Source: Phycisphaera sp.
Lineage (GTDB): Bacteria > Planctomycetota > Phycisphaerae > Phycisphaerales > Zrk34
Length of the DNA stretch: 64,000 bases
NCBI GenBank assembly: GCA_016125285.1
Contig: WGMA01000020.1
Span: 124,001 to 188,000 of the forward strand
Direction of reading: 5' to 3'
This document shows, piece after piece, positions 1 to 64,000 of this stretch. The stretch's first letter is position 1. The number at the start of each line of letters is the position of its first letter. Under the pieces are notes generated by a model. That model worked only from the letters and a program-made list of their open reading frames with translations, was not told the DNA's origin and did no database searches. The position numbers were made by a program, and so were the translations under genes.

Positions 1-191
1 AGCCGCACCGCCTGTGCAACTACCTGTACGAGCTGGCGACGGCGTTCCACAAGTTCTTCGAGGCGTGCCCGGTGATGCGGGCGGAGACCGACGCGCTGCG
101 CGACTCGCGTGCGGCCCTGTGTGTGGTGACGGCGCGCGCGCTGCGTGCGGGACTGGACCTGTTGGGCATCGACGTGCCCGAGCGCATGTGA
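1..191 (+). CDS. argS: Arginyl-tRNA synthetase, 3' end only
   Basis: This is the last 62 codons of a gene that enters from the left edge, read from base 3 to the TGA at 189-191. The residues form the end of an arginyl-tRNA synthetase: HRLCNYLYELATAFHKFFE, then CPV, then the terminal LLGIDVPERM. The family characteristically ends in LLGI.VPERM, the C-terminal part of the helical DALR anticodon-binding domain. The enzyme charges tRNA-Arg in the cytoplasm. The catalytic domain lies outside the window, so its integrity cannot be judged. Confidence 0.9.
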   Translation, partial: PHRLCNYLYELATAFHKFFEACPVMRAETDALRDSRAALCVVTARALRAGLDLLGIDVPERM

Positions 192-263
192 CGCGTCGCG
201 GCGCGCGGCGACAGCGGAGTCACTCGACGAACACGGGCAGCGGTGGGGCGGTAACGGACGCGG

Positions 264-617
264 TCACACGGACGCGGCGAGCGCGGACTCGACGTCGTCG
301 TAGATCTTGAACAGCTCGATGAGGCGGGTTTCCTGGAACACGTCGAGGATGTGGTCACGCGTGCCGGCGACGGCGACGGGGATGCTGTTGCGCGTCAGCC
401 CTTTGCGGAAGCCCAGCAGGATGCCGAGGCCGAGGCTGTTGACGAAGATGAGGCGGGACAGATCGATGACGACGCGTTTGGGCTTCTGCTCGATGATGGG
501 CCAGAGCGTGTCCTGGAGGTAGTCGCCCTTGGTGAGGGTGGCGTCGCCGATCAGGCGCACGATGATGTCGTCCTCGCGCGGCTCGATCTGAACGGAAAAT
601 TCCTCCACCGGATCCAT
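264..617 (-). CDS. STAS-domain anti-sigma factor antagonist
   Basis: A 117-residue single-domain protein with the SpoIIAA/RsbV STAS fold. The strand VVIDLSRLIFVNSLGLGILL leads into the conserved helix, and Ser61 sits where the phosphorylated serine of SpoIIAA-type antagonists lies (F-V-N-S-L-G-L-G). Such proteins bind an anti-sigma kinase when unphosphorylated and so release a sigma factor. It is the third gene of a minus-strand set with a HATPase (656-1096) and a second STAS protein (1117-1476), which argues for a partner-switching module. The target sigma factor is not in view. Confidence 0.85.
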   Translation of the reverse strand: MDPVEEFSVQIEPREDDIIVRLIGDATLTKGDYLQDTLWPIIEQKPKRVVIDLSRLIFVNSLGLGILLGFRKGLTRNSIPVAVAGTRDHILDVFQETRLIELFKIYDDVESALAASV

Positions 618-655
618 GTCACCAACCTCGGAATGTGTACGCCCGGCCCTCGCGA

Positions 656-1096
656 TCAGCGACCGCTGGAGGAGGTGGCGTGGGTGCGAAACTTGACCAT
701 GGTCAGGCAGTTGCCCTGATCGTTATAGCTGACCTCGTTCATATAGGTCTTGATGAGCCACACGCCACGACCGTAGGGTTTTTCGATGTTCTCGTCGAGC
801 GTCGGGTCGGGCACACGCTGAGGGTCGAAACCCGTGCCCTCGTCACAGATGGTGATGGTCAGCTTGCGTTCGTCGACGTGGAACTCGAGCGTGACGTGCT
901 TGCCTTCGTCGGACTCGTTGCCGTGCTTGATGGCGTTGGCGAGCGCCTCTTCGAGCGCGAGCTTGATGGCGAACTGATCGGTGTCGGAGAAGTTGCAGGC
1001 GACGACGGCTTCGAGCACGACCTTCTCTGCGCGGCTGACTTCGTCGAGCCGGCTATCGAGGACCAATCTCTGATCGTACGATGCTGCCATGGCCAC
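656..1096 (-). CDS. Anti-sigma regulatory serine kinase (RsbW/SpoIIAB-like HATPase)
   Basis: A 146-residue GHKL ATPase-fold protein. The N box reads LALEEALANAIKHGN (residues 46-60, with Glu50 and Asn54), the G1 box DEGTGF (85-90) and the G2 region GRGVWLIKTYM (109-119). This is the RsbW/SpoIIAB pattern: a small soluble kinase that sequesters a sigma factor and phosphorylates a STAS antagonist. The gene lies 20 nt downstream of one STAS gene and 38 nt upstream of another, all on the minus strand, so the three are probably one transcript. An in-frame ATG two codons in is an alternative start. Confidence 0.85.
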   Translation of the reverse strand: MAMAASYDQRLVLDSRLDEVSRAEKVVLEAVVACNFSDTDQFAIKLALEEALANAIKHGNESDEGKHVTLEFHVDERKLTITICDEGTGFDPQRVPDPTLDENIEKPYGRGVWLIKTYMNEVSYNDQGNCLTMVKFRTHATSSSGR

Positions 1097-1116
1097 GCGA
1101 TCACTTTAGAGGGACG

Positions 1117-1476
1117 TTACTTGAACTTACCAACCGCTTCCTCAACCGACTTGTCGATCTCGAAGAGCTTGTAGAGCTTCGTGATGACGAACACTTCGTA
1201 GATCTGCGAGCTGATGTTGCACAGCCGCAGCTGCCCCTTCTTCTGGGTCACCTTCGTGTTGGCGCGGATCAGCGTGCCCAGCGCGGCGCTGGACAGGTGG
1301 TCCACGTTTTCGAAGTTGATCAGGAGTTTGGGGTGGTCGGTTTTAGAGATCAGTTCCAGCATCTCATCGCTGATCTGCTGGATGCTGGATTCCTCGAGGA
1401 TATTACGGTCGAGGAATTCGATGACGGTGACATCGCCTTCCTGGTGAACCACCAGCCTCGACTCGGTTTCAGCCAT
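1117..1476 (-). CDS. STAS-domain anti-sigma factor antagonist, second copy
   Basis: A 119-residue STAS-domain protein, more like the RsbV/BtrV type. The conserved segment is ENVDHLSSAALGTLIRANTK, with Ser62/Ser63 at the phosphorylation site. It is clearly divergent from the other STAS protein at 264-617, so the two probably have distinct partners or signals. It is first in the STAS-HATPase-STAS set. About 200 nt separate it from the secretin gene upstream. A GC-rich hairpin lies in that gap (CCGGG..CCCGG near 1596-1617), but I see no clear terminator or promoter there. Confidence 0.85.
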   Translation of the reverse strand: MAETESRLVVHQEGDVTVIEFLDRNILEESSIQQISDEMLELISKTDHPKLLINFENVDHLSSAALGTLIRANTKVTQKKGQLRLCNISSQIYEVFVITKLYKLFEIDKSVEEAVGKFK

Positions 1477-1674
1477 CGAATCACTCCCGCCCAGCGGCCA
1501 AGTGGGGAGCCGGGCCAGCTAGGTAAACATCGCGGCCCACCAGCCGTGCTTTCCGCCTCGGGCAAAGACCTGGCATCGGGCCTACCCACAGTTGACGCCG
1601 GGAACCACCCCGGCACAGGCGCCGCACGCGCGTTGGACTGTGCGACGCCTACGTGGTGCAAAGTCGCTGCGCGA

Positions 1675-4431
1675 TTAGAACGCAGCGGCGTTGCCGCCGA
1701 ACAGAGCCGGCGACTGCTCCAGACCCGGGAACAACTCTTCTTCCTTCTCGCTCTGGATCAGGATGGTCGGCTTGACCAGGATGAGCAGCGTGCGCTCGTC
1801 CTTGACCTTCGAGCGGTTGGTGAACAGTCGGTTGACGATCGGCAGACGGCTGAGGACGGGGACGCCGGCCTCGACCTCGATGTCCGCGAACAGGCGCTGG
1901 CCGCCGAGCAGCAGGGTGCCCTTGTCGGGAACGCTGACGGTCGTGCGGACCGTGGTCAGTTCGAGCTCGGGGGCTTCGATCACGCCGCGGGAGACGTCCG
2001 GGATCGCGGCGGTGTCGCCGGAGTTGGCCTGGATCACGTCGCCGGGGGTGGCGCCGCTGCCGGTGCCGGTGTCGGTGCCGGTGCCGTTGTCACCGACGCC
2101 CACGTCGGGGGCGATGACGCCGATGCCGCGGAGGCGAACGACGCGGGCGAGCGACGGACGGGCGGTGAGGGTGACGTAGCGACGATCGGCGCTGACGGTG
2201 CCCTCGACGTCGAGCAGCACGCCCGACGAGACGATCGAGATCTGCGGGTCGAACGCGGCCGACCGGGTGCCGACGACCGGATCAAGGTCGGACACGTAGG
2301 CGAGCTGCGTGGACACCAGCACGTAGGCCCGCTGACCGTTGAAGAAGGTCACGCGCGGGGCCGAGAGGTTGATCTGACGACGGTTGGCCTGCGTGGCGCG
2401 GATCAGGAAGTCGACCTGCACGTCGTTGAGGAACGAACCGCTGATGCTCATGCCGCGGCGGAACGAGCCGTCGGCGGCGACGTCGCCCTGCGACTCGCCG
2501 AACGAGCCGGTCAGACCGGTGTTGACGCGGTCGGCGATCGACAGGTGCTCCTGGGTGATGACGATCGGCGAAACGTGATCGAGGCCGAACAGGTCGATGA
2601 GGGTGACGTTGACGCCGACGCCGACCTCGTCGAGGTAGTTCTGGTCAACGAGCAGGAAGCGGGCCTCGACGTTGATCTGGATCGCGCGGGACTCACGCAG
2701 CTGACCGAGCAGGCTGAGGATCGCACGATGGTTGGCGGAGGTCGTGTTGATGATGAGGTTGCCGTTGAGGTAGCTCATCGAGGAGACCAGGCCGCCGTTC
2801 TGACGCCAGTTGTCGGGGTCGACGGTGTCGCGGATGAGGGTCTGGATCTGGAGGGCGAGCTCTTCGGGGCCGCCGCCTTCGTTGCCGCTGCTGGACTCGG
2901 AGAAGAGGCTCCGGCCACCGCCGCCGCCGCCGCCGCCGCCGGACGAGGAGATCGCCGCGAGGTCAAACTCGGGGGCCTCGGTGAAGTTCGGGGCCTGGAC
3001 GAGCAGGTCGCGGATGTCGTAGGAGTGGATGACGGTGTTCTTGCCGAGGTTCTCGAGGGTCGAGATCGTCACGACGCCGTCGTCGACCGTGTAGCCGAGC
3101 GGGACGAGGTCGCCGCCGACCTGATCCAGGATGAGCTTCAGGGCCTTGTCGGCCGGGACGTTGGCGAGGTTCAGCGTGACGGTGGAGCCGGGCTCGATGC
3201 CGGCGCCTTCGAGGGCACGCCAGTTGACGAAGAAGTTCACGCCGGTGACGTTGCGGAGGTACTCGATGACGTTCTCGAGGCGGTTGGCGTCGAAGCTGAC
3301 GGGGATCGGCTGCTTGAGCTTCTCCATGATGCGACGGTTGGCCTCGTTGTCGGAAGCGCCACCACCGGAGAACTTGGTGCGCTGGGCGGACAGCTGGGGC
3401 CAGTCTGGCGGGTAGACGATCAGCTCGTTGTAGGGCTGGGCGGACTCGAGGGTCTGCACCGAGTGACGGGCGGACATGAGGCTGATCTTGCGCTCGAGCG
3501 TGTTGGTGTTGCGGTAGATGATCGCGTCTTCCACGATCTCCTTCATCGCCTCGGCCGCGACGTTGTGCGGGTCGAGGAACAGCACCTGATCGAGGACGTC
3601 GAGGGACTGTTCGTACTTCAGCTCGCGGCGGAGGTCGGCCGCACGCTTGAGCATCTCCTGAACCTTGGCGGTACGCTCGGCCTCGGCCTTGAAGCGGCGG
3701 TCACGCTGCTCCTTCTCGACGGCCTGCTCCTGCGTGGCCAGCTCCTTGAGACGCTGACGCTCGGCGTGCTGCTGGATCTCGGCCTGGTAGTCGAGCACCG
3801 CCTTGTTCATCGTGACGTACTCGGCGTCGGTCAGGTACTGGCGGTTGGTGTCGATGATCGCCTTGGACAGGGACACGGCGTCCTGGGCCTCGGTGAAGTT
3901 GCCGGCCTTGGCGGACTCACGGGCGTGGTCCATGGCCTTCTTGTAGCGGCTCTTGGCCTGCTGAGCGCGGAGCTCGATGACCTGAGCGTAGTCCTCGACG
4001 AGGTTGGTGCCGGTGTCACGACCGAGGATGGCGCGGACGCGCTCGGCGCCGGCCTGAGCCTCGACGTTCTCGGGGTCGAGACCGCCGGCCTGCTCGTAGA
4101 GCTTGACGGCGCGGTTGTACTGACGGTTCTTGGCCGCGTCGTCGCCTTCAGCAACGAGCTGCTGAGCGCGAAGCTTCTGGGCGCGGCGAAGAAGCGCCTC
4201 GCCGGCCGCGGGGTCCGCGGCGGCGTCGGCCGCCGGGGCTGCGGCGTCGGGAGCGGCCGCATCGGCGTTTCCACTGTCGCTCGCGGCGGCCGGAGTCTCT
4301 TCGGCCGGCGGCTTCTCGCCGTCTGCCCACACGCTGTTGGACAGACCGAAACCACCGAACAGAATAGCCATGACGAACACGAGCATTTTGTGCTGAGTAG
4401 CCAAGATGAACCTCCACTGGCTCGATGACAT
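1675..4431 (-). CDS. Secretin-family outer-membrane protein (GspD/PilQ-like)
   Basis: 918 residues from the ATG at 4431. The chosen start gives a textbook signal peptide: basic n-region, hydrophobic MLVFVMAILFGGFGL (16-30), then SVWA before the mature part. Next come an Ala/Pro linker (40-78), a helical TPR-like region (79-300), N-type domains (about 378-465, with NLANVPADKALKLILDQVGG), a Gly9 run (498-506), and the secretin core (585-890). The core includes the C-terminal TTVSVPDKGTLLLGG and PVLSRLPIVNRLF segments typical of secretins. Secretins form multimeric outer-membrane channels for type II secretion or type IV pili. No other pilus or T2SS gene is nearby. The frame stays open upstream to 4857, but that extension has no signal peptide at its start. 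Confidence 0.88.
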   Translation of the reverse strand: MSSSQWRFILATQHKMLVFVMAILFGGFGLSNSVWADGEKPPAEETPAAASDSGNADAAAPDAAAPAADAAADPAAGEALLRRAQKLRAQQLVAEGDDAAKNRQYNRAVKLYEQAGGLDPENVEAQAGAERVRAILGRDTGTNLVEDYAQVIELRAQQAKSRYKKAMDHARESAKAGNFTEAQDAVSLSKAIIDTNRQYLTDAEYVTMNKAVLDYQAEIQQHAERQRLKELATQEQAVEKEQRDRRFKAEAERTAKVQEMLKRAADLRRELKYEQSLDVLDQVLFLDPHNVAAEAMKEIVEDAIIYRNTNTLERKISLMSARHSVQTLESAQPYNELIVYPPDWPQLSAQRTKFSGGGASDNEANRRIMEKLKQPIPVSFDANRLENVIEYLRNVTGVNFFVNWRALEGAGIEPGSTVTLNLANVPADKALKLILDQVGGDLVPLGYTVDDGVVTISTLENLGKNTVIHSYDIRDLLVQAPNFTEAPEFDLAAISSSGGGGGGGGGRSLFSESSSGNEGGGPEELALQIQTLIRDTVDPDNWRQNGGLVSSMSYLNGNLIINTTSANHRAILSLLGQLRESRAIQINVEARFLLVDQNYLDEVGVGVNVTLIDLFGLDHVSPIVITQEHLSIADRVNTGLTGSFGESQGDVAADGSFRRGMSISGSFLNDVQVDFLIRATQANRRQINLSAPRVTFFNGQRAYVLVSTQLAYVSDLDPVVGTRSAAFDPQISIVSSGVLLDVEGTVSADRRYVTLTARPSLARVVRLRGIGVIAPDVGVGDNGTGTDTGTGSGATPGDVIQANSGDTAAIPDVSRGVIEAPELELTTVRTTVSVPDKGTLLLGGQRLFADIEVEAGVPVLSRLPIVNRLFTNRSKVKDERTLLILVKPTILIQSEKEEELFPGLEQSPALFGGNAAAF

Positions 4432-4863
4432 TAAGTCGTGAGCAGCCATGTAGTCAGTGCTCCGACACCCGGTTTGCAGTCGCAGATTCCCCATGCCGTC
4501 TGCTGCCGGGCCGTAAGCATAAAGTCTTTGGTTTGTAGACGCAAGGGCCAATTCCCCAAAAACCGCAGCCCCCGGCGACACCCGCCAGGAACCCCGTGCA
4601 CCCCGCTTCGGCGGGGTTGCTGCGACTTCCTTGTCAGCCTCTCGGATGAGACTCTCAATACAGTAGCTCCCGATCCGCGATCTGTCGAATTTACGCACGT
4701 CATTCAACCCCAAATCCACGCCTGACCGATGCATAAAGGTTTGGACGGATTCGACGGCGAATCGTTCCGAGCGATCGCGACAGATCTTGCCGGTTTGCTG
4801 TCGCACGTGCCGATGGTCGGCGCGGACAACCGAGCCGCGGAGCCCGAAGCGCTCCACAGTCGT
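4432..4863. other. Intergenic region upstream of the secretin gene
   Basis: 432 bases between the secretin start and the end of the GT39-like gene, both on the minus strand. It is less GC-rich than its surroundings. It contains a 7-bp hairpin with a TTCG loop (ACCCCGC / GCGGGGT, 4600-4617). The secretin promoter and leader must lie here, but I found no convincing -35/-10 pair and no recognised riboswitch. Confidence 0.5.
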
Positions 4864-7209
4864 CTAATGCGGTGGCAACTGGTCCGGCTCGAGCGGGATC
4901 GCGCTGTTCAGGGCGCGGTCCACTTCTTCGTCGGTGAGCTGATAGATGAGCATGCCGTAACCGATGGTGTCATCGGGCTCGCGCTGCTTGAGATACTGGC
5001 ACAACCGCGCGAATCGCAGGATCTGATATCCCCAGTATTCGTCGCCGGAGCCCTGGTCACGGATCAGCACAGGTGGCTTGGCCTTGGGGTCCAGCCGGGC
5101 GAACACGGCCGAATACTTCTGATGCATGACGTCGAAGTAGCGTTGGTTGGAGACGGTCCAGCGGCCGCGTCCCGAGTGTTCGACATAAATGTTACTCAGT
5201 TGTGTGGCTGAGATGAGGTAGGTTCCGCCGGTCAGGGGGTATAGCTCCAGGCCGCCGGGCGCGACCCCGGGCATGGCGTGCATGTAATAGCTCGGCAACT
5301 GCCGTGCGTGTACGCCGTGGTAGTAAGGATTCGCCGACCCGAAGTAGGCCAGATACACGCGAGCGCCTTGCGCGGCGTTGACCTGCGGATCGAGATCGTG
5401 CTCGGTGAGCCAGTTCTTGAACGCGTCGCCCTTGATGGGTGACCGCCAGCCCTCGTTCAGGCCGTGGTCGTCGAGCCAGTGGATCACGCCGGGCACTTCC
5501 TGTCCCCAGTCGAGGTTCGAGTCGACGAGGTGACGGTAGCCGTTCTTTGGTCCGACGGTCACGTTGAAGTAGGCGAGGTAGTGCGGCCAGATGGAAACCG
5601 ATGCGATCACGACCAGCATCACGCCGAGGATCACGAGCGGGCGCAGCAGGCGGTGTCGTCGGATGACCCACTCGGCGGCGGCGCCGATAAAGATGTACAT
5701 GACCGGGTAGGTCGGCAGCACGTGCCTCAGCCCGATGTTGAGGTTCGCGGTCATCGCGAACGCCCAGTAGATCACCGCCAACACCCACAGCGGCGCCGTG
5801 CGATACAACGCCTGTCGGATCACCTCGCCGCGCGTCGAGGCGTGTTCGACGGTGGGGGCGTCGGTTGACGGCGCGGCGCCATCCTCGTCACTGCTGTCAC
5901 TGCTGTTACTGCTGTCGGTGTCGGTTGGCGGGGGACGTGTGGCGTGCGCGCCGACGCGTTCGGCGAGGCGCTGGGCGATTGCCGCGGCGGCGAGCAGGAT
6001 CAGCAGGAACACGCCGACGGGCGTCTTGACCGCGAAGCAATACGGAAAGAAGTACCACCACCCGGTCGTCCGCCACTCGCCGTTGAGATAGCTCGTGCGC
6101 GCCACCGAGTGCCGTTGCACGAACAGCACGCCGTACAGGTACGCCTCGGGGAGCAACTCGTGTTCGCGTGCGAAGTCGATCGTGTGGGTGAAGATGTCTT
6201 CCTGCCCGGCCCTGTTGATGCGCAGCGCATCCCACGTATCGTTCAGATGTGAATCCGCCCGTTCCTCGGGGTACGCGTTGTAGCTGTAGCGGAAGCCGTA
6301 GAACGCCCAGATGATCGCGATCACCACCAGCACGTGCGTGACGAACACGCCGGCGAACACACCCGCACGCGCGGCCCGGCCGACGATCTCGCGTTGCCAT
6401 CGGCCGACCTGAACGGTGATCGGCGTGGCCGCGGCCAGGCGGATCGTCAGCAGCGCCGCCACCATCGGCAGCACGAGCAGCCCGTTGAACTTGGCGACCT
6501 GCAGCAGCCCGGCGGTGACGCAGCTGGCCAGCAGCGTCCAGGGCGTCAGGCGGTGCAGCGCGCGCCACAGCGCCCCCAGCGACATCGCGAAGAACAGCGT
6601 CACCGCCATGTCGGACGTACAGATCGACGCGTTGGCGAGCATCGTTGGACTGAACGTCGCCACGGTCAGCGCGAGCAGCGCCGCCTCCGGGCCGAACAGC
6701 CGCTTCGTCCAGACCCACACCACGATCAGCACGAACACGCTGAGCAGGATCGCCATGCACCGCGCCGAGAAGACGAACGACTCGTAGTCGTTGCCCAGCG
6801 TGTAGAAGAACTGAAGGACCAGCGTCCACTCCGCGCCGCGCCGCCAGACGCCCTGGTCGTGTGGCGGCAGTTCGTAGCCGCCGCGGATCGCCGACGGGAT
6901 GGCGAAGAAGCGCTGGGGCAGGTTGCCGTTTTCGGGCAGGATGCGGTAGTCGTTGAGGCGCCAGTAGGTGTACCCGCCGACCATGTGGGTCGGTTCGTCG
7001 AAGGTGTGGGACTGGCGTGTGTAGGTCAGCTCGTACGGGCTGGACTTGCCGGCCGGGTCCGCCGTGAGCCACGCGCCGAGGTCGGTCACCGACGACAGGG
7101 CCATGAGGTAGTGCGTCGCCAGCAGCACGACGACCGCGGGCCAGCCGAACGCCATGCGTCGCCAGACCGGACGCGTGTCGATTTTGGGGCTGGGCGTTGC
7201 TTGGGACAT
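4864..7209 (-). CDS. Membrane glycosyltransferase, GT39/ArnT-like
   Basis: 781 residues with a short cytoplasmic N-terminus and many hydrophobic segments through the first two thirds. The first loop carries the family signature: FDEPTHMVGGYTYWRLNDYR, with the Asp-Glu pair of dolichyl- or polyprenyl-phosphate-sugar transferases (PMT/ArnT/GT39 superfamily). A Ser/Asp-rich cytoplasmic loop (around DTDSSNSSDSSDEDG) interrupts the membrane part, and a soluble region of about 200 residues follows. It likely moves a sugar from a lipid carrier to a protein or lipid on the periplasmic side; donor and acceptor are unknown. It is monocistronic here, divergent from mgtE. Confidence 0.75.
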   Translation of the reverse strand: MSQATPSPKIDTRPVWRRMAFGWPAVVVLLATHYLMALSSVTDLGAWLTADPAGKSSPYELTYTRQSHTFDEPTHMVGGYTYWRLNDYRILPENGNLPQRFFAIPSAIRGGYELPPHDQGVWRRGAEWTLVLQFFYTLGNDYESFVFSARCMAILLSVFVLIVVWVWTKRLFGPEAALLALTVATFSPTMLANASICTSDMAVTLFFAMSLGALWRALHRLTPWTLLASCVTAGLLQVAKFNGLLVLPMVAALLTIRLAAATPITVQVGRWQREIVGRAARAGVFAGVFVTHVLVVIAIIWAFYGFRYSYNAYPEERADSHLNDTWDALRINRAGQEDIFTHTIDFAREHELLPEAYLYGVLFVQRHSVARTSYLNGEWRTTGWWYFFPYCFAVKTPVGVFLLILLAAAAIAQRLAERVGAHATRPPPTDTDSSNSSDSSDEDGAAPSTDAPTVEHASTRGEVIRQALYRTAPLWVLAVIYWAFAMTANLNIGLRHVLPTYPVMYIFIGAAAEWVIRRHRLLRPLVILGVMLVVIASVSIWPHYLAYFNVTVGPKNGYRHLVDSNLDWGQEVPGVIHWLDDHGLNEGWRSPIKGDAFKNWLTEHDLDPQVNAAQGARVYLAYFGSANPYYHGVHARQLPSYYMHAMPGVAPGGLELYPLTGGTYLISATQLSNIYVEHSGRGRWTVSNQRYFDVMHQKYSAVFARLDPKAKPPVLIRDQGSGDEYWGYQILRFARLCQYLKQREPDDTIGYGMLIYQLTDEEVDRALNSAIPLEPDQLPPH

Positions 7210-7421
7210 GGGTTACCTGGCGTCAGCGCGGCGGACGACTCATCAGCATTTCGCGAAGCGCGAGCCGCCGCAGAATACGGTATGCGTCAACCCTTGGAAA
7301 GCGTTGCATCGCGTGGCGCATCGGCCTTTCACATTGCGCCCCGTAGTGGTAGCCTGACCCGTTCGTTGTCGCTCGCGCCCGCGGTGGTCGTGTCGACGGC
7401 GAGGCGTACGGAGCGGTCACG

Positions 7422-8825
7422 ATGAGCGACGAGATGGATATCGACGGCGTCGGGCGGCTGCTCGCCCCCGACATCGTTGAGAGCATCGACGCGAAGCGCA
7501 CCGCCGACGTGCTGGCGGCTTTCTCCGAGCTGCAGGACGCCGAGGTCGCCGTTGTGCTCGAGGAGCTCGACGACAGCCGTCGCATCGTGGCGATGCGCCT
7601 GCTGCCGCGTGCGCGCGCCGCGGAGGTCTTCGCGTACCTCGACCACGACCTCAAAGAGCAGATCATCACCGGACTGAGCGACGACGTCGCGGCCCAGATC
7701 TTCAACGAGATGGACCCCGACGACCGCATCGACTTCTTCGAGGAGGCCGAGGACGACCTGGCGCAGTCGCTGCTCAAGCGGATGCGCCCCGCGGAGCGCA
7801 AAGAGACCGAGTACCTGCTGGAGTATCCCGAGGAGTCGGTCGGGCGTGAGATGACGCCGGACTTCCTGAAGATCCAGCCGGAGTGGACGGTGCAGCAGGC
7901 GCTGGATCACATCCGCGCGCACGGCGCCAAGGCCGAGTCGCTCGACACGCTGTACGTCACCGACAAGAACAACCGGCTGATCAATCACCTCCGCCTGCGG
8001 CGCCTGGTGCTGGCCGACCCGAACGACCGCGTCGAGTCGCTGCTGAAGACGACGCGCACAACCGTGCGCATCAACGCGATGGCCGACCGCGAGGAGCTGG
8101 TCACGAAGATGGAGGAGTACGACCTGCCGGTGCTGCCGGTCGTCGACGAGAAGGACGAACTGGTCGGCATCGTGACGTTCGACGACGTGGCCGACGTCGC
8201 GGAGGAAGAGGTTACCGAAGACATGCACAAGATGGGTGGCCTCGAGGCCCTGGACGAGCCTTACATGGCCGCCTCCATCCCCACCCTCGTGCGCAAGCGC
8301 GGCATCTGGCTCGCGGTGCTGTTCATCGGCGAGATGTTCACCGCCTCGGCGATGTCGCTGTTCGAGCACCAGATCGCCGAGGCGATCGTGCTGGCGCTGT
8401 TCCTGCCGCTGATCATCTCCAGCGGAGGCAACAGCGGCTCGCAGGCGACCTCGCTGATCATCCGCGCCATGGCGCTGGGTGAGGTCACCATCGCCGACTG
8501 GTGGGAAGTGGCGCGACGAGAACTGATATGCGGACTGCTGCTGGGCGCGCTCCTCGGCCTGATCGGGCTGCTGCGCGTGCAGCTCTGGCAGTGGCTCGGG
8601 CTCGCCGACTACACCAAGGACTATTTCCTTGTCGGCCTGACCGTCTCGATCTCGCTGGTCGGCGTCGTCACGCTCGGCACGCTCGTCGGGTCGATGCTCC
8701 CGCTCATCCTGCGACGCCTCAGGCTCGACCCGGCCTCGGTCTCGGCGCCGTTCGTCGCCACGATCGTCGACGTGTGCGGGCTGCTGATCTACTTCGGCGT
8801 CGCGACCGTCATGCTCGGGCTCTGA
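7422..8825 (+). CDS. mgtE: Magnesium transporter MgtE
   Basis: 467 residues with the full MgtE architecture. An N-terminal superhelical domain contains repeated acidic helices (ADVLAAFSELQDAEVAVVLE, then FNEMDPDDRIDFFEEAEDD). A tandem CBS pair follows (about 130-255, including VLPVVDEKDELVGIVTFDD). A five-helix membrane domain carries the conserved SGGNSGSQATSLIIRAMALG. MgtE is a Mg2+-gated Mg2+ channel of the inner membrane. A GGAG element 8 nt before the ATG supports the start. It faces the membrane protein at 8835-9629 tail to tail across 9 nt. Confidence 0.95.
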   Translation: MSDEMDIDGVGRLLAPDIVESIDAKRTADVLAAFSELQDAEVAVVLEELDDSRRIVAMRLLPRARAAEVFAYLDHDLKEQIITGLSDDVAAQIFNEMDPDDRIDFFEEAEDDLAQSLLKRMRPAERKETEYLLEYPEESVGREMTPDFLKIQPEWTVQQALDHIRAHGAKAESLDTLYVTDKNNRLINHLRLRRLVLADPNDRVESLLKTTRTTVRINAMADREELVTKMEEYDLPVLPVVDEKDELVGIVTFDDVADVAEEEVTEDMHKMGGLEALDEPYMAASIPTLVRKRGIWLAVLFIGEMFTASAMSLFEHQIAEAIVLALFLPLIISSGGNSGSQATSLIIRAMALGEVTIADWWEVARRELICGLLLGALLGLIGLLRVQLWQWLGLADYTKDYFLVGLTVSISLVGVVTLGTLVGSMLPLILRRLRLDPASVSAPFVATIVDVCGLLIYFGVATVMLGL

Positions 8826-8834
8826 CCGTCCGCG

Positions 8835-9629
8835 TCACGCCCGCTTCGCGGGCTTGGTGTTCAGCCACTGCGTCACGTTCGGGCGGTACATAAAGAAGGA
8901 CAGCACGATCAGCGCGACGACGCTCGGGGCGACGCCCGCCTTGTCCTGCGCCGCGATCAGCCCGATGATCGACCCGATCGTTCCCCACCCGACATACAGC
9001 CAGCGGGACCACGCCTGGCGGTTGAGCAGCGCGAACCCGGCGACCACGTGCATCAGCACGCTCAGCGTCATCATGACGTACTGAAGGGTGGGCGGCAGCG
9101 CGTTCTCGCGCAGCGCCTTGCGCACCTCGGGCTGGTCGCGCATCGCGATCGCCGCCGCGACGCCGAGCGCCGCCAGGCTGCCGATCACGATCAGGATCCA
9201 CGCCACCACCGTCGCCGTGGTCGGCCGCTCGCCCGGCGCCGGCGCGCCGCGGTCGTAGAGCATGATCGTCAGCGACAGCGACTGCTCGGCGATCGTCGCG
9301 CTGCCCGGCGTCCACGAATACGTGCCGACGCGGCCCGGCGCGTGGCCTTCGACATTGAACACCCCGGCGAACTCCAGCAACGCGTGATTCGAACCGGTCA
9401 CCACCAGCGTCTCACCCTGCACCTGCACGTTGACCGGACCGTCCGTCATCCCCACCGTGATCGCGCCCAGCGGCTGACCCGCGCCGGTCGGCAGGTGCGA
9501 CGCACGCAGCGTCGCCGGACCGGAGCCCGTCGGCTCGGTCGCGTCGAGAAACACCGCCATCACATCGGACAGATCGTCGGCCGTGCCACCGATCTCCACG
9601 CCCATCCCGGTCCTGGTTATGCGCAGCAT
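8835..9629 (-). CDS. Uncharacterised membrane protein
   Basis: 264 residues, family not recognised. The N-terminal half is soluble and beta-rich (MLRITRTGMGVEIGGTADD and following), with no signal peptide. The C-terminal half has about four membrane segments, for example TTATVVAWILIVIGSLAALG and VVALIVLSFFMY. I place the start at 9629 because AGGGAAG lies about 8 nt upstream. An ATG at 9683 would add 18 residues and sit 3 nt after the stop of the upstream heme-protein gene. The tight spacing suggests translation coupled to that gene. Confidence 0.6.
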   Translation of the reverse strand: MLRITRTGMGVEIGGTADDLSDVMAVFLDATEPTGSGPATLRASHLPTGAGQPLGAITVGMTDGPVNVQVQGETLVVTGSNHALLEFAGVFNVEGHAPGRVGTYSWTPGSATIAEQSLSLTIMLYDRGAPAPGERPTTATVVAWILIVIGSLAALGVAAAIAMRDQPEVRKALRENALPPTLQYVMMTLSVLMHVVAGFALLNRQAWSRWLYVGWGTIGSIIGLIAAQDKAGVAPSVVALIVLSFFMYRPNVTQWLNTKPAKRA

Positions 9630-9686
9630 GCGAGGTCTTCCCTGCTTGAGTTCGCCCGTGTCGCCCCCGGGCCCGTTCCCCATCGG

Positions 9687-12290
9687 TCACTTGAACATCG
9701 GGCTCTTGCGATCGCCGCGCGAAAGCAGGTACGCCACCAGGTCCAGCACCTCGTCCTGCTCCAGCACGTTCAGCAGCCCCGGCGGCATCATCGACACCGG
9801 CGACGGCGTGATCGACTTCACCTTCCGGCGGTCCACGCCGACCATGTTCTTCGGGTCCAGCATGTCGGGGTTCACGCGGTAGGTGTCGCCGGACAGGTTG
9901 ACGATGCGGCCGTACACCGTCGAGCCGTCGTCCATCGTGATGATCACCGCGCCGTACTGGTCGGAGATCTCCTTGCTCGGCTCGATCACCGACTCCAGCA
10001 GATCGCGCGGGCTGAAGCGGCCGGCCACGCCGGTCAGGTCCGGGCCGACCGCGCCGCCCTCGTTGCCGTACCGGTGACACGCGAAGCAACCCACCGAGCC
10101 GAACAGCTGACGCCCGCGGTTGAAGTTGCGTCCCGTCAGCCCCTTCTCGACGATCGGCGCCAGTTCCGCCACCGTGTAGTTCTTCACCGGCTTGCGCGTC
10201 GCCAGCAGAGCGAACGGCGACGCCGGCGCCTTCGGCTTGGCCGACAGCACATCCTTGAGCTTTTCCTTCTCATCGGCGCTGAGGTTGGCGATCGCGCCGT
10301 TGCGGATGTACTCGACGAACTTCTCGAAGCTCGCGCCGCCGTTGTAGCCCGCGGCGCGGTCGAACCACGCGAAGTACTTCCGCGCCAGCGCCTCGTCCCA
10401 ACCCACCAGCAGCAGCCGCAGCGTCTTGGCGTACGCGATCTGCTCCTGCTGCGTCGGCGCCTGCTCGAGCAACGCCACGCCCTTCGCCGCGGCGCTCGGC
10501 GCCTGCAGGTACACCATCAGCTGCGTCAGCTCCAGGTCCACCAGCGGCTCGCCCGTCGGGTACACCGCGTCGAACTTCGCGATCAGCGCCTTGCGCGCTT
10601 CGTCGTCAGGCTGGCCCGTCCGCACGAACGTCACCTCGTACACCCGCGCCAGGTCGATCTGCTGACGCTCGTCGAGCTTCGTGAGGTCGAAGCGGTCGAG
10701 CGCCGAGAGGATCTTCTGCTGCGCCGCGCGGCGGTCGGCCGAGACCTTCGGGTCGGACCCGTCGTACCGCGGCGCCGGTGTGTCGAGCTCCGCGTTCTTC
10801 GCGCCCGTACGCTTGTCCGCGCGCTCGTACTGACGCGCCAGCGCCAGCAGCGCCGTCAGCGCCGCGTCGGTGTTCTTCTCCGCCAGCGCCCTGTCACGCC
10901 ACTGATCGACCGGCTGGTGCTCCAGCGCGATGCGCGCCGCGAAGCGGATGTGCCGGTCCGCCTGACCGAGGTACGGCCAGGCCTTGTCGACCGCGCCGGG
11001 CGTGGGGCGATGCAGCGCCTCCAGGTCGCGGCGGATCTTCTGCAACTCGGTCGGCGGCTCGTCGGCGCCCGGCGCGATCACGCCCACGTCCTTCGTGTAC
11101 GTCACGCGGTACAGGCCCGACTGCACCTTCCGCCCGCCGATCGTAAAGTACATCGCACCGTCCATCGGATTCACCGCGATGTCCGTCAGCGGAAGCGGCA
11201 CGCCGGTGATGAATTCCTCGGCCTGACCCTTGTACGTCGCGCCGTCGGGCGTGATGTGCACCGCGTACATCTTGCCGTACGACCAGTCGCAGATGAACAG
11301 CGCGTTGCGGTATGCCTTGGGGAACTTGGCGCCGTAGCCGAACGTCACGCCGGTCGGCGAGCCGGGCCCGATGTCCACGATCGACCCGAGGCTGTCGGGG
11401 TAGTACGCCGGCCACTTGCCGCCGCCGTTACGCCAGCCGAACTCCGCGCCGCTGACCACGTGGTTCACACGCGTGGGGCGATACCACGGCGTGTTCATGT
11501 CCCACTCCATGTCGGCGTCGTACGTGAAAAGCTCGCCGTGCCAGTCGTACGCCGCGTCGTATTCGTTGCGGAAGCCCGTGGCGATCAGCTCCCAGTTCTT
11601 GCCCTCGGGGTCGGTCTTGCAGATCCACCCGCCCGGCGCCGGCGTGCCCTTCATGAACCCGCGCCCGTACACACGCGGCAGCAGGTTGTCCTCGTCCCAA
11701 TCCTTCGGCACCCGCGAGTCATTCACCTCCGTCAGCGGTGTCTGGTCACCGCACACGACGGTGATCGTCTTGCCGTCCGGCGAACGCAGCACCGCGTGCG
11801 GCCCGTGCTCGCCGCCACCGTTGAAGAACTCACGCAGCTGCACCACCTTGTCCAGCGTGTCGTCGCCGTTGGTGTCCGTCAGTCGGTACAGGCCGCTCTT
11901 GTACTTGCCGCCGCGGTTGACCACCACGTAGAGGCTGTCGAACGCCCACACCATGCCCTGCGCCTCGCCGATGTCCACCGGCACCGGCTCGACCTTCACC
12001 TCCGTCGCGCCGTTGATCCCCGGAGGCGTCACGCGGTACAGCTTGCCGTACTGGTCCGACACGTACAGCCGGCCCTTCGGCTCCGTCGTCATGCTCACCC
12101 ACGAGCCCTGCGTGTCCTTCGGCACCGTGTACAGCAGCTCGACCTTGAAGCCCTCCTTGATCTTCATGCGATCGATGGGCGTGGCGGTCGGCTCGGCCGC
12201 GGCCGCGGGCGCGGTCGGGGCGACGGTGAGCAGGGCGAGCGTCGACAGCGTCAACGCCACTACGGTTCGGGTGACGAACTTGCGGGTCAT
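9687..12290 (-). CDS. Secreted propeller protein with C-terminal c-type heme domain (PVC type)
   Basis: 867 residues. A signal peptide ([20 protein letters not shown]) is followed by a six-bladed-type propeller with sugar-dehydrogenase-like repeats ([34 protein letters not shown]). A helical region resembling HEAT repeats comes next. Near the C-terminus is a single c-type heme site in [20 protein letters not shown], with a later Met-rich segment (MMPPGLL) that could supply the distal ligand. This is the layout of the putative heme-binding proteins abundant in Planctomycetes and Verrucomicrobia, thought to act in periplasmic oxidation of sugars or polysaccharides. The substrate cannot be read from the sequence. 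Confidence 0.85.
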
Positions 12291-12431
12291 GGGGTTTGCC
12301 TCGGTATTGCCTCAAGGTTTCGTTGACACGTGCCGTGCCCGGGTGTGCGATTGTACGCGCGTCGCGGGCCGCTCGCACCTCCCGCGCCCCGACGATGACT
12401 CCGGCGGCCGGTCGGACTACGATGCCGCACC

Positions 12432-13673
12432 ATGCATACCACGTTCACACGCCGTATCGGGTTCGCTTCGTTTCTCATCGCCGCCGCGCTGCTGCTGACC
12501 AACGCCGCAACAGGCGTGGTCATTGCCGACGAGATCACGCCCACGCCCATCGACTCGCCACACGCCGTGCTCCGCGGCGACTACACCAACAGCCGCCTTC
12601 GCTTCGAGCGCGACAAGGTCGGACACGTCGCCTGGCTCGGCGGCTCCATCACCGAGATGAACGGCTACCGCCCGATGCTCATGCGGTGGCTCCAGCAGCG
12701 CTACCCCGACACGAAGTTCACCTTCACCTCCGCGGGCATCGGCTCGACCTGCTCGACCACCGGCGCGATGCGCCTCGGCCACGACGTGCTCGCCGACGGG
12801 CCCGTCGACCTGTTCTTCGTCGAGTTCGCCGTCAACGACGACCAGGACGCCCACCATACGCGCGACGAGTGCATCCGCGGCCTCGAGGGGATCATCCGCC
12901 AGGTCCGCCGCCACAACCCCAACGCCGACATCGTCGTCACGTACTTCGTCAACGAGGGCATGCTCGCCACGACACAGAAGGGCGACACGCCGCTGACCGT
13001 CGAGGCGCACGACGCGGTGGCGAAACACTACAACGTGTCGAGCAGCAACGTCGGCGCGGAGCTGGCCGACCGCATCAAGGCCGGCACGATGGACTGGAAA
13101 ACGTACGGCGGCGTGCACCCTCACCCGGCCGGCAACGCGGTCGCCGCCGGCATGGCCGCGGGCATCCTCAATAAGGCGTGGAGCGAGCCGCTGCCCGCCG
13201 ACGCCAAACCCACCGCGCACCCCATGCCCGCCGCGCCGCTCGACCCGCTCTGCTACGACCACGGCCGATTCATCGATCCCGCTACCGCGTCGGTCAAGTC
13301 CGGCTGGACGCTGCACGTGCCTGATTGGAAGTCGATCAAGGGCTCCAAACGCGAGCGCTTCACGTCGATCCCGATGCTCGAGGCGACCACGCCCGGCGCG
13401 GAGCTGACGCTGAAGTTCACCGGCCACGCCGTCGGCGCGTACGTCGTCGCCGGGCCCGACGCCGGCATGATCGAGTCCAGCGTCGACGGCGGTCCGTTCA
13501 CCACCACCGACCTCTACCACCGCTTCAGCGGCGGCCTGCACTACCCCCGCACGGTCATGTTCGCCACCGACCTGCCGGCGGGCGATCACACCGTCGTGCT
13601 GCGAGTCGCCGCCACGCACAACGACAAATCTCACGGCGCCGCGGCGCGCGTCATGCAGTTCGTCGCCAACTGA
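12432..13673 (+). CDS. Secreted SGNH/GDSL hydrolase with C-terminal beta-sandwich
   Basis: 413 residues with a signal peptide (FASFLIAAALLLTNAATGVV). The SGNH blocks are GHVAWLGGSITEMNGYRP (Ser72), VEFAVNDDQ (Asn135) and YGGVHPHPAGN (His229). The Asp that normally precedes the block V His by two residues is Gly here. A beta-rich C-terminal domain of about 150 residues follows and may bind carbohydrate. The family includes esterases and deacetylases acting on acylated polysaccharides, so a periplasmic or surface carbohydrate esterase is the likeliest role. It is first in a co-oriented set of four genes ending with another SGNH hydrolase. Confidence 0.75.
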   Translation: MHTTFTRRIGFASFLIAAALLLTNAATGVVIADEITPTPIDSPHAVLRGDYTNSRLRFERDKVGHVAWLGGSITEMNGYRPMLMRWLQQRYPDTKFTFTSAGIGSTCSTTGAMRLGHDVLADGPVDLFFVEFAVNDDQDAHHTRDECIRGLEGIIRQVRRHNPNADIVVTYFVNEGMLATTQKGDTPLTVEAHDAVAKHYNVSSSNVGAELADRIKAGTMDWKTYGGVHPHPAGNAVAAGMAAGILNKAWSEPLPADAKPTAHPMPAAPLDPLCYDHGRFIDPATASVKSGWTLHVPDWKSIKGSKRERFTSIPMLEATTPGAELTLKFTGHAVGAYVVAGPDAGMIESSVDGGPFTTTDLYHRFSGGLHYPRTVMFATDLPAGDHTVVLRVAATHNDKSHGAAARVMQFVAN

Positions 13674-13807
13674 CCGCGTGTATTGACCGCACAGCTTGTC
13701 GGTCGTTACTGTCTTGAGCGTGCCGGTCCGGTCGGGTCGGCGCGGTGAGCAGACGCCTTCTGGGGGCACCAGACAGGTCATCACTCCGGGACGTGGACCG
13801 TATACCG

Positions 13808-14413
13808 ATGTCCGTGCGCACACAGCCCGCGATCGTTCACGTTGACGCCGGCCCGGCCGGCTCCGTCGGCGGTGCGCCCGGTGACCTGTTCGAGCTGATG
13901 CTCGAACGCGGGATCATCACCGCCTTCCTGATCGTCGCCGCGCCGCTGGTCCTGTTCACCTCGATCACGATGATCATCCGCTACGCCGGCTACCGCGTGC
14001 TGGCGCGGCGTGCGGTGCGCGGCGACGCGGGGCTCGCGCTCTACCTGCTCGCGGCCAGCGTCGTCGGGTTCCTCGCCGACGCCGGCGCCATCGCGCTGCT
14101 GCAGGCGTGGGGCCTGCTGATCGACCGCGGCGTGTGGCTCATGAGCGTGATCTTTACGCTCATCGGCTGCGTCATCGCGTTCTGGGTCACCGTCGCGGTC
14201 GTCGTCTCGGTCCTGGTGTTCAACGCGTGGCGCGCCTGGCGACACGCCGGCACCGTCCGCGCCACCCGCTCGGTCATCCGCCTGCGACGCGGCGTCGCGT
14301 GGCTCGGCGCCGCGGCGGTTGCGGCCGTCCTCTTCGCCGCCGCGTACGGGCTGCTCGGCGCGCTGACCCCCGGCTGGCGCACCGGATCAAGCCCGTTCAT
14401 GCCGTTCGGTTGA
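13808..14413 (+). CDS. Four-helix membrane protein, tandem paralogue A
   Basis: 201 residues, family not recognised. Four hydrophobic segments are visible: IITAFLIVAAPLVLFTSITM, LALYLLAASVVGFLADAGAI, WLMSVIFTLIGCVIAFWVTV and GVAWLGAAAVAAVLFAAAYG. The basic motif FNAWRAWRHAGT lies between helices 3 and 4. The protein at 14593-15201 is a paralogue with the same spacing throughout. I chose the ATG at 13808 because the paralogue aligns from about there; a GTG at 13745 would add 21 residues. It sits between two secreted SGNH hydrolases on the same strand. Confidence 0.6.
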   Translation: MSVRTQPAIVHVDAGPAGSVGGAPGDLFELMLERGIITAFLIVAAPLVLFTSITMIIRYAGYRVLARRAVRGDAGLALYLLAASVVGFLADAGAIALLQAWGLLIDRGVWLMSVIFTLIGCVIAFWVTVAVVVSVLVFNAWRAWRHAGTVRATRSVIRLRRGVAWLGAAAVAAVLFAAAYGLLGALTPGWRTGSSPFMPFG

Positions 14414-14592
14414 TCGGCCGCGTGCGTCGCGACCGCCGTGCGGCGCCGAATCGACAGCGGCGAAACGACGCTGGCCTTGCGTGGGGTCTGCCGGTATCGT
14501 TGAGGCCTTCGTTCGCCCCTTTGGCGACGCGGTCTTCGATCTTCTGGGGGGTAACCAGCAAGGGCGATGGCCAAACACCGGGAACGTGCGCG

Positions 14593-15201
14593 ATGACTGT
14601 ACGCTCACATGCCGCGATGAGTCGCAGCGGCGCCGACACCTTCGTCGGCGTCGGCGCCGTCGCCTCGGACCTCTTCGAGGCCACCCTCGAACGCGCCATC
14701 GTCGCGATGTTCGTCGTCATCGGCGCGCCCGTCGTGCTGTTCGTCGCGATCACGATGCTCGTCCGCTGCGCGGGCTGCCGGTTGATGATGCGTCGGCCCC
14801 GCCGGGGCGTCGCACGCTCCGGCCTGACGCTGCTGGCGATGGGCGCCGCCGGGGCCCTGGTCGACGTCGGCATCATCGCGGCCCTGCAGGGCTCCGGCCT
14901 GATCGACGCCGGGCGCAGCTCGTGCCTGCTCTGCGGCATCGTCCTCCTGCTCGGCGCCGTCTGGGCGTTCTGGTGCACCATCGTCATCCTCGGCGTCATG
15001 ATCCCCGTGCACGGCTGGCGCGCGTGGCGACACGCCGGAACCCGCCGCGCCGCACGCGCCGTGATCTACCTGCGGCGCAGCCTCGGCTGGCTCGCCGCCG
15101 CCGTCGTCGTCATGATCGCGATCGACCTGGCGTTCAGCACGCTCGCCCGCTTCACGCCCGGCTGGCCCACCGTCTTCGACCTGTCTTCCCTGCTGGGCTG
15201 A
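14593..15201 (+). CDS. Four-helix membrane protein, tandem paralogue B
   Basis: 202 residues, paralogous to 13808-14413. Matching stretches include DLFEATLERAIVAMFVVIGA (A: DLFELMLERGIITAFLIVAA), HGWRAWRHAGTRRAARAVIY (A: NAWRAWRHAGTVRATRSVIR) and FTPGWPT (A: LTPGWRT). The 60 bases or so upstream also resemble those upstream of copy A (CTTCTGGGGG followed by an ACCAG and a CCGGGA.CGTG), so the duplication included the upstream region. It has four membrane helices and no signal peptide. No function can be assigned. Confidence 0.65.
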   Translation: MTVRSHAAMSRSGADTFVGVGAVASDLFEATLERAIVAMFVVIGAPVVLFVAITMLVRCAGCRLMMRRPRRGVARSGLTLLAMGAAGALVDVGIIAALQGSGLIDAGRSSCLLCGIVLLLGAVWAFWCTIVILGVMIPVHGWRAWRHAGTRRAARAVIYLRRSLGWLAAAVVVMIAIDLAFSTLARFTPGWPTVFDLSSLLG

Positions 15202-15316
15202 CCGCCCCCGCGCCGGGGCCTTCGCTACACAGACACGCCGCGCCCGCCTATGCTGGTGACGCCGCGTCGCACCCAACGCGACGCCCGTCGACCCGTCCCG
15301 TAGTCAGGAGCACAAC

Positions 15317-16087
15317 ATGTTCAACCGCTTCCGTTTCGCCGCCGTGATCGTCGCCGCGATCGCCTTCGCCGTCGTCGCCCCGTACGTCCGCGCCGCCGAT
15401 GGCGCCGCCGCCACCGCCGACAAGCCCAAGGCCGTCACCCCCGAAGTCCAGACCGCCGCCTGGGCCGTGAAATGGTGGATGCCCCGACACGAGCAGAAGC
15501 TCGCCGAAAAAGACAAGATGGGCCGCGTCGACCTGCTCTACATCGGCGACTCGATCATCCACGGCTGGGAAAACTCCGGCAAGGCGACTTGGGACAAGTA
15601 CTACGGCAACCGACACGCTCTGAACCTCGGCTTCAGCGGCGACCGCACCGAGCAGGTCATCTGGCGCATCGACCACGGCGAGGTCGACGGCATCAAGCCC
15701 AGGCTCGCCATCGTCATGATCGGCACCAACAACACCGGCCACCGCATGGACAAGCCCGAAGAGATCGCCGCCGGCGTCAAGATGATCCTCGACGAACTCG
15801 GCACGCATCAGCCCGACATGAAGGTCCTGCTGCTGGCGATCTTCCCCCGCGGCGAGAAGCCCGATGACCCCAAGCGCGTCAACAACGAGCAGGCCAACGC
15901 GATCATCAAGACCTACGCCGACGACAAGCGCGTCTTCTGGATGAACATCAACGACAAGTTCCTCACCGACGACGGCATCCTCACCAAGGAGATGATGCCC
16001 GACCGTCTGCACCCCAAGGAAATGGGCTACGGCATCTGGGCCGAGGCGATCGAGCCGACCGTCAAGAAGTTGATGGGCGAAGAGTAG
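15317..16087 (+). CDS. Secreted SGNH hydrolase, PAF-acetylhydrolase-like
   Basis: 256 residues with a signal peptide ([20 protein letters not shown]). All four SGNH blocks are intact: [13 protein letters not shown] (Ser79), [16 protein letters not shown] (Gly), [10 protein letters not shown] (Asn138/139) and [12 protein letters not shown] (Asp229, His232). The block II sequence [10 protein letters not shown] is typical of the platelet-activating-factor acetylhydrolase beta/gamma-like group common in Planctomycetes, where members probably deacylate glycans. Unlike the hydrolase at 12432-13673 it keeps the catalytic Asp and has no extra domain. Confidence 0.85.
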
Positions 16088-16098
16088 GGGCTGTCCCT

Positions 16099-16234
16099 AA
16101 ACCCCTCTCCCCCAGGTGGGGGAGAGGTTGGGTGAGGGGGTCGATTCATCGGACAGGGAAAACATGCGAAAAACAGTGAATGTATTCGAAGGCTTCACCC
16201 TCACCCTGGCCCTCTCCCTCAAGGGAGAGGGGAT
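16099..16234. repeat. Paired stem-loop repeat, family B copy 1
   Basis: Two palindromic units face each other. The left is CCTCTCCCCCAGGTGGGGGA and following, ending TTGGGTGAGGGGG (16099-16143). The right is TTCACCCTCACCCTGGCC followed by CTCTCCCTCAAGGGAGAG (16193-16234). About 50 bases of unrelated sequence separate them. The same composite recurs at 31238-31374 (opposite orientation) and 32053-32189. It looks like a REP/BIME-type interspersed repeat and could also end transcription from the SGNH gene. Confidence 0.85.
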
Positions 16235-16249
16235 TCTGGATAGACTCTG

Positions 16250-16450
16250 ATGTCCGTCGACGACACGCGCGACATCATCTGGCGGATCGAATCGCTCGGC
16301 TACAAGGTCGACGCCGGCACCGCCGGCTACCGCGTACGCTTCGCCGCGACCGACGCCAACGGCATGATCCACGTCGCGACCGCCGAAGACGAATACCAGG
16401 CCGTCCGCGAACTCGCGGAACTGGTGGGGCTCGATTTAGACGCGGAATAG
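16250..16450 (+). CDS. Small conserved-looking protein, unknown function
   Basis: 66 residues (MSVDDTRDIIWRIESLGYKV and so on), soluble, acidic at the C-terminus, no signal peptide or membrane segment. Codon use matches its neighbours and the frame is clean. It begins 16 nt after repeat B1 and converges with the aminotransferase gene, whose stop lies 22 nt beyond its own. The family is not recognised. The alpha/beta pattern with an aromatic-rich centre suggests a compact folded domain. Confidence 0.55.
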   Translation: MSVDDTRDIIWRIESLGYKVDAGTAGYRVRFAATDANGMIHVATAEDEYQAVRELAELVGLDLDAE

Positions 16451-16472
16451 ATGACGGCTGGCGGCTTGCCGC

Positions 16473-17624
16473 TCACCCCTTCGCCAGATCCAGCAGAATA
16501 TCCAGGCCCTTTTCGAGCGTGGCGTCGTCGGTGGCGTAGCTGATGCGGAAGTGGGTGTCGCGTTCGCTGAACACGTTGCCGGGGATGATCAGCAGGTCGC
16601 GGGCGATGGCGCGTTCGACCCATTTCTGGCCGGTCTCGCCCGTCGGCACCTTCGGGAACGCGTAGAACGCGCCGTGCGGCTCGGCGATCTCGAACTCACC
16701 GGTCAGCTTCGCCAGCACCATGTCGCGCTTCGTCTTGTACGACGCGACCGCCTCGGACATGTCGAGCTCCATCGCGGCGAGGCCCGCGTGCTGCACCATC
16801 GACGGGGCGCACACGAACGTGTACTGCTGCAGCTTGGTCATCTGCTCGACGATCGCCTTGGGGCCCACGGCGTAGCCCATGCGCCAGCCGGTCATCGCGT
16901 AGGTCTTGCTGTACCCGCGGAGCACGAGCACGTGGTCGGAATACGTCGCCGGCGACGGGCAGCGCGGGCCGACCGGCGTCTGCTCGGCGTTGTAGCAGAA
17001 CACGTCGTAGATCTCGTCGCTGACCAGCAGGATGTTCCGCCGCTCGCACAGGTCGACCAACTCACGCCACGTCGCGGCGTCCATCACCACGCCCGTTGGG
17101 TTCGACGGGCTCGAGATCAGCAGCACCTTCGTGCGGTCGGTGATGTGCGGCTCGACGAGCTCGGCGGTCACGCGGAACTCGGGGTACGTGTCGATGAACT
17201 TCGGCACGCCGCCGGCCAGGCGCGTCAGGTGCTTGTACATCACGAAGTACGGATCGGGCACGAGCACTTCGTCGCCGGGGTCGACGGTCGCCATCAGCGC
17301 CAGCACGAGCGCGCCGCTGACGCCGGAGGTCACGAGCGTGCCGTACTCGGCCCAGCGTCCGCCGTGCTTGAAGCGCGCGTCGAACTCACGGTTGATGCGT
17401 TCGCGGAGCTCGGGGATGCCCTGCGTGACGGTGTAGGAATTGCGGTCGGTCTCGATGGCGCGGACCGCGGCGTTCTTCACCGTGTCGGGCACGGGGAAGT
17501 CCGGCTGGCCGATCGAGAGGTTGACGGGGTTCTGCACCTTCGCCGCGAGATCGAACACGCGACGGATGCCGCTGGCGTCGATCGAGCGTGCGCGCTTCGT
17601 GATGAGGCGATCGGGGTCGAACAT
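16473..17624 (-). CDS. Class I/II aminotransferase (aspartate aminotransferase-like)
   Basis: 383 residues, fold-type I PLP enzyme. The N-terminal IGQPDFPVPDTVKNAAVRAI is typical of the AspB/PatA-like group. Visible PLP residues are NPTG (175-178), Asp203 and Tyr206 in VSDEIYDVF, and the Schiff-base Lys240 in LRGYSKTYAMTGWRMGYA. The substrate-carboxylate Arg lies in HFRISYAT near the end. It should transaminate aspartate or another amino acid with 2-oxoglutarate; the exact substrate is not determined. It is followed 100 nt downstream of its start by the end of the small basic protein gene. Confidence 0.85.
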   Translation of the reverse strand: MFDPDRLITKRARSIDASGIRRVFDLAAKVQNPVNLSIGQPDFPVPDTVKNAAVRAIETDRNSYTVTQGIPELRERINREFDARFKHGGRWAEYGTLVTSGVSGALVLALMATVDPGDEVLVPDPYFVMYKHLTRLAGGVPKFIDTYPEFRVTAELVEPHITDRTKVLLISSPSNPTGVVMDAATWRELVDLCERRNILLVSDEIYDVFCYNAEQTPVGPRCPSPATYSDHVLVLRGYSKTYAMTGWRMGYAVGPKAIVEQMTKLQQYTFVCAPSMVQHAGLAAMELDMSEAVASYKTKRDMVLAKLTGEFEIAEPHGAFYAFPKVPTGETGQKWVERAIARDLLIIPGNVFSERDTHFRISYATDDATLEKGLDILLDLAKG

Positions 17625-17723
17625 GCTCGTGGCGCGGCGGTGGCGAGAGCGTCAGAAGGCGCGCGGCGAAGGATCGTGACGTGCCGGGCGTCGCAGCGGC
17701 GGGGCTGCGCGCGGCACGGGCGA

Positions 17724-17933
17724 TCACTTCACCTCGTCTTCGGGGCCCTTCTTCTTGGACTTCTTGCCGGCCGCGACCTTGCGGTTGCCGACCTTCGGCA
17801 GGTGGATCGGATCGGTCGACTGCGGGTCGAACCGGTTCTTGTCCTGCAGCTTGGCGATACGCTCGGGGCGGGTCAGCACGTTGCGGTGCTGCTTCATGGC
17901 GCCGGCGGTCTTGAGGCTCGGGTCCAGGCTCAT
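17724..17933 (-). CDS. Planctomycete small basic protein
   Basis: 69 residues rich in Lys/Arg. The N-terminal MSLDPSLKTAGAMKQHRNVL followed by TRPERIAKLQ matches the family of short basic proteins that I recall as a Planctomycetes-specific TIGRFAM (TIGR04137). The C-terminus has a Lys cluster (AAGKKSKKKG). Function is unknown; a nucleic-acid or ribosome association is plausible from charge alone. It is a useful lineage marker for this window. Confidence 0.85.
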   Translation of the reverse strand: MSLDPSLKTAGAMKQHRNVLTRPERIAKLQDKNRFDPQSTDPIHLPKVGNRKVAAGKKSKKKGPEDEVK

Positions 17934-17985
17934 GGCTCACTCACTCCTCGCGACGCACCGGGGTGCATTTCGTCGCGGTTTCGAT

Positions 17986-19104
17986 TCAGGTCCGTCCCGG
18001 GATGTACTTCTCCGGGAACAGGTCGCTCCAGTCCGTCGATCCGTTGTGCTTGGCCTTCCACAGTCGGCCGAGCGATCGGATGCGATCGGCGTACTGCTTG
18101 GCCGTGGCGTCTGACAGGGGCTTAGCGTACCCCTGCAGGGCCATCAGCTTCAAAGACTGGCCATTATTAATCGGAATCAGCATCGCGTCAATCCCGTTGG
18201 CCCGGAGGAACTCGACGGCGGCGACGCCCTCGGGCTGGCCCGAAACCGGCATCACCTGCAGGCGGAAGTAGTTGAGGCCGGCCTTGCGGGGCTCGAAGTT
18301 CGCGGCGAGCGGCGGCATCGGGGCCTGCGCTGGGCCCGCGGCGGCCGTCGTGCCCGCGGCGCCGGTCGCGCCGCGGGTGGTGGCGTTCGCGTTCGGCTGG
18401 GGGTTGGCGGGGTACGCGCCGGCCGGCGGGGCGGTCGGTGTTTGCTGGGTCGGCTGCGTGTAGACCGACGGCGGGATCAGGCCGGGGTTGACCGGGTCCG
18501 CCGAGACCTGCGCCAGCGTCTGGGTCTGCGACTCGTAGTCGGTCATCAACTCGGCGGTGGCGCGGCGCTGCTGCATCTGGCCGAGCATGAACGCCGCGAC
18601 GAGCAGGCCCACGCCGGACAGCGCGAACACCGCCGCCGTGCCGCGCGGCAGGCGGAACACCAGCGGCGTCTTGAACCACGTCCAGCTTCCGTCGGCCTCG
18701 CTCGACGCCGCGGCGTTGTGCTGCGGCGCGGCGGGCTGCGCCGGCTGCTGCGGCTGACGCGGCTTCGACGGCGCGGCGGCCTGCGGCGGCGTCTGCATCC
18801 GCTGCGCGGCGGGCTGCGTCGGCTTCTTCGCGGGCGCCGCCGGCTGCACCGGCTGCGGCATCGCACGCATCGAGTCGTTCGGCACGAACGCACGCGGCTG
18901 ACGCGCCGGCTTCTGCGGCGCCGAAGGCGCCTGCTGCTGCGCGGCCTGCTGCGGGGTGGGGGGCTGCTGGCCCGGCGGGTAGTACGTCAGCGACGGATCG
19001 GGCTGCTGGCGGTCGCCCATCCACTGGGGAACGCCCATGCCGCGACTGGTCTGTCCGGGTTTGACGACGTAATCGAAGAGCGGGTTGGAATCTTTCTTGG
19101 CCAT
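17986..19104 (-). CDS. Membrane-anchored SPOR-like domain protein
   Basis: 372 residues. A cytoplasmic Pro/Gln/Ala-rich region (about 1-160) precedes one membrane helix (GTAAVFALSGVGLLVAAFML, about 190-210). A second low-complexity linker follows. The C-terminal domain (about 285-372, LNYFRLQVMPVSGQPEGVAA to RSLGRLW) resembles planctomycete SPOR-like domains, which in other bacteria bind denuded peptidoglycan. The start at 19104 is supported by AGGGAGG 6 nt upstream. Tail-anchored topology places the SPOR-like domain in the periplasm. Planctomycetes have thin or atypical peptidoglycan, so the ligand is uncertain. Confidence 0.65.
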   Translation of the reverse strand: MAKKDSNPLFDYVVKPGQTSRGMGVPQWMGDRQQPDPSLTYYPPGQQPPTPQQAAQQQAPSAPQKPARQPRAFVPNDSMRAMPQPVQPAAPAKKPTQPAAQRMQTPPQAAAPSKPRQPQQPAQPAAPQHNAAASSEADGSWTWFKTPLVFRLPRGTAAVFALSGVGLLVAAFMLGQMQQRRATAELMTDYESQTQTLAQVSADPVNPGLIPPSVYTQPTQQTPTAPPAGAYPANPQPNANATTRGATGAAGTTAAAGPAQAPMPPLAANFEPRKAGLNYFRLQVMPVSGQPEGVAAVEFLRANGIDAMLIPINNGQSLKLMALQGYAKPLSDATAKQYADRIRSLGRLWKAKHNGSTDWSDLFPEKYIPGRT

Positions 19105-19296
19105 GGTGCGCCTCCCTGCGAGCCTGCGGCTGACCTGTACCTCCGTGCGAGCCGTCATCCATGACGACTGACTGGTCATTGTATCAACACCGACGCCGCG
19201 CTGCGCGACAATTTTCGCGCTGTCGATCACGCTGTCGATTCGTGTTTTCCAGCATCTGCTAGCATGTCCCACACGTCCCGATAACGGAGTCACGCG

Positions 19297-20985
19297 ATGC
19301 TCAATCTCGCTCAAGGCGCCGCCTCGTCGCTGGCGTGGACGCCGCTGCTGATGGGTCTGTTCGGCGGGCTGGCGGTGTTCCTGCTCGGCATGGACATGAT
19401 GGCCAACGCCCTGAAGCTCGTGGCCGGGGATCGCATGCGGCTGGTCCTCTCCAAGCTCACCGGCAACCGCTTCGCCGCGCTCGGCTCCGGCGCGATGGTC
19501 ACCAGCGTGCTGCAGTCCTCGTCGGTCACCACCGTCATGACCGTCGGCTTCGTCTCCGCCGGGCTCATGACCCTCGCCCAGTCCATCGGCGTGATCTTCG
19601 GCGCGAACATCGGCACGACGATCACCGCGCAGATCATCGCGTTCAAGATCACCGACCACGCGCTGTGGATGGTCGCCGCCGGCGTCCCGCTCATCCTCGT
19701 CGCCCGCCAGAACACGATCAAACAGTACGGCCAGCTGCTCACCGGCCTCGGCTTCGTGTTCTTCGGCATGGTGCTCATGGGCAAGGCGATGGAGCCGCTG
19801 AAGACCTACGCGCCGTTCCAGGAACTGATGGTCAGCATGTCCAACCCGCTGCTCGGCCTGCTGGTCGGCGCGACGTTTACCGCGCTGATCCAGTCGTCGT
19901 CCGCCACGACCGGCATCATCATCACCATGGCCGGGCAGGGCCTGATCACGCTGCCCGCCGGCATCGCGCTGACGCTCGGCGCCAACGTCGGCACCTGCGC
20001 CACGGCGCTGCTCGCGGCGATCGGCAAGCCGCGCGACGCGCAGCGTGTCGCCGTCGTCCACGTGCTGTTCAACGTCGTCGGCGCGCTGATCTGGATCGGC
20101 TTCACCGACGAGCTCGCGGCGATCGTCGAGCGGCTCAGCGACGACCTGCCGCGCCAGATCGCCGACGCGCACACGGTCTTCAACGTCGTCAACACCGCGC
20201 TGTTCATCGGCTTCACCGGTCACATCGCCCGGCTCGTGATGCGCATCGTGCCCGACAAGCCCGCCGAGGCCGCGCCCGTCATCAAGCCCGAGCACCTCGA
20301 CGACGCGCTGCTCGACACGCCGGACCTCGCGCTCGCCGCGGCGCGCAGGGAGGTGCAGCGGCTCGGCGCGATGGTGTCGGACGTCGTCGAGCGGTCGATG
20401 CCGCTGGTGCTGCGCGGCACGCGTGAGCAGCTCGACGCGTTGCGCGCCGACGACGCCGACATCGACACGCTGCACGGGTACATCATCGATTACCTCCGCC
20501 GCGCCGCGCGTGCGGAGCTGACCACCGAGCAGGTCGACGACGTGCAGACGCTGATCTTCGCGGCCAACGGCTTCGAGGCGATCGGCGACGTCGTGGAGGA
20601 CAACCTCGTGCTCGAAGGCCGCGAGCGCATCGAGCGCGGCGTGACGGTCAGCGACGAGACCGCCCGCACGATGGAGGCCGTGCACCACGCGGTGACCAGC
20701 GCCGTGCTGGAAGCCGCGGCGGCGGTCGGCGAGCGCGACCTCGAGGCCGCGCGACGCATCAGCGACCGCAAGCCGCAGATCAAGGAGCTGGTCAACGCCG
20801 CGGCCGACCGCCAGCGGCAGCGCCTGCTCGCCGACGCGCCCAACCGCATCGAGACCTACCGCGTCGAGACCGACATGCTCGAGAAGCTCAAGCGGATCTA
20901 CACGCTCAGCCGCCGGCTCGTCCGCGTGATGATGCCGAAGAAATCCGAGCCCGAAGCGACGCCCGAACCCGCCGCCGCGGCGTGA
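19297..20985 (+). CDS. Na/phosphate cotransporter with C-terminal PhoU-like domain
   Basis: 562 residues. The membrane part (about 1-310) contains the two inverted-repeat signature segments of the NptA/YjbB family, VLQSSSVTTVMTVGFVSAGL and LIQSSSATTGIIITMAGQGL, plus GANIGTT and GANVGTC. The C-terminal 230 residues are helical and PhoU-like (RREVQRLGAMVSDVVERSMP). Such proteins import or export inorganic phosphate with Na+. It lies alone between the divergent SPOR-like gene and a hypothetical gene. Confidence 0.88.
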   Translation: MLNLAQGAASSLAWTPLLMGLFGGLAVFLLGMDMMANALKLVAGDRMRLVLSKLTGNRFAALGSGAMVTSVLQSSSVTTVMTVGFVSAGLMTLAQSIGVIFGANIGTTITAQIIAFKITDHALWMVAAGVPLILVARQNTIKQYGQLLTGLGFVFFGMVLMGKAMEPLKTYAPFQELMVSMSNPLLGLLVGATFTALIQSSSATTGIIITMAGQGLITLPAGIALTLGANVGTCATALLAAIGKPRDAQRVAVVHVLFNVVGALIWIGFTDELAAIVERLSDDLPRQIADAHTVFNVVNTALFIGFTGHIARLVMRIVPDKPAEAAPVIKPEHLDDALLDTPDLALAAARREVQRLGAMVSDVVERSMPLVLRGTREQLDALRADDADIDTLHGYIIDYLRRAARAELTTEQVDDVQTLIFAANGFEAIGDVVEDNLVLEGRERIERGVTVSDETARTMEAVHHAVTSAVLEAAAAVGERDLEAARRISDRKPQIKELVNAAADRQRQRLLADAPNRIETYRVETDMLEKLKRIYTLSRRLVRVMMPKKSEPEATPEPAAAA

Positions 20986-21435
20986 AAAAACACGGTGCGC
21001 CAGCGGGGCGCGAAAAGGGCGCTGATGGGGCGCGATCGGGACGCCAACGGGCCGTAGTGGCGATCCTCCGTCGCGCGAACGGGTCGGGGGGAGGGGGGGT
21101 GCGAACGCGGAGGCGTTCGCAATGCAAATTGCAAAATGAAAAATGCAAATTGCAAAATGGGGGAGATGCCGGGTCACGCGCTCGGCGCGCACGTTGTCTG
21201 TCGCGTTTTCCATGTGTGGGTCCTCCATAAAGGGACCAAACGACGCGCAGGTGCGCACGGGCGCGTCGCGACGCCGCGACCGACACGTGTAAGCCGCGCC
21301 AGACGGCGTGATTGACTTTTTTGAGACTAAATCCGGCTGAGGGCTTTTTCCGCGCCGCGCGGTGCGCACGGCGTGTCATTGCACGCGGGGTCAGCTCGGC
21401 GCGTAGTGAGTGCGGTGAAGAGGATTCGATTGACC
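20986..21435. other. Intergenic region with low-GC repeat and GC-rich dispersed segment
   Basis: 450 bases without a supported gene. At 20997-21060 is a GC-rich segment (GGGCGCTGATGGGGCGCGA) that resembles 54985-55015 near the cohesin gene. At 21121-21160 is an AT-rich repeat (family E copy 1). The rest shows no clear hairpin or terminator. Open antisense frames through it have no family features. Confidence 0.5.
21121..21160. repeat. Short-period repeat, family E copy 1 (single arm)
   Basis: The unit ATGCAAATTGCAAAATG occurs twice in direct orientation with AAAA between. It is strikingly AT-rich against the GC-rich background. Unlike the other E copies I see no inverted second arm, so it may be a remnant or half element. 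Confidence 0.7.
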
Positions 21436-21903
21436 ATGTCGGCGCCGCGGTGGATCAAGGTGCTGGCTGCGCTGCTCGTGCTGGTGGCGGCTTCGTTTGT
21501 TCCGGTCTCGACGGAGACATGCCGCGTGGATCCGGTGAGCGGCTCGTATCGGCGCGACGTGACTTGGCTGGGCATCATCCACACGACGCCCGACGACCAC
21601 CGGTCCTCATTGGCAAAGTGGATCGAATTGCACGAAGGCGCGTACGCCCCGACATGGAAGCCGCTCAGCAGCCACACGTACTCGCTCTACGGAGAGTCGC
21701 TCATGTGCGGCGCTTCGCCGAGCCCGGCGATCTGCTCCGTGATCGGGCCCGGCGGTGTGCTCGACATGTTTGTCGCCAACGCCGACGACGCGGCCATCGG
21801 GGACTTTGTCAACGTGATGCGCAATGGCACGGATGAGGAACGCGACGCAGCGATCGTAAACATGCGCGATCGCGTAATGACGACCGAATCGGCCGATCGA
21901 TGA
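21436..21903 (+). CDS. Hypothetical membrane-anchored or secreted protein
   Basis: 155 residues, family not recognised. An N-terminal hydrophobic segment (IKVLAALLVLVAASFVPVST) acts as signal peptide or anchor. The rest is soluble, with four cysteines (ETCRVD, MCGAS, ICSVI) and an acidic C-terminal helix. A GTG at 21415 (adding KRIRLT) is an alternative start that would strengthen the basic n-region. It converges with polX, 4 nt apart. Confidence 0.5.
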   Translation: MSAPRWIKVLAALLVLVAASFVPVSTETCRVDPVSGSYRRDVTWLGIIHTTPDDHRSSLAKWIELHEGAYAPTWKPLSSHTYSLYGESLMCGASPSPAICSVIGPGGVLDMFVANADDAAIGDFVNVMRNGTDEERDAAIVNMRDRVMTTESADR

Positions 21904-21907
21904 CCGC

Positions 21908-23686
21908 TTACACCACGCCCATGTGTTTGCGCTTCGCGGTGAGCCACGTCTGCAGCTGCTTCGCTGTCTTGCAGTTGACGACGTGTTTCGGTTCGGCCCA
22001 GGCGCGGCGGGCGGTGGTGATGCCGTATTGGAGTTCGTCGAGGTCGCCGGGGCCGTGGGCGTCGGTGTCGATGGCGAGCATACACCCGGCGGCGATCGCG
22101 GCGCGGGCGTTGTTGTCGTTGAGGTCGAGGCGGTAGTGGCTGGCGTTGATCTCCAGCGTCGTGCCGGTCTCGGCCGCGGCCTTGAACAGCTGGTCCATGT
22201 GCGGATGGAAGCCCTCGCGGCGGTTGATCAGTCGGCCGGTCGGGTGGCCGATGATGTGCACGTAGGGGTTGTGGATCGCGCTGAGCAGACGCTTCGTCGC
22301 GGTGTCGGGGTCCTGGCCCAGCGCGGCGTGCGGTGAGGCGACGACGATGTCGAGCTCGGCGAGCAGCGCGTCTTCGTAGTCGAGCCGACCGTCGGAAAGG
22401 ATGTCGACCTCGGAACCCGCGAGGATCGTGATGTCGTCCTTCATCTTCTCCGCGGCCTTGCGGATCGCCTTGATGTGCTTCTTGAGCCGCGCGGGGTCGA
22501 GGCCGTTGGCGATCGCGCTGCTGACCGAGTGATCGGTCACGGCGACGGTGTGGAACCCGCGCGCCGCCGCGGCCTCGGCGAGCTCCTCGATCGACCACTT
22601 GCCGTCCGACGCGGTCGTGTGCGCGTGGAGCTCGGCCTTGATGTCCTTCACCTCGATCAGGCCCGGCAGCTTGTCGTCGGCCGACGCGTCGAGCTCGCCG
22701 CGGTCCTCGCGCATCTCCGGCGCGATCCACGCCAGGTGCAGGTTCTTGTAGATGTCTTCTTCGGTCTTCGCGGCGACGGGCCTGGCTTTCGGGTCGTCCT
22801 TGTCGTCGCCGGAATGCCACAGGCCGTACTCGTTGAGGCGGAGTTCCTGCTTGATGGCGCGTTCGCGGAGCTTGACGTTGTGGTCCTTGGAGCCGGTGAA
22901 GTAGAGCAGGGCGGCGCCGTAGCGGTCGGTGCGGACGACGCGGAGGTCGACCTGCATGGCGCCCTCGATGCGGACGGACGACTTGGTCGCGCCCGCGGCG
23001 AGGACCTCGGTGACGATGTCGAGGCTGCGGAACGCCTCGCCGATCGCCTCGGCCTGCGTGTCGGGGTCGTCGCAGGCGCAGAGGATGTCGATGTCGCCGA
23101 TGGTCTCGCGCCCGCGCCGCAGCGACCCGGCGTAGTCGATCCGCGTCACGCCCTTCACGCTCTTCATCGCTTCGACAATCGCCAGCGCACGCGGCATGGC
23201 GTCGCCGATGTTCGCACGCCCCGCGCTCGAGGCCATGAACTCCAGCGACTTGCGGATGTTGTCCAGCGTCTTGGCGCCCATGCGCGGCAGGTCGGTGAGC
23301 TCGCCGGCGTCGATCTTCGCCTTGAGGTCCTCGATCGACTCGACCCCGCCGTCGTGCCACAGCGTCGCGACCTTCTTCGGCCCGAGCCCCGGCACGTCGA
23401 GCATCGCCACCACACCCTTCGGCACGTCGGCCAGCAGCTCGTCGAGCTCGGCGATCGTGCCGGTCTCGACGTACTCGATGATCTTCTCGGCGAGTCCCTT
23501 GCCGATGCCGTCGATCGCGGTGAGCTTCGTGATGTCGTCGGCGAGCGACGCGACGTCGTCGGTCATGTCGCCGATGACGCGCGCGCCCTTGTTGAACGCG
23601 TTGGCGCGGAAGCGGTTGCCGCCGATGAGCTCCACAACCTGCGCGGCCTGCTCAAATCTGCGTGCGAGTTCGGAGTTGGTGGACAT
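21908..23686 (-). CDS. polX: DNA polymerase X with PHP exonuclease domain
   Basis: 592 residues, the length of bacterial PolX. Helix-hairpin-helix segments (DGIGKGLAEKI, VPGLGPKKVATLW) lead into the nucleotidyltransferase core with GSLRRGRETIGDIDIL (Gly187-Ser188, Asp198, Asp200) and the third acidic residue in QVDLRVV. The C-terminal PHP domain (about 350-590) has metal ligands in AELHAHTTASDG, VTDHS, GSEVD, SPHAA, GHPTGR and DTDAHGP. This is a repair polymerase with 3'-5' exonuclease activity that fills short gaps. It is divergent from the gene at 23831. Confidence 0.93.
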   Translation of the reverse strand: MSTNSELARRFEQAAQVVELIGGNRFRANAFNKGARVIGDMTDDVASLADDITKLTAIDGIGKGLAEKIIEYVETGTIAELDELLADVPKGVVAMLDVPGLGPKKVATLWHDGGVESIEDLKAKIDAGELTDLPRMGAKTLDNIRKSLEFMASSAGRANIGDAMPRALAIVEAMKSVKGVTRIDYAGSLRRGRETIGDIDILCACDDPDTQAEAIGEAFRSLDIVTEVLAAGATKSSVRIEGAMQVDLRVVRTDRYGAALLYFTGSKDHNVKLRERAIKQELRLNEYGLWHSGDDKDDPKARPVAAKTEEDIYKNLHLAWIAPEMREDRGELDASADDKLPGLIEVKDIKAELHAHTTASDGKWSIEELAEAAAARGFHTVAVTDHSVSSAIANGLDPARLKKHIKAIRKAAEKMKDDITILAGSEVDILSDGRLDYEDALLAELDIVVASPHAALGQDPDTATKRLLSAIHNPYVHIIGHPTGRLINRREGFHPHMDQLFKAAAETGTTLEINASHYRLDLNDNNARAAIAAGCMLAIDTDAHGPGDLDELQYGITTARRAWAEPKHVVNCKTAKQLQTWLTAKRKHMGVV

Positions 23687-23830
23687 GGGCGTAGTGTCGC
23701 TGGGGCGGCGTACTGTTACAAGCTGCAGGGGCGTGGATGGTATACTTGTAACTGACTGAAAGGCGATGAATCATCCGTCGTTCAAGAGTCGAATGATCTA
23801 TTCAACGTGTCGCGTTGCCTGGCGGGGGCC

Positions 23831-24547
23831 ATGAAGAACGGGCAGATCCAACTTAACGATCTCAAGTTGATGTGGCGTGTCGTGGCGTGCGTGATCGTTA
23901 GCCAACTGATCGGCGGCGCGGTCGGCTTGTTCGTTAGCATGCACTATGCCGCGTTCATGAACTTCTGGCTGGGCGGCGCGATGGGCACACTGCCGGGGTT
24001 CCTTGTCGGACTCGCGTGGCAGTTCAAATCCGTACCTGCCCGTCGAACGTGGATCGTGCCGGTCGGCTTCATTGGGTTGATTGCTGTGATGTTGACCGGC
24101 ATGGTGTTCGGTTTCGTCCTGCCCTGGGTGCGCGGCGAGATGCAACGGCTCGATGATCTGCGTCATCTCCGCGCCTCGGACATCGCGCAGATCGACGTTT
24201 ATGACTGCGATTCGGATATTCCGAACATCCACAACACGGAAACAAGGATCGCGAGCATCACCGATTCCGCGGCGATCGCGGCGTTCGTGACGGGCGCCGC
24301 TGACGTGAAGGGCTACTCGCCGAATCATCCTCGTGTCCTGCATGAGTGGTATGTGCTCATCACCGGTACGTCGCGCCGCGAGTACACGTTGCAGGTAACT
24401 TCGGATCGGCGGGGGAGTATCACCGGCAACTTTGTCGAGGTCGGAGACGATGCGACTTATATGTCGAGCCACGGGTCGTTCGAAAGTGCAGGGCTGCGGG
24501 CTTGGATGGGAAAGTACGTAACGACGCGTGACACGCCGGCGAGGTGA
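23831..24547 (+). CDS. Hypothetical protein with three membrane segments and soluble C-terminal domain
   Basis: 238 residues, family not recognised. Three hydrophobic segments occupy the first 110 residues (VVACVIVSQLIGGAVGLFVS, NFWLGGAMGTLPGFLVGLAW, WIVPVGFIGLIAVMLTGMVF). A soluble region of about 120 residues follows, probably outside the membrane. The ATG at 23831 follows GGGGG closely; a GTG at 23807 is possible. A promoter-like TTACAA-N19-TATACT lies at 23716-23746. Base composition is slightly lower in GC than its neighbours. Confidence 0.55.
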   Translation: MKNGQIQLNDLKLMWRVVACVIVSQLIGGAVGLFVSMHYAAFMNFWLGGAMGTLPGFLVGLAWQFKSVPARRTWIVPVGFIGLIAVMLTGMVFGFVLPWVRGEMQRLDDLRHLRASDIAQIDVYDCDSDIPNIHNTETRIASITDSAAIAAFVTGAADVKGYSPNHPRVLHEWYVLITGTSRREYTLQVTSDRRGSITGNFVEVGDDATYMSSHGSFESAGLRAWMGKYVTTRDTPAR

Positions 24548-24577
24548 GTCGATTTACGTTTTGCAACTCGCGAGCGG

Positions 24578-26803
24578 CTACGCGACGTCGGCCAGGCCGA
24601 GCGCTTCGCCGTACTGTTTGACGAGGCGTTTGCGGAGCAGGTCGTGGGAAGCGTCGGTGAGTTTCGGGTCGGCGTCGATCATGGTGTGGGCGTCGCGGTT
24701 GGCGAGGGCGAGCAGTTCCATGTGCTTGGTGAGGTCGGCGACCTTGAGCGGGGGCAGGCCGGACTGTCGGGTGCCGAGCAGTTCGCCCATGCCGCGGATT
24801 TCGAGGTCGGCCTCGGCGATCTTGAAGCCGTCGGTGGTGCGGGCGATGGCCTTCATGCGTGCGGCGGCGTCGTCGGTGGTGGGGTCGGCGATGAAGACGC
24901 AGAGGCTCTTGCGTTCGCCGCGGCCGACGCGTCCGCGCAGCTGGTGGAGCTGGGCGAGGCCGAACCGCTCGGCGTGCTCGACGACCATGATCGACGCGTT
25001 GGGCACGTCGACGCCGACCTCGATGACGGTGGTGGCGACGAGCACGTCGAGCTTGGCGTCGCGGAACCGCTGCATGATGCGTTCGCGCGTGATGCGCTTG
25101 AGCTGGCCGTGCACGGTGGCGACGTTGAGGCCCGCGAACCACGTCTTTTCCAGCTCCGCCGCGTGCGAGCGCACGGCCTTGAGGCCGGACTCGGACTCGT
25201 CGATCGCGGGCAGCACGACGTACGCCTGCTCGCCGGCGCGGACACGCTCGGCGATGTAGCCGTAGACCTCTTCTTCCTTGTCGGGCGCGACGACGCGCGT
25301 GGCGATGGGCTGACGACCGGGCGGCAGGTGGCGGATGGTCGACACGTCGAGATCGCCGAAGATCGTCAGCGACAGCGTGCGCGGGATCGGCGTGGCGGTC
25401 ATCACGAGCGTGTGCGGTACGCGTGTCTCGTCGCCGGCTTTCGACTTGATGACCGCACGCTGCACGACGCCGAAGCGGTGCTGCTCGTCGACGACGACCA
25501 CGGCCAGGTCGTTGAACTGCACGGTCTCGCTGATCAGCGCCTGCGTGCCGATGACGATGTCGACCTCGCCGCGCTCGATCTTGTAGAGCAGGGCGGTGCG
25601 CTCGGGTTTCGACAGCGAGCCGGTGAGCAGGGCGATGCGGACGGTCGAGCCGTCGAGCATGCGCGAGATGGACAGGAAGTGCTGCTCGGCGAGCAGCTCG
25701 GTCGGCGCCATGAGCGCGGCCTGCGTGTTGGACGACACGGCCATGAGCATCGCGTAGAGCGCGACGACGGTCTTGCCGCTGCCGACGTCGCCCTGCAGCA
25801 GGCGGTTCATGGGGATCGGCTTCTGCAGGTCGGCCGCGAGCTCGCGCACGACGGTGTCCTGGTCCTTGGTGAGCTTGAACGGGAAGCGCTCGCGGATGTG
25901 CTCGTCGATGGCGTCGGACCAGCGCAGCGGCGGGGCGGACAGCTCGGTCTGAACGTGCTTGCGCTTCATCGCGAAGCCGAGCTGCAGCAGCAGCAGCTCG
26001 TCGTAGGCGAGGCGTCGGCGGGCACGCTTGACCTCGTCTTCGTCGGCGGGCTGGTGCAGCATGCGGTAGGCGTCGGCGAGCGTGGGCAGGTCGCGCTCGG
26101 CGCGGTAGGCATCGTCGAAGTGGTCGTCGATCTGCGGCAGCGCGGTGGGCAGCAGGTCCTCGATGATGCGCTCGATCGCGCCGGTCGGCAGGGCCTCGGT
26201 GGCGGGGTAGATCGGGCGGTAGCGTTCGTCGGACCACTTGTCGCCGCCGCCGCCGCCGCCGTCACCGCCGTCGCCGCCGTCGCCGGGCGCGAGCGTCGCC
26301 TGCTTCGGGTCGACGTTGTCGGTGTCGGCGGCGGCCTCGTCGTCCTCGTCCATGAGCACGAACTTGGGGTTGGCCATCTGGCGCTGGTCGTTGTAGAGGG
26401 CGACCTTGCCGGTGACGATCATGGTCATGCCGGGGTGGACCTTGTCGCGCATGTAGCGGGCGTTGAACCAGACGAGGTCGAGGAAGCCGTGGTCGTCGCG
26501 GATCTGCGCGGTGAAGCGCCCGCCGCCGCCTCGACCACGACCGCCGCCCATGCCGCCGGCCCAGCGGCAGTTCACGACGACGCCGCGCGCCGTGGCGATC
26601 TGGCCGATGGGCAGGTCGAGGATCGGCGTCTGCCCGGCGTGGTATTCGTAGCGGTGGGGGATGTGCTTGATGAGGTCGGCGATGGTGCGCACGCCGAGCT
26701 TGGCGAAGAGCTGGGCGCGTCGCGCGCCGACGCCCGGCGCGTACTGGATCGGCGTGCCGAGTGTGAGGCTGCCCGCGGAGGTTGGATCGGCCGTGTCGCT
26801 CAT
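24578..26803 (-). CDS. recG: ATP-dependent DNA helicase RecG
   Basis: 741 residues. An HhH-containing wedge/OB domain (1-220) precedes the helicase core: Walker A GDVGSGKTVVALYA, DExH box VVVDEQHRFG, motif III TATPIPRTL, motif VI QLRGRVGRGE and the RecG C-terminal block RTTDGFKIAEADLEIRGMGE. RecG unwinds and regresses stalled forks. Two Gly-rich inserts are unusual: GGMGGGRGRGGGGRF within the OB/wedge region and GDGGDGGDGGGGGGD before the linker to the helicase core. The start at 26803 (MSDTADP) is preferred; an upstream ATG at 26914 would add a basic, low-complexity tail. Confidence 0.92.
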   Translation of the reverse strand: MSDTADPTSAGSLTLGTPIQYAPGVGARRAQLFAKLGVRTIADLIKHIPHRYEYHAGQTPILDLPIGQIATARGVVVNCRWAGGMGGGRGRGGGGRFTAQIRDDHGFLDLVWFNARYMRDKVHPGMTMIVTGKVALYNDQRQMANPKFVLMDEDDEAAADTDNVDPKQATLAPGDGGDGGDGGGGGGDKWSDERYRPIYPATEALPTGAIERIIEDLLPTALPQIDDHFDDAYRAERDLPTLADAYRMLHQPADEDEVKRARRRLAYDELLLLQLGFAMKRKHVQTELSAPPLRWSDAIDEHIRERFPFKLTKDQDTVVRELAADLQKPIPMNRLLQGDVGSGKTVVALYAMLMAVSSNTQAALMAPTELLAEQHFLSISRMLDGSTVRIALLTGSLSKPERTALLYKIERGEVDIVIGTQALISETVQFNDLAVVVVDEQHRFGVVQRAVIKSKAGDETRVPHTLVMTATPIPRTLSLTIFGDLDVSTIRHLPPGRQPIATRVVAPDKEEEVYGYIAERVRAGEQAYVVLPAIDESESGLKAVRSHAAELEKTWFAGLNVATVHGQLKRITRERIMQRFRDAKLDVLVATTVIEVGVDVPNASIMVVEHAERFGLAQLHQLRGRVGRGERKSLCVFIADPTTDDAAARMKAIARTTDGFKIAEADLEIRGMGELLGTRQSGLPPLKVADLTKHMELLALANRDAHTMIDADPKLTDASHDLLRKRLVKQYGEALGLADVA

Positions 26804-26934
26804 GTCCGGCACATCATAACGCACGCGTGCGGGGCGTCGCGGCGGCCTGACGCATCCGTGAATTCGCGGTGAGATCCGGCGGCGTCGCTCGCCTGACGCG
26901 GGGGAGCACGCCATAATGCTCGCGGAGCTGATCT

Positions 26935-28092
26935 ATGCGAAACACAATCGTTCGTTGGTGCGTCGTCTGTCTGTTTGTATGTGTCGGCGTCGTCGGCGCG
27001 GCGGGCAAGCCCACGCGCGTCATCTTCTTTATCGGCGACGGCATGGGCCCCGAGCACGTGCACGCGGCGCGGCTCTACGCGGGCGAGCCGATGAGTTTCG
27101 AACGCCTGCCGGGCCACGGCATGGTCACCACGCGGTCGGCCGACAACGCCGTAACCGACTCCGCCGCGTCGGCGACCGCGATGGCGGCCGGCGTGAAGGT
27201 GAACAACGGCGTGATCGCGCTGGCGATCCCCGGCGACAAGCGGCCGCTGCCGACGATCCTCGAGCAGCTCAAGGCGCGTGGCTGGGCGACGGGGCTGGTG
27301 ACCAACGACGAGCTGGTCGGCGCGACGCCCGCGGGGTTCGGCTCGCACGCGGTCAACCGCAAGGACGCGGCGGATATCGTGAAGTGTTACCTCACGCAGA
27401 CGCAGCCGGACGTGCTGCTCGGCGGGGGCGGCGGCGGGATGGACGCGTCGGCGTTCGCGAAGGCGGGCTACGCGACGGCGACGGACGTCGCGTCGTTCGG
27501 CGCGGCGGCGAAACGCGTCGCGGGCGACAAGGCGCTGAAGCTGTGCGGCGTGTTCGGGCCGACGCGGTTCCCGTACCGCTATCACGACGAGCTGCTGCCG
27601 GCGGACAAGCGGGAGTACGGCGTGACCTATCCGCAGCTGGCCGACATGACCACCGCCGCGCTCAACACGCTCGACCGCGACCCCGACGGGTTCTTCGTGA
27701 TGATCGAGAGCGCGATGACCGACAAGTCCGGCCACGCGTCGGGCACGAAGGGTGACGCCGACCGCACCGGCTGCAACGTCTACGCGACGGTGACGCTGTC
27801 GCGCGCCGTGCAGGCCGCGCTCGACTGGGCGAAGGGCCGCGACGACGTGCTGATCCTCGTCACCGCCGACCACGAGACCGGCGGCATGTCGATCGCGGCG
27901 GATAACGGCAAGGGCAAGCTGCCGACGGTCAAGTGGTCGCACAAGTCGCACACCGCGGTGAACGTCGACGTGTTCTCCACCGGCCCCGGCTCCGAGCGAT
28001 TCACCGGCACGATCGACAACACCGATCTTTACAAGATCCTCGCGGAAGTGACGGGGGCTGGATTGTCGAAAGCGGCCGCGGCGGCGGAGTGA
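26935..28092 (+). CDS. Secreted alkaline phosphatase
   Basis: 385 residues with a signal peptide (VRWCVVCLFVCVGVVGAAG). Alkaline phosphatase superfamily motifs are clear: VIFFIGDGMGPEHVHAARLY (metal ligand Asp35), AVTDSAASATAMAAGVK (nucleophile Ser76), FFVMIESAMTDKSGHAS (Glu and His metal ligands) and VTADHETGGMS (Asp-His). It hydrolyses phosphomonoesters in the periplasm to scavenge phosphate. The Na/Pi cotransporter 6 kb away could use its product, though the genes are not linked in an operon. It converges with arsC. Confidence 0.9.
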   Translation: MRNTIVRWCVVCLFVCVGVVGAAGKPTRVIFFIGDGMGPEHVHAARLYAGEPMSFERLPGHGMVTTRSADNAVTDSAASATAMAAGVKVNNGVIALAIPGDKRPLPTILEQLKARGWATGLVTNDELVGATPAGFGSHAVNRKDAADIVKCYLTQTQPDVLLGGGGGGMDASAFAKAGYATATDVASFGAAAKRVAGDKALKLCGVFGPTRFPYRYHDELLPADKREYGVTYPQLADMTTAALNTLDRDPDGFFVMIESAMTDKSGHASGTKGDADRTGCNVYATVTLSRAVQAALDWAKGRDDVLILVTADHETGGMSIAADNGKGKLPTVKWSHKSHTAVNVDVFSTGPGSERFTGTIDNTDLYKILAEVTGAGLSKAAAAAE

Positions 28093-28114
28093 GCGTCACA
28101 CAGATCGTCGTGGG

Positions 28115-28555
28115 TTAAGCGTTCAGCGCGTCGGGCAGCGACTCGACGTACGCCCTGATCTCGTCGCGCACGCGGCGGTAGATCGCGAGCTTTTCGTCCT
28201 CACCCTCGACGGATTTCGCCAGGCCCGGCGGGTCGTCGAAACCCTTGTGGATCACGCGGGCGTTGCGGGGGAAGACCGGGCAGGTCTCGTGCGCGTGGCC
28301 GCAGACGGTGACGACGACGTCGATCGGCACGTCGAGCAGTTCGCCGACGACCTGCGACTTCTGCGACGTGATGTCCACGCCGGCCTCCGCCATCACCTTC
28401 ACCGCGTTGGGGTTCAGCCCGTGCGCCTCGATGCCGGCGGAGTACGCGTCGATCACGTCGCTCTTCAGCGCCCGCGCCCAGCCCTCGGCCATCTGGCTGC
28501 GGCACGAATTGCCCGTGCAGAGGAAGAGGACTTTGAGTTTGTTGTCGTTGCTCAT
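28115..28555 (-). CDS. arsC: Arsenate reductase, thioredoxin-coupled type
   Basis: 146 residues with a low-molecular-weight phosphatase fold. The P loop is LFLCTGNSCRSQMAEGWAR (Cys13-X5-Arg19). The resolving pair Cys85 and Cys92 lie in VTVCGHAHETCPVFP, the pattern of thioredoxin-coupled ArsC of the Bacillus/Staphylococcus type. It reduces arsenate to arsenite in the cytoplasm. No arsR, acr3 or arsB is adjacent. Repeat E2 begins 27 nt upstream of the ATG, so the promoter lies within or beyond that repeat. Confidence 0.88.
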   Translation of the reverse strand: MSNDNKLKVLFLCTGNSCRSQMAEGWARALKSDVIDAYSAGIEAHGLNPNAVKVMAEAGVDITSQKSQVVGELLDVPIDVVVTVCGHAHETCPVFPRNARVIHKGFDDPPGLAKSVEGEDEKLAIYRRVRDEIRAYVESLPDALNA

Positions 28556-28581
28556 TCGGTAAAGCCTAGGGAGAGTTTGTT

Positions 28582-28673
28582 AATGACCAATGACCAAGTC
28601 CCAATGACCAATGTCGCACCCATCATGCCTTGGCTCTGAGTCATTGGTCATTGGTGCTTGGTCATTGGTCATT
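28582..28673. repeat. Heptamer inverted repeat, family E copy 2
   Basis: The left arm (28582-28613) is made of AATGACC/AATGACCAA units; the right arm (28641-28673) is its near-perfect inverse, made of TCATTGG/TTGGTCA units. Arms are about 32 bp with a 27-base loop. The unit TTGGTCA has period seven. The right arm overlaps the 3' end of the epimerase gene and supplies its TGA stop at 28662-28664. Confidence 0.92.
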
Positions 28674-29945
28674 CCCTGCGACGATCCGCTTCAGCGCCGC
28701 GACGATTTCGATGATCGCCCGCACCGTGTGGTAACTGATCTTCCACTCGTGGCCGAGGTAGTCCCACAGCACCGTGCCGTCACGGTCGACCAGCGCGTAC
28801 CACTCGCCGCCGGCGGGCATGTTGACGAAGTGCCTGAACACGAACTCGTAGACGTTGGTGAACGCGTGCCAGTACTTCGCGTCGCCGGTCATCTCGTAGG
28901 CGAAGATGAGGCCGACCATCACCTCGGCCTGCTGCCAGAACTGCTTGCGTCGGGCATCGGGCGGCGGGGCGGACGCGGCGGGGCCCTCGATGTAGACGCC
29001 GCCGAACTCCGGGTCGATGCCGAACGCGATGCAGTGGTCGCAGATGCGCGTGATCACGTCGGCGTGGGCGTCGGGCTGGCCGAGCACCTCGTCGGCGCGG
29101 CGCAGCAGCCAGGCGAACTCGACGTTGTGGCCGTAGCTGGTGACGTCCAGCGGGATCGACCCGCCGGGCGGTTCCTCGTCGCTGCCCCACTCGACGTCGA
29201 AGCGGATCGCCCGCAGCGGCGTGTAGTCGAGGGCGAACTGGCTGTACGCCACGCCGTGCTCCGGCATCAGCATGCGCGTCACCAGCAGGTCGATGACCTC
29301 GAGCAGCCGGCGGCGGTGCGACGCGTCGCCGGTCATCTCGTACAGCGCGGTCATCGCCTCCATCATGTGCATGTGCACGTCGAACGACTTGCGGTCACCG
29401 CCGCGTTTGCCCGCCGGCGCGGGCGACCAGTCCGGCAGCATGATCTCGTAGTACCCGCCGTGCCGCGTGTCGATCATGTTCGCGCAGATCGCCGCCCACG
29501 TGCGCAGCGCCTCGGCGCCCGACGCGTCGTCGCCGGTCGCGATCGCGTGCGTCGCGAAGGCGTACACGCCGAACGACTGCCCGTAGCCGACCTTGTCGAC
29601 GCAGGTCGGCTTGCCGTCGACGTCGGCGATCCAGTGCCACCCGCCGTGCGCGTCGTCCCAGTAGTGCTCGCGGATGAACCTCGCCCCGTGCGCGGCCAGC
29701 TCGGCGCACGCGCCGCCGCCGTACCCGTGCCGGTGCGCGTTGGCCATCGTGAACAGCATGCGGATCTGCATGAGGAACGTCTTGGTCGTCTGCCCCGTGG
29801 CCTTGCCGTCGCGGTCGAAATACGTAAGGAACCCGCCGCGCTCGCGGTCGACGCTGCGCTCGATCCAGAACGGCAGCAGCGACTCGGTGAGGTACGACTC
29901 GGTACGCTTCAGCACGTCGGTGATGGCCGATTGTTCAATGTTCAT
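28662..29945 (-). CDS. N-acylglucosamine 2-epimerase (AGE) family sugar epimerase/isomerase
   Basis: 427 residues, an (alpha/alpha)6-barrel enzyme. AGE signatures include GGFLTYFDRDG near the N-terminus, HMHMMEAMTALYEMTG (barrel His), SYGHNVEFAWLLRRA (His-Asn-Glu) and the C-terminal HEWKISYHTVRAI. Family members epimerise N-acylglucosamine/mannosamine, interconvert mannose and fructose, or epimerise cellobiose; the DRDGK..GQTK.F N-terminal region recalls the mannose or cellobiose side, but this is not decisive. The next gene upstream (29996-32044) is a sugar kinase-HAD fusion 50 nt away. The last residues AGNDQ and the stop are encoded by repeat E2. An ATG at 29960 is an alternative start. 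Confidence 0.85.
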   Translation of the reverse strand: MNIEQSAITDVLKRTESYLTESLLPFWIERSVDRERGGFLTYFDRDGKATGQTTKTFLMQIRMLFTMANAHRHGYGGGACAELAAHGARFIREHYWDDAHGGWHWIADVDGKPTCVDKVGYGQSFGVYAFATHAIATGDDASGAEALRTWAAICANMIDTRHGGYYEIMLPDWSPAPAGKRGGDRKSFDVHMHMMEAMTALYEMTGDASHRRRLLEVIDLLVTRMLMPEHGVAYSQFALDYTPLRAIRFDVEWGSDEEPPGGSIPLDVTSYGHNVEFAWLLRRADEVLGQPDAHADVITRICDHCIAFGIDPEFGGVYIEGPAASAPPPDARRKQFWQQAEVMVGLIFAYEMTGDAKYWHAFTNVYEFVFRHFVNMPAGGEWYALVDRDGTVLWDYLGHEWKISYHTVRAIIEIVAALKRIVAGNDQ

Positions 29946-29960
29946 CGTGATGCCCAACAT

Positions 29961-29988
29961 AGCCCCCGACTTGTCGGGGGAAACCGTG
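29961..29988. repeat. GC hairpin, family C copy 1
   Basis: CCCCCGAC-TT-GTCGGGGG (29963-29980), a perfect 8-bp stem, preceded by ATAG and followed by AAACCG. It lies between the kinase-HAD gene and the epimerase gene, which are both on the minus strand. It resembles the element at 35608-35692 (ATAG + CCCCCGGCTTGCCGGGGG + ACACCG). Confidence 0.75.
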
Positions 29989-29995
29989 CGGTTGG

Positions 29996-32044
29996 TTATG
30001 CGATCCCCAGCGCCTCCAGCAGCGCGTCGACCTCGCTGTAGTCGGCGATGATCAGGTGCGCGCCCGCGTGGATCAAACGCCGTCGCTTCGACACGCTCAG
30101 CTCGCCGGGATGGTCTTCGTCGCTGGCGATGCCCACTGTGGTCGCGCCGCGTTGGCCGCCCTCGCGGATCTCGACGGGGCCGTCGCCGAACACGACGACG
30201 CTTCGCCCGTCGCCCAGATCGTTGATGAGCTTGTCGAGCACGATGCGCTTGGCCTCGACGTTGACGTCGCCGACCGCGCCGCGGATGTCGGTGAACCGCG
30301 TGTCGAGGCCGAGCAGCTCGGCGTCGGCGCGGATGTCGGGCTCGTCGGACCCGCTGGTCAGGTAGAGCTTGAGGCCGCGCGCCTTGAGCGTGTCGAGCAG
30401 GTGTTCGACGCCGCGGATCATCACCGCGTCGCGATCGATGTCGCCGGCGTTCATCGCCTCGACTCGCCGGCGGACGACCTCGCGGATGCGCTCGACGTAG
30501 ATGCCCTTGTAGCCGTGCTCGTCGAGCATGTCGGCCTCGGCGACGTAGCCGTACTTGCGGATCACCGGCAGGAACTCGCGCATCTGCACGAGCGTCTGGA
30601 TGCCGGTCGTGCGGTCGATCAGCTCGTCGATCTCGGCCTTGATCTCCGTCAGCTTGTCGGGCGCGACGTCCGCCGGCGCTGTCCCGCCGAGCAGGGCGGT
30701 GAGCATCACGTCCTGCATCACGTGCTCCCACCCGCGCCGCAGCGTTACGAGCGTGCCGTCGTGGTCGAACACCGCGGCCTCGATGCGCAGGTCGTCGGCC
30801 AGCGGACGCACCACCTCGATCCGCGTGCCCGGCAGGTACGTCGCGGCGTCGGGGTTGTCGGCCAGGTCGGGGTGGTACGCCGGTTCGAGATCCATCATGT
30901 GCTTGAACTCCGCGGCTCGGGCGCGCACCTCGTCGGGCGAGGCGGTGCCGGTGGTCTTGAGCTTGGTCACGGTGATCGACGCGGCGAGCATCGCCAGGCG
31001 TGCGGCCTCCAGCGGCGACGCGCCCGACGCCAGCGCCGCCGACAGCGCCGAGATCGTCGTGTCGCCCGCGCCGACGGTGTCGATCGGCCCGGTCACCGGC
31101 ACGCCCGGCAGCGCGATCAGCCCGTCGTCGTCCGCGATCATCACGCCGTGCGGTCCGCGCGTGACGAACACGCACCGGCCCGTCCGCCGCTGCAGCGCCG
31201 TCGCGTGTCGCCACACCGTCGCGTCGTTTTCCTCCGAACTCCCTCTCCCTTCCAGGGAGAGGGCCGGGGTGAGGGTCTGACCGTCGGCCGAGGCGTTTGT
31301 TTCGCTCGCGTGCGCCGCGTCCGCCGATCCATCGCCCTCACCCAGCCTCTCCCCCACCTGGGGGAGAGGGGTTTGAGCCGCCACGCCGTCCAGCAGCCGC
31401 GCGGCCTCGGCGTCATTGAGCTTGAGCATCGCGCCGCGGTACAGGGCTGGGCGGTCGCGCGCATCGACGATGAATCGGCACGCCGGGTGCGCGGCGATCA
31501 CGGCGTTGATCCGTTCGATCATCGCCTCCGTCGACACGCCCGCCGGCACCTGCTGATTGAGGATGACCACGTCGGACGCGCCGGCCGCGGCGTCGAGCGC
31601 GGCGGCGAGGCGGTCGATCGTGTCGGCGTCGATGGCGTTGAACGCGCCGAAGTCGAGGCGGCTCTGCTCGTCGTCGGCGACGCACGGCTTGGCGTACACC
31701 ATCGTCTGCCAGTCGCCGGCGGTGAGCATGCCGGCGGTGTCGACGCCGGCGTCGTTGAGCAGGCGGACGAGCGCGGGGCCGAACAGGTCGTCGCCGACGA
31801 GCCCGACCGCGCGGACCGTGCCGACGCCGAGGTCGCGCAGGTTGACCGCGACGTTGCCGGCGCCGCCGGGGCTGTAGCGTTGGGAGCGCACGCGGAGCAC
31901 GGGTCGACCGGTCTCGACGGAAATCTCCGCGTCGTCGCCTTCGTCTGGGATGAGCCAGTAGGCGTCGAGGCAGAAGTCACCGAAGACCGCGACGCGTGCC
32001 CTCGTCAGGGCGGTCAGGCGAACTTCCAGCGTGTTGGGGTCCAT
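29996..32044 (-). CDS. Fusion of PfkB/RfaE-type sugar kinase and HAD phosphatase
   Basis: 682 residues. Residues 1-360 form a ribokinase-fold kinase: AVFGDFCLDAYW, YSPGGAGNVAVNLRDLG, VILNQQVPAGVS and the catalytic GPIDTVGAGDTTISAL (Asp328). The N-terminal layout is closest to RfaE/HldE heptose kinases. Residues about 420-682 form a HAD domain with motif I VFDHDGTLV (427-433), motif II YLTSGS and motif IV VVFGDGPVEI. Residues about 225-269 (from LPQVGERLGEGDG to LEGRGSS) come from an in-frame family B repeat and should loop out before strand CVFVTRGPHGV. Kinase plus phosphatase in one chain suggests consecutive steps on a sugar phosphate. The start at 32044 follows repeat B3. Confidence 0.8.
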   Translation of the reverse strand: MDPNTLEVRLTALTRARVAVFGDFCLDAYWLIPDEGDDAEISVETGRPVLRVRSQRYSPGGAGNVAVNLRDLGVGTVRAVGLVGDDLFGPALVRLLNDAGVDTAGMLTAGDWQTMVYAKPCVADDEQSRLDFGAFNAIDADTIDRLAAALDAAAGASDVVILNQQVPAGVSTEAMIERINAVIAAHPACRFIVDARDRPALYRGAMLKLNDAEAARLLDGVAAQTPLPQVGERLGEGDGSADAAHASETNASADGQTLTPALSLEGRGSSEENDATVWRHATALQRRTGRCVFVTRGPHGVMIADDDGLIALPGVPVTGPIDTVGAGDTTISALSAALASGASPLEAARLAMLAASITVTKLKTTGTASPDEVRARAAEFKHMMDLEPAYHPDLADNPDAATYLPGTRIEVVRPLADDLRIEAAVFDHDGTLVTLRRGWEHVMQDVMLTALLGGTAPADVAPDKLTEIKAEIDELIDRTTGIQTLVQMREFLPVIRKYGYVAEADMLDEHGYKGIYVERIREVVRRRVEAMNAGDIDRDAVMIRGVEHLLDTLKARGLKLYLTSGSDEPDIRADAELLGLDTRFTDIRGAVGDVNVEAKRIVLDKLINDLGDGRSVVVFGDGPVEIREGGQRGATTVGIASDEDHPGELSVSKRRRLIHAGAHLIIADYSEVDALLEALGIA
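31238..31374. repeat. Paired stem-loop repeat, family B copy 2, inside a coding region
   Basis: CCCTCTCCCTTCCAGGGAGA to GGGTGAGGGT on the left, CCCTCACCCAGCC to CTCCCCCACCTGGGGGAGAG on the right, inverted in order relative to copies 1 and 3. It lies wholly inside the kinase-HAD gene, in frame and without a stop, and encodes about 45 residues between two core strands of the kinase. Confidence 0.9.
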
Positions 32045-32052
32045 GGTTCGGG

Positions 32053-32189
32053 TAACCCCTCTCCACCGGGTGGGGGAGAGGTTGGGTGAGGGGGTCGCAT
32101 CTTCGCACGCGGCGTACGCCACGCGAACGTTGCAGCGTGTTCGATGGATTCACCCTCACCCCGGCCCTCTCCCTCGAGGGAGAGGGAGC
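32053..32189. repeat. Paired stem-loop repeat, family B copy 3
   Basis: Left unit CCCCTCTCCACCGGGTGGGG with GGTTGGGTGAGGGGG; right unit TTCACCCTCACCCCGG with CTCTCCCTCGAGGGAGAGGG. Same orientation as copy 1. It fills the gap between the end of the PagL-like gene (32195) and the start of the kinase-HAD gene (32044). It may act as a transcription terminator or processing site there. Confidence 0.88.
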
Positions 32190-32194
32190 CGCGG

Positions 32195-32836
32195 TTAAAA
32201 GTCGATGGTCAGACCGCCGTAGCCACCGATGGAATCGATGCCGGGGTTGCGGTCGGAGCCGTGGATGTTGGCGTTGGAGATGTGGAGGTAGCGGACGCCT
32301 GCGATGAGGCCGATGTTGTCCGCGAAGCGCCATTTGACGCCGACGCCGCCCTGCGGGGTGAAGTTGAAGTGCGTGCCTTCGGGGCCGGGCGTGTTGTCGT
32401 TGAAGTACGCCAGACCGGCGCCGGCCTCGACGAAGACCTTGATCTTGTCGTCGTTGCGTTTGAGGAAGTGCCAGCGACCGAGCAGGTTGAATCCGACGCC
32501 GGCGGAGTTGTCGTTGTCGCCGCCGAGGCGGTCCTCGTCCTGCTGCACGCCGTAGCCGACGAGCTCGGTGACGCACGACAGGTCGTCCCAGAAGAACCAG
32601 TCGACGTCGACGCCGCCGAAGTAGATGGTCTCGACGTTGTTGATGCCGGTGAACGCGCCGCCGATGACGTTGACGTCGATCTGCTTGGCGCCGAAGAGAT
32701 TCGCGCCGCCCTCGTCGGCGGTCTGCGTCGAGGCGCCAACCATCTCGGCGATCGTCGAGATCGGGTCAGCGGCGAAGCTCGTCGTGGACAGGCCCAAAGT
32801 CACGGCAACAGCCATAGCGATAGCGATGCGGATCAC
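32195..32836 (-). CDS. Outer-membrane beta-barrel, PagL-like acyloxyacyl hydrolase family
   Basis: 213 residues starting at a GTG with AGGAG 7 nt upstream. The signal peptide is IRIAIAMAVAVTLGLSTTSF followed by AADP. The mature part alternates hydrophobic and polar residues as in a barrel and ends in an aromatic residue (GGLTIDF). Near the C-terminus RYLHISNANIHGSDRNPG carries the H-x-S-N-A and NPG features of lipid A 3-O-deacylase PagL; the catalytic acid position is less clear. If active it would trim lipid A or a related outer-membrane lipid. The next gene downstream, across repeat B3, is the RfaE-like kinase fusion. Confidence 0.65.
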   Translation of the reverse strand: MIRIAIAMAVAVTLGLSTTSFAADPISTIAEMVGASTQTADEGGANLFGAKQIDVNVIGGAFTGINNVETIYFGGVDVDWFFWDDLSCVTELVGYGVQQDEDRLGGDNDNSAGVGFNLLGRWHFLKRNDDKIKVFVEAGAGLAYFNDNTPGPEGTHFNFTPQGGVGVKWRFADNIGLIAGVRYLHISNANIHGSDRNPGIDSIGGYGGLTIDF

Positions 32837-32977
32837 GGTCGGACTCCTGTGGTATGTCGATACGTCCTCACTGCACGTGACGTCGCCCCTGACGCCACGG
32901 GGCATAGTGTAAATGATCGGTTGCGTGAGGGGAAGATGAATTGCGTCAATCAGGCAGGCGCGGTGAAGCCTGATGCG

Positions 32978-33136
32978 GGATGGCTCGCTGCGCTCGCGAT
33001 GCCGGATGCTCGTTCGGGGGCTTGTGGTACGGTCAGTAAATGAAAAGCCCCGGGGCGAAGCCCGGGGCTCTGTGGCGATCTTGGTGTTTCAGGCGTATCG
33101 CTTTGGCCGCCCGCATCGCGAGCGTAGCGAGCCATC
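32978..33136. repeat. Inverted repeat flanking the cysC terminator
   Basis: Left arm GGATGGCTCGCTGCGCTCGC followed by GATGC (32978-33002); right arm GCATCGCGAGCGTAGCGAGC followed by CATCC (about 33112-33136). The arms are inverted and nearly identical over 25 bp, 109 bases apart, with the terminator hairpin at 33046-33069 between them. Each arm is itself partly palindromic (CGAGCG..CGCTCG). Confidence 0.7.
33037..33069 (-). terminator. Rho-independent terminator of cysC
   Basis: On the minus strand a 9-bp stem AGCCCCGGG / CCCGGGGCT with a 6-base loop (33046-33069) is followed by TTTTCATTT. It lies about 95 bases past the cysC stop. Confidence 0.75.
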
Positions 33137-33161
33137 CAGCAACCAGCATCGGCCTGGCGGA

Positions 33162-33782
33162 TTACTCCGCGGCGAGCAGGTCGTTGTCACGGAGGTAGCC
33201 GATGATCGTCTCGACGGCTTCCTCGACGCTGAGCTTCGACGTGTCGATGACCAGCTCGGGGTTGGTCGGGGCCTCGTACGGGGCGTCGATGCCGGTGAAA
33301 CCCTTGATCTCGCCGGCGCGGGCCTTCTTGTACAGCCCCTTGGGGTCGCGCGACTCGGCGACTTCGAGCGGGCACTCGATGTAGATCTCGATGAACGGCA
33401 GCTTCGCCTCGGCGTGCAGGGCGCGGACGATGTCGCGGTCCGCGGCGTAGGGGCTGATGAAGCTGGTCGACGTGAGGATGCACGCGTCGGAGAACAGCTT
33501 GGCGACCTCGCCGATGCGGCGGATGTTCTCGGTGCGGTCCTCCGGCGAGAAGCCGAGGTTCTTGTTCAGGCCGTGACGGATGTTGTCGCCGTCGAGGCGG
33601 TAGCTGTTGACGCCGAGGTGCAGCAGCGCCTGCTCGAGGGCGCACGCGACGGTGGACTTGCCGCTGCCCGACAGGCCGGTCAGCCAGAGGGTCGCGCCCT
33701 TCTGCCCGGTCAGCTGCTCGCGCTCGGCGCGGGTGACGTCGCCTTCGTGCCAGGTGATGTTCGTTGCTTTCTGCTCAGCCAT
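33162..33782 (-). CDS. cysC: Adenylylsulfate (APS) kinase
   Basis: 206 residues, full CysC length. P loop [12 protein letters not shown] (33-44), then [20 protein letters not shown] with the APS-binding DGDN.R, then [26 protein letters not shown] and [20 protein letters not shown]. It phosphorylates APS to PAPS for sulfate transfer or reduction. No cysD/cysN is nearby, so it is a stand-alone gene. A terminator follows it. In Planctomycetes, which carry many sulfatases, PAPS supply for sulfated polymers is a plausible but inferred role. Confidence 0.95.
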
Positions 33783-33867
33783 GGTGGTTTACTCCGAAGT
33801 TTTTATGTCAATCGAGCGGGCATGGTAGCGGCTCGGGCGGGAATGGCAAAGGGGGCGTCGGACGGTG

Positions 33868-33980
33868 CATTTTCCAATTTCCATTTTCCATTTGCCGTTT
33901 TCCATTTGCGAACCCTCCGAGGTGGGGCGGCCGGGGTCTGAAATGAAAAATGGAAAACGGCAAATGGAAAATGGAAAATC
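33868..33980. repeat. Short-period inverted repeat, family E copy 3
   Basis: The left arm (33868-33909) is built from ATTTTCC/ATTTGCC units, the right arm (33941-33980) from GGAAAAT/GGCAAAT units, inverse of each other. Arms are about 40 bp with a GC-rich loop of about 31 bases. It lies between the divergent cysC and DUF1444-like genes. Confidence 0.9.
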
Positions 33981-34101
33981 TGTTCTGTAACTGTCGTAAA
34001 TCTTCTTGGTTACCGGCGTCACGCCCGGCTATCATGAGGCAGTGGCGGGGAGCCACCACGTCTGAGGTACAGGGACAACTTGGGTTGTAAGGAGTTGCGC
34101 C

Positions 34102-34902
34102 ATGGACCTGCCGCGAGAGCCTGAAGCGTTTACCGAGATCGTGCACCGTCATTTTCTGCGACGCGCCTCGGGGCATCGCCTGGACATCACCGGGCCGCTC
34201 GAGGTCGCCGTGGACAAGCGGGCTGTCGATCTGCGGGACCTGTTCCGCGCGATGCTCACGTGCGACATCGACGTCGACGACGTGGCGGTGATGATCGACC
34301 GCTTCGTCGAGGGCCAGCTCGACGCGATGCGCTTCGAGGAGCTGACGCTGAGCTTCGACGTCGTCGCGCCGCGCGTCATGCCGCGCATCTACCCGATGGA
34401 CGACTTCCAGCGGCGGCGCACCGGCCACGTCGCCTACCAGCCGTTCATCCACGACACCGTCATCCTCTACGTCATCGACCTGACGACCGGCGCCGAGACC
34501 GCGGTCACCATCGAGCAGATGATCCGCTGGGGCGTGGACATCGAGGAGCTCGACACGATCGCCCGGCAGAACCTGAAGATGCGCGAGCCCACGCTCAACG
34601 TCGAGCTGTACGTGCAGGACGACGAACGCACCGCCGTGCTGAACGTCGGCGACGGCTACGACGCGTCCCGCCTGCTGCTGACCCCCGTCTACAAGGCCCT
34701 GGCGCCCGAGCTCGGCGGCAACTTCCTCGTCGCCATCCCCACGCGCGACCGCTTCATCGCCTTCCCGCGCACGCACGACGACCTGATCCACCGCCTCCGC
34801 CCGCACATCGCCTCCGATTACCGCAAGCTGCCTTACCCGATCACCGATCACCTGTTCCTCGTCACGCTCGACGGGATCGCGGACTGGGGGGAAGCGGCGT
34901 AG
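34102..34902 (+). CDS. DUF1444 (YtpQ-like) protein
   Basis: 266 residues, soluble, no signal peptide. The central and C-terminal features recall the DUF1444/YtpQ family: VVAPRVMPRIYP, VILYVIDLTTGAETAVT, WGVDIEELDTIARQNLKM, then NVGDGYDASRLLLTPVY and NFLVAIPTRDRFIAF. The family role is unknown; members are predicted cytoplasmic proteins. GGAG occurs about 13 nt before the ATG. It is followed by repeat E4 and trpG on the same strand. Confidence 0.7.
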   Translation: MDLPREPEAFTEIVHRHFLRRASGHRLDITGPLEVAVDKRAVDLRDLFRAMLTCDIDVDDVAVMIDRFVEGQLDAMRFEELTLSFDVVAPRVMPRIYPMDDFQRRRTGHVAYQPFIHDTVILYVIDLTTGAETAVTIEQMIRWGVDIEELDTIARQNLKMREPTLNVELYVQDDERTAVLNVGDGYDASRLLLTPVYKALAPELGGNFLVAIPTRDRFIAFPRTHDDLIHRLRPHIASDYRKLPYPITDHLFLVTLDGIADWGEAA

Positions 34903-34905
34903 CGG

Positions 34906-35002
34906 CAGTGGTCAGTAGTCAGGTGCCAGTAGTCAGCGTCGCGTTCCGCGACTATCCTTGGTCGCACTGACCACTGATACCTGACACCTGACTACTGGCC
35001 AC
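34906..35002. repeat. Heptamer inverted repeat, family E copy 4
   Basis: Left arm (34906-34936) of GTCAGTA/GTCAGGTGCCA units, right arm (34967-35002) the inverse (CTGACTACTGGCCAC). The loop is about 30 bases. It starts 4 nt after the stop of the DUF1444-like gene and ends 5 nt before the trpG start codon, leaving no room for a separate Shine-Dalgarno outside it. Confidence 0.88.
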
Positions 35003-35007
35003 AGACC

Positions 35008-35610
35008 ATGATCCTGCTCATCGACAACTACGACAGCTTCACCTACAACCTCGTGCAGCGCATCGGGGAACTCGACGCGTCGCTGGACCTGCGTGTCGTG
35101 CGCAACGACAAGATCACCGCCGACGAGGCCGAGGCGATGAAGCCCGAGCGCATCATCATCTCGCCCGGGCCCTGCACGCCCGAAGAGGGCGGCGTCAGCA
35201 ACGACATCATCACACGCTTCGAGGGCAAGGTTCCGATCTTCGGCGTCTGCCTCGGTCACCAGTGCATCGGCTACACGCACGGCATGACCGTCACCCGCAA
35301 CTACCGCCTGATGCACGGCAAGACCTCGCCCATCCACCACGACGGCCGCACCATCTTCGAAGGCCTGTCCAACCCGTTCACCGCCACGCGCTACCACAGC
35401 CTCGTGATCGTCCGCGACACCATCGACGAGTCGAAGTGGGAGGTCAGCGCGTGGACGGAAGAGGGCGAAGTGATGGGCGTTCGTCGCAAGTACGACGGCC
35501 CGCCGGTCGAGGGCGTGCAGTTCCACCCCGAAAGCTTCCTGACGACCGAGGGCCCGCTGCTGCTGGCCAACTTCCTGGGCCTGCCGCGGCCGACCGTCAC
35601 GCCGATATAG
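35008..35610 (+). CDS. trpG: Anthranilate / aminodeoxychorismate synthase glutamine amidotransferase subunit
   Basis: 200 residues, class I amidotransferase. IDNYDSFTYNLVQ at the start, SPGPCTPEE, the nucleophile Cys in PIFGVCLGHQCIGY, and the catalytic His and Glu in GVQFHPESFLTTEGP. It releases ammonia from glutamine for TrpE or PabB; the two functions often share one subunit. Neither partner is in this window, and neighbours are unrelated. The TAG stop (35608-35610) is also the first triplet of repeat family C copy 2. Confidence 0.9.
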   Translation: MILLIDNYDSFTYNLVQRIGELDASLDLRVVRNDKITADEAEAMKPERIIISPGPCTPEEGGVSNDIITRFEGKVPIFGVCLGHQCIGYTHGMTVTRNYRLMHGKTSPIHHDGRTIFEGLSNPFTATRYHSLVIVRDTIDESKWEVSAWTEEGEVMGVRRKYDGPPVEGVQFHPESFLTTEGPLLLANFLGLPRPTVTPI

Positions 35611-35692
35611 CCCCCGGCTTGCCGGGGGACACCGCGGCGAATTCGGTACCACCGTGATATTCGGTCGATGACCCCGGGCGAGCCCAGGGCTA
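35608..35692. repeat. Inverted pair of family C hairpins bounded by two stop codons
   Basis: Left end TAGCCCCCGGCTTGCCGGGG (8-bp stem 35611-35628); right end ACCCCGGGCGAGCCCAGGGC ending in TA. The outermost triplets, TAG on the plus strand at 35608-35610 and TAG on the minus strand at 35692-35690, are the stop codons of the two convergent genes trpG and the M48 protease. Confidence 0.8.
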
Positions 35693-38011
35693 TGTGTTGC
35701 GCTGCTGATCCGCTTTCGCCTCGTCCTCCGCATCTTCCTTCGGCGGGTCGGGCAGCGGTTCGAGTCCGAGGGCGGTCTCGACCTGTTCAGCGGCGTGGGC
35801 GAGGTGCGCCATGCAGCGGAAGTAGAGCGTGACGAGCTGGTCGATCGTGCCTTCGGCCGCGCCGAACACCTCGCCGACGTTTTCCTTGCTGGTCGGCGGC
35901 TTGTGCAGCGCGTAGTCGCCGATGGTCACCACGCCGCGGACGTGACTGAACGGATACTTGTTGTGGCTCAGCGCGAGGCGGAGGTCCTTGACGAGGCAGC
36001 AGATGCGGTCGGAGCGTGCGAGGATGCTCTTGATCAGCGGGCCGTGCTGCTCGTTGCCGCCGAGGTTGTTCAGCAGCAGGCCGAACACCGCGAAGTGCTC
36101 GCGCAGGTCCTGCACGCGTTTCCACACCGGCTGCAGCGCCGCGAGCGTGGCGAGCAGCTGGTTGCTCTCGTCCATCAGCCGCGCGCTGTCGGGCACCTTG
36201 CGTGTGATCGACGGATGGCTGAGCAGCTGCAGCCCGCCGAGCAGGCGTTCGATCCCCGCGTCGCGGAACGCGGTGACGTGCGCGAGGCACTCGTTGCACT
36301 CGCGGTCCTTCTCCTCCTTGAGCCGGTTCGCGTCGACACGCGTGAACTTCTTGCCGCCGGTCGCCTCGGCCTTGAGGCCGAACATCGACGCCTGGAATCG
36401 CATCTCGGCGTCGAACAGCGCCATGGCGAACGTCGCGTCGCGCCGCTTGGCGTCGGCCTCGTCGTAGCGTTTGAGCGTCGCCTTCACGTCGTCGACCGTC
36501 GCCATCATCTGGTCGCGCAGCGCCTTGACCCGCTGCGCGGTGGCGCGCGGGTCTTCGGGCTCGTGCAGCCGCGTGATCGGCAGGAACACCTGCTCGCAGC
36601 CGAGCAGCTGGCCGCGGAAGAATCGGAACAGCGTCTTGTGCGCCTCGTCGATCGCCGCCTGCTCGGCGAGCAGCTCGTCGGTGGGCACCAGGCCCTTCTG
36701 CGCGTCGAAGTCCGGGCCGATCGCGTCGCGGTAGTACCGCAGCGTGACCGCCTTGCACAGCCGGTCGTAGTCGCGGAACAGCACGGTCGACGGCGACTCG
36801 AGGTGAAAGACGCCCGGCGCGTGCTCGCGCTCGGCGCTGGCGATGCGGTCGGGCGTGGCGGGGTGCGTGTCGAACCAGCCGGTCTTCTCCTCGTCGACCA
36901 GCTCGCGCAGCTTCTTCATGACCTTCTCGTCGCTCTCGAGCTTGTCGGCGCTGGCGAGGATCATCTTGATCAGGTCGTCGCCGAGCCGGCCCTCGCGGAA
37001 CGCCTCGCCGAGCCGGTCGTGCGCGGACTTGTTCGCGACGTTCAGCAGCGGGATGCGCCGCGACGTGACGGCGAAGTCGTCGCTTCCGGCCACACGCGCC
37101 TCGTAGCGGTCGGCGTCGTACTCCATGTGACGCAACATCGAGCAGCTGGCGGCGTGCCCGACGTGCATCAGCAGCCAGAGGATCTTCCGCGTGCACCAGA
37201 CGAACAGGCGCGTCGCGTAGAGCACCAGCGCGATGAGGATGTGCGGGGCGTGCTCGGAGATCGCCTCGAGGCCGCGGTCCCAGGCGTCGCGTTCGTAGAC
37301 CACGCGTGCGAACCAGCCGCTGACGCTGCGGATGACGTAGGTGACGCGCATGCCGCCGCCCTGGGCGAAGTGGCCGAACTCGTGCGCGAGCACGCCGGTG
37401 AGCTGGCGGAGGTTCAGCCCGCTGGCCAGCGGCAGGCCTATCGTCAGCACCAGGTCGCTGCCGAACAGGCTCCACACGCCGCGTCGCAGCGACGCCGAGG
37501 CGTTGACCTGCGCGTTGACGTCGATCCGCCGCGGCATCGGCGCGCCGACCGTCCGGCACAGCGCCTCGACGTAGGCGAACAGCCGCGGCTGGTCCTCGCG
37601 TGTGAGCGTCAGCGGCGGGGCGTCCTTCTTGCGCGGGGCGAACAGCGGCTTGATCATGAACAGCACGCCGATGCTCCCGCAGATCACCGCGACGATGTAC
37701 CAGAACCCCACGTCCTTCGGCGCGTAGTGATACAGCGCCCAAGCCGTGCCCGCCGTCAGGCCCACGTACACCAGCGGCAGCAGCACCATGAACAGCGCCA
37801 CGACCGCCAGCGTCAGCCGGTACATCGCCGACACGCGCACCGGCTCGATCGGCGCCACAAACGGCGCGAGCAACTCGGCGTCGGTCACCGCGTCGTACAG
37901 CGGCGCGGGTTGCGACGTCGGCGCGGACAGCGGCGCGACGGGCGCGTGCGACGTCGACAACGGCGGCGGCGACAGCGTCTCGGCGGGCATCCTCTGTGAT
38001 TCGTTCGACAT
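35690..38011 (-). CDS. M48-family membrane metalloprotease
   Basis: 773 residues. A Pro/Ser/Ala-rich N-terminus is followed by two membrane helices (LTLAVVALFMVLLPLVYVGL and FWYIVAVICGSIGVLFMIKP). The peptidase domain has the zinc motif VLAHEFGHFAQGGG and a downstream MEYDADRYEA supplying the third ligand Glu. A further membrane region lies between them (HILIALVLYATRLFVWC). The C-terminal 400 residues are helical and of unknown function. M48 enzymes of the HtpX/Ste24 class degrade membrane proteins. The start at 38011 follows GGGGG by 9 nt; an ATG at 38038 is possible. Confidence 0.82.
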   Translation of the reverse strand: MSNESQRMPAETLSPPPLSTSHAPVAPLSAPTSQPAPLYDAVTDAELLAPFVAPIEPVRVSAMYRLTLAVVALFMVLLPLVYVGLTAGTAWALYHYAPKDVGFWYIVAVICGSIGVLFMIKPLFAPRKKDAPPLTLTREDQPRLFAYVEALCRTVGAPMPRRIDVNAQVNASASLRRGVWSLFGSDLVLTIGLPLASGLNLRQLTGVLAHEFGHFAQGGGMRVTYVIRSVSGWFARVVYERDAWDRGLEAISEHAPHILIALVLYATRLFVWCTRKILWLLMHVGHAASCSMLRHMEYDADRYEARVAGSDDFAVTSRRIPLLNVANKSAHDRLGEAFREGRLGDDLIKMILASADKLESDEKVMKKLRELVDEEKTGWFDTHPATPDRIASAEREHAPGVFHLESPSTVLFRDYDRLCKAVTLRYYRDAIGPDFDAQKGLVPTDELLAEQAAIDEAHKTLFRFFRGQLLGCEQVFLPITRLHEPEDPRATAQRVKALRDQMMATVDDVKATLKRYDEADAKRRDATFAMALFDAEMRFQASMFGLKAEATGGKKFTRVDANRLKEEKDRECNECLAHVTAFRDAGIERLLGGLQLLSHPSITRKVPDSARLMDESNQLLATLAALQPVWKRVQDLREHFAVFGLLLNNLGGNEQHGPLIKSILARSDRICCLVKDLRLALSHNKYPFSHVRGVVTIGDYALHKPPTSKENVGEVFGAAEGTIDQLVTLYFRCMAHLAHAAEQVETALGLEPLPDPPKEDAEDEAKADQQRNT

Positions 38012-38086
38012 GCCAACGTCCCCCGACGGAGCACTCACGGAACGCGGGCATTGTAGCCCAACCGTGCGGCCCGCGGGGCGTCGGCG

Positions 38087-39415
38087 CTACTTCTTTACGC
38101 CGACCTCACCGACGATCTCGAAGCGGCTGCCCATCGCCTTGAGCTGATCGAGCTGCCGCTGGCCGATCGTCAGCGTCAGCGTCGCGTGCGTGGTGTCGTA
38201 GTCGCGACCGGAGATCTTGGCGCGGTTCTCGAGGAAGTTCATCGCCTTGCCGTCGGACAGCGGCACGCGCAGCGTCAGCGTGCGCGACCGGCCGCGCTGG
38301 TGCTCGCGCACGACCTCGACGAGCCGGTCGACGCCGTCGCCCGTCGCCGCGCTGATCGCCAGCGACTTCGGCTCGCGCTGCTGCCACAGCAGCAGCTGCG
38401 CGTTGTCGGGCAGGCGGTCGGCCTTGTTGAGCACCAGCAGCTGCTGCTGATCGTCTGCCCCGATGTCGCCCAGCACGTTGCGGACCGTCCGCAGGTGATC
38501 CTCCGCGTGCGCGTCGGACACGTCGAGCACGGTGATCAGCAGGTCGGAGTGGATCGACTCCTCGAGCGTGGCGCGGAACGACGCGACGAGGTGGTGGGGC
38601 AGGTCGCGGACGAACCCGACGGTGTCGGACAGCATCACCGCGTCGCCGCCGCCGAGGTCCCAGCGTCGCGTCCGCGTGTCGAGCGTCGCGAACAGCTTGT
38701 CGGCGACGTACACGTCCTCGCCGGTGACCTTGTTGAACAGCGTGGACTTGCCGGCGTTGGTGTAGCCGACGAGGCCGACGGTGTAGAAGTCGGTGTTGCG
38801 CGCCTTGACCTCGCGCCGCTTGCGGTCCTGGATGCGGTCGATCTCGCGGCGGAGCTCGGCCTTGCGGCGCTGGACGATGCGGCGGTCGGTCTCGATCTGC
38901 TGCTCGCCGGGGCCGCGCGTGCCGATGCCCGCGCCCGCGCCGGCGCCGATGCGCTCGAGGTGGCTCCACATGGCGCGGAGCCGCGGGTACGTGTACTCGA
39001 GCTGCGCCAGCTCGACCTGCAGCTTCGCCTCGTGCGTGCGCGCCCGGCTGGCGAAGATGTCGAGGATCAGCTCGCTGCGGTCGAGCACCTTGATCTCGAC
39101 GATCTTCTCGATGTTACGGATTTGTGACGGAGACAGGTCGTTGTCGAACACGAGGACCTGTGCGTCGTGGGCCCGCACGAGGTCGGCGATCTCGTCGAGC
39201 TTGCCCGAGCCGATGTACGTGCCGGCGTCGGGCCGCTGCTTGATCTGGTAGATCTCGTCGACCACGATCGCCCCGGCCGCCTCCGCGAGCGATCGCAGCT
39301 CGTCGAACGGATCGGTGGGGGCCTTCGTGCGGTGATCGAGCCCCGGCGCGCTGTGCAGCACGGCCGCGAGCACGGCTTTTTCCTTGCGTACGGATGTCAC
39401 GATCGACTCGGTCAT
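38087..39415 (-). CDS. hflX: GTPase HflX
   Basis: 442 residues. The N-terminal HflX domain contains AGTYIGSGKLDEIADLV and the linker helices TYPRLRAMWSHLERIGAGAG with GIGTRGPGEQQIE. The G domain carries G1 VGYTNAGKSTLFN, G3 LSDTVGFVRDLP, G4 NKAD and the HflX-typical LVASFRATLEES. HflX binds the ribosomal E-site region and splits stalled 70S ribosomes. It is 75 nt downstream of nothing related; the M48 gene begins past its stop on the same strand, so the two may be co-transcribed. Confidence 0.95.
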   Translation of the reverse strand: MTESIVTSVRKEKAVLAAVLHSAPGLDHRTKAPTDPFDELRSLAEAAGAIVVDEIYQIKQRPDAGTYIGSGKLDEIADLVRAHDAQVLVFDNDLSPSQIRNIEKIVEIKVLDRSELILDIFASRARTHEAKLQVELAQLEYTYPRLRAMWSHLERIGAGAGAGIGTRGPGEQQIETDRRIVQRRKAELRREIDRIQDRKRREVKARNTDFYTVGLVGYTNAGKSTLFNKVTGEDVYVADKLFATLDTRTRRWDLGGGDAVMLSDTVGFVRDLPHHLVASFRATLEESIHSDLLITVLDVSDAHAEDHLRTVRNVLGDIGADDQQQLLVLNKADRLPDNAQLLLWQQREPKSLAISAATGDGVDRLVEVVREHQRGRSRTLTLRVPLSDGKAMNFLENRAKISGRDYDTTHATLTLTIGQRQLDQLKAMGSRFEIVGEVGVKK

Positions 39416-39587
39416 GCATGCATCGTAGCAGGTGGCGGGGGTTGGAGGCTTGAGGCGGGGGTCGGGGAGGCGGTCGCGCCGGTTTCTCGCGCCGAGCCCG
39501 AACCGCCGCGGATCGATTTTCGAACTACCCGTGAGCCTCGGTGTTGCCTAAGATGGGGAGGCCCTAACCTACGGGAGTTCGACACAT

Positions 39588-41147
39588 ATGAATCGGATCA
39601 AGTTCGAGATGATGTTGCTGGCCCTGCTGGCTGGCGTTTTCCTTGGCCGCAGCACCGACTCGATCGCACGCGGCGACGCCTACGAGTTCTTCGACACGCT
39701 GGTGGATGTCCGCTCGGAGATCACCCGCTACTACTACGAAGAGCCCGATCAGAAGAAGATGATGGAGGGCGCGATCGAGGGCATGGTCAACACGCTCAAC
39801 GATCCGCACACCACGTACTTCTCGCCCGAGGTGCTCAAGGCGTTCGACAAGCAGACCCGCGGCAGCTTCAGCGGCATCGGCGCGGAGATCAGCTCGGAGA
39901 ACGGGCTGCTGACGATCGTCAGCCCGCTCGAGGACAGCCCCGCGTTCAAGGCCGGCATCCAGGCCGGCGACGTCATCATGCTCATCAACGGCGAGGCGAC
40001 CGACGGGCTGACCACGCAGCAGGCGGTCGAGAAGATCACCGGCCCCGAGGGCACCGACGTCGTGCTCAAGATCCGCCACGTCGACGGGATGGAGAAAGAG
40101 ATCACCATCACCCGCAAGCGCATCCAGATCCAGACCGTCAAGGGATTCACACGCGACGGCGAGCACCACTGGGACTTCATGCTGGATAAGGAAGCGAAGA
40201 TCGGCTACGTGCGGATCACGCAGTTCTCGGACCCGACGGCCGACGCGCTCAAGGAAGCGCTCGACAAGCTCAAGGCCGACGGCGCCAAGGGCCTGATCAT
40301 CGACCTGCGATTCAACCCCGGCGGTCTGCTGGAGCAGGCGATCCGCATCAGCGACATGTTCCTCAAGTCGGGGCGTATCGTCTCGACGAAGGGCCGCACG
40401 AGCCCCGAGCGCGTCTGGGACGCCCAGGCCGAGACCGAGGCGGACTTCCCGCTGATCGTGATGGTCAACGAGTTCAGCGCGTCGGCCAGCGAGATCGTGT
40501 CGGGCGCGTTGAAGGACAACGGCCGGGCGACGATCCTCGGCACGCGCAGCTACGGCAAGGGGTCGGTGCAGCAGGTCATGGGCCTCCGCAGCGGCGCCGG
40601 CGCGATCAAGCTGACCACGGCGCACTACTACCTGCCGTCCGGCCGCAACATCCACAAGCTGCCCGGCGCCGACGTGTGGGGCGTCGACCCCAACGACGGG
40701 TTCTACGTGCCGATGAACCTGGACCAGATCCGCAAGATGAACGAGATGCGCCGCGACAGCGACGTGATCCGCGGCGACGACGGCAAGGGCGGCGACCTGC
40801 CCGAACGCATCACCCCCGAGTGGCTCAAGGACAAGCAGGCCGACCTCCAGCTGTCCGCGGCCCTCGAATCGATGCTCGCGAAGGTCAGCACCGGCGATTT
40901 CAAGAAGGTCGGCGCCTCCAACGCCACGCTCATGGCCTACGTCACCGAGCGTGACATGCTCGAGCAGCAGCGCAAGCGCGGCCTGGAAGCGATGGCGAAG
41001 ATCAACGAGAAGATCAAGGAACTCGACGACAAGGTCGCCCACATCAAGGCCGGTGAGAAGATCGTCGTGTCGCCCGACGTCGTGGCCCCCGCGCCGGACC
41101 TCAAGGTCGACAAGCCGGCGAAGGACCCGGCCCCGGCGAACAACTGA
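39588..41147 (+). CDS. Carboxy-terminal processing protease (S41, PDZ)
   Basis: 519 residues with an N-terminal signal anchor (MMLLALLAGVFLG). A PDZ domain (about 95-175: GIGAEISSENGLLTIVSPLE, AGDVIMLING) precedes the S41 core with LRFNPGGLLEQAI, the nucleophile motif EFSASASEIVSGAL (Ser within 297-301) and Lys324 in RSYGKGSVQQ. The C-terminal tail is long, charged and helical. It degrades or processes periplasmic proteins. A clear terminator follows at 41177-41207. Confidence 0.92.
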   Translation: MNRIKFEMMLLALLAGVFLGRSTDSIARGDAYEFFDTLVDVRSEITRYYYEEPDQKKMMEGAIEGMVNTLNDPHTTYFSPEVLKAFDKQTRGSFSGIGAEISSENGLLTIVSPLEDSPAFKAGIQAGDVIMLINGEATDGLTTQQAVEKITGPEGTDVVLKIRHVDGMEKEITITRKRIQIQTVKGFTRDGEHHWDFMLDKEAKIGYVRITQFSDPTADALKEALDKLKADGAKGLIIDLRFNPGGLLEQAIRISDMFLKSGRIVSTKGRTSPERVWDAQAETEADFPLIVMVNEFSASASEIVSGALKDNGRATILGTRSYGKGSVQQVMGLRSGAGAIKLTTAHYYLPSGRNIHKLPGADVWGVDPNDGFYVPMNLDQIRKMNEMRRDSDVIRGDDGKGGDLPERITPEWLKDKQADLQLSAALESMLAKVSTGDFKKVGASNATLMAYVTERDMLEQQRKRGLEAMAKINEKIKELDDKVAHIKAGEKIVVSPDVVAPAPDLKVDKPAKDPAPANN

Positions 41148-41176
41148 TCGCCCGCCGCGTTTCACACAGAGCAAAG

Positions 41177-41207
41177 AGCCCCGGTCGAGTCGGCCGGGGC
41201 TTTTTTT
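41177..41207 (+). terminator. Rho-independent terminator of the S41 protease gene
   Basis: 8-bp stem AGCCCCGG / CCGGGGCT with a 9-base loop, followed by seven T (41201-41207). It starts 30 bases past the stop codon. Confidence 0.92.
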
Positions 41208-41354
41208 GTGCCCGCCCGAGGCGGACGCTTCGCCAGCGGATCTTGCGGCGTCGGCTGCGGCGGGTCGCGTTGCCCGCCCCCAGCCGCGCCGCTACACTGT
41301 TCGGCTACCGATTGCACGGACCGAACGCCCCTTAACAGCAGGCCCGCACACGCC

Positions 41355-42197
41355 ATGGACAGCCAGGAACGCCACGAAATCAAGCAGAACGATCTGGAGT
41401 ACTTCATCACCCACTTCGGGGAGTACTGGCAGAAGTACGGCATGACCACCATGATCGTGATCCTCGCGTTCCTCGTGGGCGTGCTGGGCATGCGGTGGTG
41501 GAACTCGCACGCGATCACGGCCAAGGAGGCGGCCTACGCGGAGCTGGCCGAGACGGACTCGCCGCAGATCATTCAGGACGTGGCGGCGCGTCACGACGGC
41601 GTGGATCACTTCAGCGGCTACGCGCTGCTCAAGGCCGCGGACAACAGCTACCGCTCGGCGTTGGGGCTGATGCCGAACCAGTCGCCCGCGGGCGCCGCCG
41701 CGCCGGCCGCCAATGACGAGGAGCGTGACCGCAAGCTCAAGGACGCCGCGACGCTGTACGAGCGCGTGATCAATCTCGATCAGTCGAAGCTGCAGGTGCT
41801 CAACGCCCGTTTCGGGCTGGCGGCGACGTACGAGTCGCTGCGTGAGTTTGGCAAGGCCGCCGAGCAGTACGGCAAGATCCAGGCCGACGCCGGCGACAGC
41901 TGGCCGAGCCTCGCGGAGAAGGCCGGGAAGCTCGCGGCGAACCTCGACACGGTCGCCGAGCCGGTGACGTTCCCGGCGCCGGCGCCGCCGAAGCTGGGCG
42001 GCGATCTGCCCGCCGGTCACCCGCCGCTGGGCCCGCTCGGTCCGCTCGCGCCGCAGGGCCCGCCGACACCCACGCGGCCCACGCCGCTGCTGCCGCAGCT
42101 CGACCCGGCCAACCTGCCGAACACCGGCGCGAGCAAGCCGCTGCTGCCGGACACGGACAAGCCGGCGGACGATGCGCCGAAGTCTGACGGCAAGTGA
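41355..42197 (+). CDS. YfgM-like membrane-anchored TPR protein
   Basis: 280 residues. A short cytoplasmic N-terminus, one membrane helix (MTTMIVILAFLVGVLGMRWW, about 35-54), then a periplasmic TPR-like region (LYERVINLDQ, LAATYESLREFGKAAEQYGK) and a Pro-rich C-terminal tail. The layout matches the YfgM / TPR_21 family, ancillary to the Sec translocon or to BamB in other bacteria. The start at 41355 gives a typical N-terminus (MDSQERHEIKQNDLEYF). It lies upstream of rluD, with repeat E5 between. Confidence 0.65.
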   Translation: MDSQERHEIKQNDLEYFITHFGEYWQKYGMTTMIVILAFLVGVLGMRWWNSHAITAKEAAYAELAETDSPQIIQDVAARHDGVDHFSGYALLKAADNSYRSALGLMPNQSPAGAAAPAANDEERDRKLKDAATLYERVINLDQSKLQVLNARFGLAATYESLREFGKAAEQYGKIQADAGDSWPSLAEKAGKLAANLDTVAEPVTFPAPAPPKLGGDLPAGHPPLGPLGPLAPQGPPTPTRPTPLLPQLDPANLPNTGASKPLLPDTDKPADDAPKSDGK

Positions 42198-42223
42198 TCG
42201 GCACGGTGAGACGCGTCAGCGGA

Positions 42224-42328
42224 TTTGTCATTGATCATTTGTCATTGATCATTTTTCATTTGTCGCTTCCTGCGACGCCGGTTGTGCCTTACTTAAATGA
42301 CCAATGACCAATGACCAATGATAAATTC
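42224..42328. repeat. Heptamer inverted repeat, family E copy 5
   Basis: Left arm (42224-42263) of GTCATTGATCATTT units, right arm (42295-42328) of AATGACC units (ACCAATGACCAATGACCAAT). Arms are inverse with some divergence, loop about 31 bases. It uses the same TTGGTCA core unit as copy 2. It separates the TPR gene from rluD. Confidence 0.88.
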
Positions 42329-42362
42329 CCCTTGACGCCGTTTCTCACACCACCGCACCCCC

Positions 42363-43553
42363 ATGGCTGATCGCTCCGACAACTTCCGACCGCTGCCGAT
42401 TGACGAAGGCGACGCCGTCGTTGAGTCCGACGGTGCGCAGCATCAGCGGTTCATCCTCAAGCGTGACGTGCACCGCCGCCTCGATCTGTACCTGCAGTCG
42501 CACCTCGAGGGCCTGAGCCGGTCGCGCCTCCAGAAGCTGATCAACGAGGGCGCGGTGACGGTGAACGGCAAGACGCCCAAGTCGTCGACGATCCTGCGCG
42601 ACGGCGACGTGGTTGACGTGCTCGTGCCGCCGCCGTCGCTCAAGCAGATCCCCGCCGAGGACATCCCCATCGAGATCCTCTACGAGGATGAGCACATCAT
42701 CGTCGTCAACAAGCAGGCGGACCTCGTCGTGCACCCCGCACGGTCGAACCTGCACGGCACGCTGGTCAACGCGCTGGCGTGGCACTTCAAGGACGTCGCG
42801 GCCAACGGGCTCGAGGCGCTGTCGAGCATCGGCGTCGACGAGTTCCGCCCCGGCATCATCCACCGCCTCGACAAGGACACCACCGGCGCGATGGTCGTCG
42901 CGAAGACCGACGACGCGCACGGGAAGATCGGCCGGCAGTTCGAGCTGCGGACCGTGCAGAAGTACTACATCGCGATCGTGCACGGCGAGATGAAGCCGCC
43001 GGGCGACGTGATCGATCAGCCGATCGGCAAGCACCAGACAGTCACCGAGGCGTACGCCGTGCGCCACGACCGCCACGGCCGCCCGTCCGTGACGATCTAC
43101 CGCGTGCGCGAGGTGTACGACGGGTTCAGCATGGTTGAGCTCGAACTGAAGACCGGCCGGACGCACCAGATCCGCGTGCACCTCGGCTTCCTCGGCCACC
43201 CGATCGTCAGCGATATCATCTACGGCGGCGAGCCGATCGGCGAACCGGAAATCGCCGAGCCGCCGCACGCCGCGGGGTCGACGCCGTTCGTGACGTTCGC
43301 CCGCAAGAAGGACGACGGCGTGAAGATCTGGGACGCGATGGGCAAGCGCGACGACCTGATCCTCCGCCGCCCCGCGCTGCACGCCGCGGTGCTGCAGTTC
43401 GACCACCCCGCGACCGGCCAGCGCATGACCTTCACCGCGCCGCTGCACAACGACATGGCCGCACTCATCCACCGCCTCCGCGCCGACCGCCCGAAGTCCG
43501 GCCCGCTGACCGCCGACGGCGCGGTGGTGGATCTCGACAAGCTGGTAACGTGA
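42363..43553 (+). CDS. rluD: 23S rRNA pseudouridine synthase, RluA/RluD family
   Basis: 396 residues. An S4 RNA-binding domain (DRRLDLYLQSHLEG-like region; SRSRLQKLINEGAVTVNGK, about 35-95) is followed by the synthase domain with catalytic Asp in PGIIHRLDKDTTGAMVVAK, plus LKTGRTHQIRVHLGFLGHPI. RluD-type enzymes modify helix 69 of 23S rRNA. The protein is about 60-70 residues longer than typical RluD: an insert near SDIIYGGEPIGEPEIAEPPH and a C-terminal extension. The following gene starts 28 nt downstream with its own TATAAT. Confidence 0.9.
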   Translation: MADRSDNFRPLPIDEGDAVVESDGAQHQRFILKRDVHRRLDLYLQSHLEGLSRSRLQKLINEGAVTVNGKTPKSSTILRDGDVVDVLVPPPSLKQIPAEDIPIEILYEDEHIIVVNKQADLVVHPARSNLHGTLVNALAWHFKDVAANGLEALSSIGVDEFRPGIIHRLDKDTTGAMVVAKTDDAHGKIGRQFELRTVQKYYIAIVHGEMKPPGDVIDQPIGKHQTVTEAYAVRHDRHGRPSVTIYRVREVYDGFSMVELELKTGRTHQIRVHLGFLGHPIVSDIIYGGEPIGEPEIAEPPHAAGSTPFVTFARKKDDGVKIWDAMGKRDDLILRRPALHAAVLQFDHPATGQRMTFTAPLHNDMAALIHRLRADRPKSGPLTADGAVVDLDKLVT

Positions 43554-43569
43554 CGAGCCGGTTCCCGCG

Positions 43570-43575
43570 TATAAT
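43570..43575 (+). promoter_or_regulatory. -10 element immediately before the toxin-antitoxin-like pair
   Basis: A perfect TATAAT ends 6 nt before the ATG at 43582. A start of transcription at the usual distance would fall on the A of the ATG, giving a leaderless mRNA. I see no good -35 at 16-18 bases. Confidence 0.55.
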
Positions 43576-43581
43576 TCAACG

Positions 43582-43797
43582 ATGGCGGTCAAGCACCAAG
43601 ACATTGAGCTGTTGGACGCCGAAATGGTGGCGGTCCTTCGCCAGCGCAGCGGGTACGAGCGGGTCCAGTCGACGTTCGACATGATGGAATTTGGCCGGGA
43701 CATGGTGCTTGAGGCCGTGCGGCAACAACACCCCCAGTGGCCCGACGATCAGGTCCGGCGTGAAGCGATGCGGAGACTGTTCGGTGACGCCATCTGA
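43582..43797 (+). CDS. Small protein, possible Rv0078B-type antitoxin
   Basis: 71 residues, all helical in appearance, charged. The pattern ERVQSTFDMMEFGRDMVLEA followed by VRQQHPQWPDDQVRREAMRR recalls short proteins annotated as Rv0078B-related antitoxins, which in many genomes precede a nucleotidyltransferase gene. That match is from memory of the family and is not verified. It overlaps the next gene by 14 nt, so translation is coupled. It has its own TATAAT just upstream. It could bind and neutralise the downstream protein. Confidence 0.6.
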   Translation: MAVKHQDIELLDAEMVAVLRQRSGYERVQSTFDMMEFGRDMVLEAVRQQHPQWPDDQVRREAMRRLFGDAI

Positions 43798-44353
43798 ACT
43801 GATCGCTATCACGGTCGACGCGCTGCGGGGTGCCGACATCAGTTACTTCGTAACCGGTTCGATCGCCTCGTCGTTCTATGGCGAGAATCGTTACACGCAC
43901 GACATTGACATCGTGGTGTTCGTCGACGCCGATGACGAACGGCTTGACGCGCTTCTTCGCCGATTTCCCGAGCCCGAGTTCTACGCAAGTCGCGAAGCCG
44001 CGATCGAAGCGTCACGGAGCGGAGGGCAATTCAATGTCATTCACGGCGCATCGATGCTGAAGGTCGACTTCATGATCGCTCGTCATGAGTTGTACGATCG
44101 TACGCGACTGTCACGTCGGAAGGAGCGTTCGCTGCCGGGCGTGGCGAAGGTCATGCTCGCGGCTCCCGAAGACGTGATCCTCAAGAAGCTCGAGTACTAC
44201 AAGGAAGGCGGATCGGAGAAGCACCTGCGCGATATTGCCAGCATGCTGCTGACGTCCGGAGAACCGATCGACCGCACGTACATTCAGGAGTGGGCGGCAA
44301 AGCGTGGTTTGTCGGACGAATGGCAGGCGGTGCTTGATCGCGTGGGCCGCTAG
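43784..44353 (+). CDS. Nucleotidyltransferase-fold protein, possible toxin partner
   Basis: 189 residues from the GTG at 43784, which overlaps the preceding gene. The polymerase-beta nucleotidyltransferase signature is present: YFVTGSIASSFYGENR (Gly25-Ser26) followed by HDIDIVVFVD (Asp40, Asp42), with a later acidic strand in LKVDFMIAR. A C-terminal helical part contains APEDVILKKLEYYKEGG, typical of the DUF6036/AbiEii-neighbour group. Nucleotidyltransferases paired with small proteins act as toxins (MNT-like antitoxins, AbiEii, MenT-like), so a toxin or modifying role is possible. The catalytic residues look intact. Confidence 0.65.
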   Translation: MTPSELIAITVDALRGADISYFVTGSIASSFYGENRYTHDIDIVVFVDADDERLDALLRRFPEPEFYASREAAIEASRSGGQFNVIHGASMLKVDFMIARHELYDRTRLSRRKERSLPGVAKVMLAAPEDVILKKLEYYKEGGSEKHLRDIASMLLTSGEPIDRTYIQEWAAKRGLSDEWQAVLDRVGR

Positions 44354-44409
44354 TGTTTTAGGCCAGGCTTAGCGACACGGCTTGCCGTGTGTTATCGTGA
44401 CTGGCCGCC

Positions 44410-44712
44410 ATGAGCAACGATCCGGAAACACAACATCTCTTGAAGATCGTGGCGGATCTCCTGGTATTACACTTTTCGTATGCGCCGGACGACGCAAAGT
44501 CGGCGGTTGCCGCGTTCGAGACTTACGAGGGGCTTCCGGTCGACGATGATTGGTTTCACTATGTGGGCGCGTGGCAATCGGCGCTGGCTGTTCACTACAT
44601 AGTCACTCTTGATCGCGGGCACGCGAACCTGTCCGAGTACTTCAAGGCGAATGAGAATACGCCCGCGGCGCGTATGGCGCATCAGTATTGGCGAGACAAT
44701 TATTTCAATTGA
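44410..44712 (+). CDS. Small acidic protein of unknown function
   Basis: 100 residues, soluble, acidic, rich in aromatic residues (WFHYVGAWQSALAVHYIVTL). No family recognised. It starts 56 nt after the nucleotidyltransferase gene on the same strand and could be part of the same transcription unit. A TTATCG-like -10 lies about 17 nt before its ATG, so it may also have its own promoter. Codon use is less GC-biased than the housekeeping neighbours. Confidence 0.55.
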   Translation: MSNDPETQHLLKIVADLLVLHFSYAPDDAKSAVAAFETYEGLPVDDDWFHYVGAWQSALAVHYIVTLDRGHANLSEYFKANENTPAARMAHQYWRDNYFN

Positions 44713-44761
44713 TCGTGGTCGCACGCGGCGTCGCTAAGCATTAAGGAAGTTGTCGATTGAC

Positions 44762-45787
44762 CTACGCCGACCAGCCCGCGTCGTCCTGCTCGGGTTTGGC
44801 GACGCGGTAGCATTCGTCGAGCAGTTCGCGGACGCCGGCGCCGGACGCGGCGCTGATGGGGAACACCGGCTGGTGCAGTTCCTTCTGGAACAGGTCGACC
44901 GCGGTGGCGACGTCTTCCTCGCCGCCGAGCAGGTCGGTCTTGTTGAGCGCGATGATCTGATGCTTGGCGGCGAGGACCTCGGAGTGGCCCTTCAGCTCGT
45001 TGTTGATCACGTGGTAGTTTTCGATCGGGTCGGAGTTGTCGGTGGGGGCGAGCTCGACGACGTGGACGAGCACGCCGGTGCGCTCGATGTGGCGGAGGAA
45101 CTCGTGGCCCAGGCCCGCGCCCTCCGCGGCGCCCTCGATCAGGCCGGGGATGTCGGCGATGACCAGGCGGCGGTGGTCGGTCAGCTCGGCGATGCCCAGC
45201 TGCGGCTCGAGCGTGGTGAACGGGTAGTCGGCGATCTTCGGCCGGGCCTTGGACAGGCGCGACAGCAGGGTGGACTTGCCGGCGTTGGGCTTGCCGACGA
45301 GGCCGATGTCGGCGATGAGCTTGAGCTCGAGGCGGAGGCGCCGCCGCTCGCCCTGTTCGCCGGGCGTGGACTGACGGGGCACCTGGTTGGTCGCGCTCTT
45401 GAACGATTCGTTGCCGAGGCCGGCGCGACCGCCCTTGGCCGCGAGCAGCACCTTGTCGACGGTGTCGAGGTCGTCGATGAGGTCGCCGGTCTCGTCGTCG
45501 TAGACGAGCGTGCCGGGGGGCACCTTGATGTAGAGATCTTCGCCGGACGCGCCGGTCTGCGATTTGCCGCGTCCGGGCTGACCGTTGTCGGCGCGCCAGT
45601 GGTGTCGTCCGGCCATGTCGAGCAGGGTGTCCACGCCGAGCGACGCGATGAGGTATACGCTGCCGCCGTTGCCGCCATCGCCGCCGTCGGGCCCGCCCTT
45701 GGGGATGAAGGCTTCGCGGCGCATGCTCATGCATCCGTCGCCGCCGCGACCGCCGATGACCTCGATTGTGGCTGAGTCAACGAGCAT
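44762..45787 (-). CDS. obg: Obg GTPase
   Basis: 341 residues. The glycine-rich Obg fold (VIGGRGGDGCMSMRREAFIP, GGPDGGDGGNGGSVYL, NESFKSATNQVPRQ) is followed by the G domain: G1 GLVGKPNAGKSTLLSRLSKA, G3 IADIPGLIEGA, G4 NKTD, G5 SAASG. There is no C-terminal OCT domain. Obg binds the 50S subunit late in assembly. It lies 144 nt downstream of rpmA, with terminator and repeat E6 between them, so co-transcription is doubtful. Confidence 0.96.
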   Translation of the reverse strand: MLVDSATIEVIGGRGGDGCMSMRREAFIPKGGPDGGDGGNGGSVYLIASLGVDTLLDMAGRHHWRADNGQPGRGKSQTGASGEDLYIKVPPGTLVYDDETGDLIDDLDTVDKVLLAAKGGRAGLGNESFKSATNQVPRQSTPGEQGERRRLRLELKLIADIGLVGKPNAGKSTLLSRLSKARPKIADYPFTTLEPQLGIAELTDHRRLVIADIPGLIEGAAEGAGLGHEFLRHIERTGVLVHVVELAPTDNSDPIENYHVINNELKGHSEVLAAKHQIIALNKTDLLGGEEDVATAVDLFQKELHQPVFPISAASGAGVRELLDECYRVAKPEQDDAGWSA

Positions 45788-45790
45788 TGT

Positions 45791-45871
45791 TCAGGGGACA
45801 GGCGACAGGGCACAGGTGACAGCGACGCGCGGCGCTGAAGTCTGTTATCTGTTTCCTGTCTCCTGTCTCCT
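45791..45871. repeat. Short-period inverted repeat, family E copy 6
   Basis: Left arm (45791-45822) of GGGGACAGGCGACAGGGCAC-type units, right arm (45842-45871) the inverse (CTGTTTCCTGTCTCCTGTCT). Period is six to seven bases, loop about 19 bases. It begins 3 nt upstream of the obg start codon and ends beside the rpmA terminator. Confidence 0.85.
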
Positions 45872-45875
45872 CATA

Positions 45876-45903
45876 TAAAAAGGGCGACCGTCTGGCCGCC
45901 CTC
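45876..45903 (-). terminator. Rho-independent terminator of rpmA
   Basis: On the minus strand GGGCGGCC / GGTCGCCC (one G-T pair, 4-base loop) is followed by TTTTTATA. It lies about 30 bases past the rpmA stop. Confidence 0.8.
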
Positions 45904-45931
45904 GTGAGTTCGTGTGGGATGTCGACCCGTA

Positions 45932-46201
45932 TCAGTTGCCGCTGTGGGCGGGGCCGGTGCCGTCGGCGGGGTCGATGTGGACGCGGCGGCCGGAGAACCG
46001 GACCTTGCCCTCGGCCAGGGCGAACAGCGTGTCGTCCGTGCCCATGGCGACCTTGTAGCCGGCCTTGAACTTCGTGCCGCGCTGGCGGACGATGATCGCG
46101 CCGGCCTTGGCCGTCTCGCCGCCGTAGAGCTTGATGCCCAGGTACTGCGGGTTCGAGTCGCGACCGTTGTGCGAGCTACCCTGTCCCTTTTTATGTGCCA
46201 T
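45932..46201 (-). CDS. rpmA: 50S ribosomal protein L27
   Basis: 89 residues with the hallmark N-terminus [20 protein letters not shown] and then [20 protein letters not shown]. The start at 46201 is set by this family N-terminus and by AAGGTG 5 nt upstream. L27 contacts the peptidyl-transferase centre. The usual upstream partner rplU (L21) is absent here; a secreted hypothetical protein gene occupies that place. The terminator after the gene separates it from obg. Confidence 0.97.
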
Positions 46202-46333
46202 GACGTCACCTTGGGTGCGTGAGTTAGCGTGTCTTTTGCTGGCGACCGTTCGACAGCGAGCCGAGAAGTATACCGATCGCCCACCGGCTGGGCAAGTCGA
46301 ATTCACAGAGCGATCGGCGGGGCCGGGTGGACC

Positions 46334-46969
46334 TCAGCGGACGATCCAGCGCGAGCCCCTGTTCAGGAACTTCTTGTTGCGGATGTGGACCTGGTCGCCG
46401 GGCAGCTGGTAGTCGATCATCAGCGTCTTCTTCATCAGGTGATCTTTGCCCTGGGCGTCCTTGATCTCGTGCGTCTCACCGCTCAGGCCGCCGATGAAGA
46501 CGTTCGCGAAGTTCACGTCGTGATCGGGCACGGGCCAGATCGCCACCGAGTCGCGCGCGTTGTCCGGGCCCTGCAGCAGGCGTCCGACGACCTTCGCGGG
46601 GCTCTCGAGCAGCACGTTCTTCGTCTCGGCCTTGATCTCGCGGAACACGACCGGCGGCACGTTCTGGTTCGCCTGCATCAGGTCGCCGCCGTCGGTCAGC
46701 ATCCAGATGTTCGGGATGAACATCTGATCTTCGCCGGTCTTGTTCGACACGGTGTAGACCATGTACCAGAACAGCTGCGTGCGATCCTCGCCGGGCATGC
46801 GCACGGCGATGATGTCGGGCTTCTGGAACGAGAAGTCCAGCTCCCAGGCGGTGGTGACGATTTCCGGCTCGGGGTAACCCGCGGACGCGGTTTGCGGCAG
46901 CGATCCCAGGCATACCCCGGCGAGGAATGCGAGCACCGCGGCACAAGATGTGCGGTAGGTCGGCATCAT
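46334..46969 (-). CDS. Secreted hypothetical protein
   Basis: 211 residues with a signal peptide (CAAVLAFLAGVCLGSLPQTA) at residues about 9-30. AGGAG lies 6 nt before the ATG. The mature part is beta-rich (WELDFSFQKPDIIAVRMPGE, WYMVYTVSNKTGED, VNFANVFIGGLSGETHEIKD) and resembles an Ig-like or DUF sandwich. No catalytic motif is seen. Function unknown; I suspect a planctomycete-restricted family because similar secreted proteins are common there. Its ribosome binding site overlaps the -10 region of the divergent acetyltransferase gene. Confidence 0.6.
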   Translation of the reverse strand: MMPTYRTSCAAVLAFLAGVCLGSLPQTASAGYPEPEIVTTAWELDFSFQKPDIIAVRMPGEDRTQLFWYMVYTVSNKTGEDQMFIPNIWMLTDGGDLMQANQNVPPVVFREIKAETKNVLLESPAKVVGRLLQGPDNARDSVAIWPVPDHDVNFANVFIGGLSGETHEIKDAQGKDHLMKKTLMIDYQLPGDQVHIRNKKFLNRGSRWIVR

Positions 46970-46971
46970 GC

Positions 46972-46977
46972 TACACT
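46972..46977 (+). promoter_or_regulatory. Extended -10 for the GNAT gene
   Basis: TGCTACACT (TGn + TACACT) lies 43 nt before the ATG at 47020. It helps decide that start over the ATG at 46981, which would coincide with the transcription start. It overlaps the Shine-Dalgarno of the divergent gene. Confidence 0.4.
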
Positions 46978-47019
46978 CCTATGGTTAGGACTGACAGGAC
47001 ATTCTACCGACAGACCCCG

Positions 47020-48033
47020 ATGCGTCAACGCTCTGACACTCCGAAAGATCCAACAAATATCCGCCCGCCGCTTCAGCCGGGTGACGGACCTTACTCGCTT
47101 CCCGACGGTTCGGCCATCGCGCGGCTTCGTCCGGCCGACCGTTCCGAGGCCATCGGCCTGCTCGCCTACGCCACCGGAATCACCTCTCAGGTACGCGCCG
47201 AGCAGTTTCTGACCTACGCCGAGCAGACCGGCATGTCCCTCGAGCACCTGTGGGGACGCTACGGGCCCGACGGCCTGCTCGTCGACGTCGTGCTCCTGCT
47301 GCCGCAGGTCGGCCGCACGGGGCTCGTGTTCATGTCGCGGGCGAAGAAAAAAGACGTCCACGGCATGGCGCAGCTCGTCGACGTGGCCGTCGGCCACGTC
47401 CCGCCGTCGCAGGTCACCCTCAGCCAGGCGCTGCTGTCGCCGGGTGAGGGCCTGCAGCGCAGCGCCTTGGAGATGGCCGGCTTCGATGTCCTCACGACGT
47501 TGTGTTACATGCAGTTGCGCGTCACGCCGCGGGCCCCGCGCCCCACGCCGCCGGACAACGTGACGCTGTCGTGCTGGGCGGAGGATCGCCGCGAGCAGTT
47601 CATGGCCATGCTCGACGCCAGCTACGAAGACACGCAGGACTGCCCGAAGCTGCGCGGCCTGCGCGACACGCGTGACGTGCTCGCCGGACACATGGCCACC
47701 GGCCGCTTCGAGCCGTCGCTGTGGACGCTGGTCCGCGTCGACGACGAACCGGCGGGCGTGATGCTGCTGAACCCCGTGCCCGCCGCGGCGTGCGTCGAGC
47801 TGGTGTACCTCGGCCTCGCCGCGAAGTTCCGCGGGCGCAAGATCGGCGCGTTGTTGTTGCGCCACGGCATGTGGCAGTGCGGTCAGCGCGGTCAGCCTTA
47901 CCTCACGCTCGCCGTCGATGAACACAACGCGCCCGCGATGAAGCTCTACCGACGCTTCGGCTTTTCTCGCACGAGCAAGAAGCTTGCGATGATCCGCTCC
48001 GTGCGCGACCTCGGCGCGACTAACGCGATCTGA
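47020..48033 (+). CDS. GNAT-family acetyltransferase
   Basis: 337 residues. The C-terminal half carries a GNAT domain: ACVELVYLGLAAKFRGRKIG followed by ALLLRHGM (acetyl-CoA-binding motif A) and LAVDEHNAPAMKLYRRFGF (motif B). The N-terminal half (about 20-160) looks like a second, degenerate GNAT fold (SRAKKKDVHGMAQLVDVAVG). Substrate unknown. An ATG at 46981 is an alternative start. It ends 8 nt before the first DnaA box upstream of dnaA. Confidence 0.75.
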   Translation: MRQRSDTPKDPTNIRPPLQPGDGPYSLPDGSAIARLRPADRSEAIGLLAYATGITSQVRAEQFLTYAEQTGMSLEHLWGRYGPDGLLVDVVLLLPQVGRTGLVFMSRAKKKDVHGMAQLVDVAVGHVPPSQVTLSQALLSPGEGLQRSALEMAGFDVLTTLCYMQLRVTPRAPRPTPPDNVTLSCWAEDRREQFMAMLDASYEDTQDCPKLRGLRDTRDVLAGHMATGRFEPSLWTLVRVDDEPAGVMLLNPVPAAACVELVYLGLAAKFRGRKIGALLLRHGMWQCGQRGQPYLTLAVDEHNAPAMKLYRRFGFSRTSKKLAMIRSVRDLGATNAI

Positions 48034-48041
48034 ACGCCAAG

Positions 48042-48094
48042 TTATCCACACTTTTATCCACCACTCGTGCGCGCCCGGGGATAAGATTTTTTTT
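48042..48094. other. Candidate replication-origin elements: DnaA boxes and T tract
   Basis: TTATCCACA at 48042-48050 is a perfect consensus DnaA box. TTATCCACC at 48054-48062 is a one-mismatch copy in the same orientation. TTATCCCCG lies in the opposite orientation at 48076-48084. A run of eight T follows at 48087-48094. The cluster sits 300 nt upstream of dnaA. It may be oriC or an autoregulatory dnaA element. Confidence 0.7.
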
Positions 48095-48145
48095 GCGCTC
48101 GCAAGTCGCGCAGGTTCGGGTCATTCCGCGATGTCAAGCCAAGGG

Positions 48146-48195
48146 GTTTGCCAAAACGCCGTTGACTGGGGTTTTTCTACGCGTATTTTGGCAAC
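48146..48195. promoter_or_regulatory. dnaA promoter overlapped by an inverted repeat
   Basis: TTGACT (48162-48167), a 16-bp spacer and TATTTT (48184-48189) form a good sigma-70-type promoter. An inverted repeat, GTTTGCCAAAACGC (48146-48159) and GCGTATTTTGGCAAC (48181-48195), brackets it: one arm abuts the -35 and the other covers the -10. This is the layout of a repressor operator. It predicts a 5' leader of about 200 nt. Confidence 0.6.
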
Positions 48196-48393
48196 TCACC
48201 GGTCACGGATTCGACCGGCGGGGCAAGCGTCACGGCAAACCTCCCAACGGTACTTCAAGCAGTACGCCGTTCCGGGTGCGCTATCGCTCTGTCATCGCCA
48301 CGGCATGGACGCGAGGTGTTTGTGAGGCCGTCGCAGGGTCGCGACGGCGAACGGATTCGCACACGCCAGGAAAGCGCTCAGGGGCTTATCAAG

Positions 48394-49863
48394 TTGACCA
48401 CATCACTCACTCAAGTTGCGGGGAACGCTCGCGCATGCCGTCGCCTGATCCAGAAGATCGGACAGGACAAGTACGACCGCTGGTTCGGCGCCTCGCTGCT
48501 GACGCTCAGCCGCGAGGCGTTGATCGTCACCGTGCCCAGCCGGTTCATCGCCGACTGGATCGACAGCCACTACCACGACCAGCTGCTGGAGGTCGCCGAG
48601 GTCGAGCTCGGTGACGGCGCCGAGGTGCGTCTGCGGATCGACGCGCAGTGCAAGCCGCCGGAGAACATCACGCCGCCCATCGAGCCGATCGCCCCGCACG
48701 CCCGCCGCGGGCTCAACGGCGAGCCGCTGCCGCTGGGCGCGCCGCCCGTCGCGCCCCGCGCCCAGCTGCCGATCATGCGCCGTGACGCCCTGCGCTACAG
48801 CCTCGACGACTACGTCGTCGGCGCGTCCAACGAGCTGGCCTTCACCGCGGCCTGCCGCTCCGCCGAGGACAACGCCGGCATCGACACGCTGTTCATCCAC
48901 GGCTCGTGCGGCCTGGGCAAGACCCACCTGCTCCAGGGCCTGTGCCACCGCTTCGCCGAGCAGCACCCCGGCGCCGTCTGGGCCTACACCACCGCCGAGC
49001 AGTTCACCAACGAGTACATCCACGCCGTCCGCAACAACCGCCTGACCGCGCTGCGGCACAAGCTCCGTCGACTCGACCTGCTCGCCGTCGACGACGTGCA
49101 CTTCCTCAACGGAAAGTCCGCCACGCAGAACGAGTTCATGCACACCTTCGACGCCATCGAGCAGTCCGGCGCGAAGCTCGTCATGGCCTCCGACGCGCAC
49201 CCCAAGCTCATCCGCGAGACCTCCGACGCGCTGGTCAGCCGCTTCATGTCCGGCATGGTCGTCAAGGTCTCCACGCCCGACCCCGACACGCGCGTCCGCA
49301 TCGTCCACGCCCTGGCCAAACGCCGCGGCATGACGCTGATGGACGGCGTGGCCCGGCAGATCGCCGCGCAGTCGCCCGGCTCCGTCCGCGAGATCGAGGG
49401 CATGCTCACCAAGCTCTCGGCCCTCGCGCACATGGACCGCGGCATCGACGCCCACGCCCGGCCGATCGGACACGCGCTGACCGCACGCCTGCTCGACGTC
49501 GACGACGTCGACGGCTCGACGCGTAAGCCCGTCCGCCTCGAGCACATCATCGAGGTCGCCTGCCGCACGCTGAACGTCGAGCGCTCGCAGATCATGAGCA
49601 AGTCGCGCCACCGCCGCATCGTGCTCGCCCGCTCGGTGGCGATCTACGTCGCGCGTCAGCTCACGACGCTCAGCTACCCCGAGCTCGCCCGCGCCCTGGG
49701 CCGGTCGAACCACTCGACGATCGTCACCGCCGCGCAGCGCATCAAGGATCAGATCGATCATCAGAAGCCGCTGCCGCTGGTCGAGTCGCTGGAGGTCGCC
49801 ACGATCGATCAGCTCGCCGACCTGATCGCCCGCCGCGCCGTCGAGGAAGCGAACCACCAGTAA
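48394..49863 (+). CDS. dnaA: Chromosomal replication initiator DnaA
   Basis: 489 residues from a TTG with AGGGG 9 nt upstream; a GTG at 48316 would add 26 residues. Domain I (about 10-70) ends in VPSRFIADWIDSHYHDQLLE. Domain III has YVVGASNELAF, Walker A IHGSCGLGKTHLLQGL (170-177), Walker B LLAVDDVHFL (229-234), the sensor MASDAHP and the arginine-finger region SRFMSGMVV. Domain IV has LARSVAIYVARQLTTLSYPE. The DNA-recognition loop reads GRSNHSTI (436-443) where GGRDHTTV/HSTV is usual. It binds DnaA boxes and opens the origin. dnaN and recF are not adjacent. Confidence 0.95.
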   Translation: MTTSLTQVAGNARACRRLIQKIGQDKYDRWFGASLLTLSREALIVTVPSRFIADWIDSHYHDQLLEVAEVELGDGAEVRLRIDAQCKPPENITPPIEPIAPHARRGLNGEPLPLGAPPVAPRAQLPIMRRDALRYSLDDYVVGASNELAFTAACRSAEDNAGIDTLFIHGSCGLGKTHLLQGLCHRFAEQHPGAVWAYTTAEQFTNEYIHAVRNNRLTALRHKLRRLDLLAVDDVHFLNGKSATQNEFMHTFDAIEQSGAKLVMASDAHPKLIRETSDALVSRFMSGMVVKVSTPDPDTRVRIVHALAKRRGMTLMDGVARQIAAQSPGSVREIEGMLTKLSALAHMDRGIDAHARPIGHALTARLLDVDDVDGSTRKPVRLEHIIEVACRTLNVERSQIMSKSRHRRIVLARSVAIYVARQLTTLSYPELARALGRSNHSTIVTAAQRIKDQIDHQKPLPLVESLEVATIDQLADLIARRAVEEANHQ

Positions 49864-49879
49864 GGCGCGCGGCGTCGCG

Positions 49880-49983
49880 CGGTGTGCCACGGGCGGTTCG
49901 CCCGCCCGTGCGCTGCGCACAATGCCCGACACACTGGCGGGCAAGCCGCCAGTGGCACGCCATGGGTCGCCGCCCGTGGCGCA
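49880..49983. repeat. Family D inverted repeats between dnaA and the next gene
   Basis: GTGTGCCACGGGCGG-TTC-GCCCGCCCGTG (49882-49910) and CACTGGCGGGCAAGCCGCCA with GTGGCACGCC (49932-49961), then CGCCGCCCGTGGCGCAC. The GCCACTGGCGG..CCGCCAGTG core is the same as in the element at 53716-53746 within the Dus gene. Confidence 0.8.
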
Positions 49984-50007
49984 CGGCCGAACCACTCAAC
50001 TTTCAAG

Positions 50008-50092
50008 CAGGCCGCTCGCGGCTTGGCATCCGGCGTCACCGGTGAAGGATCACCGAACCCGACGTCCGCGGTGCTAAGCCGCGAGCGGCCTG
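50008..50092. repeat. Family F inverted repeat
   Basis: CAGGCCGCTCGCGGCTTGGC plus A (50008-50028) is matched in inverse by TGCTAAGCCGCGAGCGGCCT plus G (50072-50092), 20 of 21 positions. Each arm has an internal GCCGCTCGCGGC palindrome. The 43-base centre contains CACCGGTG. It lies 80 nt upstream of the promoter of the HEAT-like gene. Confidence 0.85.
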
Positions 50093-50144
50093 TCGTATTC
50101 GCCGCACCTGATCGACCATATTTCCGACGTTGGTGCGATCCGCC

Positions 50145-50172
50145 TTGTCCGACCCTCGACGACCGATACAAT
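50145..50172 (+). promoter_or_regulatory. Promoter of the HEAT-like gene, leaderless layout
   Basis: TTGTCC (50145-50150), 16-bp spacer, TACAAT (50167-50172). The ATG at 50179 falls 7 nt after the -10, so transcription would begin at or next to the start codon. Confidence 0.5.
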
Positions 50173-50178
50173 GGGCGG

Positions 50179-51699
50179 ATGAGAAAGACATCCGTGATCG
50201 TGTTGGCGGTAGGGATGGCGTTGGCGGCGCTGGTTGCGTCGCCGCGCGGCGTGCTTGCGCAGCAGGACGAGACGGCCGAGTCCGCGGTCTGGCTGCTGAA
50301 GAAGGGCACGCTCGTACACAGCAACGGCTTGCACAACATCCTGTTACGCGCCCTGCGTCAACTCAACGACCCCGACCTCGAGCCGCTGTTCAGCGGGCTG
50401 GTCGAAAAGCGTCACCCGGTGCTGAAGATCCACGGCATCCTCGCTCTGGGCGAGATCAGCAAGGACAAGGTGCTGGACCTGAAGCTCGTGGCGGACCTCA
50501 AGGACGCCGGGACGCAGGCCCAGCTGGTGTCGTCGGCGATCGAGGGCGATCTGCTGAACGACAAGCAGTGCAAGGAGATGATGACCTGGCCGGGCCTCGA
50601 GACGCCGGTGAAGATCATCATCGCCGCGAAGCTGGTGGCCGAGAAGAAGCTCGACACGCCGGAGGAGAAGAAGCTGCTGACCGACGCGATGTCGGCCGAG
50701 AACGGCGCGGTGCGTGCGATGGCGGCGTTGATGAAGCTGCAGCTGGGCGACGCGTCGGCGATGGCGAGCCTCGAGAAGCTCAACAGCGACGACCAGCGTG
50801 AGGTCGACAACATCCGCATCATGGTGCTGCAGTCGGCGATGCGTTACGACTTCGACAGCCTCGCGCCGCTGGCGATGAAGTGGGCGACGGAGCCGAACGT
50901 GGACCCGGCGGTCAGCTTCCTGGCGCTGCGTGCGGCGATCAAGTTCGGCGCGCCGCGCGCCGCCGAGGCGTGGACGCAGCGTTACGACTCGACGGACAGC
51001 CTCGCCGAGCGCGTGCGTCTGGCCGTGCTCGTGCTCGACCTGGCCGAGAAGCTCGATCCCTCGACGTTCGACGTGCTGATCAAGGACGACAAGCTGCCGA
51101 CGGTGCAGCACGTCGGCGAGGTCGGCAAGCTGATCGCCTCGGGCAAGGACGCGACGCAGCCGACGATCAGGCTGCTCGAGGAGAACAACCTGCTGCTGAC
51201 CAAGTGGGTGTTCACCTACGGCAAGGGGTTGTCGATCGACAAGGGCGAGCCGATCCTCGTGGCGCTGATCCGCAACGCCGAGGGCGGGTCGAACCCCGAC
51301 CGCTTCCGCGGCGAGCGTCTGGAGAACGTCGTGCTGGCCGCCGAGCAGATCGCCGAGCAGGCGCCCGACGCGAAGAAGATCATCGGCGACCTGATCAACG
51401 AGGTGCCGCAGCTGTCGCAGGAAGCGATCCTGATGGGTCTGATCCGCAGCGAGGCGAAGGACCCGCAGACGTTCATCGACGGCGTGACCGAGTGGAAGGG
51501 CGACACCGCCGACGCGCTGGCGCTGCTGCTGCGTGCGAAACACGGCGTGGCGTTCGACCAGGCGCAGATCGACAAGCTGGCGCTGATCGTGCGGGGCGGC
51601 GCCGGGCTGCAGGAGCCGCTGCGCGTCCAGGCCGCGTGGATCTACCTCAAGAAAACCAAGCAGGAGCGTTTCGCTCTCGCCAACGTGCTGGGACAGTAG
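50179..51699 (+). CDS. Secreted HEAT-repeat-like protein, unknown function
   Basis: 506 residues. Signal peptide VIVLAVGMALAALVASPRGV followed by LAQQD. The remainder is a regular alpha-helical solenoid of about 35-40-residue units (HPVLKIHGILALGEIS, ETPVKIIIAAKLVAEKKLD, NGAVRAMAALMKLQLGDAS, DPAVSFLALRAAIKFG), consistent with HEAT/ARM-type repeats. No catalytic motif. It is probably a periplasmic scaffold. The adjacent DegT-family gene starts 79 nt downstream on the same strand; a functional link is unproven. Confidence 0.6.
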   Translation: MRKTSVIVLAVGMALAALVASPRGVLAQQDETAESAVWLLKKGTLVHSNGLHNILLRALRQLNDPDLEPLFSGLVEKRHPVLKIHGILALGEISKDKVLDLKLVADLKDAGTQAQLVSSAIEGDLLNDKQCKEMMTWPGLETPVKIIIAAKLVAEKKLDTPEEKKLLTDAMSAENGAVRAMAALMKLQLGDASAMASLEKLNSDDQREVDNIRIMVLQSAMRYDFDSLAPLAMKWATEPNVDPAVSFLALRAAIKFGAPRAAEAWTQRYDSTDSLAERVRLAVLVLDLAEKLDPSTFDVLIKDDKLPTVQHVGEVGKLIASGKDATQPTIRLLEENNLLLTKWVFTYGKGLSIDKGEPILVALIRNAEGGSNPDRFRGERLENVVLAAEQIAEQAPDAKKIIGDLINEVPQLSQEAILMGLIRSEAKDPQTFIDGVTEWKGDTADALALLLRAKHGVAFDQAQIDKLALIVRGGAGLQEPLRVQAAWIYLKKTKQERFALANVLGQ

Positions 51700-51778
51700 T
51701 ACCCCCTCCGTCGCGGCCACTCGTCGCTGGCCGCACGCCGCTCACCCAACGGTTCCACGCGACGCACCCGAAACACCT

Positions 51779-52957
51779 ATGGCTACCGAGATTCCTCTCT
51801 GGGCGCCGGATATTACCGACGCGGAAATTCAGTCCGTCGGCGACGCGCTGCGGTCCGGCCAGCTGTCCCTGGGACGCTACACCCACCTCTTCGAGCACAC
51901 CGTCTCGCAACGCGTGGGCCGATCGCACGGCGTGGCCGTCGCGTCCGGCACCGCCGCGCTGCACACCGTGCTCGTCGGGCTCGGCGTCGGCCCCGGCGAC
52001 GACGTGATCACCTCCCCGTTCGCCTTCATCGCCAACGCCAACGCGATCATCTACACCGGCGCACGCCCCGTGTTCGTCGACATCGACCGCACCTCCGGCA
52101 ACCTCGATCCGCAGCGCGTCGAAGAGGCCATCACCGAGCGCACCAAGGTCATCCTCGCCACCGAGACGTTCGGCAATCCCACCAGCATCGACGCGCTCGA
52201 GTCGCTCGCCCAACGCCACGAAGTGCCGCTCGTCGAGGTCGCCTGCGAGGCGTTCGGCGCGGTCCACAAGGGACGCGCGGTCGGGTCGTTCGGCAGGGCG
52301 TCGGTGTTCGGGTTCCGCCCCAACAAGCAGATCACCTGCGCCGAGGGCGGCATGATCGTCACCGACGACGACCGGCTCGCGGCGATCTGTCGCTCGCTGC
52401 GCGACCAGGGCCGACCCGTCGAGCTCGAGCCCGCCGACCCCGTGCACGCCGACGCGATGCTCCAGCACGAGCGGCTCGGGTTCAACTACCGCATGTCGGA
52501 GCTCAACGCCGCGCTGGGCCTGGCGCAGATGCAGCGCCTCGACGAGATCCTCGTCCGCCGCCGCGAGGTCGCGTGCATGTACATCGACAAGCTCATGGAG
52601 TTCCCCGAGCTCGTGCTGCCGACCATCGGGCCCGACACGGAGATGAGCTGGTTCGTGTTCGCCGTGCGGCTGTCCGATCCGTACGGCCAGAAGGAACGCG
52701 ACCGCATCACCACCGGCATGCGGCGGCACGACGTGGGCGCGGGCAACGGCTTCCCGCCGATCCACCTCCAGCCGTTCTACCGCCAGCACTACGGCTACGC
52801 CCGCGGCGACTTCCCCAACGCCGAGTCTATCGCCGCACGCACCATCGCGCTGCCGTTCTTCACACGCCTCGACGCCACGCAGATCGAACTGGTCACCCTC
52901 ACGCTGCAGGTCATGCTCCAGCGCGAGTCGCTGCTCCGCCCCGAGAGCGAGGCGTAA
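51779..52957 (+). CDS. DegT/DnrJ/EryC1/StrS-family aminotransferase
   Basis: 392 residues. Family motifs: IPLWAPDITDAEIQSVGDAL, VASGTAALHTVLVGLGVGPG, the PLP Lys183 in FGFRPNKQITCAEGGMIVTD, and NYRMSELNAALGLAQM. The segment normally reading EDAC/EDAA, whose Asp contacts the PLP ring nitrogen, reads VEVACEAFGA, with Val154 instead of Asp. The family makes amino sugars for surface polysaccharides from nucleotide-4-keto or 3-keto sugars. No other nucleotide-sugar genes lie next to it. A 12-bp hairpin follows at 52967-52992. Confidence 0.85.
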   Translation: MATEIPLWAPDITDAEIQSVGDALRSGQLSLGRYTHLFEHTVSQRVGRSHGVAVASGTAALHTVLVGLGVGPGDDVITSPFAFIANANAIIYTGARPVFVDIDRTSGNLDPQRVEEAITERTKVILATETFGNPTSIDALESLAQRHEVPLVEVACEAFGAVHKGRAVGSFGRASVFGFRPNKQITCAEGGMIVTDDDRLAAICRSLRDQGRPVELEPADPVHADAMLQHERLGFNYRMSELNAALGLAQMQRLDEILVRRREVACMYIDKLMEFPELVLPTIGPDTEMSWFVFAVRLSDPYGQKERDRITTGMRRHDVGAGNGFPPIHLQPFYRQHYGYARGDFPNAESIAARTIALPFFTRLDATQIELVTLTLQVMLQRESLLRPESEA

Positions 52958-52966
52958 ACCTCACCG

Positions 52967-52992
52967 GCGCATGTCGCTTCAGCGACATGCGC
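52967..52992. terminator. Perfect 12-bp hairpin after the DegT-family gene
   Basis: GCGCATGTCGCT-TC-AGCGACATGCGC, 10 bases after the stop codon. There is no T tract, so it may be a transcript-stabilising stem or factor-dependent terminator. Confidence 0.55.
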
Positions 52993-53067
52993 GTCCCGAC
53001 GTGCGCGCAGCACACCACCCGCGGCGTCGATCACTTCCGCCTTCCGCGTTCCCACGTCCCACTTGGA

Positions 53068-53622
53068 TTACGGGTGCTGCCAGTCGACCAGCCGCACGAC
53101 CAGCTTGTGCAGCTTGCCGTCGATGTACAGGTCGGCCAGCACGAGCGGCTTGTCGCGGTCGGGCTGCAGGAATCGCCCGACGGGGTAACGCTCGCCGTGC
53201 TCGTTGATGAAGCTTTCCATGTCCAGCAGCGGCCCGGCGCCGATCGGCACCTCCGCCAGGTCCGCGCCGTACTGCTGGTTCAGCCAGATCTGTCCGTTCT
53301 TGTAGCTGTGCACCGTGCGGTTGACCAGCTGGATCGCGTTACCCTTACGCTCGACCTCGATGTCCAGCGACTCGCCGACCTCCGCCTCGAAGGGGTAGTA
53401 ACGCGGCTCCTGGTCGCCGGGGTCGGGCGTGCCGAGCAGGCCCGCCAGGCCGATGTCCGGCAGGCCGCCGCCCTTCGCCTCGCCTTCCTTGAGCTCCTTG
53501 CCCTTGGGCGTGACGAACGGCATCTTCCAGTCCTCGGCCCAGCTCTTGACGGAGTTGCATCCGCCGAGCATTCCGCACACCAGCAGCCCCGTCAGCAGCA
53601 GCATGTTCGAACGCAGACCCAT
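53068..53622 (-). CDS. Lipoprotein of unknown function
   Basis: 184 residues. The N-terminus NMLLLTGLLVCGMLGGCNSV contains a lipobox (GMLGGC) and so predicts an acylated Cys. GGAGG lies 4 nt before the ATG at 53622. The mature protein has a Lys/Gly-rich linker (KGKELKEGEAKGGGLPDIGL) and a beta-rich domain (YYPFEAEVGESLDIEVERKG, VLADLYIDGKLHKLVVRLVD). No family recognised. Divergent from the Dus gene, whose start is only about 48 nt away. Confidence 0.65.
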   Translation of the reverse strand: MGLRSNMLLLTGLLVCGMLGGCNSVKSWAEDWKMPFVTPKGKELKEGEAKGGGLPDIGLAGLLGTPDPGDQEPRYYPFEAEVGESLDIEVERKGNAIQLVNRTVHSYKNGQIWLNQQYGADLAEVPIGAGPLLDMESFINEHGERYPVGRFLQPDRDKPLVLADLYIDGKLHKLVVRLVDWQHP

Positions 53623-53669
53623 CGATCCTCCAGACATCTTTGGCTCAATAAGGCCGACGATCATATCAT

Positions 53670-54761
53670 GTGCCTGTGATCCAGGCGAGCCACGCAACCC
53701 GTACCGACACCCCGGCGTGTGCCACTGGCGGCTTGCCCGCCAGTGCAACGACGTCGTCGCGCGATCCCTTCGCGTGGGTCGCCACCGCGCCGTTCTTCCA
53801 GGCCGGGCTCGCCGGCTACTCCGACGCCGCCATGCGCATGGTCGCCCGTAAGCACGGTGCGCCGTACTGCATCACCGAGGCCATGCTCGATCACTTCCTG
53901 ATCAACGGCGGCAAGGGCCTCAAGGCCGCGGAACTCCTCGACGACGACCACCCGATCGCCGGCCAGCTCATGGGCAGCCACCCCAAAGAGATCGCCGAGG
54001 GCTCGCGTATCCTCGTCGGCCTCGGCTACGACGTGGTCGACATCAACCTCGCCTGCCCCGTCAAGAAGATCAAGAAGAAGTGCCGCGGCGGCCACCTGCT
54101 GTCCGCGCCGCAGGAGGCGATCGACATCCTCGACGCCGTCGCGCAGTCCGTCGCCGGCGACGTGCCGCTGACCATCAAGCTCCGCCGCAGCTACGACGAT
54201 TCCGACGCGATGACCGCGAACTTCCACCGCATCGTCGAGGCCGCCATCCGCTTCGGCTACAAGGGCGTGACCGTGCACGGACGGACCGTCGAGCAGAAAT
54301 ACATCGGCCCGTCCCGCTGGCCCGCCCTCAAGCAGATCACCGACACCTACCGCGCCGAGATGGACGCCGGGTTCCACATCTTCGGCTCCGGCGACATCTT
54401 CACGCCGCAGTCGATCTTCGACATGATCACGCAGACCGGCGTCCAGGCCGCGTCCGTCGCACGCGGCTGCATCGGCAACCCGTGGATCTTCGAACAGGCC
54501 CACCAGCTCATGCGCGGCCAGCCCATCACGCCGCCGACCGTCCAGCAGCAGCGCGACGTCCTGCTCGAACACTTCCAGCTCTCCGTCGCCGAGCACGGCG
54601 AAAACCTCGCCGGTCGCATGATGCGTAAGTTCGGCATCAAGTTCTCCGTCCACCACCCGCAGCCCGACGCCGTGAAGGACCGCTTCATCGCGGTCAAAAC
54701 CCTCGACGACTGGCGCGCCGTGCTCGACGCGTACTACGACGCGACGTCCGTCGGCGTGTGA
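53670..54761 (+). CDS. tRNA-dihydrouridine synthase with repeat-encoded N-terminal extension
   Basis: 363 residues from a GTG. The TIM-barrel Dus core starts near residue 33: VATAPFFQAGLAGYSDAAMR, then YCITEAMLDHFLIN, GQLMGSHPKEIAEG, the catalytic region DINLACPVKKIKKKCRGGHL (Cys in the NxxCP motif), VPLTIKLRRSYDD, VTVHGRT and ARGCIGNPWIF. It reduces uridine to dihydrouridine in tRNA with FMN. Residues about 13-26 (TPACATGGLPASAT) are encoded by a family D palindrome. There is no in-frame start codon between that repeat and the core except the GTGs at 53670 and 53676. Confidence 0.88.
   Translation: MPVIQASHATRTDTPACATGGLPASATTSSRDPFAWVATAPFFQAGLAGYSDAAMRMVARKHGAPYCITEAMLDHFLINGGKGLKAAELLDDDHPIAGQLMGSHPKEIAEGSRILVGLGYDVVDINLACPVKKIKKKCRGGHLLSAPQEAIDILDAVAQSVAGDVPLTIKLRRSYDDSDAMTANFHRIVEAAIRFGYKGVTVHGRTVEQKYIGPSRWPALKQITDTYRAEMDAGFHIFGSGDIFTPQSIFDMITQTGVQAASVARGCIGNPWIFEQAHQLMRGQPITPPTVQQQRDVLLEHFQLSVAEHGENLAGRMMRKFGIKFSVHHPQPDAVKDRFIAVKTLDDWRAVLDAYYDATSVGV
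53716..53746. repeat. Family D palindrome within the Dus coding region
   Basis: GTGTGCCACTGGCGGCTTGC followed by CCGCCAGTGCA: an 8-9 bp stem CACTGGCGG / CCGCCAGTG. The same core occurs between dnaA and the HEAT-like gene. Confidence 0.8.
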
Positions 54762-55127
54762 CGCGCCGATTCATTTTCCATTTCAGAAGCCGCGCCCGTC
54801 TGCGAGTTCGCGTTGCCATTCCGTGCGCGCCGACGTGTTGTCGCACGCGGTGATCGCGCCGTCGCACGGTCAACACGTAACTTACGTCCTTGCGGGGACG
54901 CGATGATCGCGTAACTCCTTATTCCGCGTCGTGGGTCGACGCGCCAGCCACCGAATAGGCGGGTCACCAACGGGACAAAAAGGGGCGCGAACGGGGCGCT
55001 GATGGGGCGTGACACGGACAAAAAGGAGCGCCGGATACTCGAAACAGTGCGTCAAACGGGCGGATCTGGCACGTCCTTCCGTGCGCACGGCGCGACGCGT
55101 CGGTCCACGTACCAGAGCGGCGCGCGG
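54762..55127. other. Intergenic region between Dus and cohesin genes
   Basis: 366 bases between two convergent genes. It contains two near-direct repeats, ACGGGACAAAAAGGGGCGC (54974-54993) and ACACGGACAAAAAGGAGCGC (55013-55032). Between them GGGGCGCTGATGGGGCGTGA matches a segment at 21010-21040. No gene, terminator with T tract or RNA gene is evident. Confidence 0.5.
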
Positions 55128-55751
55128 TCATCCCGCCGCGCGGGTCGGTCGGCGGCGGAGGGTCATGATCAGCAGGAGCAGCAGGAGGACGCCGCCGGCG
55201 ACGCCGATCCAGAGCCACGGGATCTCGATGCGAACGGTCAGCGCGCCGGGCTCGGCGCGGGCGAGCAGGTCCATGTCGTTGACCTGAAACGCTTCGATTT
55301 TCTCCAGCGCCAGCGCGGTCTTCTGTCCGCCGGCGCCCTTCACCTTGAAGTGGACGGTGGCGAGCGTGCCGTCGCCGGTGATGGCGTGGATCGCCTTGTC
55401 GTTGGCGTTGGCGCCGCCGAGGAACAGCAGCGGCAGTCGTCCGGGCGTTTCGGTGAACAGCTTGAGGATCGCGTTGTCGGGCAGGACGTCTCCGCGGGTC
55501 ATGGTGCGGTCGGGGTCCTGCGCGTCGGTCACCACTTCGAGCACGGCGGGGTCGTAGGTGAGCAGGGCCTGCATCGCGCTGACGCCCTTGGCGCCCTTGA
55601 TCGCGATGGGCACGTCGACGCTCTGGCCGGCGTTCGATTCGAGCGTGGGCAGGCTGAGCGTGACGGCCGCGGAGGCGACGCCGCACGTGAAGCACAGGCA
55701 CGCGGCGGCGACGGCGAGCGCGGTCGACGGTGAGGGGTTGCGTCGGCTCAT
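55128..55751 (-). CDS. Membrane-anchored cohesin-domain protein
   Basis: 207 residues. Signal peptide TALAVAAACLCFTCGVASAA, then a cohesin-type domain (about 30-170): VTLSLPTLESNAGQSVDVPI, GVSAMQALLTYDPAVLEV, IHAITGDGTLATVHFKVKG. A C-terminal membrane helix IPWLWIGVAGGVLLLLLLIM is followed by a basic RRRPTR stop-transfer sequence. The cohesin domain would face outward or into the periplasm. Its ATG overlaps the stop of the upstream cohesin-dockerin gene by 4 nt (ATGA), so the two are translationally coupled. Confidence 0.85.
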   Translation of the reverse strand: MSRRNPSPSTALAVAAACLCFTCGVASAAVTLSLPTLESNAGQSVDVPIAIKGAKGVSAMQALLTYDPAVLEVVTDAQDPDRTMTRGDVLPDNAILKLFTETPGRLPLLFLGGANANDKAIHAITGDGTLATVHFKVKGAGGQKTALALEKIEAFQVNDMDLLARAEPGALTVRIEIPWLWIGVAGGVLLLLLLIMTLRRRPTRAAG

Positions 55752-58000
55752 CGCGCCAGCTCCCGGGCGACGTTCTGGAGGACGATGATCGCGTCGCGCG
55801 AGTTGACTTCACCGTCGTTGTTGAGGTCCATGTGGAGGCTGGTGGGCGTGAGGCCGACCCACATCTTCAGGCAGCACTGCGCGTCGTTGACGGTCTGCCT
55901 GCCGGTGCCGGAGCACGTGGCCTGGGCGCGGGCGGAGTCCTCGCCGCCCGGGCGGTTGGGGTATTTCGGATTGTTCGGATCGGTCAGGTCGCTGGGGTCG
56001 TAGATGGTGATCGATCCGTCGACGATGCGGAGGGGCAGCCGCGTGCCGGCCGAGTCGTTGACGGTGGCGACGGTGAGGGTCAGCGGCGTGCGGCTCTTGC
56101 CGGGTCCGGTGGGGATGAAGCGGAATCCGGCGACGGTGCCGCGTCCGTTGAACGGGGTGAGCGAGGCGAAGTTGAACCGGAAGACGCCGGGCTGCACGAG
56201 CTTGTACTGCGAGAGGTCGGAGATGACGCTGCCGTTCTCTGCGTCGGGCGCGGCGTTGGCGATGGCGGGGTCGTAGCCGAGCGCGAAGTCCATGTTGAGC
56301 ACATCGCGTGCGCCGATGAGTTGCACGGCGATGGTGACCGGCGCGCCGCGCGGGACGACGACGTCGGGCGCGAGCAGGATCATCTCATTGTTCGGCACGT
56401 TGCCAGGCACGCTGCTGGGCGTGTTCGCGCCGCCGCCGCCACCAGCGCCGCCGCCAGCGCCGCCACGACCGCCACTGGCGTTCGGGTCCGCCGGGTTGGG
56501 GGCGCAGCGGCCGACGAAGTCGTGCAGCGACGCGACGCCCGCGCCGTTCCACTCCGCGGAGCGCCACCGGCCGTTCGCGTCGGTTGTGTAGAGGTCCCAC
56601 ATGTACCAGTACTTGTTGTTGTTGTAGTCCTTGAAGTACGGCGGGGGCCCGGCCGAGCTGATGCCCGTCGCCTCCATCAGGCCGTACTGATTGAAACGCC
56701 ACGGCTTGCGGGCGTTGTACTCGGCGCTGCCGTTGTACGCGTTGAGCTTCGCGGTCGTTTCGGCGATCCATCGTTCGAAGCAGAGCTGGGCCGAGGCGTT
56801 CTCCCACGGCCGACTGCCCGCGCCGCCGCAGCAGTTCGAGCCGGAGCTGACGGACGGGTCCTGCCCGTCCGGTGCGCCACCCTGACCGGCGCCTTGCGCG
56901 CCGCCGTTGTTGATGCGCGTTGTTGCGCGGCCGCCGGTGAACCCGCAACCGTCCTCGGTGAGGAACAGCTCAAACGTGCCTTCGGACGAGCCGTCATCGG
57001 CGCGCCAGGTGGCCTGCAGCGTTCGGCCGGACACGGTGGCGGTGAACGTGCCGGGCCCGCCGACGGCGCGGGATCTGGTGAACGTGCCGGTGGCGGTATT
57101 GCCCTGCACGCGCACCGGCATGGGACCCCACGTCGTGTTCCAGTCGCGGTCCCACGTCTGCGGGCAGCGCGACGCGGTCGGCTGGGCGGGCGGCGTCGGC
57201 TGCGCGGGCGGCGTCGGCGTCGTGGGTTGCGTCGGCGCTGCGGGCGGCGTTTGCGGCGTGGGCGTGGTTTGCGGCGTGGGCGTGGTGGGCGGCGTGGGCG
57301 TGGTGGGTGGAGTCGGCTGCGTCGGGGTGGTCGTGGTCGTCCCGGGGCCCGGCGGCGTGCCGGCGAGCTTCTCGTCCGCCGCGTAAACGTACGTCGCGGA
57401 CATGCCCGCGGAGTCGAACTGCGCGCCGGTGTTGAACGAAAACGCAACCACGAACCAGCGGTAGCGCACGCCGTTCTTTGTCGTCCCCTGAACGCCGCCC
57501 TGTTCGTTGAACTTCAGCTGCGGCGACGCGTTGATGTTCAGGGAGTGGCGACCGGCGGTCAGCGGCTTGGGTTCGCTGAGCAGCTGCACGCTCGCCGGGG
57601 CGCCCGGTCCGAACGCCTGGATCTGCGCCGACCAGCCCGGATCGGCAAACTCCCACGTCGCATCGGCCTGGTACTTCAGTGCGAACGTCTGCCCGTCAAC
57701 GATCGAGGTCGGCGCTTCGGTCAGACACCCGGCGACGAGCTTGTACTTCGGTCGATCGACCTTGAACTCGATCTTCCCGGGATTGCCCTTGAACTCCTCG
57801 GCGGGCGGCTTCTCGTTCGTCTGGGTCTCGCGAAAGTACTTCTTGCGTTCGACCTTGACGCTCACGAGGTAGTAGGTGTCGGGTTTGCTGGTCTGTGCCT
57901 GCGCGGGTGCGACGAACACGCGTCCCATGTCGCCCGGCAGTGTCATCGCCCCCAGCGTGAGAGCCAGCCAGATCCATCGCACGATATTGAGGTGTCGCAA
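55748..58000 (-). CDS. Large secreted protein with cohesin and dockerin-like domains
   Basis: 750 residues from a TTG with GGGAGG 6 nt upstream. A signal peptide ends near VAPAQAQ. A beta-rich domain (35-210) is followed by a Thr/Pro-rich linker (TTTTTPTQPTPPTTPTPPTT and on), a second beta domain (about 280-350), a Cys-containing region with CFERWIAETTAKLNAYNG, a Gly-rich linker, and a cohesin-like domain (about 545-690: VPRGAPVTIAVQLIGARDVL, FALGYDPAI). The C-terminus is a dockerin-like EF loop, MDLNNDGEVNSRDAIIVLQN (Asp725, Asn727, Asp729, Asp736), preceded by a degenerate first half containing VNDAQCCLKM. It could dock to the cohesin of the downstream protein. Confidence 0.8.
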   Translation of the reverse strand: MRHLNIVRWIWLALTLGAMTLPGDMGRVFVAPAQAQTSKPDTYYLVSVKVERKKYFRETQTNEKPPAEEFKGNPGKIEFKVDRPKYKLVAGCLTEAPTSIVDGQTFALKYQADATWEFADPGWSAQIQAFGPGAPASVQLLSEPKPLTAGRHSLNINASPQLKFNEQGGVQGTTKNGVRYRWFVVAFSFNTGAQFDSAGMSATYVYAADEKLAGTPPGPGTTTTTPTQPTPPTTPTPPTTPTPQTTPTPQTPPAAPTQPTTPTPPAQPTPPAQPTASRCPQTWDRDWNTTWGPMPVRVQGNTATGTFTRSRAVGGPGTFTATVSGRTLQATWRADDGSSEGTFELFLTEDGCGFTGGRATTRINNGGAQGAGQGGAPDGQDPSVSSGSNCCGGAGSRPWENASAQLCFERWIAETTAKLNAYNGSAEYNARKPWRFNQYGLMEATGISSAGPPPYFKDYNNNKYWYMWDLYTTDANGRWRSAEWNGAGVASLHDFVGRCAPNPADPNASGGRGGAGGGAGGGGGANTPSSVPGNVPNNEMILLAPDVVVPRGAPVTIAVQLIGARDVLNMDFALGYDPAIANAAPDAENGSVISDLSQYKLVQPGVFRFNFASLTPFNGRGTVAGFRFIPTGPGKSRTPLTLTVATVNDSAGTRLPLRIVDGSITIYDPSDLTDPNNPKYPNRPGGEDSARAQATCSGTGRQTVNDAQCCLKMWVGLTPTSLHMDLNNDGEVNSRDAIIVLQNVARELAR

Positions 58001-58038
58001 GCGGTGCCTCCCGATATCGATAGAAAGTTGACGGGCAG

Positions 58039-58044
58039 ATTATA
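58039..58044 (-). promoter_or_regulatory. -10 element of the cohesin-dockerin operon
   Basis: A perfect TATAAT on the minus strand, 38 nt upstream of the TTG start at 58000. The -35 region (TGCCGT at 17 bases) is weak. Confidence 0.5.
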
Positions 58045-58272
58045 CCTTCCGCCGCTCGCAAACGGCACCATGCAACGGGCCTCGCGGTCCCCCGAACCGA
58101 CGCCATCGAACGCCCGGTGCAACGCAGCGCATGACCACAAGCCCCAGGCCTGCGCGCCCGGTGTGTGGATGGTGGTCGTCGCGTCTTCGCGGATCGACGG
58201 TGTCTGCACTGCGCTCCTGCGGCGCGCAGTAACGCCCGGCGCTTGGCATGCAAACCTGGGCGTGCGGTGCGT

Positions 58273-58776
58273 CTACTTCTTGTTGTGCCTGTGCACCGGC
58301 TTGTTGGGGCCGCTGGCGCCGAAGTCGGCTATCCAGACGATGCCGCCCGCGGGGCCTTTGGCGTAGCCGAAGCCGACGGCGTGGTAGGCCTTGTTGAGGA
58401 TGTTCTTGCGGTGACCGTCGGAGCGCATCCAGCCCTTGAACGCGGCTTCGGGGGATTTCTCGCCCTTGGCCATGTTCTCGGCGAAGGCCATGGCGCGGTA
58501 GCCGGTGTCCTTGATGCGCGTGCCGGGGTTGCCGTCGGCGAGGTGGCCCTTCTTGCCCGACTTGGCGAGATAGTCGGCGTACTTCTGCGCGGCTTCGGTG
58601 AGCTTGGGGTCGAGCTTCAGCGCGGGGACACCTTCCTTGGCGCGTGCGGCGTTGTGGAGTTCGAGGAGCTCGTCGGCGGTTTTGGGGCCGAGGTCGTGCC
58701 TGTCGGGTTGGGCGGAGGCCTGGCCGGCGACCAACGAGAGCGTGAGCAGCGTCGCGATGGCGGAGCGGTGGAGCAT
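58273..58776 (-). CDS. Secreted CAP-domain (SCP/PR-1) protein
   Basis: 167 residues. Signal peptide SAIATLLTLSLVAGQASAQP. The CAP domain is complete: LLELHNAARAKEGVPALKLD, KYADYLAKSGKKGHLADG, MAFAENMAKGEKSPEAAFKG and WMRSDGHRKNILN, with the conserved His/Glu set. Bacterial CAP proteins are secreted and of varied or unknown function. The start at 58776 gives the signal peptide directly, although no clear Shine-Dalgarno is seen. Confidence 0.88.
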   Translation of the reverse strand: MLHRSAIATLLTLSLVAGQASAQPDRHDLGPKTADELLELHNAARAKEGVPALKLDPKLTEAAQKYADYLAKSGKKGHLADGNPGTRIKDTGYRAMAFAENMAKGEKSPEAAFKGWMRSDGHRKNILNKAYHAVGFGYAKGPAGGIVWIADFGASGPNKPVHRHNKK

Positions 58777-58837
58777 GCGTCGAAGGTGTGTGGCTGGGCC
58801 GAATTGTCGCGCGGTTGAGACGGAGCGCGGTGTGATG

Positions 58838-58877
58838 CGAATGGCTGTGGCACGTTGCGCAGCGCCACAGCCATTCG
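58838..58877. repeat. Perfect 14-bp inverted repeat
   Basis: CGAATGGCTGTGGC and GCCACAGCCATTCG with a 12-base loop, between the EF-hand gene and the CAP gene (both minus strand). No T tract. It may be an interspersed repeat or a transcript stem. Confidence 0.75.
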
Positions 58878-58956
58878 GTGTAGTCCGGATCGTAAGGGGG
58901 CCCTCCCGGCGACGTCGGCGCGGCGCGCTGAACATCGCCGGGGTGATGGACCGGGC

Positions 58957-59256
58957 TTACTTCTGCTTCTTCTTGGCGTGCTCGAGCAGGGCCTTGAACT
59001 CGTCGGCGGACAGGAAGCCGTCGCTGTCGGCGTCGGCCTTCGCGAAGACCTTCTCGGCCTTGGCGGGGTCCTTGGCGCCCTTGGGGCCGGCCTTGAACTC
59101 TTCGAGGCTGATCTTGCCGTCGCTGTTGGTATCCAGCTTCTTGATCATGGCCTCGGGGCTGCCCTTCTTGTCCTTCTTATCCTTGGCGAAGGAAGGCGCG
59201 GCGGCGAACGCGGTGGCGAGGCAGGCGACAATTGCAACGGTGAGGTACTTGTTCAT
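58957..59256 (-). CDS. Secreted EF-hand protein
   Basis: 99 residues. Signal peptide TVAIVACLATAFAAAPSFAK, then a Lys-rich stretch (DKKDKKG) and two canonical EF-hand loops: DTNSDGKISLEEF and DADSDGFLSADEF, each with the D-x-N/D-x-D-G pattern and the terminal Glu. It should bind two calcium ions in the periplasm. It is 180 nt upstream of the CAP gene on the same strand. Partners are unknown; the nearby dockerin-type EF loop shows calcium-dependent assembly is a local theme. Confidence 0.85.
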   Translation of the reverse strand: MNKYLTVAIVACLATAFAAAPSFAKDKKDKKGSPEAMIKKLDTNSDGKISLEEFKAGPKGAKDPAKAEKVFAKADADSDGFLSADEFKALLEHAKKKQK

Positions 59257-59456
59257 GGCGTTGTTCCAGAGGGGGTTTGCCACGGGCGTGATGAGCTCCG
59301 CGGGGTCCGTCTCGGGTGACCCACGCGGGTCGCCGTCGACGTGATGTTCCATCAGAAACAACGGCGCCCACGAAACGTGTATTGCAGGGGATTCCGATCA
59401 AAACGCTTCGGTTTCGTCCCTAGGTCATACGACCTCGATCTCGGGGCGCCGCGCGT

Positions 59457-62400
59457 TCACTTCGCCTCGCCTGAACCGCCCATGCACATGATGCTGCCGT
59501 CCTGGTTGACGATGTAGAGGCGGTGGTACGCCGCGGCGACGCCGTCCCAGACGGGCAGCTGGTCGAGCTTGTACTCGGCGATCTTCGAGCCGTCGTCGGC
59601 GGACGCGGCCCAGAGCACGCCGCCCTGGCGACCGGCGTAGGTCCCGCCGAGGTCGTCGGTCGGGAAGACCAGCGGGGCGCCCGTGATGAACACGGTGTTG
59701 TCCGTCACGGTCATCGTCTTGCCGGTGATCGGGATGTGGGTCCGCCACTTCTCCGACCACGTGTCGCTCGAGAGCGTGCGTGCGGTCAGCGTGTAGCCGT
59801 CCTTGCGGGGATCGAAGAACGAGTGACGGTTGACGGGCATGCCGAACACGCTGAAGTAGTTCTTGCCGTCGGAGGTGAGGATGTCGCCGGTGGGGTAGTC
59901 GGTCTTGTCGGTGGTCCAGGTGCCCTTGCCGTTGAACGTTTCGGCGATGAGCGAGTACTCGCGGTGCTGGCGCTGGGACTCGAGCATGCCGGCGGTGGAC
60001 AGCAGGTGCTTGCCGGCGGTGGCGTCGGTCAGGTCGAGGTGGAAGGCTTCGTGGCGGATGTAGAGGGTGTCGCCCTCGCAGGTCATGACGTCGGCGGTGG
60101 TGCCGGCGACGACGTTGGATTCCTTGGCCTTGGGGGTGTCGGCCCTGAACCGCTCGAAGGCGGCGAACGTGCCGTGGGCGTAGGGCCCGTAGAACTGGCG
60201 CTGGTGCTTGAGCTCGCCGGTGACGGCGTCGAGACCGTAGATGAAGATGCCGCCGTCGAGGTGCGACGCGCGACCGGCGCAGAAGTAGGCCGTGTCGTTC
60301 GTGACGAGGATGCTGCCGTGGACGGGCCACGCGGACTCGAGCTGGTCGAAGGCGCACATCTGCCGCTCGGGCAGGTCACGGAATCGCCACGACAGCGCGC
60401 CGTCGGACGCCCGCACGCAGTAGACCCAGCCGTCGCAGCTGCCGAACAGCACCAGGCCGTGGTAGTAGGTCGGCGGCGAATCGATGCGTCCGCCGGCGAC
60501 GTAGCGCCAGATCAGCTTGCCGGTGTCGGCGTCGAGCGCCCGCAGCGTGTGGGCGTCCTTTTCCGCGACGAACACCTTGCTCTCGGCGATGACCGGCGCG
60601 CTGCCCACCGCCGACAGCGTCGTCTTCCACACCGGCTTGAGGTCGTCGCCCGGGACGTGGCTCGAGCCCAGCCCGTAGCGGCGGTCGTCGCCGCGGTAGG
60701 TCGGCCAGGGCGTGTCGGCGAGGTCGACCGAGAAGCCGAACGCCGGGCCCTTCTCCAGCCGCGCCCTGCGCTCGACCTTGACGATCTGCCCGTCCGTCGG
60801 CAGCGCGTCCTCGTCGGTGTAGTACGCGTTGAAGTGATTCAGCGAGACCGTCGTGTGGCACTGGCAGGAGAACGGCCCGAGGTACGTCAGCCCGTTGCAG
60901 GGCAGCACGCCCATGCTGCACGTGGCGCGCGTGAACGGGTTGGGGTACTCGGTGCCCGCGGCGAGGTCCAGGCAGTCGGGGCCGCCGGTCTTGCTGTCGA
61001 TGTAGAACCGCTCGGTAATGAAGTTGCGGAAGCAGCGGTCGTGGCCCATCGGCTTGGACAGCGTCTGGTCGATGCGCTTGATCTGCTCGCCGGTCTTCAG
61101 GTCGTAGCTGGTCGGCGTGCTCTTGCCGCCGCACATCCACAGCTTGCCCTGTGCGATCAGCACGTCGGTCGACGAGCGGTAGCCCTTCGCGGCGGGGATC
61201 GGCTTCTTCCAGTACGGGCTGCCGTCGGTCAGGCGGTATGCGTGCAGCCCGTTGCCCTCCTCGGAGTAAACCGCTTCGGGGCCGATCACCAGCGTGGCCG
61301 GCGACTGGCCCCAGCCCATCTCGATCTCCTTCTTGACGGACCAGTTCTCCTTGCCGGTGTTGGCGTTGAGGCAGAACACACCGTGCCCGGACTGGTAGAT
61401 CAGCCGGTCGTCCTTGATCGCCATCGTGGTGCCGACGAAGTCGGCGATCGGCTCGGAACGCCACAGCTCCTTGCCGGTCTTGGCGTCGAACGCCGCGATC
61501 ACGTCCATCGGTTTTTCGACGTTGCCGGTGCGTCGGTTGTAGGCCGCGAGCGTGAAGCCGTAGCCCTTGAACGCGACGTTCGGGTCGCCGCTGTCCGGCT
61601 TGCCGTCGTTGTCCTCGTTGGGGTCGTCGTCCTGCGGCTTGTTGTTCTTGCTGTTCTTGCCTTTTTTGTCGCCCTTGGCGTTCTTATTCGGCGAGCCGGT
61701 GCCGTAGCCGCTGAATCGCATGCGGTCGCCGATCACGGCGTAGAGCTTGCCGTCGTGATAGGCGAACTCGACGGTGCCGCCGGTGCCTTCGAAGGTGCGC
61801 AGCGTCTTGCCGGTCGCGGCGTCGAGCGCGGTGAGCGGGGCGGTCAGGCCGGGCGTGAAGTAGACGGTGTCGCCGATCGCCACGAGCCGCCGCTGCATCT
61901 GCGACGGGTAGTCCTTGACGTACACCATGATGTTTTCCCACTCGGGGATGTCGAGCGTCCAGAGCTTGACGCCGTTGAACGCGCCGCGCGCCACCAGCTT
62001 CCACTTCGCCGGCAGGTACGGGTTCTCGGCGGTCTCGGTGTCCTCGATCGTGAACAGCCGCCCGCCCGATGAGACCATGCTGGTGATCGACGCCGCGCCC
62101 ATGTGCGACCGCGTCCACGCCGGGCCCGACGTCCACTGCAGGTGACGCGGCGGGCCGACCACCGTGTCCTGCGCCACGCAGTTGTTGTCCGACCCGTGTA
62201 AATACTGCGGCCACTCGTCCATGTTCTTCGGGTACGGCTTGGTGTAACGCACGCGGTCGTCACCGGCCGGCTTGGCGCCCGGCGGCACGGACGTCGAGCC
62301 CTTCGGCGCGATCGCCACCCCGTAAGGCGCCAACGCCCGAGCGACCTCCGCGGCGGGGACCTTGCAGCGGTCGTCGGCGATCACGATCGTGTTGACCAGG

Positions 62401-62678
62401 TTGTTGATGTAGGGCAGGTGTACGCCGTCGAACCGCATGACGGACACCTTGCCGTAGCACCCGGCCGCCTGGATCTTCTTACGCAGCGCGGCGACGGCGT
62501 CGTCCGACGTCTCGAGACATTGGATCGTGTAGCCGGGCGCCTTCCACGCCTCGGAGACGCTGTCCAACGCCTTGCCGCCGAGGCAGACGACCACGCCGCC
62601 CTCGATCTCTGGCGGCGCCGCGCCCAAACGCGCGCACACCACAAGAACGACAGCAAAAACGAGCATTCGCGTTTTCAT
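59457..62678 (-). CDS. Secreted PQQ-type beta-propeller protein with degenerate methyltransferase-like N-terminus
   Basis: 1073 residues. Signal peptide MLVFAVVLVVCARLGA. Residues about 25-125 read like a Rossmann methyltransferase core (GGVVVCLGGKALDSVSEAWK, YGKVSVMRFDGVHLPYINNL, VNTIVIADD, ALAPYGVAIAPKG), but the usual GxGxG loop is absent. Multiple PQQ/quinoprotein-like blades follow (LTALDAATGKTLRTFEG, AFDAKTGKELWRSEP, LNANTGKENW, LDADTGKLIWRYV, DGWVYCVRASDGALSWRF). A Lys/Asn/Asp-rich insert (NKNAKGDKKGKNSKNNK) splits an early blade. No catalytic PQQ residues could be assigned. It is probably a periplasmic or surface scaffold or oxidoreductase. Confidence 0.78.
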   Translation of the reverse strand: MKTRMLVFAVVLVVCARLGAAPPEIEGGVVVCLGGKALDSVSEAWKAPGYTIQCLETSDDAVAALRKKIQAAGCYGKVSVMRFDGVHLPYINNLVNTIVIADDRCKVPAAEVARALAPYGVAIAPKGSTSVPPGAKPAGDDRVRYTKPYPKNMDEWPQYLHGSDNNCVAQDTVVGPPRHLQWTSGPAWTRSHMGAASITSMVSSGGRLFTIEDTETAENPYLPAKWKLVARGAFNGVKLWTLDIPEWENIMVYVKDYPSQMQRRLVAIGDTVYFTPGLTAPLTALDAATGKTLRTFEGTGGTVEFAYHDGKLYAVIGDRMRFSGYGTGSPNKNAKGDKKGKNSKNNKPQDDDPNEDNDGKPDSGDPNVAFKGYGFTLAAYNRRTGNVEKPMDVIAAFDAKTGKELWRSEPIADFVGTTMAIKDDRLIYQSGHGVFCLNANTGKENWSVKKEIEMGWGQSPATLVIGPEAVYSEEGNGLHAYRLTDGSPYWKKPIPAAKGYRSSTDVLIAQGKLWMCGGKSTPTSYDLKTGEQIKRIDQTLSKPMGHDRCFRNFITERFYIDSKTGGPDCLDLAAGTEYPNPFTRATCSMGVLPCNGLTYLGPFSCQCHTTVSLNHFNAYYTDEDALPTDGQIVKVERRARLEKGPAFGFSVDLADTPWPTYRGDDRRYGLGSSHVPGDDLKPVWKTTLSAVGSAPVIAESKVFVAEKDAHTLRALDADTGKLIWRYVAGGRIDSPPTYYHGLVLFGSCDGWVYCVRASDGALSWRFRDLPERQMCAFDQLESAWPVHGSILVTNDTAYFCAGRASHLDGGIFIYGLDAVTGELKHQRQFYGPYAHGTFAAFERFRADTPKAKESNVVAGTTADVMTCEGDTLYIRHEAFHLDLTDATAGKHLLSTAGMLESQRQHREYSLIAETFNGKGTWTTDKTDYPTGDILTSDGKNYFSVFGMPVNRHSFFDPRKDGYTLTARTLSSDTWSEKWRTHIPITGKTMTVTDNTVFITGAPLVFPTDDLGGTYAGRQGGVLWAASADDGSKIAEYKLDQLPVWDGVAAAYHRLYIVNQDGSIMCMGGSGEAK

Positions 62679-62943
62679 CGAAAGGGACTCCAAGCTGAAT
62701 GGTGCCCAGTTACCACTGCTAACGACGGCGCGAATCGTTGTATTGCACCGCCGCACGTTAACCCCTCCGCGTAGCGAACGGCGCGCGACGCCCCGGGGTA
62801 ACGCCGCCCCCGGCGCGCGGCCCACCGCCGGAGGGCGCACGCATCAACCTCCGGCTGGCGGGTGGCACCGGACGCCGGTTCTCGGCTACGCTTGGTCGCG
62901 TGTGAGGGCGCTACCCGTTTATTGGTTCGTTCAGGAAACCACT

Positions 62944-63156
62944 ATGGCCAAGTTCTCCAAGCGTACGACGCTTCGTTGGATCCACATCATCTTCGCGCTG
63001 CCGATCCTGGCGTACATCTACGGACCGCAGGACCAGGTGCAGCAGTACGTGTCGTACTTCCGCTACATCTACGTTCCGGTGGTGGCGCTGTCGGGGCTGC
63101 TGATGTGGAAGGGGCACGCGCTGAAGCGGCTGGGGTCGAAGAAGGCGGCGGACTAA
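62944..63156 (+). CDS. Small two-helix membrane protein
   Basis: 70 residues. Two hydrophobic segments (LRWIHIIFALPILAYIYG and YFRYIYVPVVALSGLLMWKG) separated by a short polar loop, with basic termini. A TACGCT -10-like element lies about 55 nt upstream. Family not recognised; the first helix with Arg-Trp-x-His recalls small heme-membrane or cytochrome b561-like fragments, but there are too few His to claim heme binding. Confidence 0.6.
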   Translation: MAKFSKRTTLRWIHIIFALPILAYIYGPQDQVQQYVSYFRYIYVPVVALSGLLMWKGHALKRLGSKKAAD

Positions 63157-63395
63157 GCGGCGGGGGCGACCAGACGCTGACGATCGACCCGACGCACCTG
63201 CGCTTCGTGTTCCAGGGCCTGTGGGACAGGGACAAGTCGGGCAGACAGTACAGCCAGCTGCCGTGGCGGATCGGGATGCTGACGCCGGTGGGGGAGTCGC
63301 GGCGAGTGTTGAGGAATCGTGCACGCGGCATTCCATTCGGCGGTTACCATCTGGTGCAATGACACGGGAGACGGCCGAGCAACACGGGGTGAGCC

Positions 63396-63749
63396 ATGGA
63401 ACATCAAGCGTTTCAGGATATGGGCGATCAGTGCGAATGCGGCGCGTTCAAAGTGCGATTTGCTTACAAGACTCAGTCGAGCATCTCGTTCCATATCGAA
63501 GATCCTGAGTGGACAGTCGTAGGATTCGTTGAGGTACACCATCCTGTCGAGGGACCACCGCATCAAAAGAAGGCACGCTTCGCGATGAGTATCCCGCGCG
63601 ACCGCATGAGCGATGACGAAATCCGCGATTTTATGAGTCAATTGCTGAATGTGCTGCAGATCGATGAGAGCGACGGATTCGAGGGGCTGGTGACTTGGCT
63701 CGACTCCGGCCAGATATTCCGCTCCGGACCAGATTTTGGAGAGCTGTGA
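63396..63749 (+). CDS. Hypothetical cytoplasmic protein
   Basis: 117 residues, no signal peptide or membrane segment. GGGGTGAG precedes the ATG. The sequence is mixed alpha/beta (ISFHIEDPEWTVVGFVEVHH, MSDDEIRDFMSQLLNVLQID) with three Cys/His-type residues near the N-terminus (QCECGAF), too few for a zinc site by themselves. GC content is visibly lower than in the housekeeping genes, which may indicate recent acquisition. No family recognised. Confidence 0.55.
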   Translation: MEHQAFQDMGDQCECGAFKVRFAYKTQSSISFHIEDPEWTVVGFVEVHHPVEGPPHQKKARFAMSIPRDRMSDDEIRDFMSQLLNVLQIDESDGFEGLVTWLDSGQIFRSGPDFGEL

Positions 63750-63820
63750 GCAGAGTGCGATGCTTTGGCTCGAAGAGCAAGGCGCGCGAATGGCATGTGG
63801 GCGCGGCTTGACGCACCCGG

Positions 63821-64000
63821 TCACGCGGGGCTGCCCGCGAAGGCCCCGGCGACGGACAACGCGCGGAGCATCGGGCTCTTCTTGGTCTGGTGACCTGCCA
63901 TCCGGCGGAGGATGCCGTCGAGGAACGTCACGGCGTCGAGGATGTACGGGCCCTTGTTGAGCATGACGCACTCGGCGCGCTCGGACATCGCGGCGTCGGT
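63821..64000 (-). CDS. Pyruvate kinase, 3' end only
   Basis: The last 59 codons of a minus-strand gene that continues past the right edge, with TGA at 63821-63823. The residues TDAAMSERAECVMLNKGPYI and then LDGILRRMAGHQTKKSPMLR match the end of a bacterial pyruvate kinase barrel of the shorter type that lacks the usual C-terminal allosteric domain; this is from recalled family sequence. It makes pyruvate and ATP from phosphoenolpyruvate. Confidence 0.75.
   Translation of the reverse strand, partial: TDAAMSERAECVMLNKGPYILDAVTFLDGILRRMAGHQTKKSPMLRALSVAGAFAGSPA

Follow-up and report, generated by a model that had tools for sequence, protein, structure and literature searches.

An apparent REPIN-like palindromic insertion, in frame and putatively translated, in a PfkB kinase-HAD gene and in at least eight more genes of a planctomycete-type genome

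The Rickettsia palindromic elements (RPEs), about 130-150 bp long, are located in frame in many unrelated genes, where the encoded peptide is apparently tolerated (Ogata et al. 2000, 2002, as reviewed in PMC10969869 and PMC3733652). Intragenic GTAG/CGTC REPs are known in several phyla including Opitutus terrae of the PVC group (Di Nocera et al. 2013, PMC3733652). Their host genes include dnaE2, dnaE and tRNA synthetases, and their dimers or grouped repeats produce inserts of 20-30 amino acids (PMC3733652). Such REPs are characterised by a GTAG or CGTC (TGTC, CCTC) tag at the end next to the stem and by a short loop, with a CCA tail in the CGTC type. REPINs, which are associated with RAYT transposases, are composed of two inverted stem-loop units and a spacer, and the entire element can fold into one hairpin (Bertels and Rainey 2011, PMC3116915).

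The window analysed here is a stretch of 64,000 nt from a planctomycete-type genome, in which a paired palindromic repeat, the B element, lies inside a gene for a bifunctional kinase. The features are as follows.

29996..32044, minus strand: bifunctional PfkB-type sugar kinase and HAD hydrolase gene, 682 amino acids, ATG start
31239..31371, plus strand: B element core within the kinase gene, 133 nt, from the covariance model; residues ~225-269
31239..31275, plus strand: left stem-loop and tail (CTCCCTCTCCCTTCCAGGGAGAGGGCCGGGGTGAGGG), from the sequence and the family alignment
31336..31371, plus strand: right inverted stem-loop and tail (CCCTCACCCAGCCTCTCCCCCACCTGGGGGAGAGGGG), from the sequence and the family alignment
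32053..32190, minus strand: intergenic copy immediately before the start codon of the kinase gene, from the covariance model
16099..16235, minus strand: intergenic copy between two plus-strand genes, from the covariance model

In the B unit, a variable spacer separates two inverted stem-loops that carry GGGGTGAGGG-type tails. The family covariance model was built from 26 copies, including the kinase copy and the copy at 32053, and it matched the kinase copy at 31237-31374 (+) with 144 bits, among the best-conserved of the family. The first-pass annotation had placed a paired stem-loop at 31238-31374 and further copies at 16099-16234 and 32053-32189; all three were recovered, the latter two at 16099-16235 (−) and 32053-32190 (−), and the 16099 copy, being outside the 26 training copies, is the sole independent match among the three. 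The kinase copy is translated antisense to the consensus strand of the element. Its core corresponds to residues 225.3-268.7 of the 682-aa protein, in agreement with the ~45 residues (225-269) first assigned to it, and the encoded insert of ~44 residues is rich in Gly, Ser, Pro and Glu with a net charge near zero.

Both the PfkB and the HAD domain of the host protein were recognised by domain search. GAGD was found at residues 325-328 and DHDGT at residues 427-431, so that the kinase and HAD motifs are intact downstream of the insert as had been claimed. The gene consists of a single unbroken frame with its stop intact in the pseudogene check, and the protein retains every residue that is invariant in a 28-row alignment. 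The earlier view that the element disturbs neither frame nor stop was borne out.

Between the flanking conserved positions, 29-33 residues were counted in 83 of 83 orthologues (from Planctomycetota, Verrucomicrobiota, Acidobacteria, Bacteroidota and others), compared with 76 in the kinase-HAD protein. The net gain of ~44 residues is 132 nt, matching the element. Alignment residues 233-276 were occupied in less than 10% of the 83 orthologues, and in three orthologues of the same family 44 columns were missing exactly at the element site. An alignment of orthologues had been proposed as a check on residues 225-269, and this segment was missing in all 83. This comparison, with orthologues at ~39-52% identity, indicates that the kinase segment is an insertion relative to them. 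In the AlphaFold2 model (mean pLDDT 86.6), whose nearest solved fold is the HldA heptose kinase, residues 223-267 are the only stretch below 50 and are flanked by a helix ending at 219 and a helix starting at 270. The insert thus lies between two helices in the model and is the one part of it that is disordered; it is predicted to form a floppy surface loop, the arrangement that structure modelling had been suggested to look for.

The palindrome pattern was found at 62 places in the genome and a reversed control pattern at none, which argues that the palindrome is not a product of chance. In the 6.09 Mb genome, the covariance model matched well over 80 places. We classified 94 copies with flanks, the CDS calls resting on a codon model trained on DNA of the same genome. 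Nine of the 77 strong copies (≥90 bits), or 11.7%, were strictly intragenic (in frame and flanked on each side by 100 nt or more of coding sequence) and 68 were not, whereas the coding density of ~83% in the sampled DNA is the intragenic share expected under blind insertion. A genome-wide count had been called for, and it gave many intergenic copies with a minority inside genes. Copies at gene starts (C55:217890, C55:216474, C51:65190 and C15:1273) were excluded, as the real start codon could be further downstream. Enrichment of the 133-nt core in coding copies was suggestive only (p = 0.08). No Rfam family matched the element up to E 0.1, no phage match was obtained, and no papers with the encoded peptide or the repeat sequence were found. 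Contigs C78 and C76 (L145 and L153) begin with the same ~130 bases of non-repeat sequence (GGCAACTATGCAATATCCTGCTT) directly adjoining a B element, which may mark an assembly break or another repeat. Short tandem-like AATGACCAATGACCAA repeats occur in the window at 42296-42340 and 28582-28612.

The nine host genes encode the kinase-HAD protein, a YpdA-like reductase, a dockerin protein, a PMT-like glycosyltransferase, a YheT-like hydrolase, an unknown protein, a copper ATPase, the hydroxysqualene dehydroxylase HpnE and valyl-tRNA synthetase. Three of the nine (the dockerin protein, the PMT-like protein and the C52 protein) are without domain support on both sides of the insert. The valS gene is present as a single copy in the genome and carries a 47-residue element insert that is missing in nine relatives; its structure model was poor (pLDDT 51) and was set aside. 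The insert of the YpdA-like reductase is missing in four relatives, and in-frame insertion in HpnE and the hydrolase was shown by profile coverage. In-frame insertion happened in at least eight further genes of this genome. Shorter elements of a sister type are present in dnaE (single copy) and in a moeB/thiF gene, the dnaE case being weaker because the loop that holds the element is also variable in relatives.

The element family was detected in 19 of the 61 genomes searched, the source genome included, and the other 18 belong to its family and order. Two copies lie in the same gene of different genomes:

C13:129279-129416, source genome: copper ATPase element, after HPIARAL
L298 1003-3588, relative G006: copper ATPase with an element of opposite orientation, same loop after HPIARAL

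The seven other relatives in the alignment have nothing similar in this loop, and G006 alone among the aligned relatives carries an element there. The copper ATPase elements of the two genomes, opposite in orientation, are independent insertions. G006 is a single-contig genome with a further element inside lysS; its copies in the copper ATPase loop and in lysS make an assembly artefact less likely and point to a permissive site that was hit twice.

All nine intragenic copies share one orientation and one reading frame. On that strand, two frames were open about equally often (50 of 70 and 48 of 70 copies with clear ends), with a mean net charge of +0.3 in the used frame versus +5.6 in the equally open unused frame. 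Intergenic copies, too, favour one orientation (19 of 26), and coding selection therefore does not account for all of the bias, and the orientation difference between coding and intergenic copies alone was not significant (p = 0.15). The chance of nine out of nine is ~4e-5 when the intergenic orientation bias is allowed for, and 7e-4 for the frame alone. The shared frame suggests selection for a harmless peptide, and we infer that harmful peptides were selected against, rather than that the peptide has a positive function.

TT usually follows the right end of the element, and no target-site duplication was found at k = 3 to 7. Mobility is deduced from the dispersed copies and from the insertion relative to orthologues, and was probably conferred by a transposase, either of Y1 type (RAYT-like) or of another kind. 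Four Y1_Tnp matches are present in the source genome; they were rejected as the partner transposase because no element copy lies beside any of the four genes within flanks of up to 1.5 kb. Judged by eye, the number of Y1 matches in a relative shows no simple correspondence to its number of elements. In two relatives, a Y1_Tnp (IS200-like, HUH) domain was also observed in frame inside valS, in the same position in both:

L284 1-2580, minus strand: valS with Y1_Tnp, relative G007
L280 1495-4575, minus strand: valS with Y1_Tnp, relative G004

The Y1 search also matched the valS loci of G008, G012, G016 and G020. The domain seen in G007 and G004 may belong to a whole REP-associated transposase within an essential gene.

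We consider it very probable that a REPIN-like element was inserted, translated and tolerated in the kinase and in at least eight other genes. The miniature element would insert into the surface loop of the kinase gene without target duplication; because its net length is divisible by three and one of its frames usually lacks stops, it would become a translated linker of ~44 residues, predicted to be disordered and tolerated. Most copies landing in genes would presumably be lost by selection, and the surviving coding copies would be those in the common low-charge open frame. The kinase copy has a very stable predicted mRNA hairpin (−85 kcal/mol, z −6.3 by RNA fold), which could hinder translation of the kinase; the insert is nevertheless presumably near-neutral, the hairpin not blocking translation.

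This hairpin, together with the size of a 44-residue insertion and a well-conserved copy that may be young, would fit an insert that inactivates or weakens the enzyme, the kinase gene being an early, undecayed pseudogene. We regard this as improbable, since the frame, the catalytic motifs and every invariant residue have been preserved, a like insert sits in the only copy of the essential valS, and nine of nine copies in one frame would be unexpected for random dead genes. That the segment was co-opted, as a disordered linker or an mRNA hairpin that serves the kinase in regulation or structure, has only a slight chance of being correct: the strong predicted RNA structure and the good preservation of both palindromes in the coding copy would suit it, but recent insertion explains the preservation too, the insert is missing in every orthologue, and the hosts of such inserts are functionally unrelated. 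There is almost no likelihood that the low-complexity segment goes back to an old loop of the lineage and merely resembles the repeat, as the variable DnaE loop with its sister-family element might suggest, for the kinase copy has 76-85% DNA identity to other genomic copies, the intergenic ones included, over nearly the whole 138 nt, spanning the palindromes and part of the spacer.

A tolerated REPIN-like insertion therefore remains the reading we prefer. A broader version, in which one frame of the repeat was shaped or filtered as a portable harmless peptide that lets it colonise essential genes of a bacterium with a large genome and serves across the order as a recurrent source of disordered loops, is put forward tentatively and may well be wrong. 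The insert in the only valS, the single frame and the independent insertion in the same loop of a relative make selection on the encoded peptide testable. These genes are natural examples of proteins accepting 45-residue insertions, and peptides such as TPLPQVGERLGEGDGS should be recognised in annotation as derived from a repeat.

Compared with the known systems, the B element resembles the RPEs in size and in its in-frame insertion within otherwise conserved genes, which was seen against orthologues in the kinase, valS, the YpdA-like reductase and the copper ATPase. Coding palindromes are best known from the reduced genomes of Rickettsia; here, at least nine insertions of one family occur in a 6 Mb planctomycete-type genome in which the copies are mostly intergenic. 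The RPE sequences appear unrelated to the B element. The paired repeat found between alx and sstT in E. coli strain 120899 (L320 599-706; model R1, 75 bits), possibly BoxC, has the same two-unit layout with a much shorter spacer. Its left unit is 97% identical to the B left unit over 38 nt and was matched at least once in 4303 of 5426 E. coli genomes (median five places), and none of the ten best-ranked E. coli places listed falls within an annotated feature. Like the GTAG/CGTC REPs, the B element forms inverted dimers, mostly intergenic, with a minority in genes such as tRNA synthetases and, for the sister type, dnaE. The unit ends in GGGGTGAGGG (CCTCACCC on the other strand), which judged by eye appears to be neither the GTAG nor the CGTC tag, and its inserts of 44-47 amino acids are longer than those of GTAG/CGTC dimers or grouped repeats. 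It is REPIN-like in having two inverted units and a spacer that can be folded as one hairpin (according to the alignment, the consensus fold and the kinase-copy fold) and in its many dispersed, mostly extragenic copies. Unlike in REPINs, a minority of the copies are coding and no RAYT gene flanked by the same repeats was seen around the four Y1_Tnp matches. The likeness to Rickettsia coding palindromes drawn by the first-pass annotation holds as a way of working but not as shown common descent, and it is not unique, other intragenic families having been published (PMC3733652). Coding palindromes are already on record; what is new here is another repeat family and its common reading frame.
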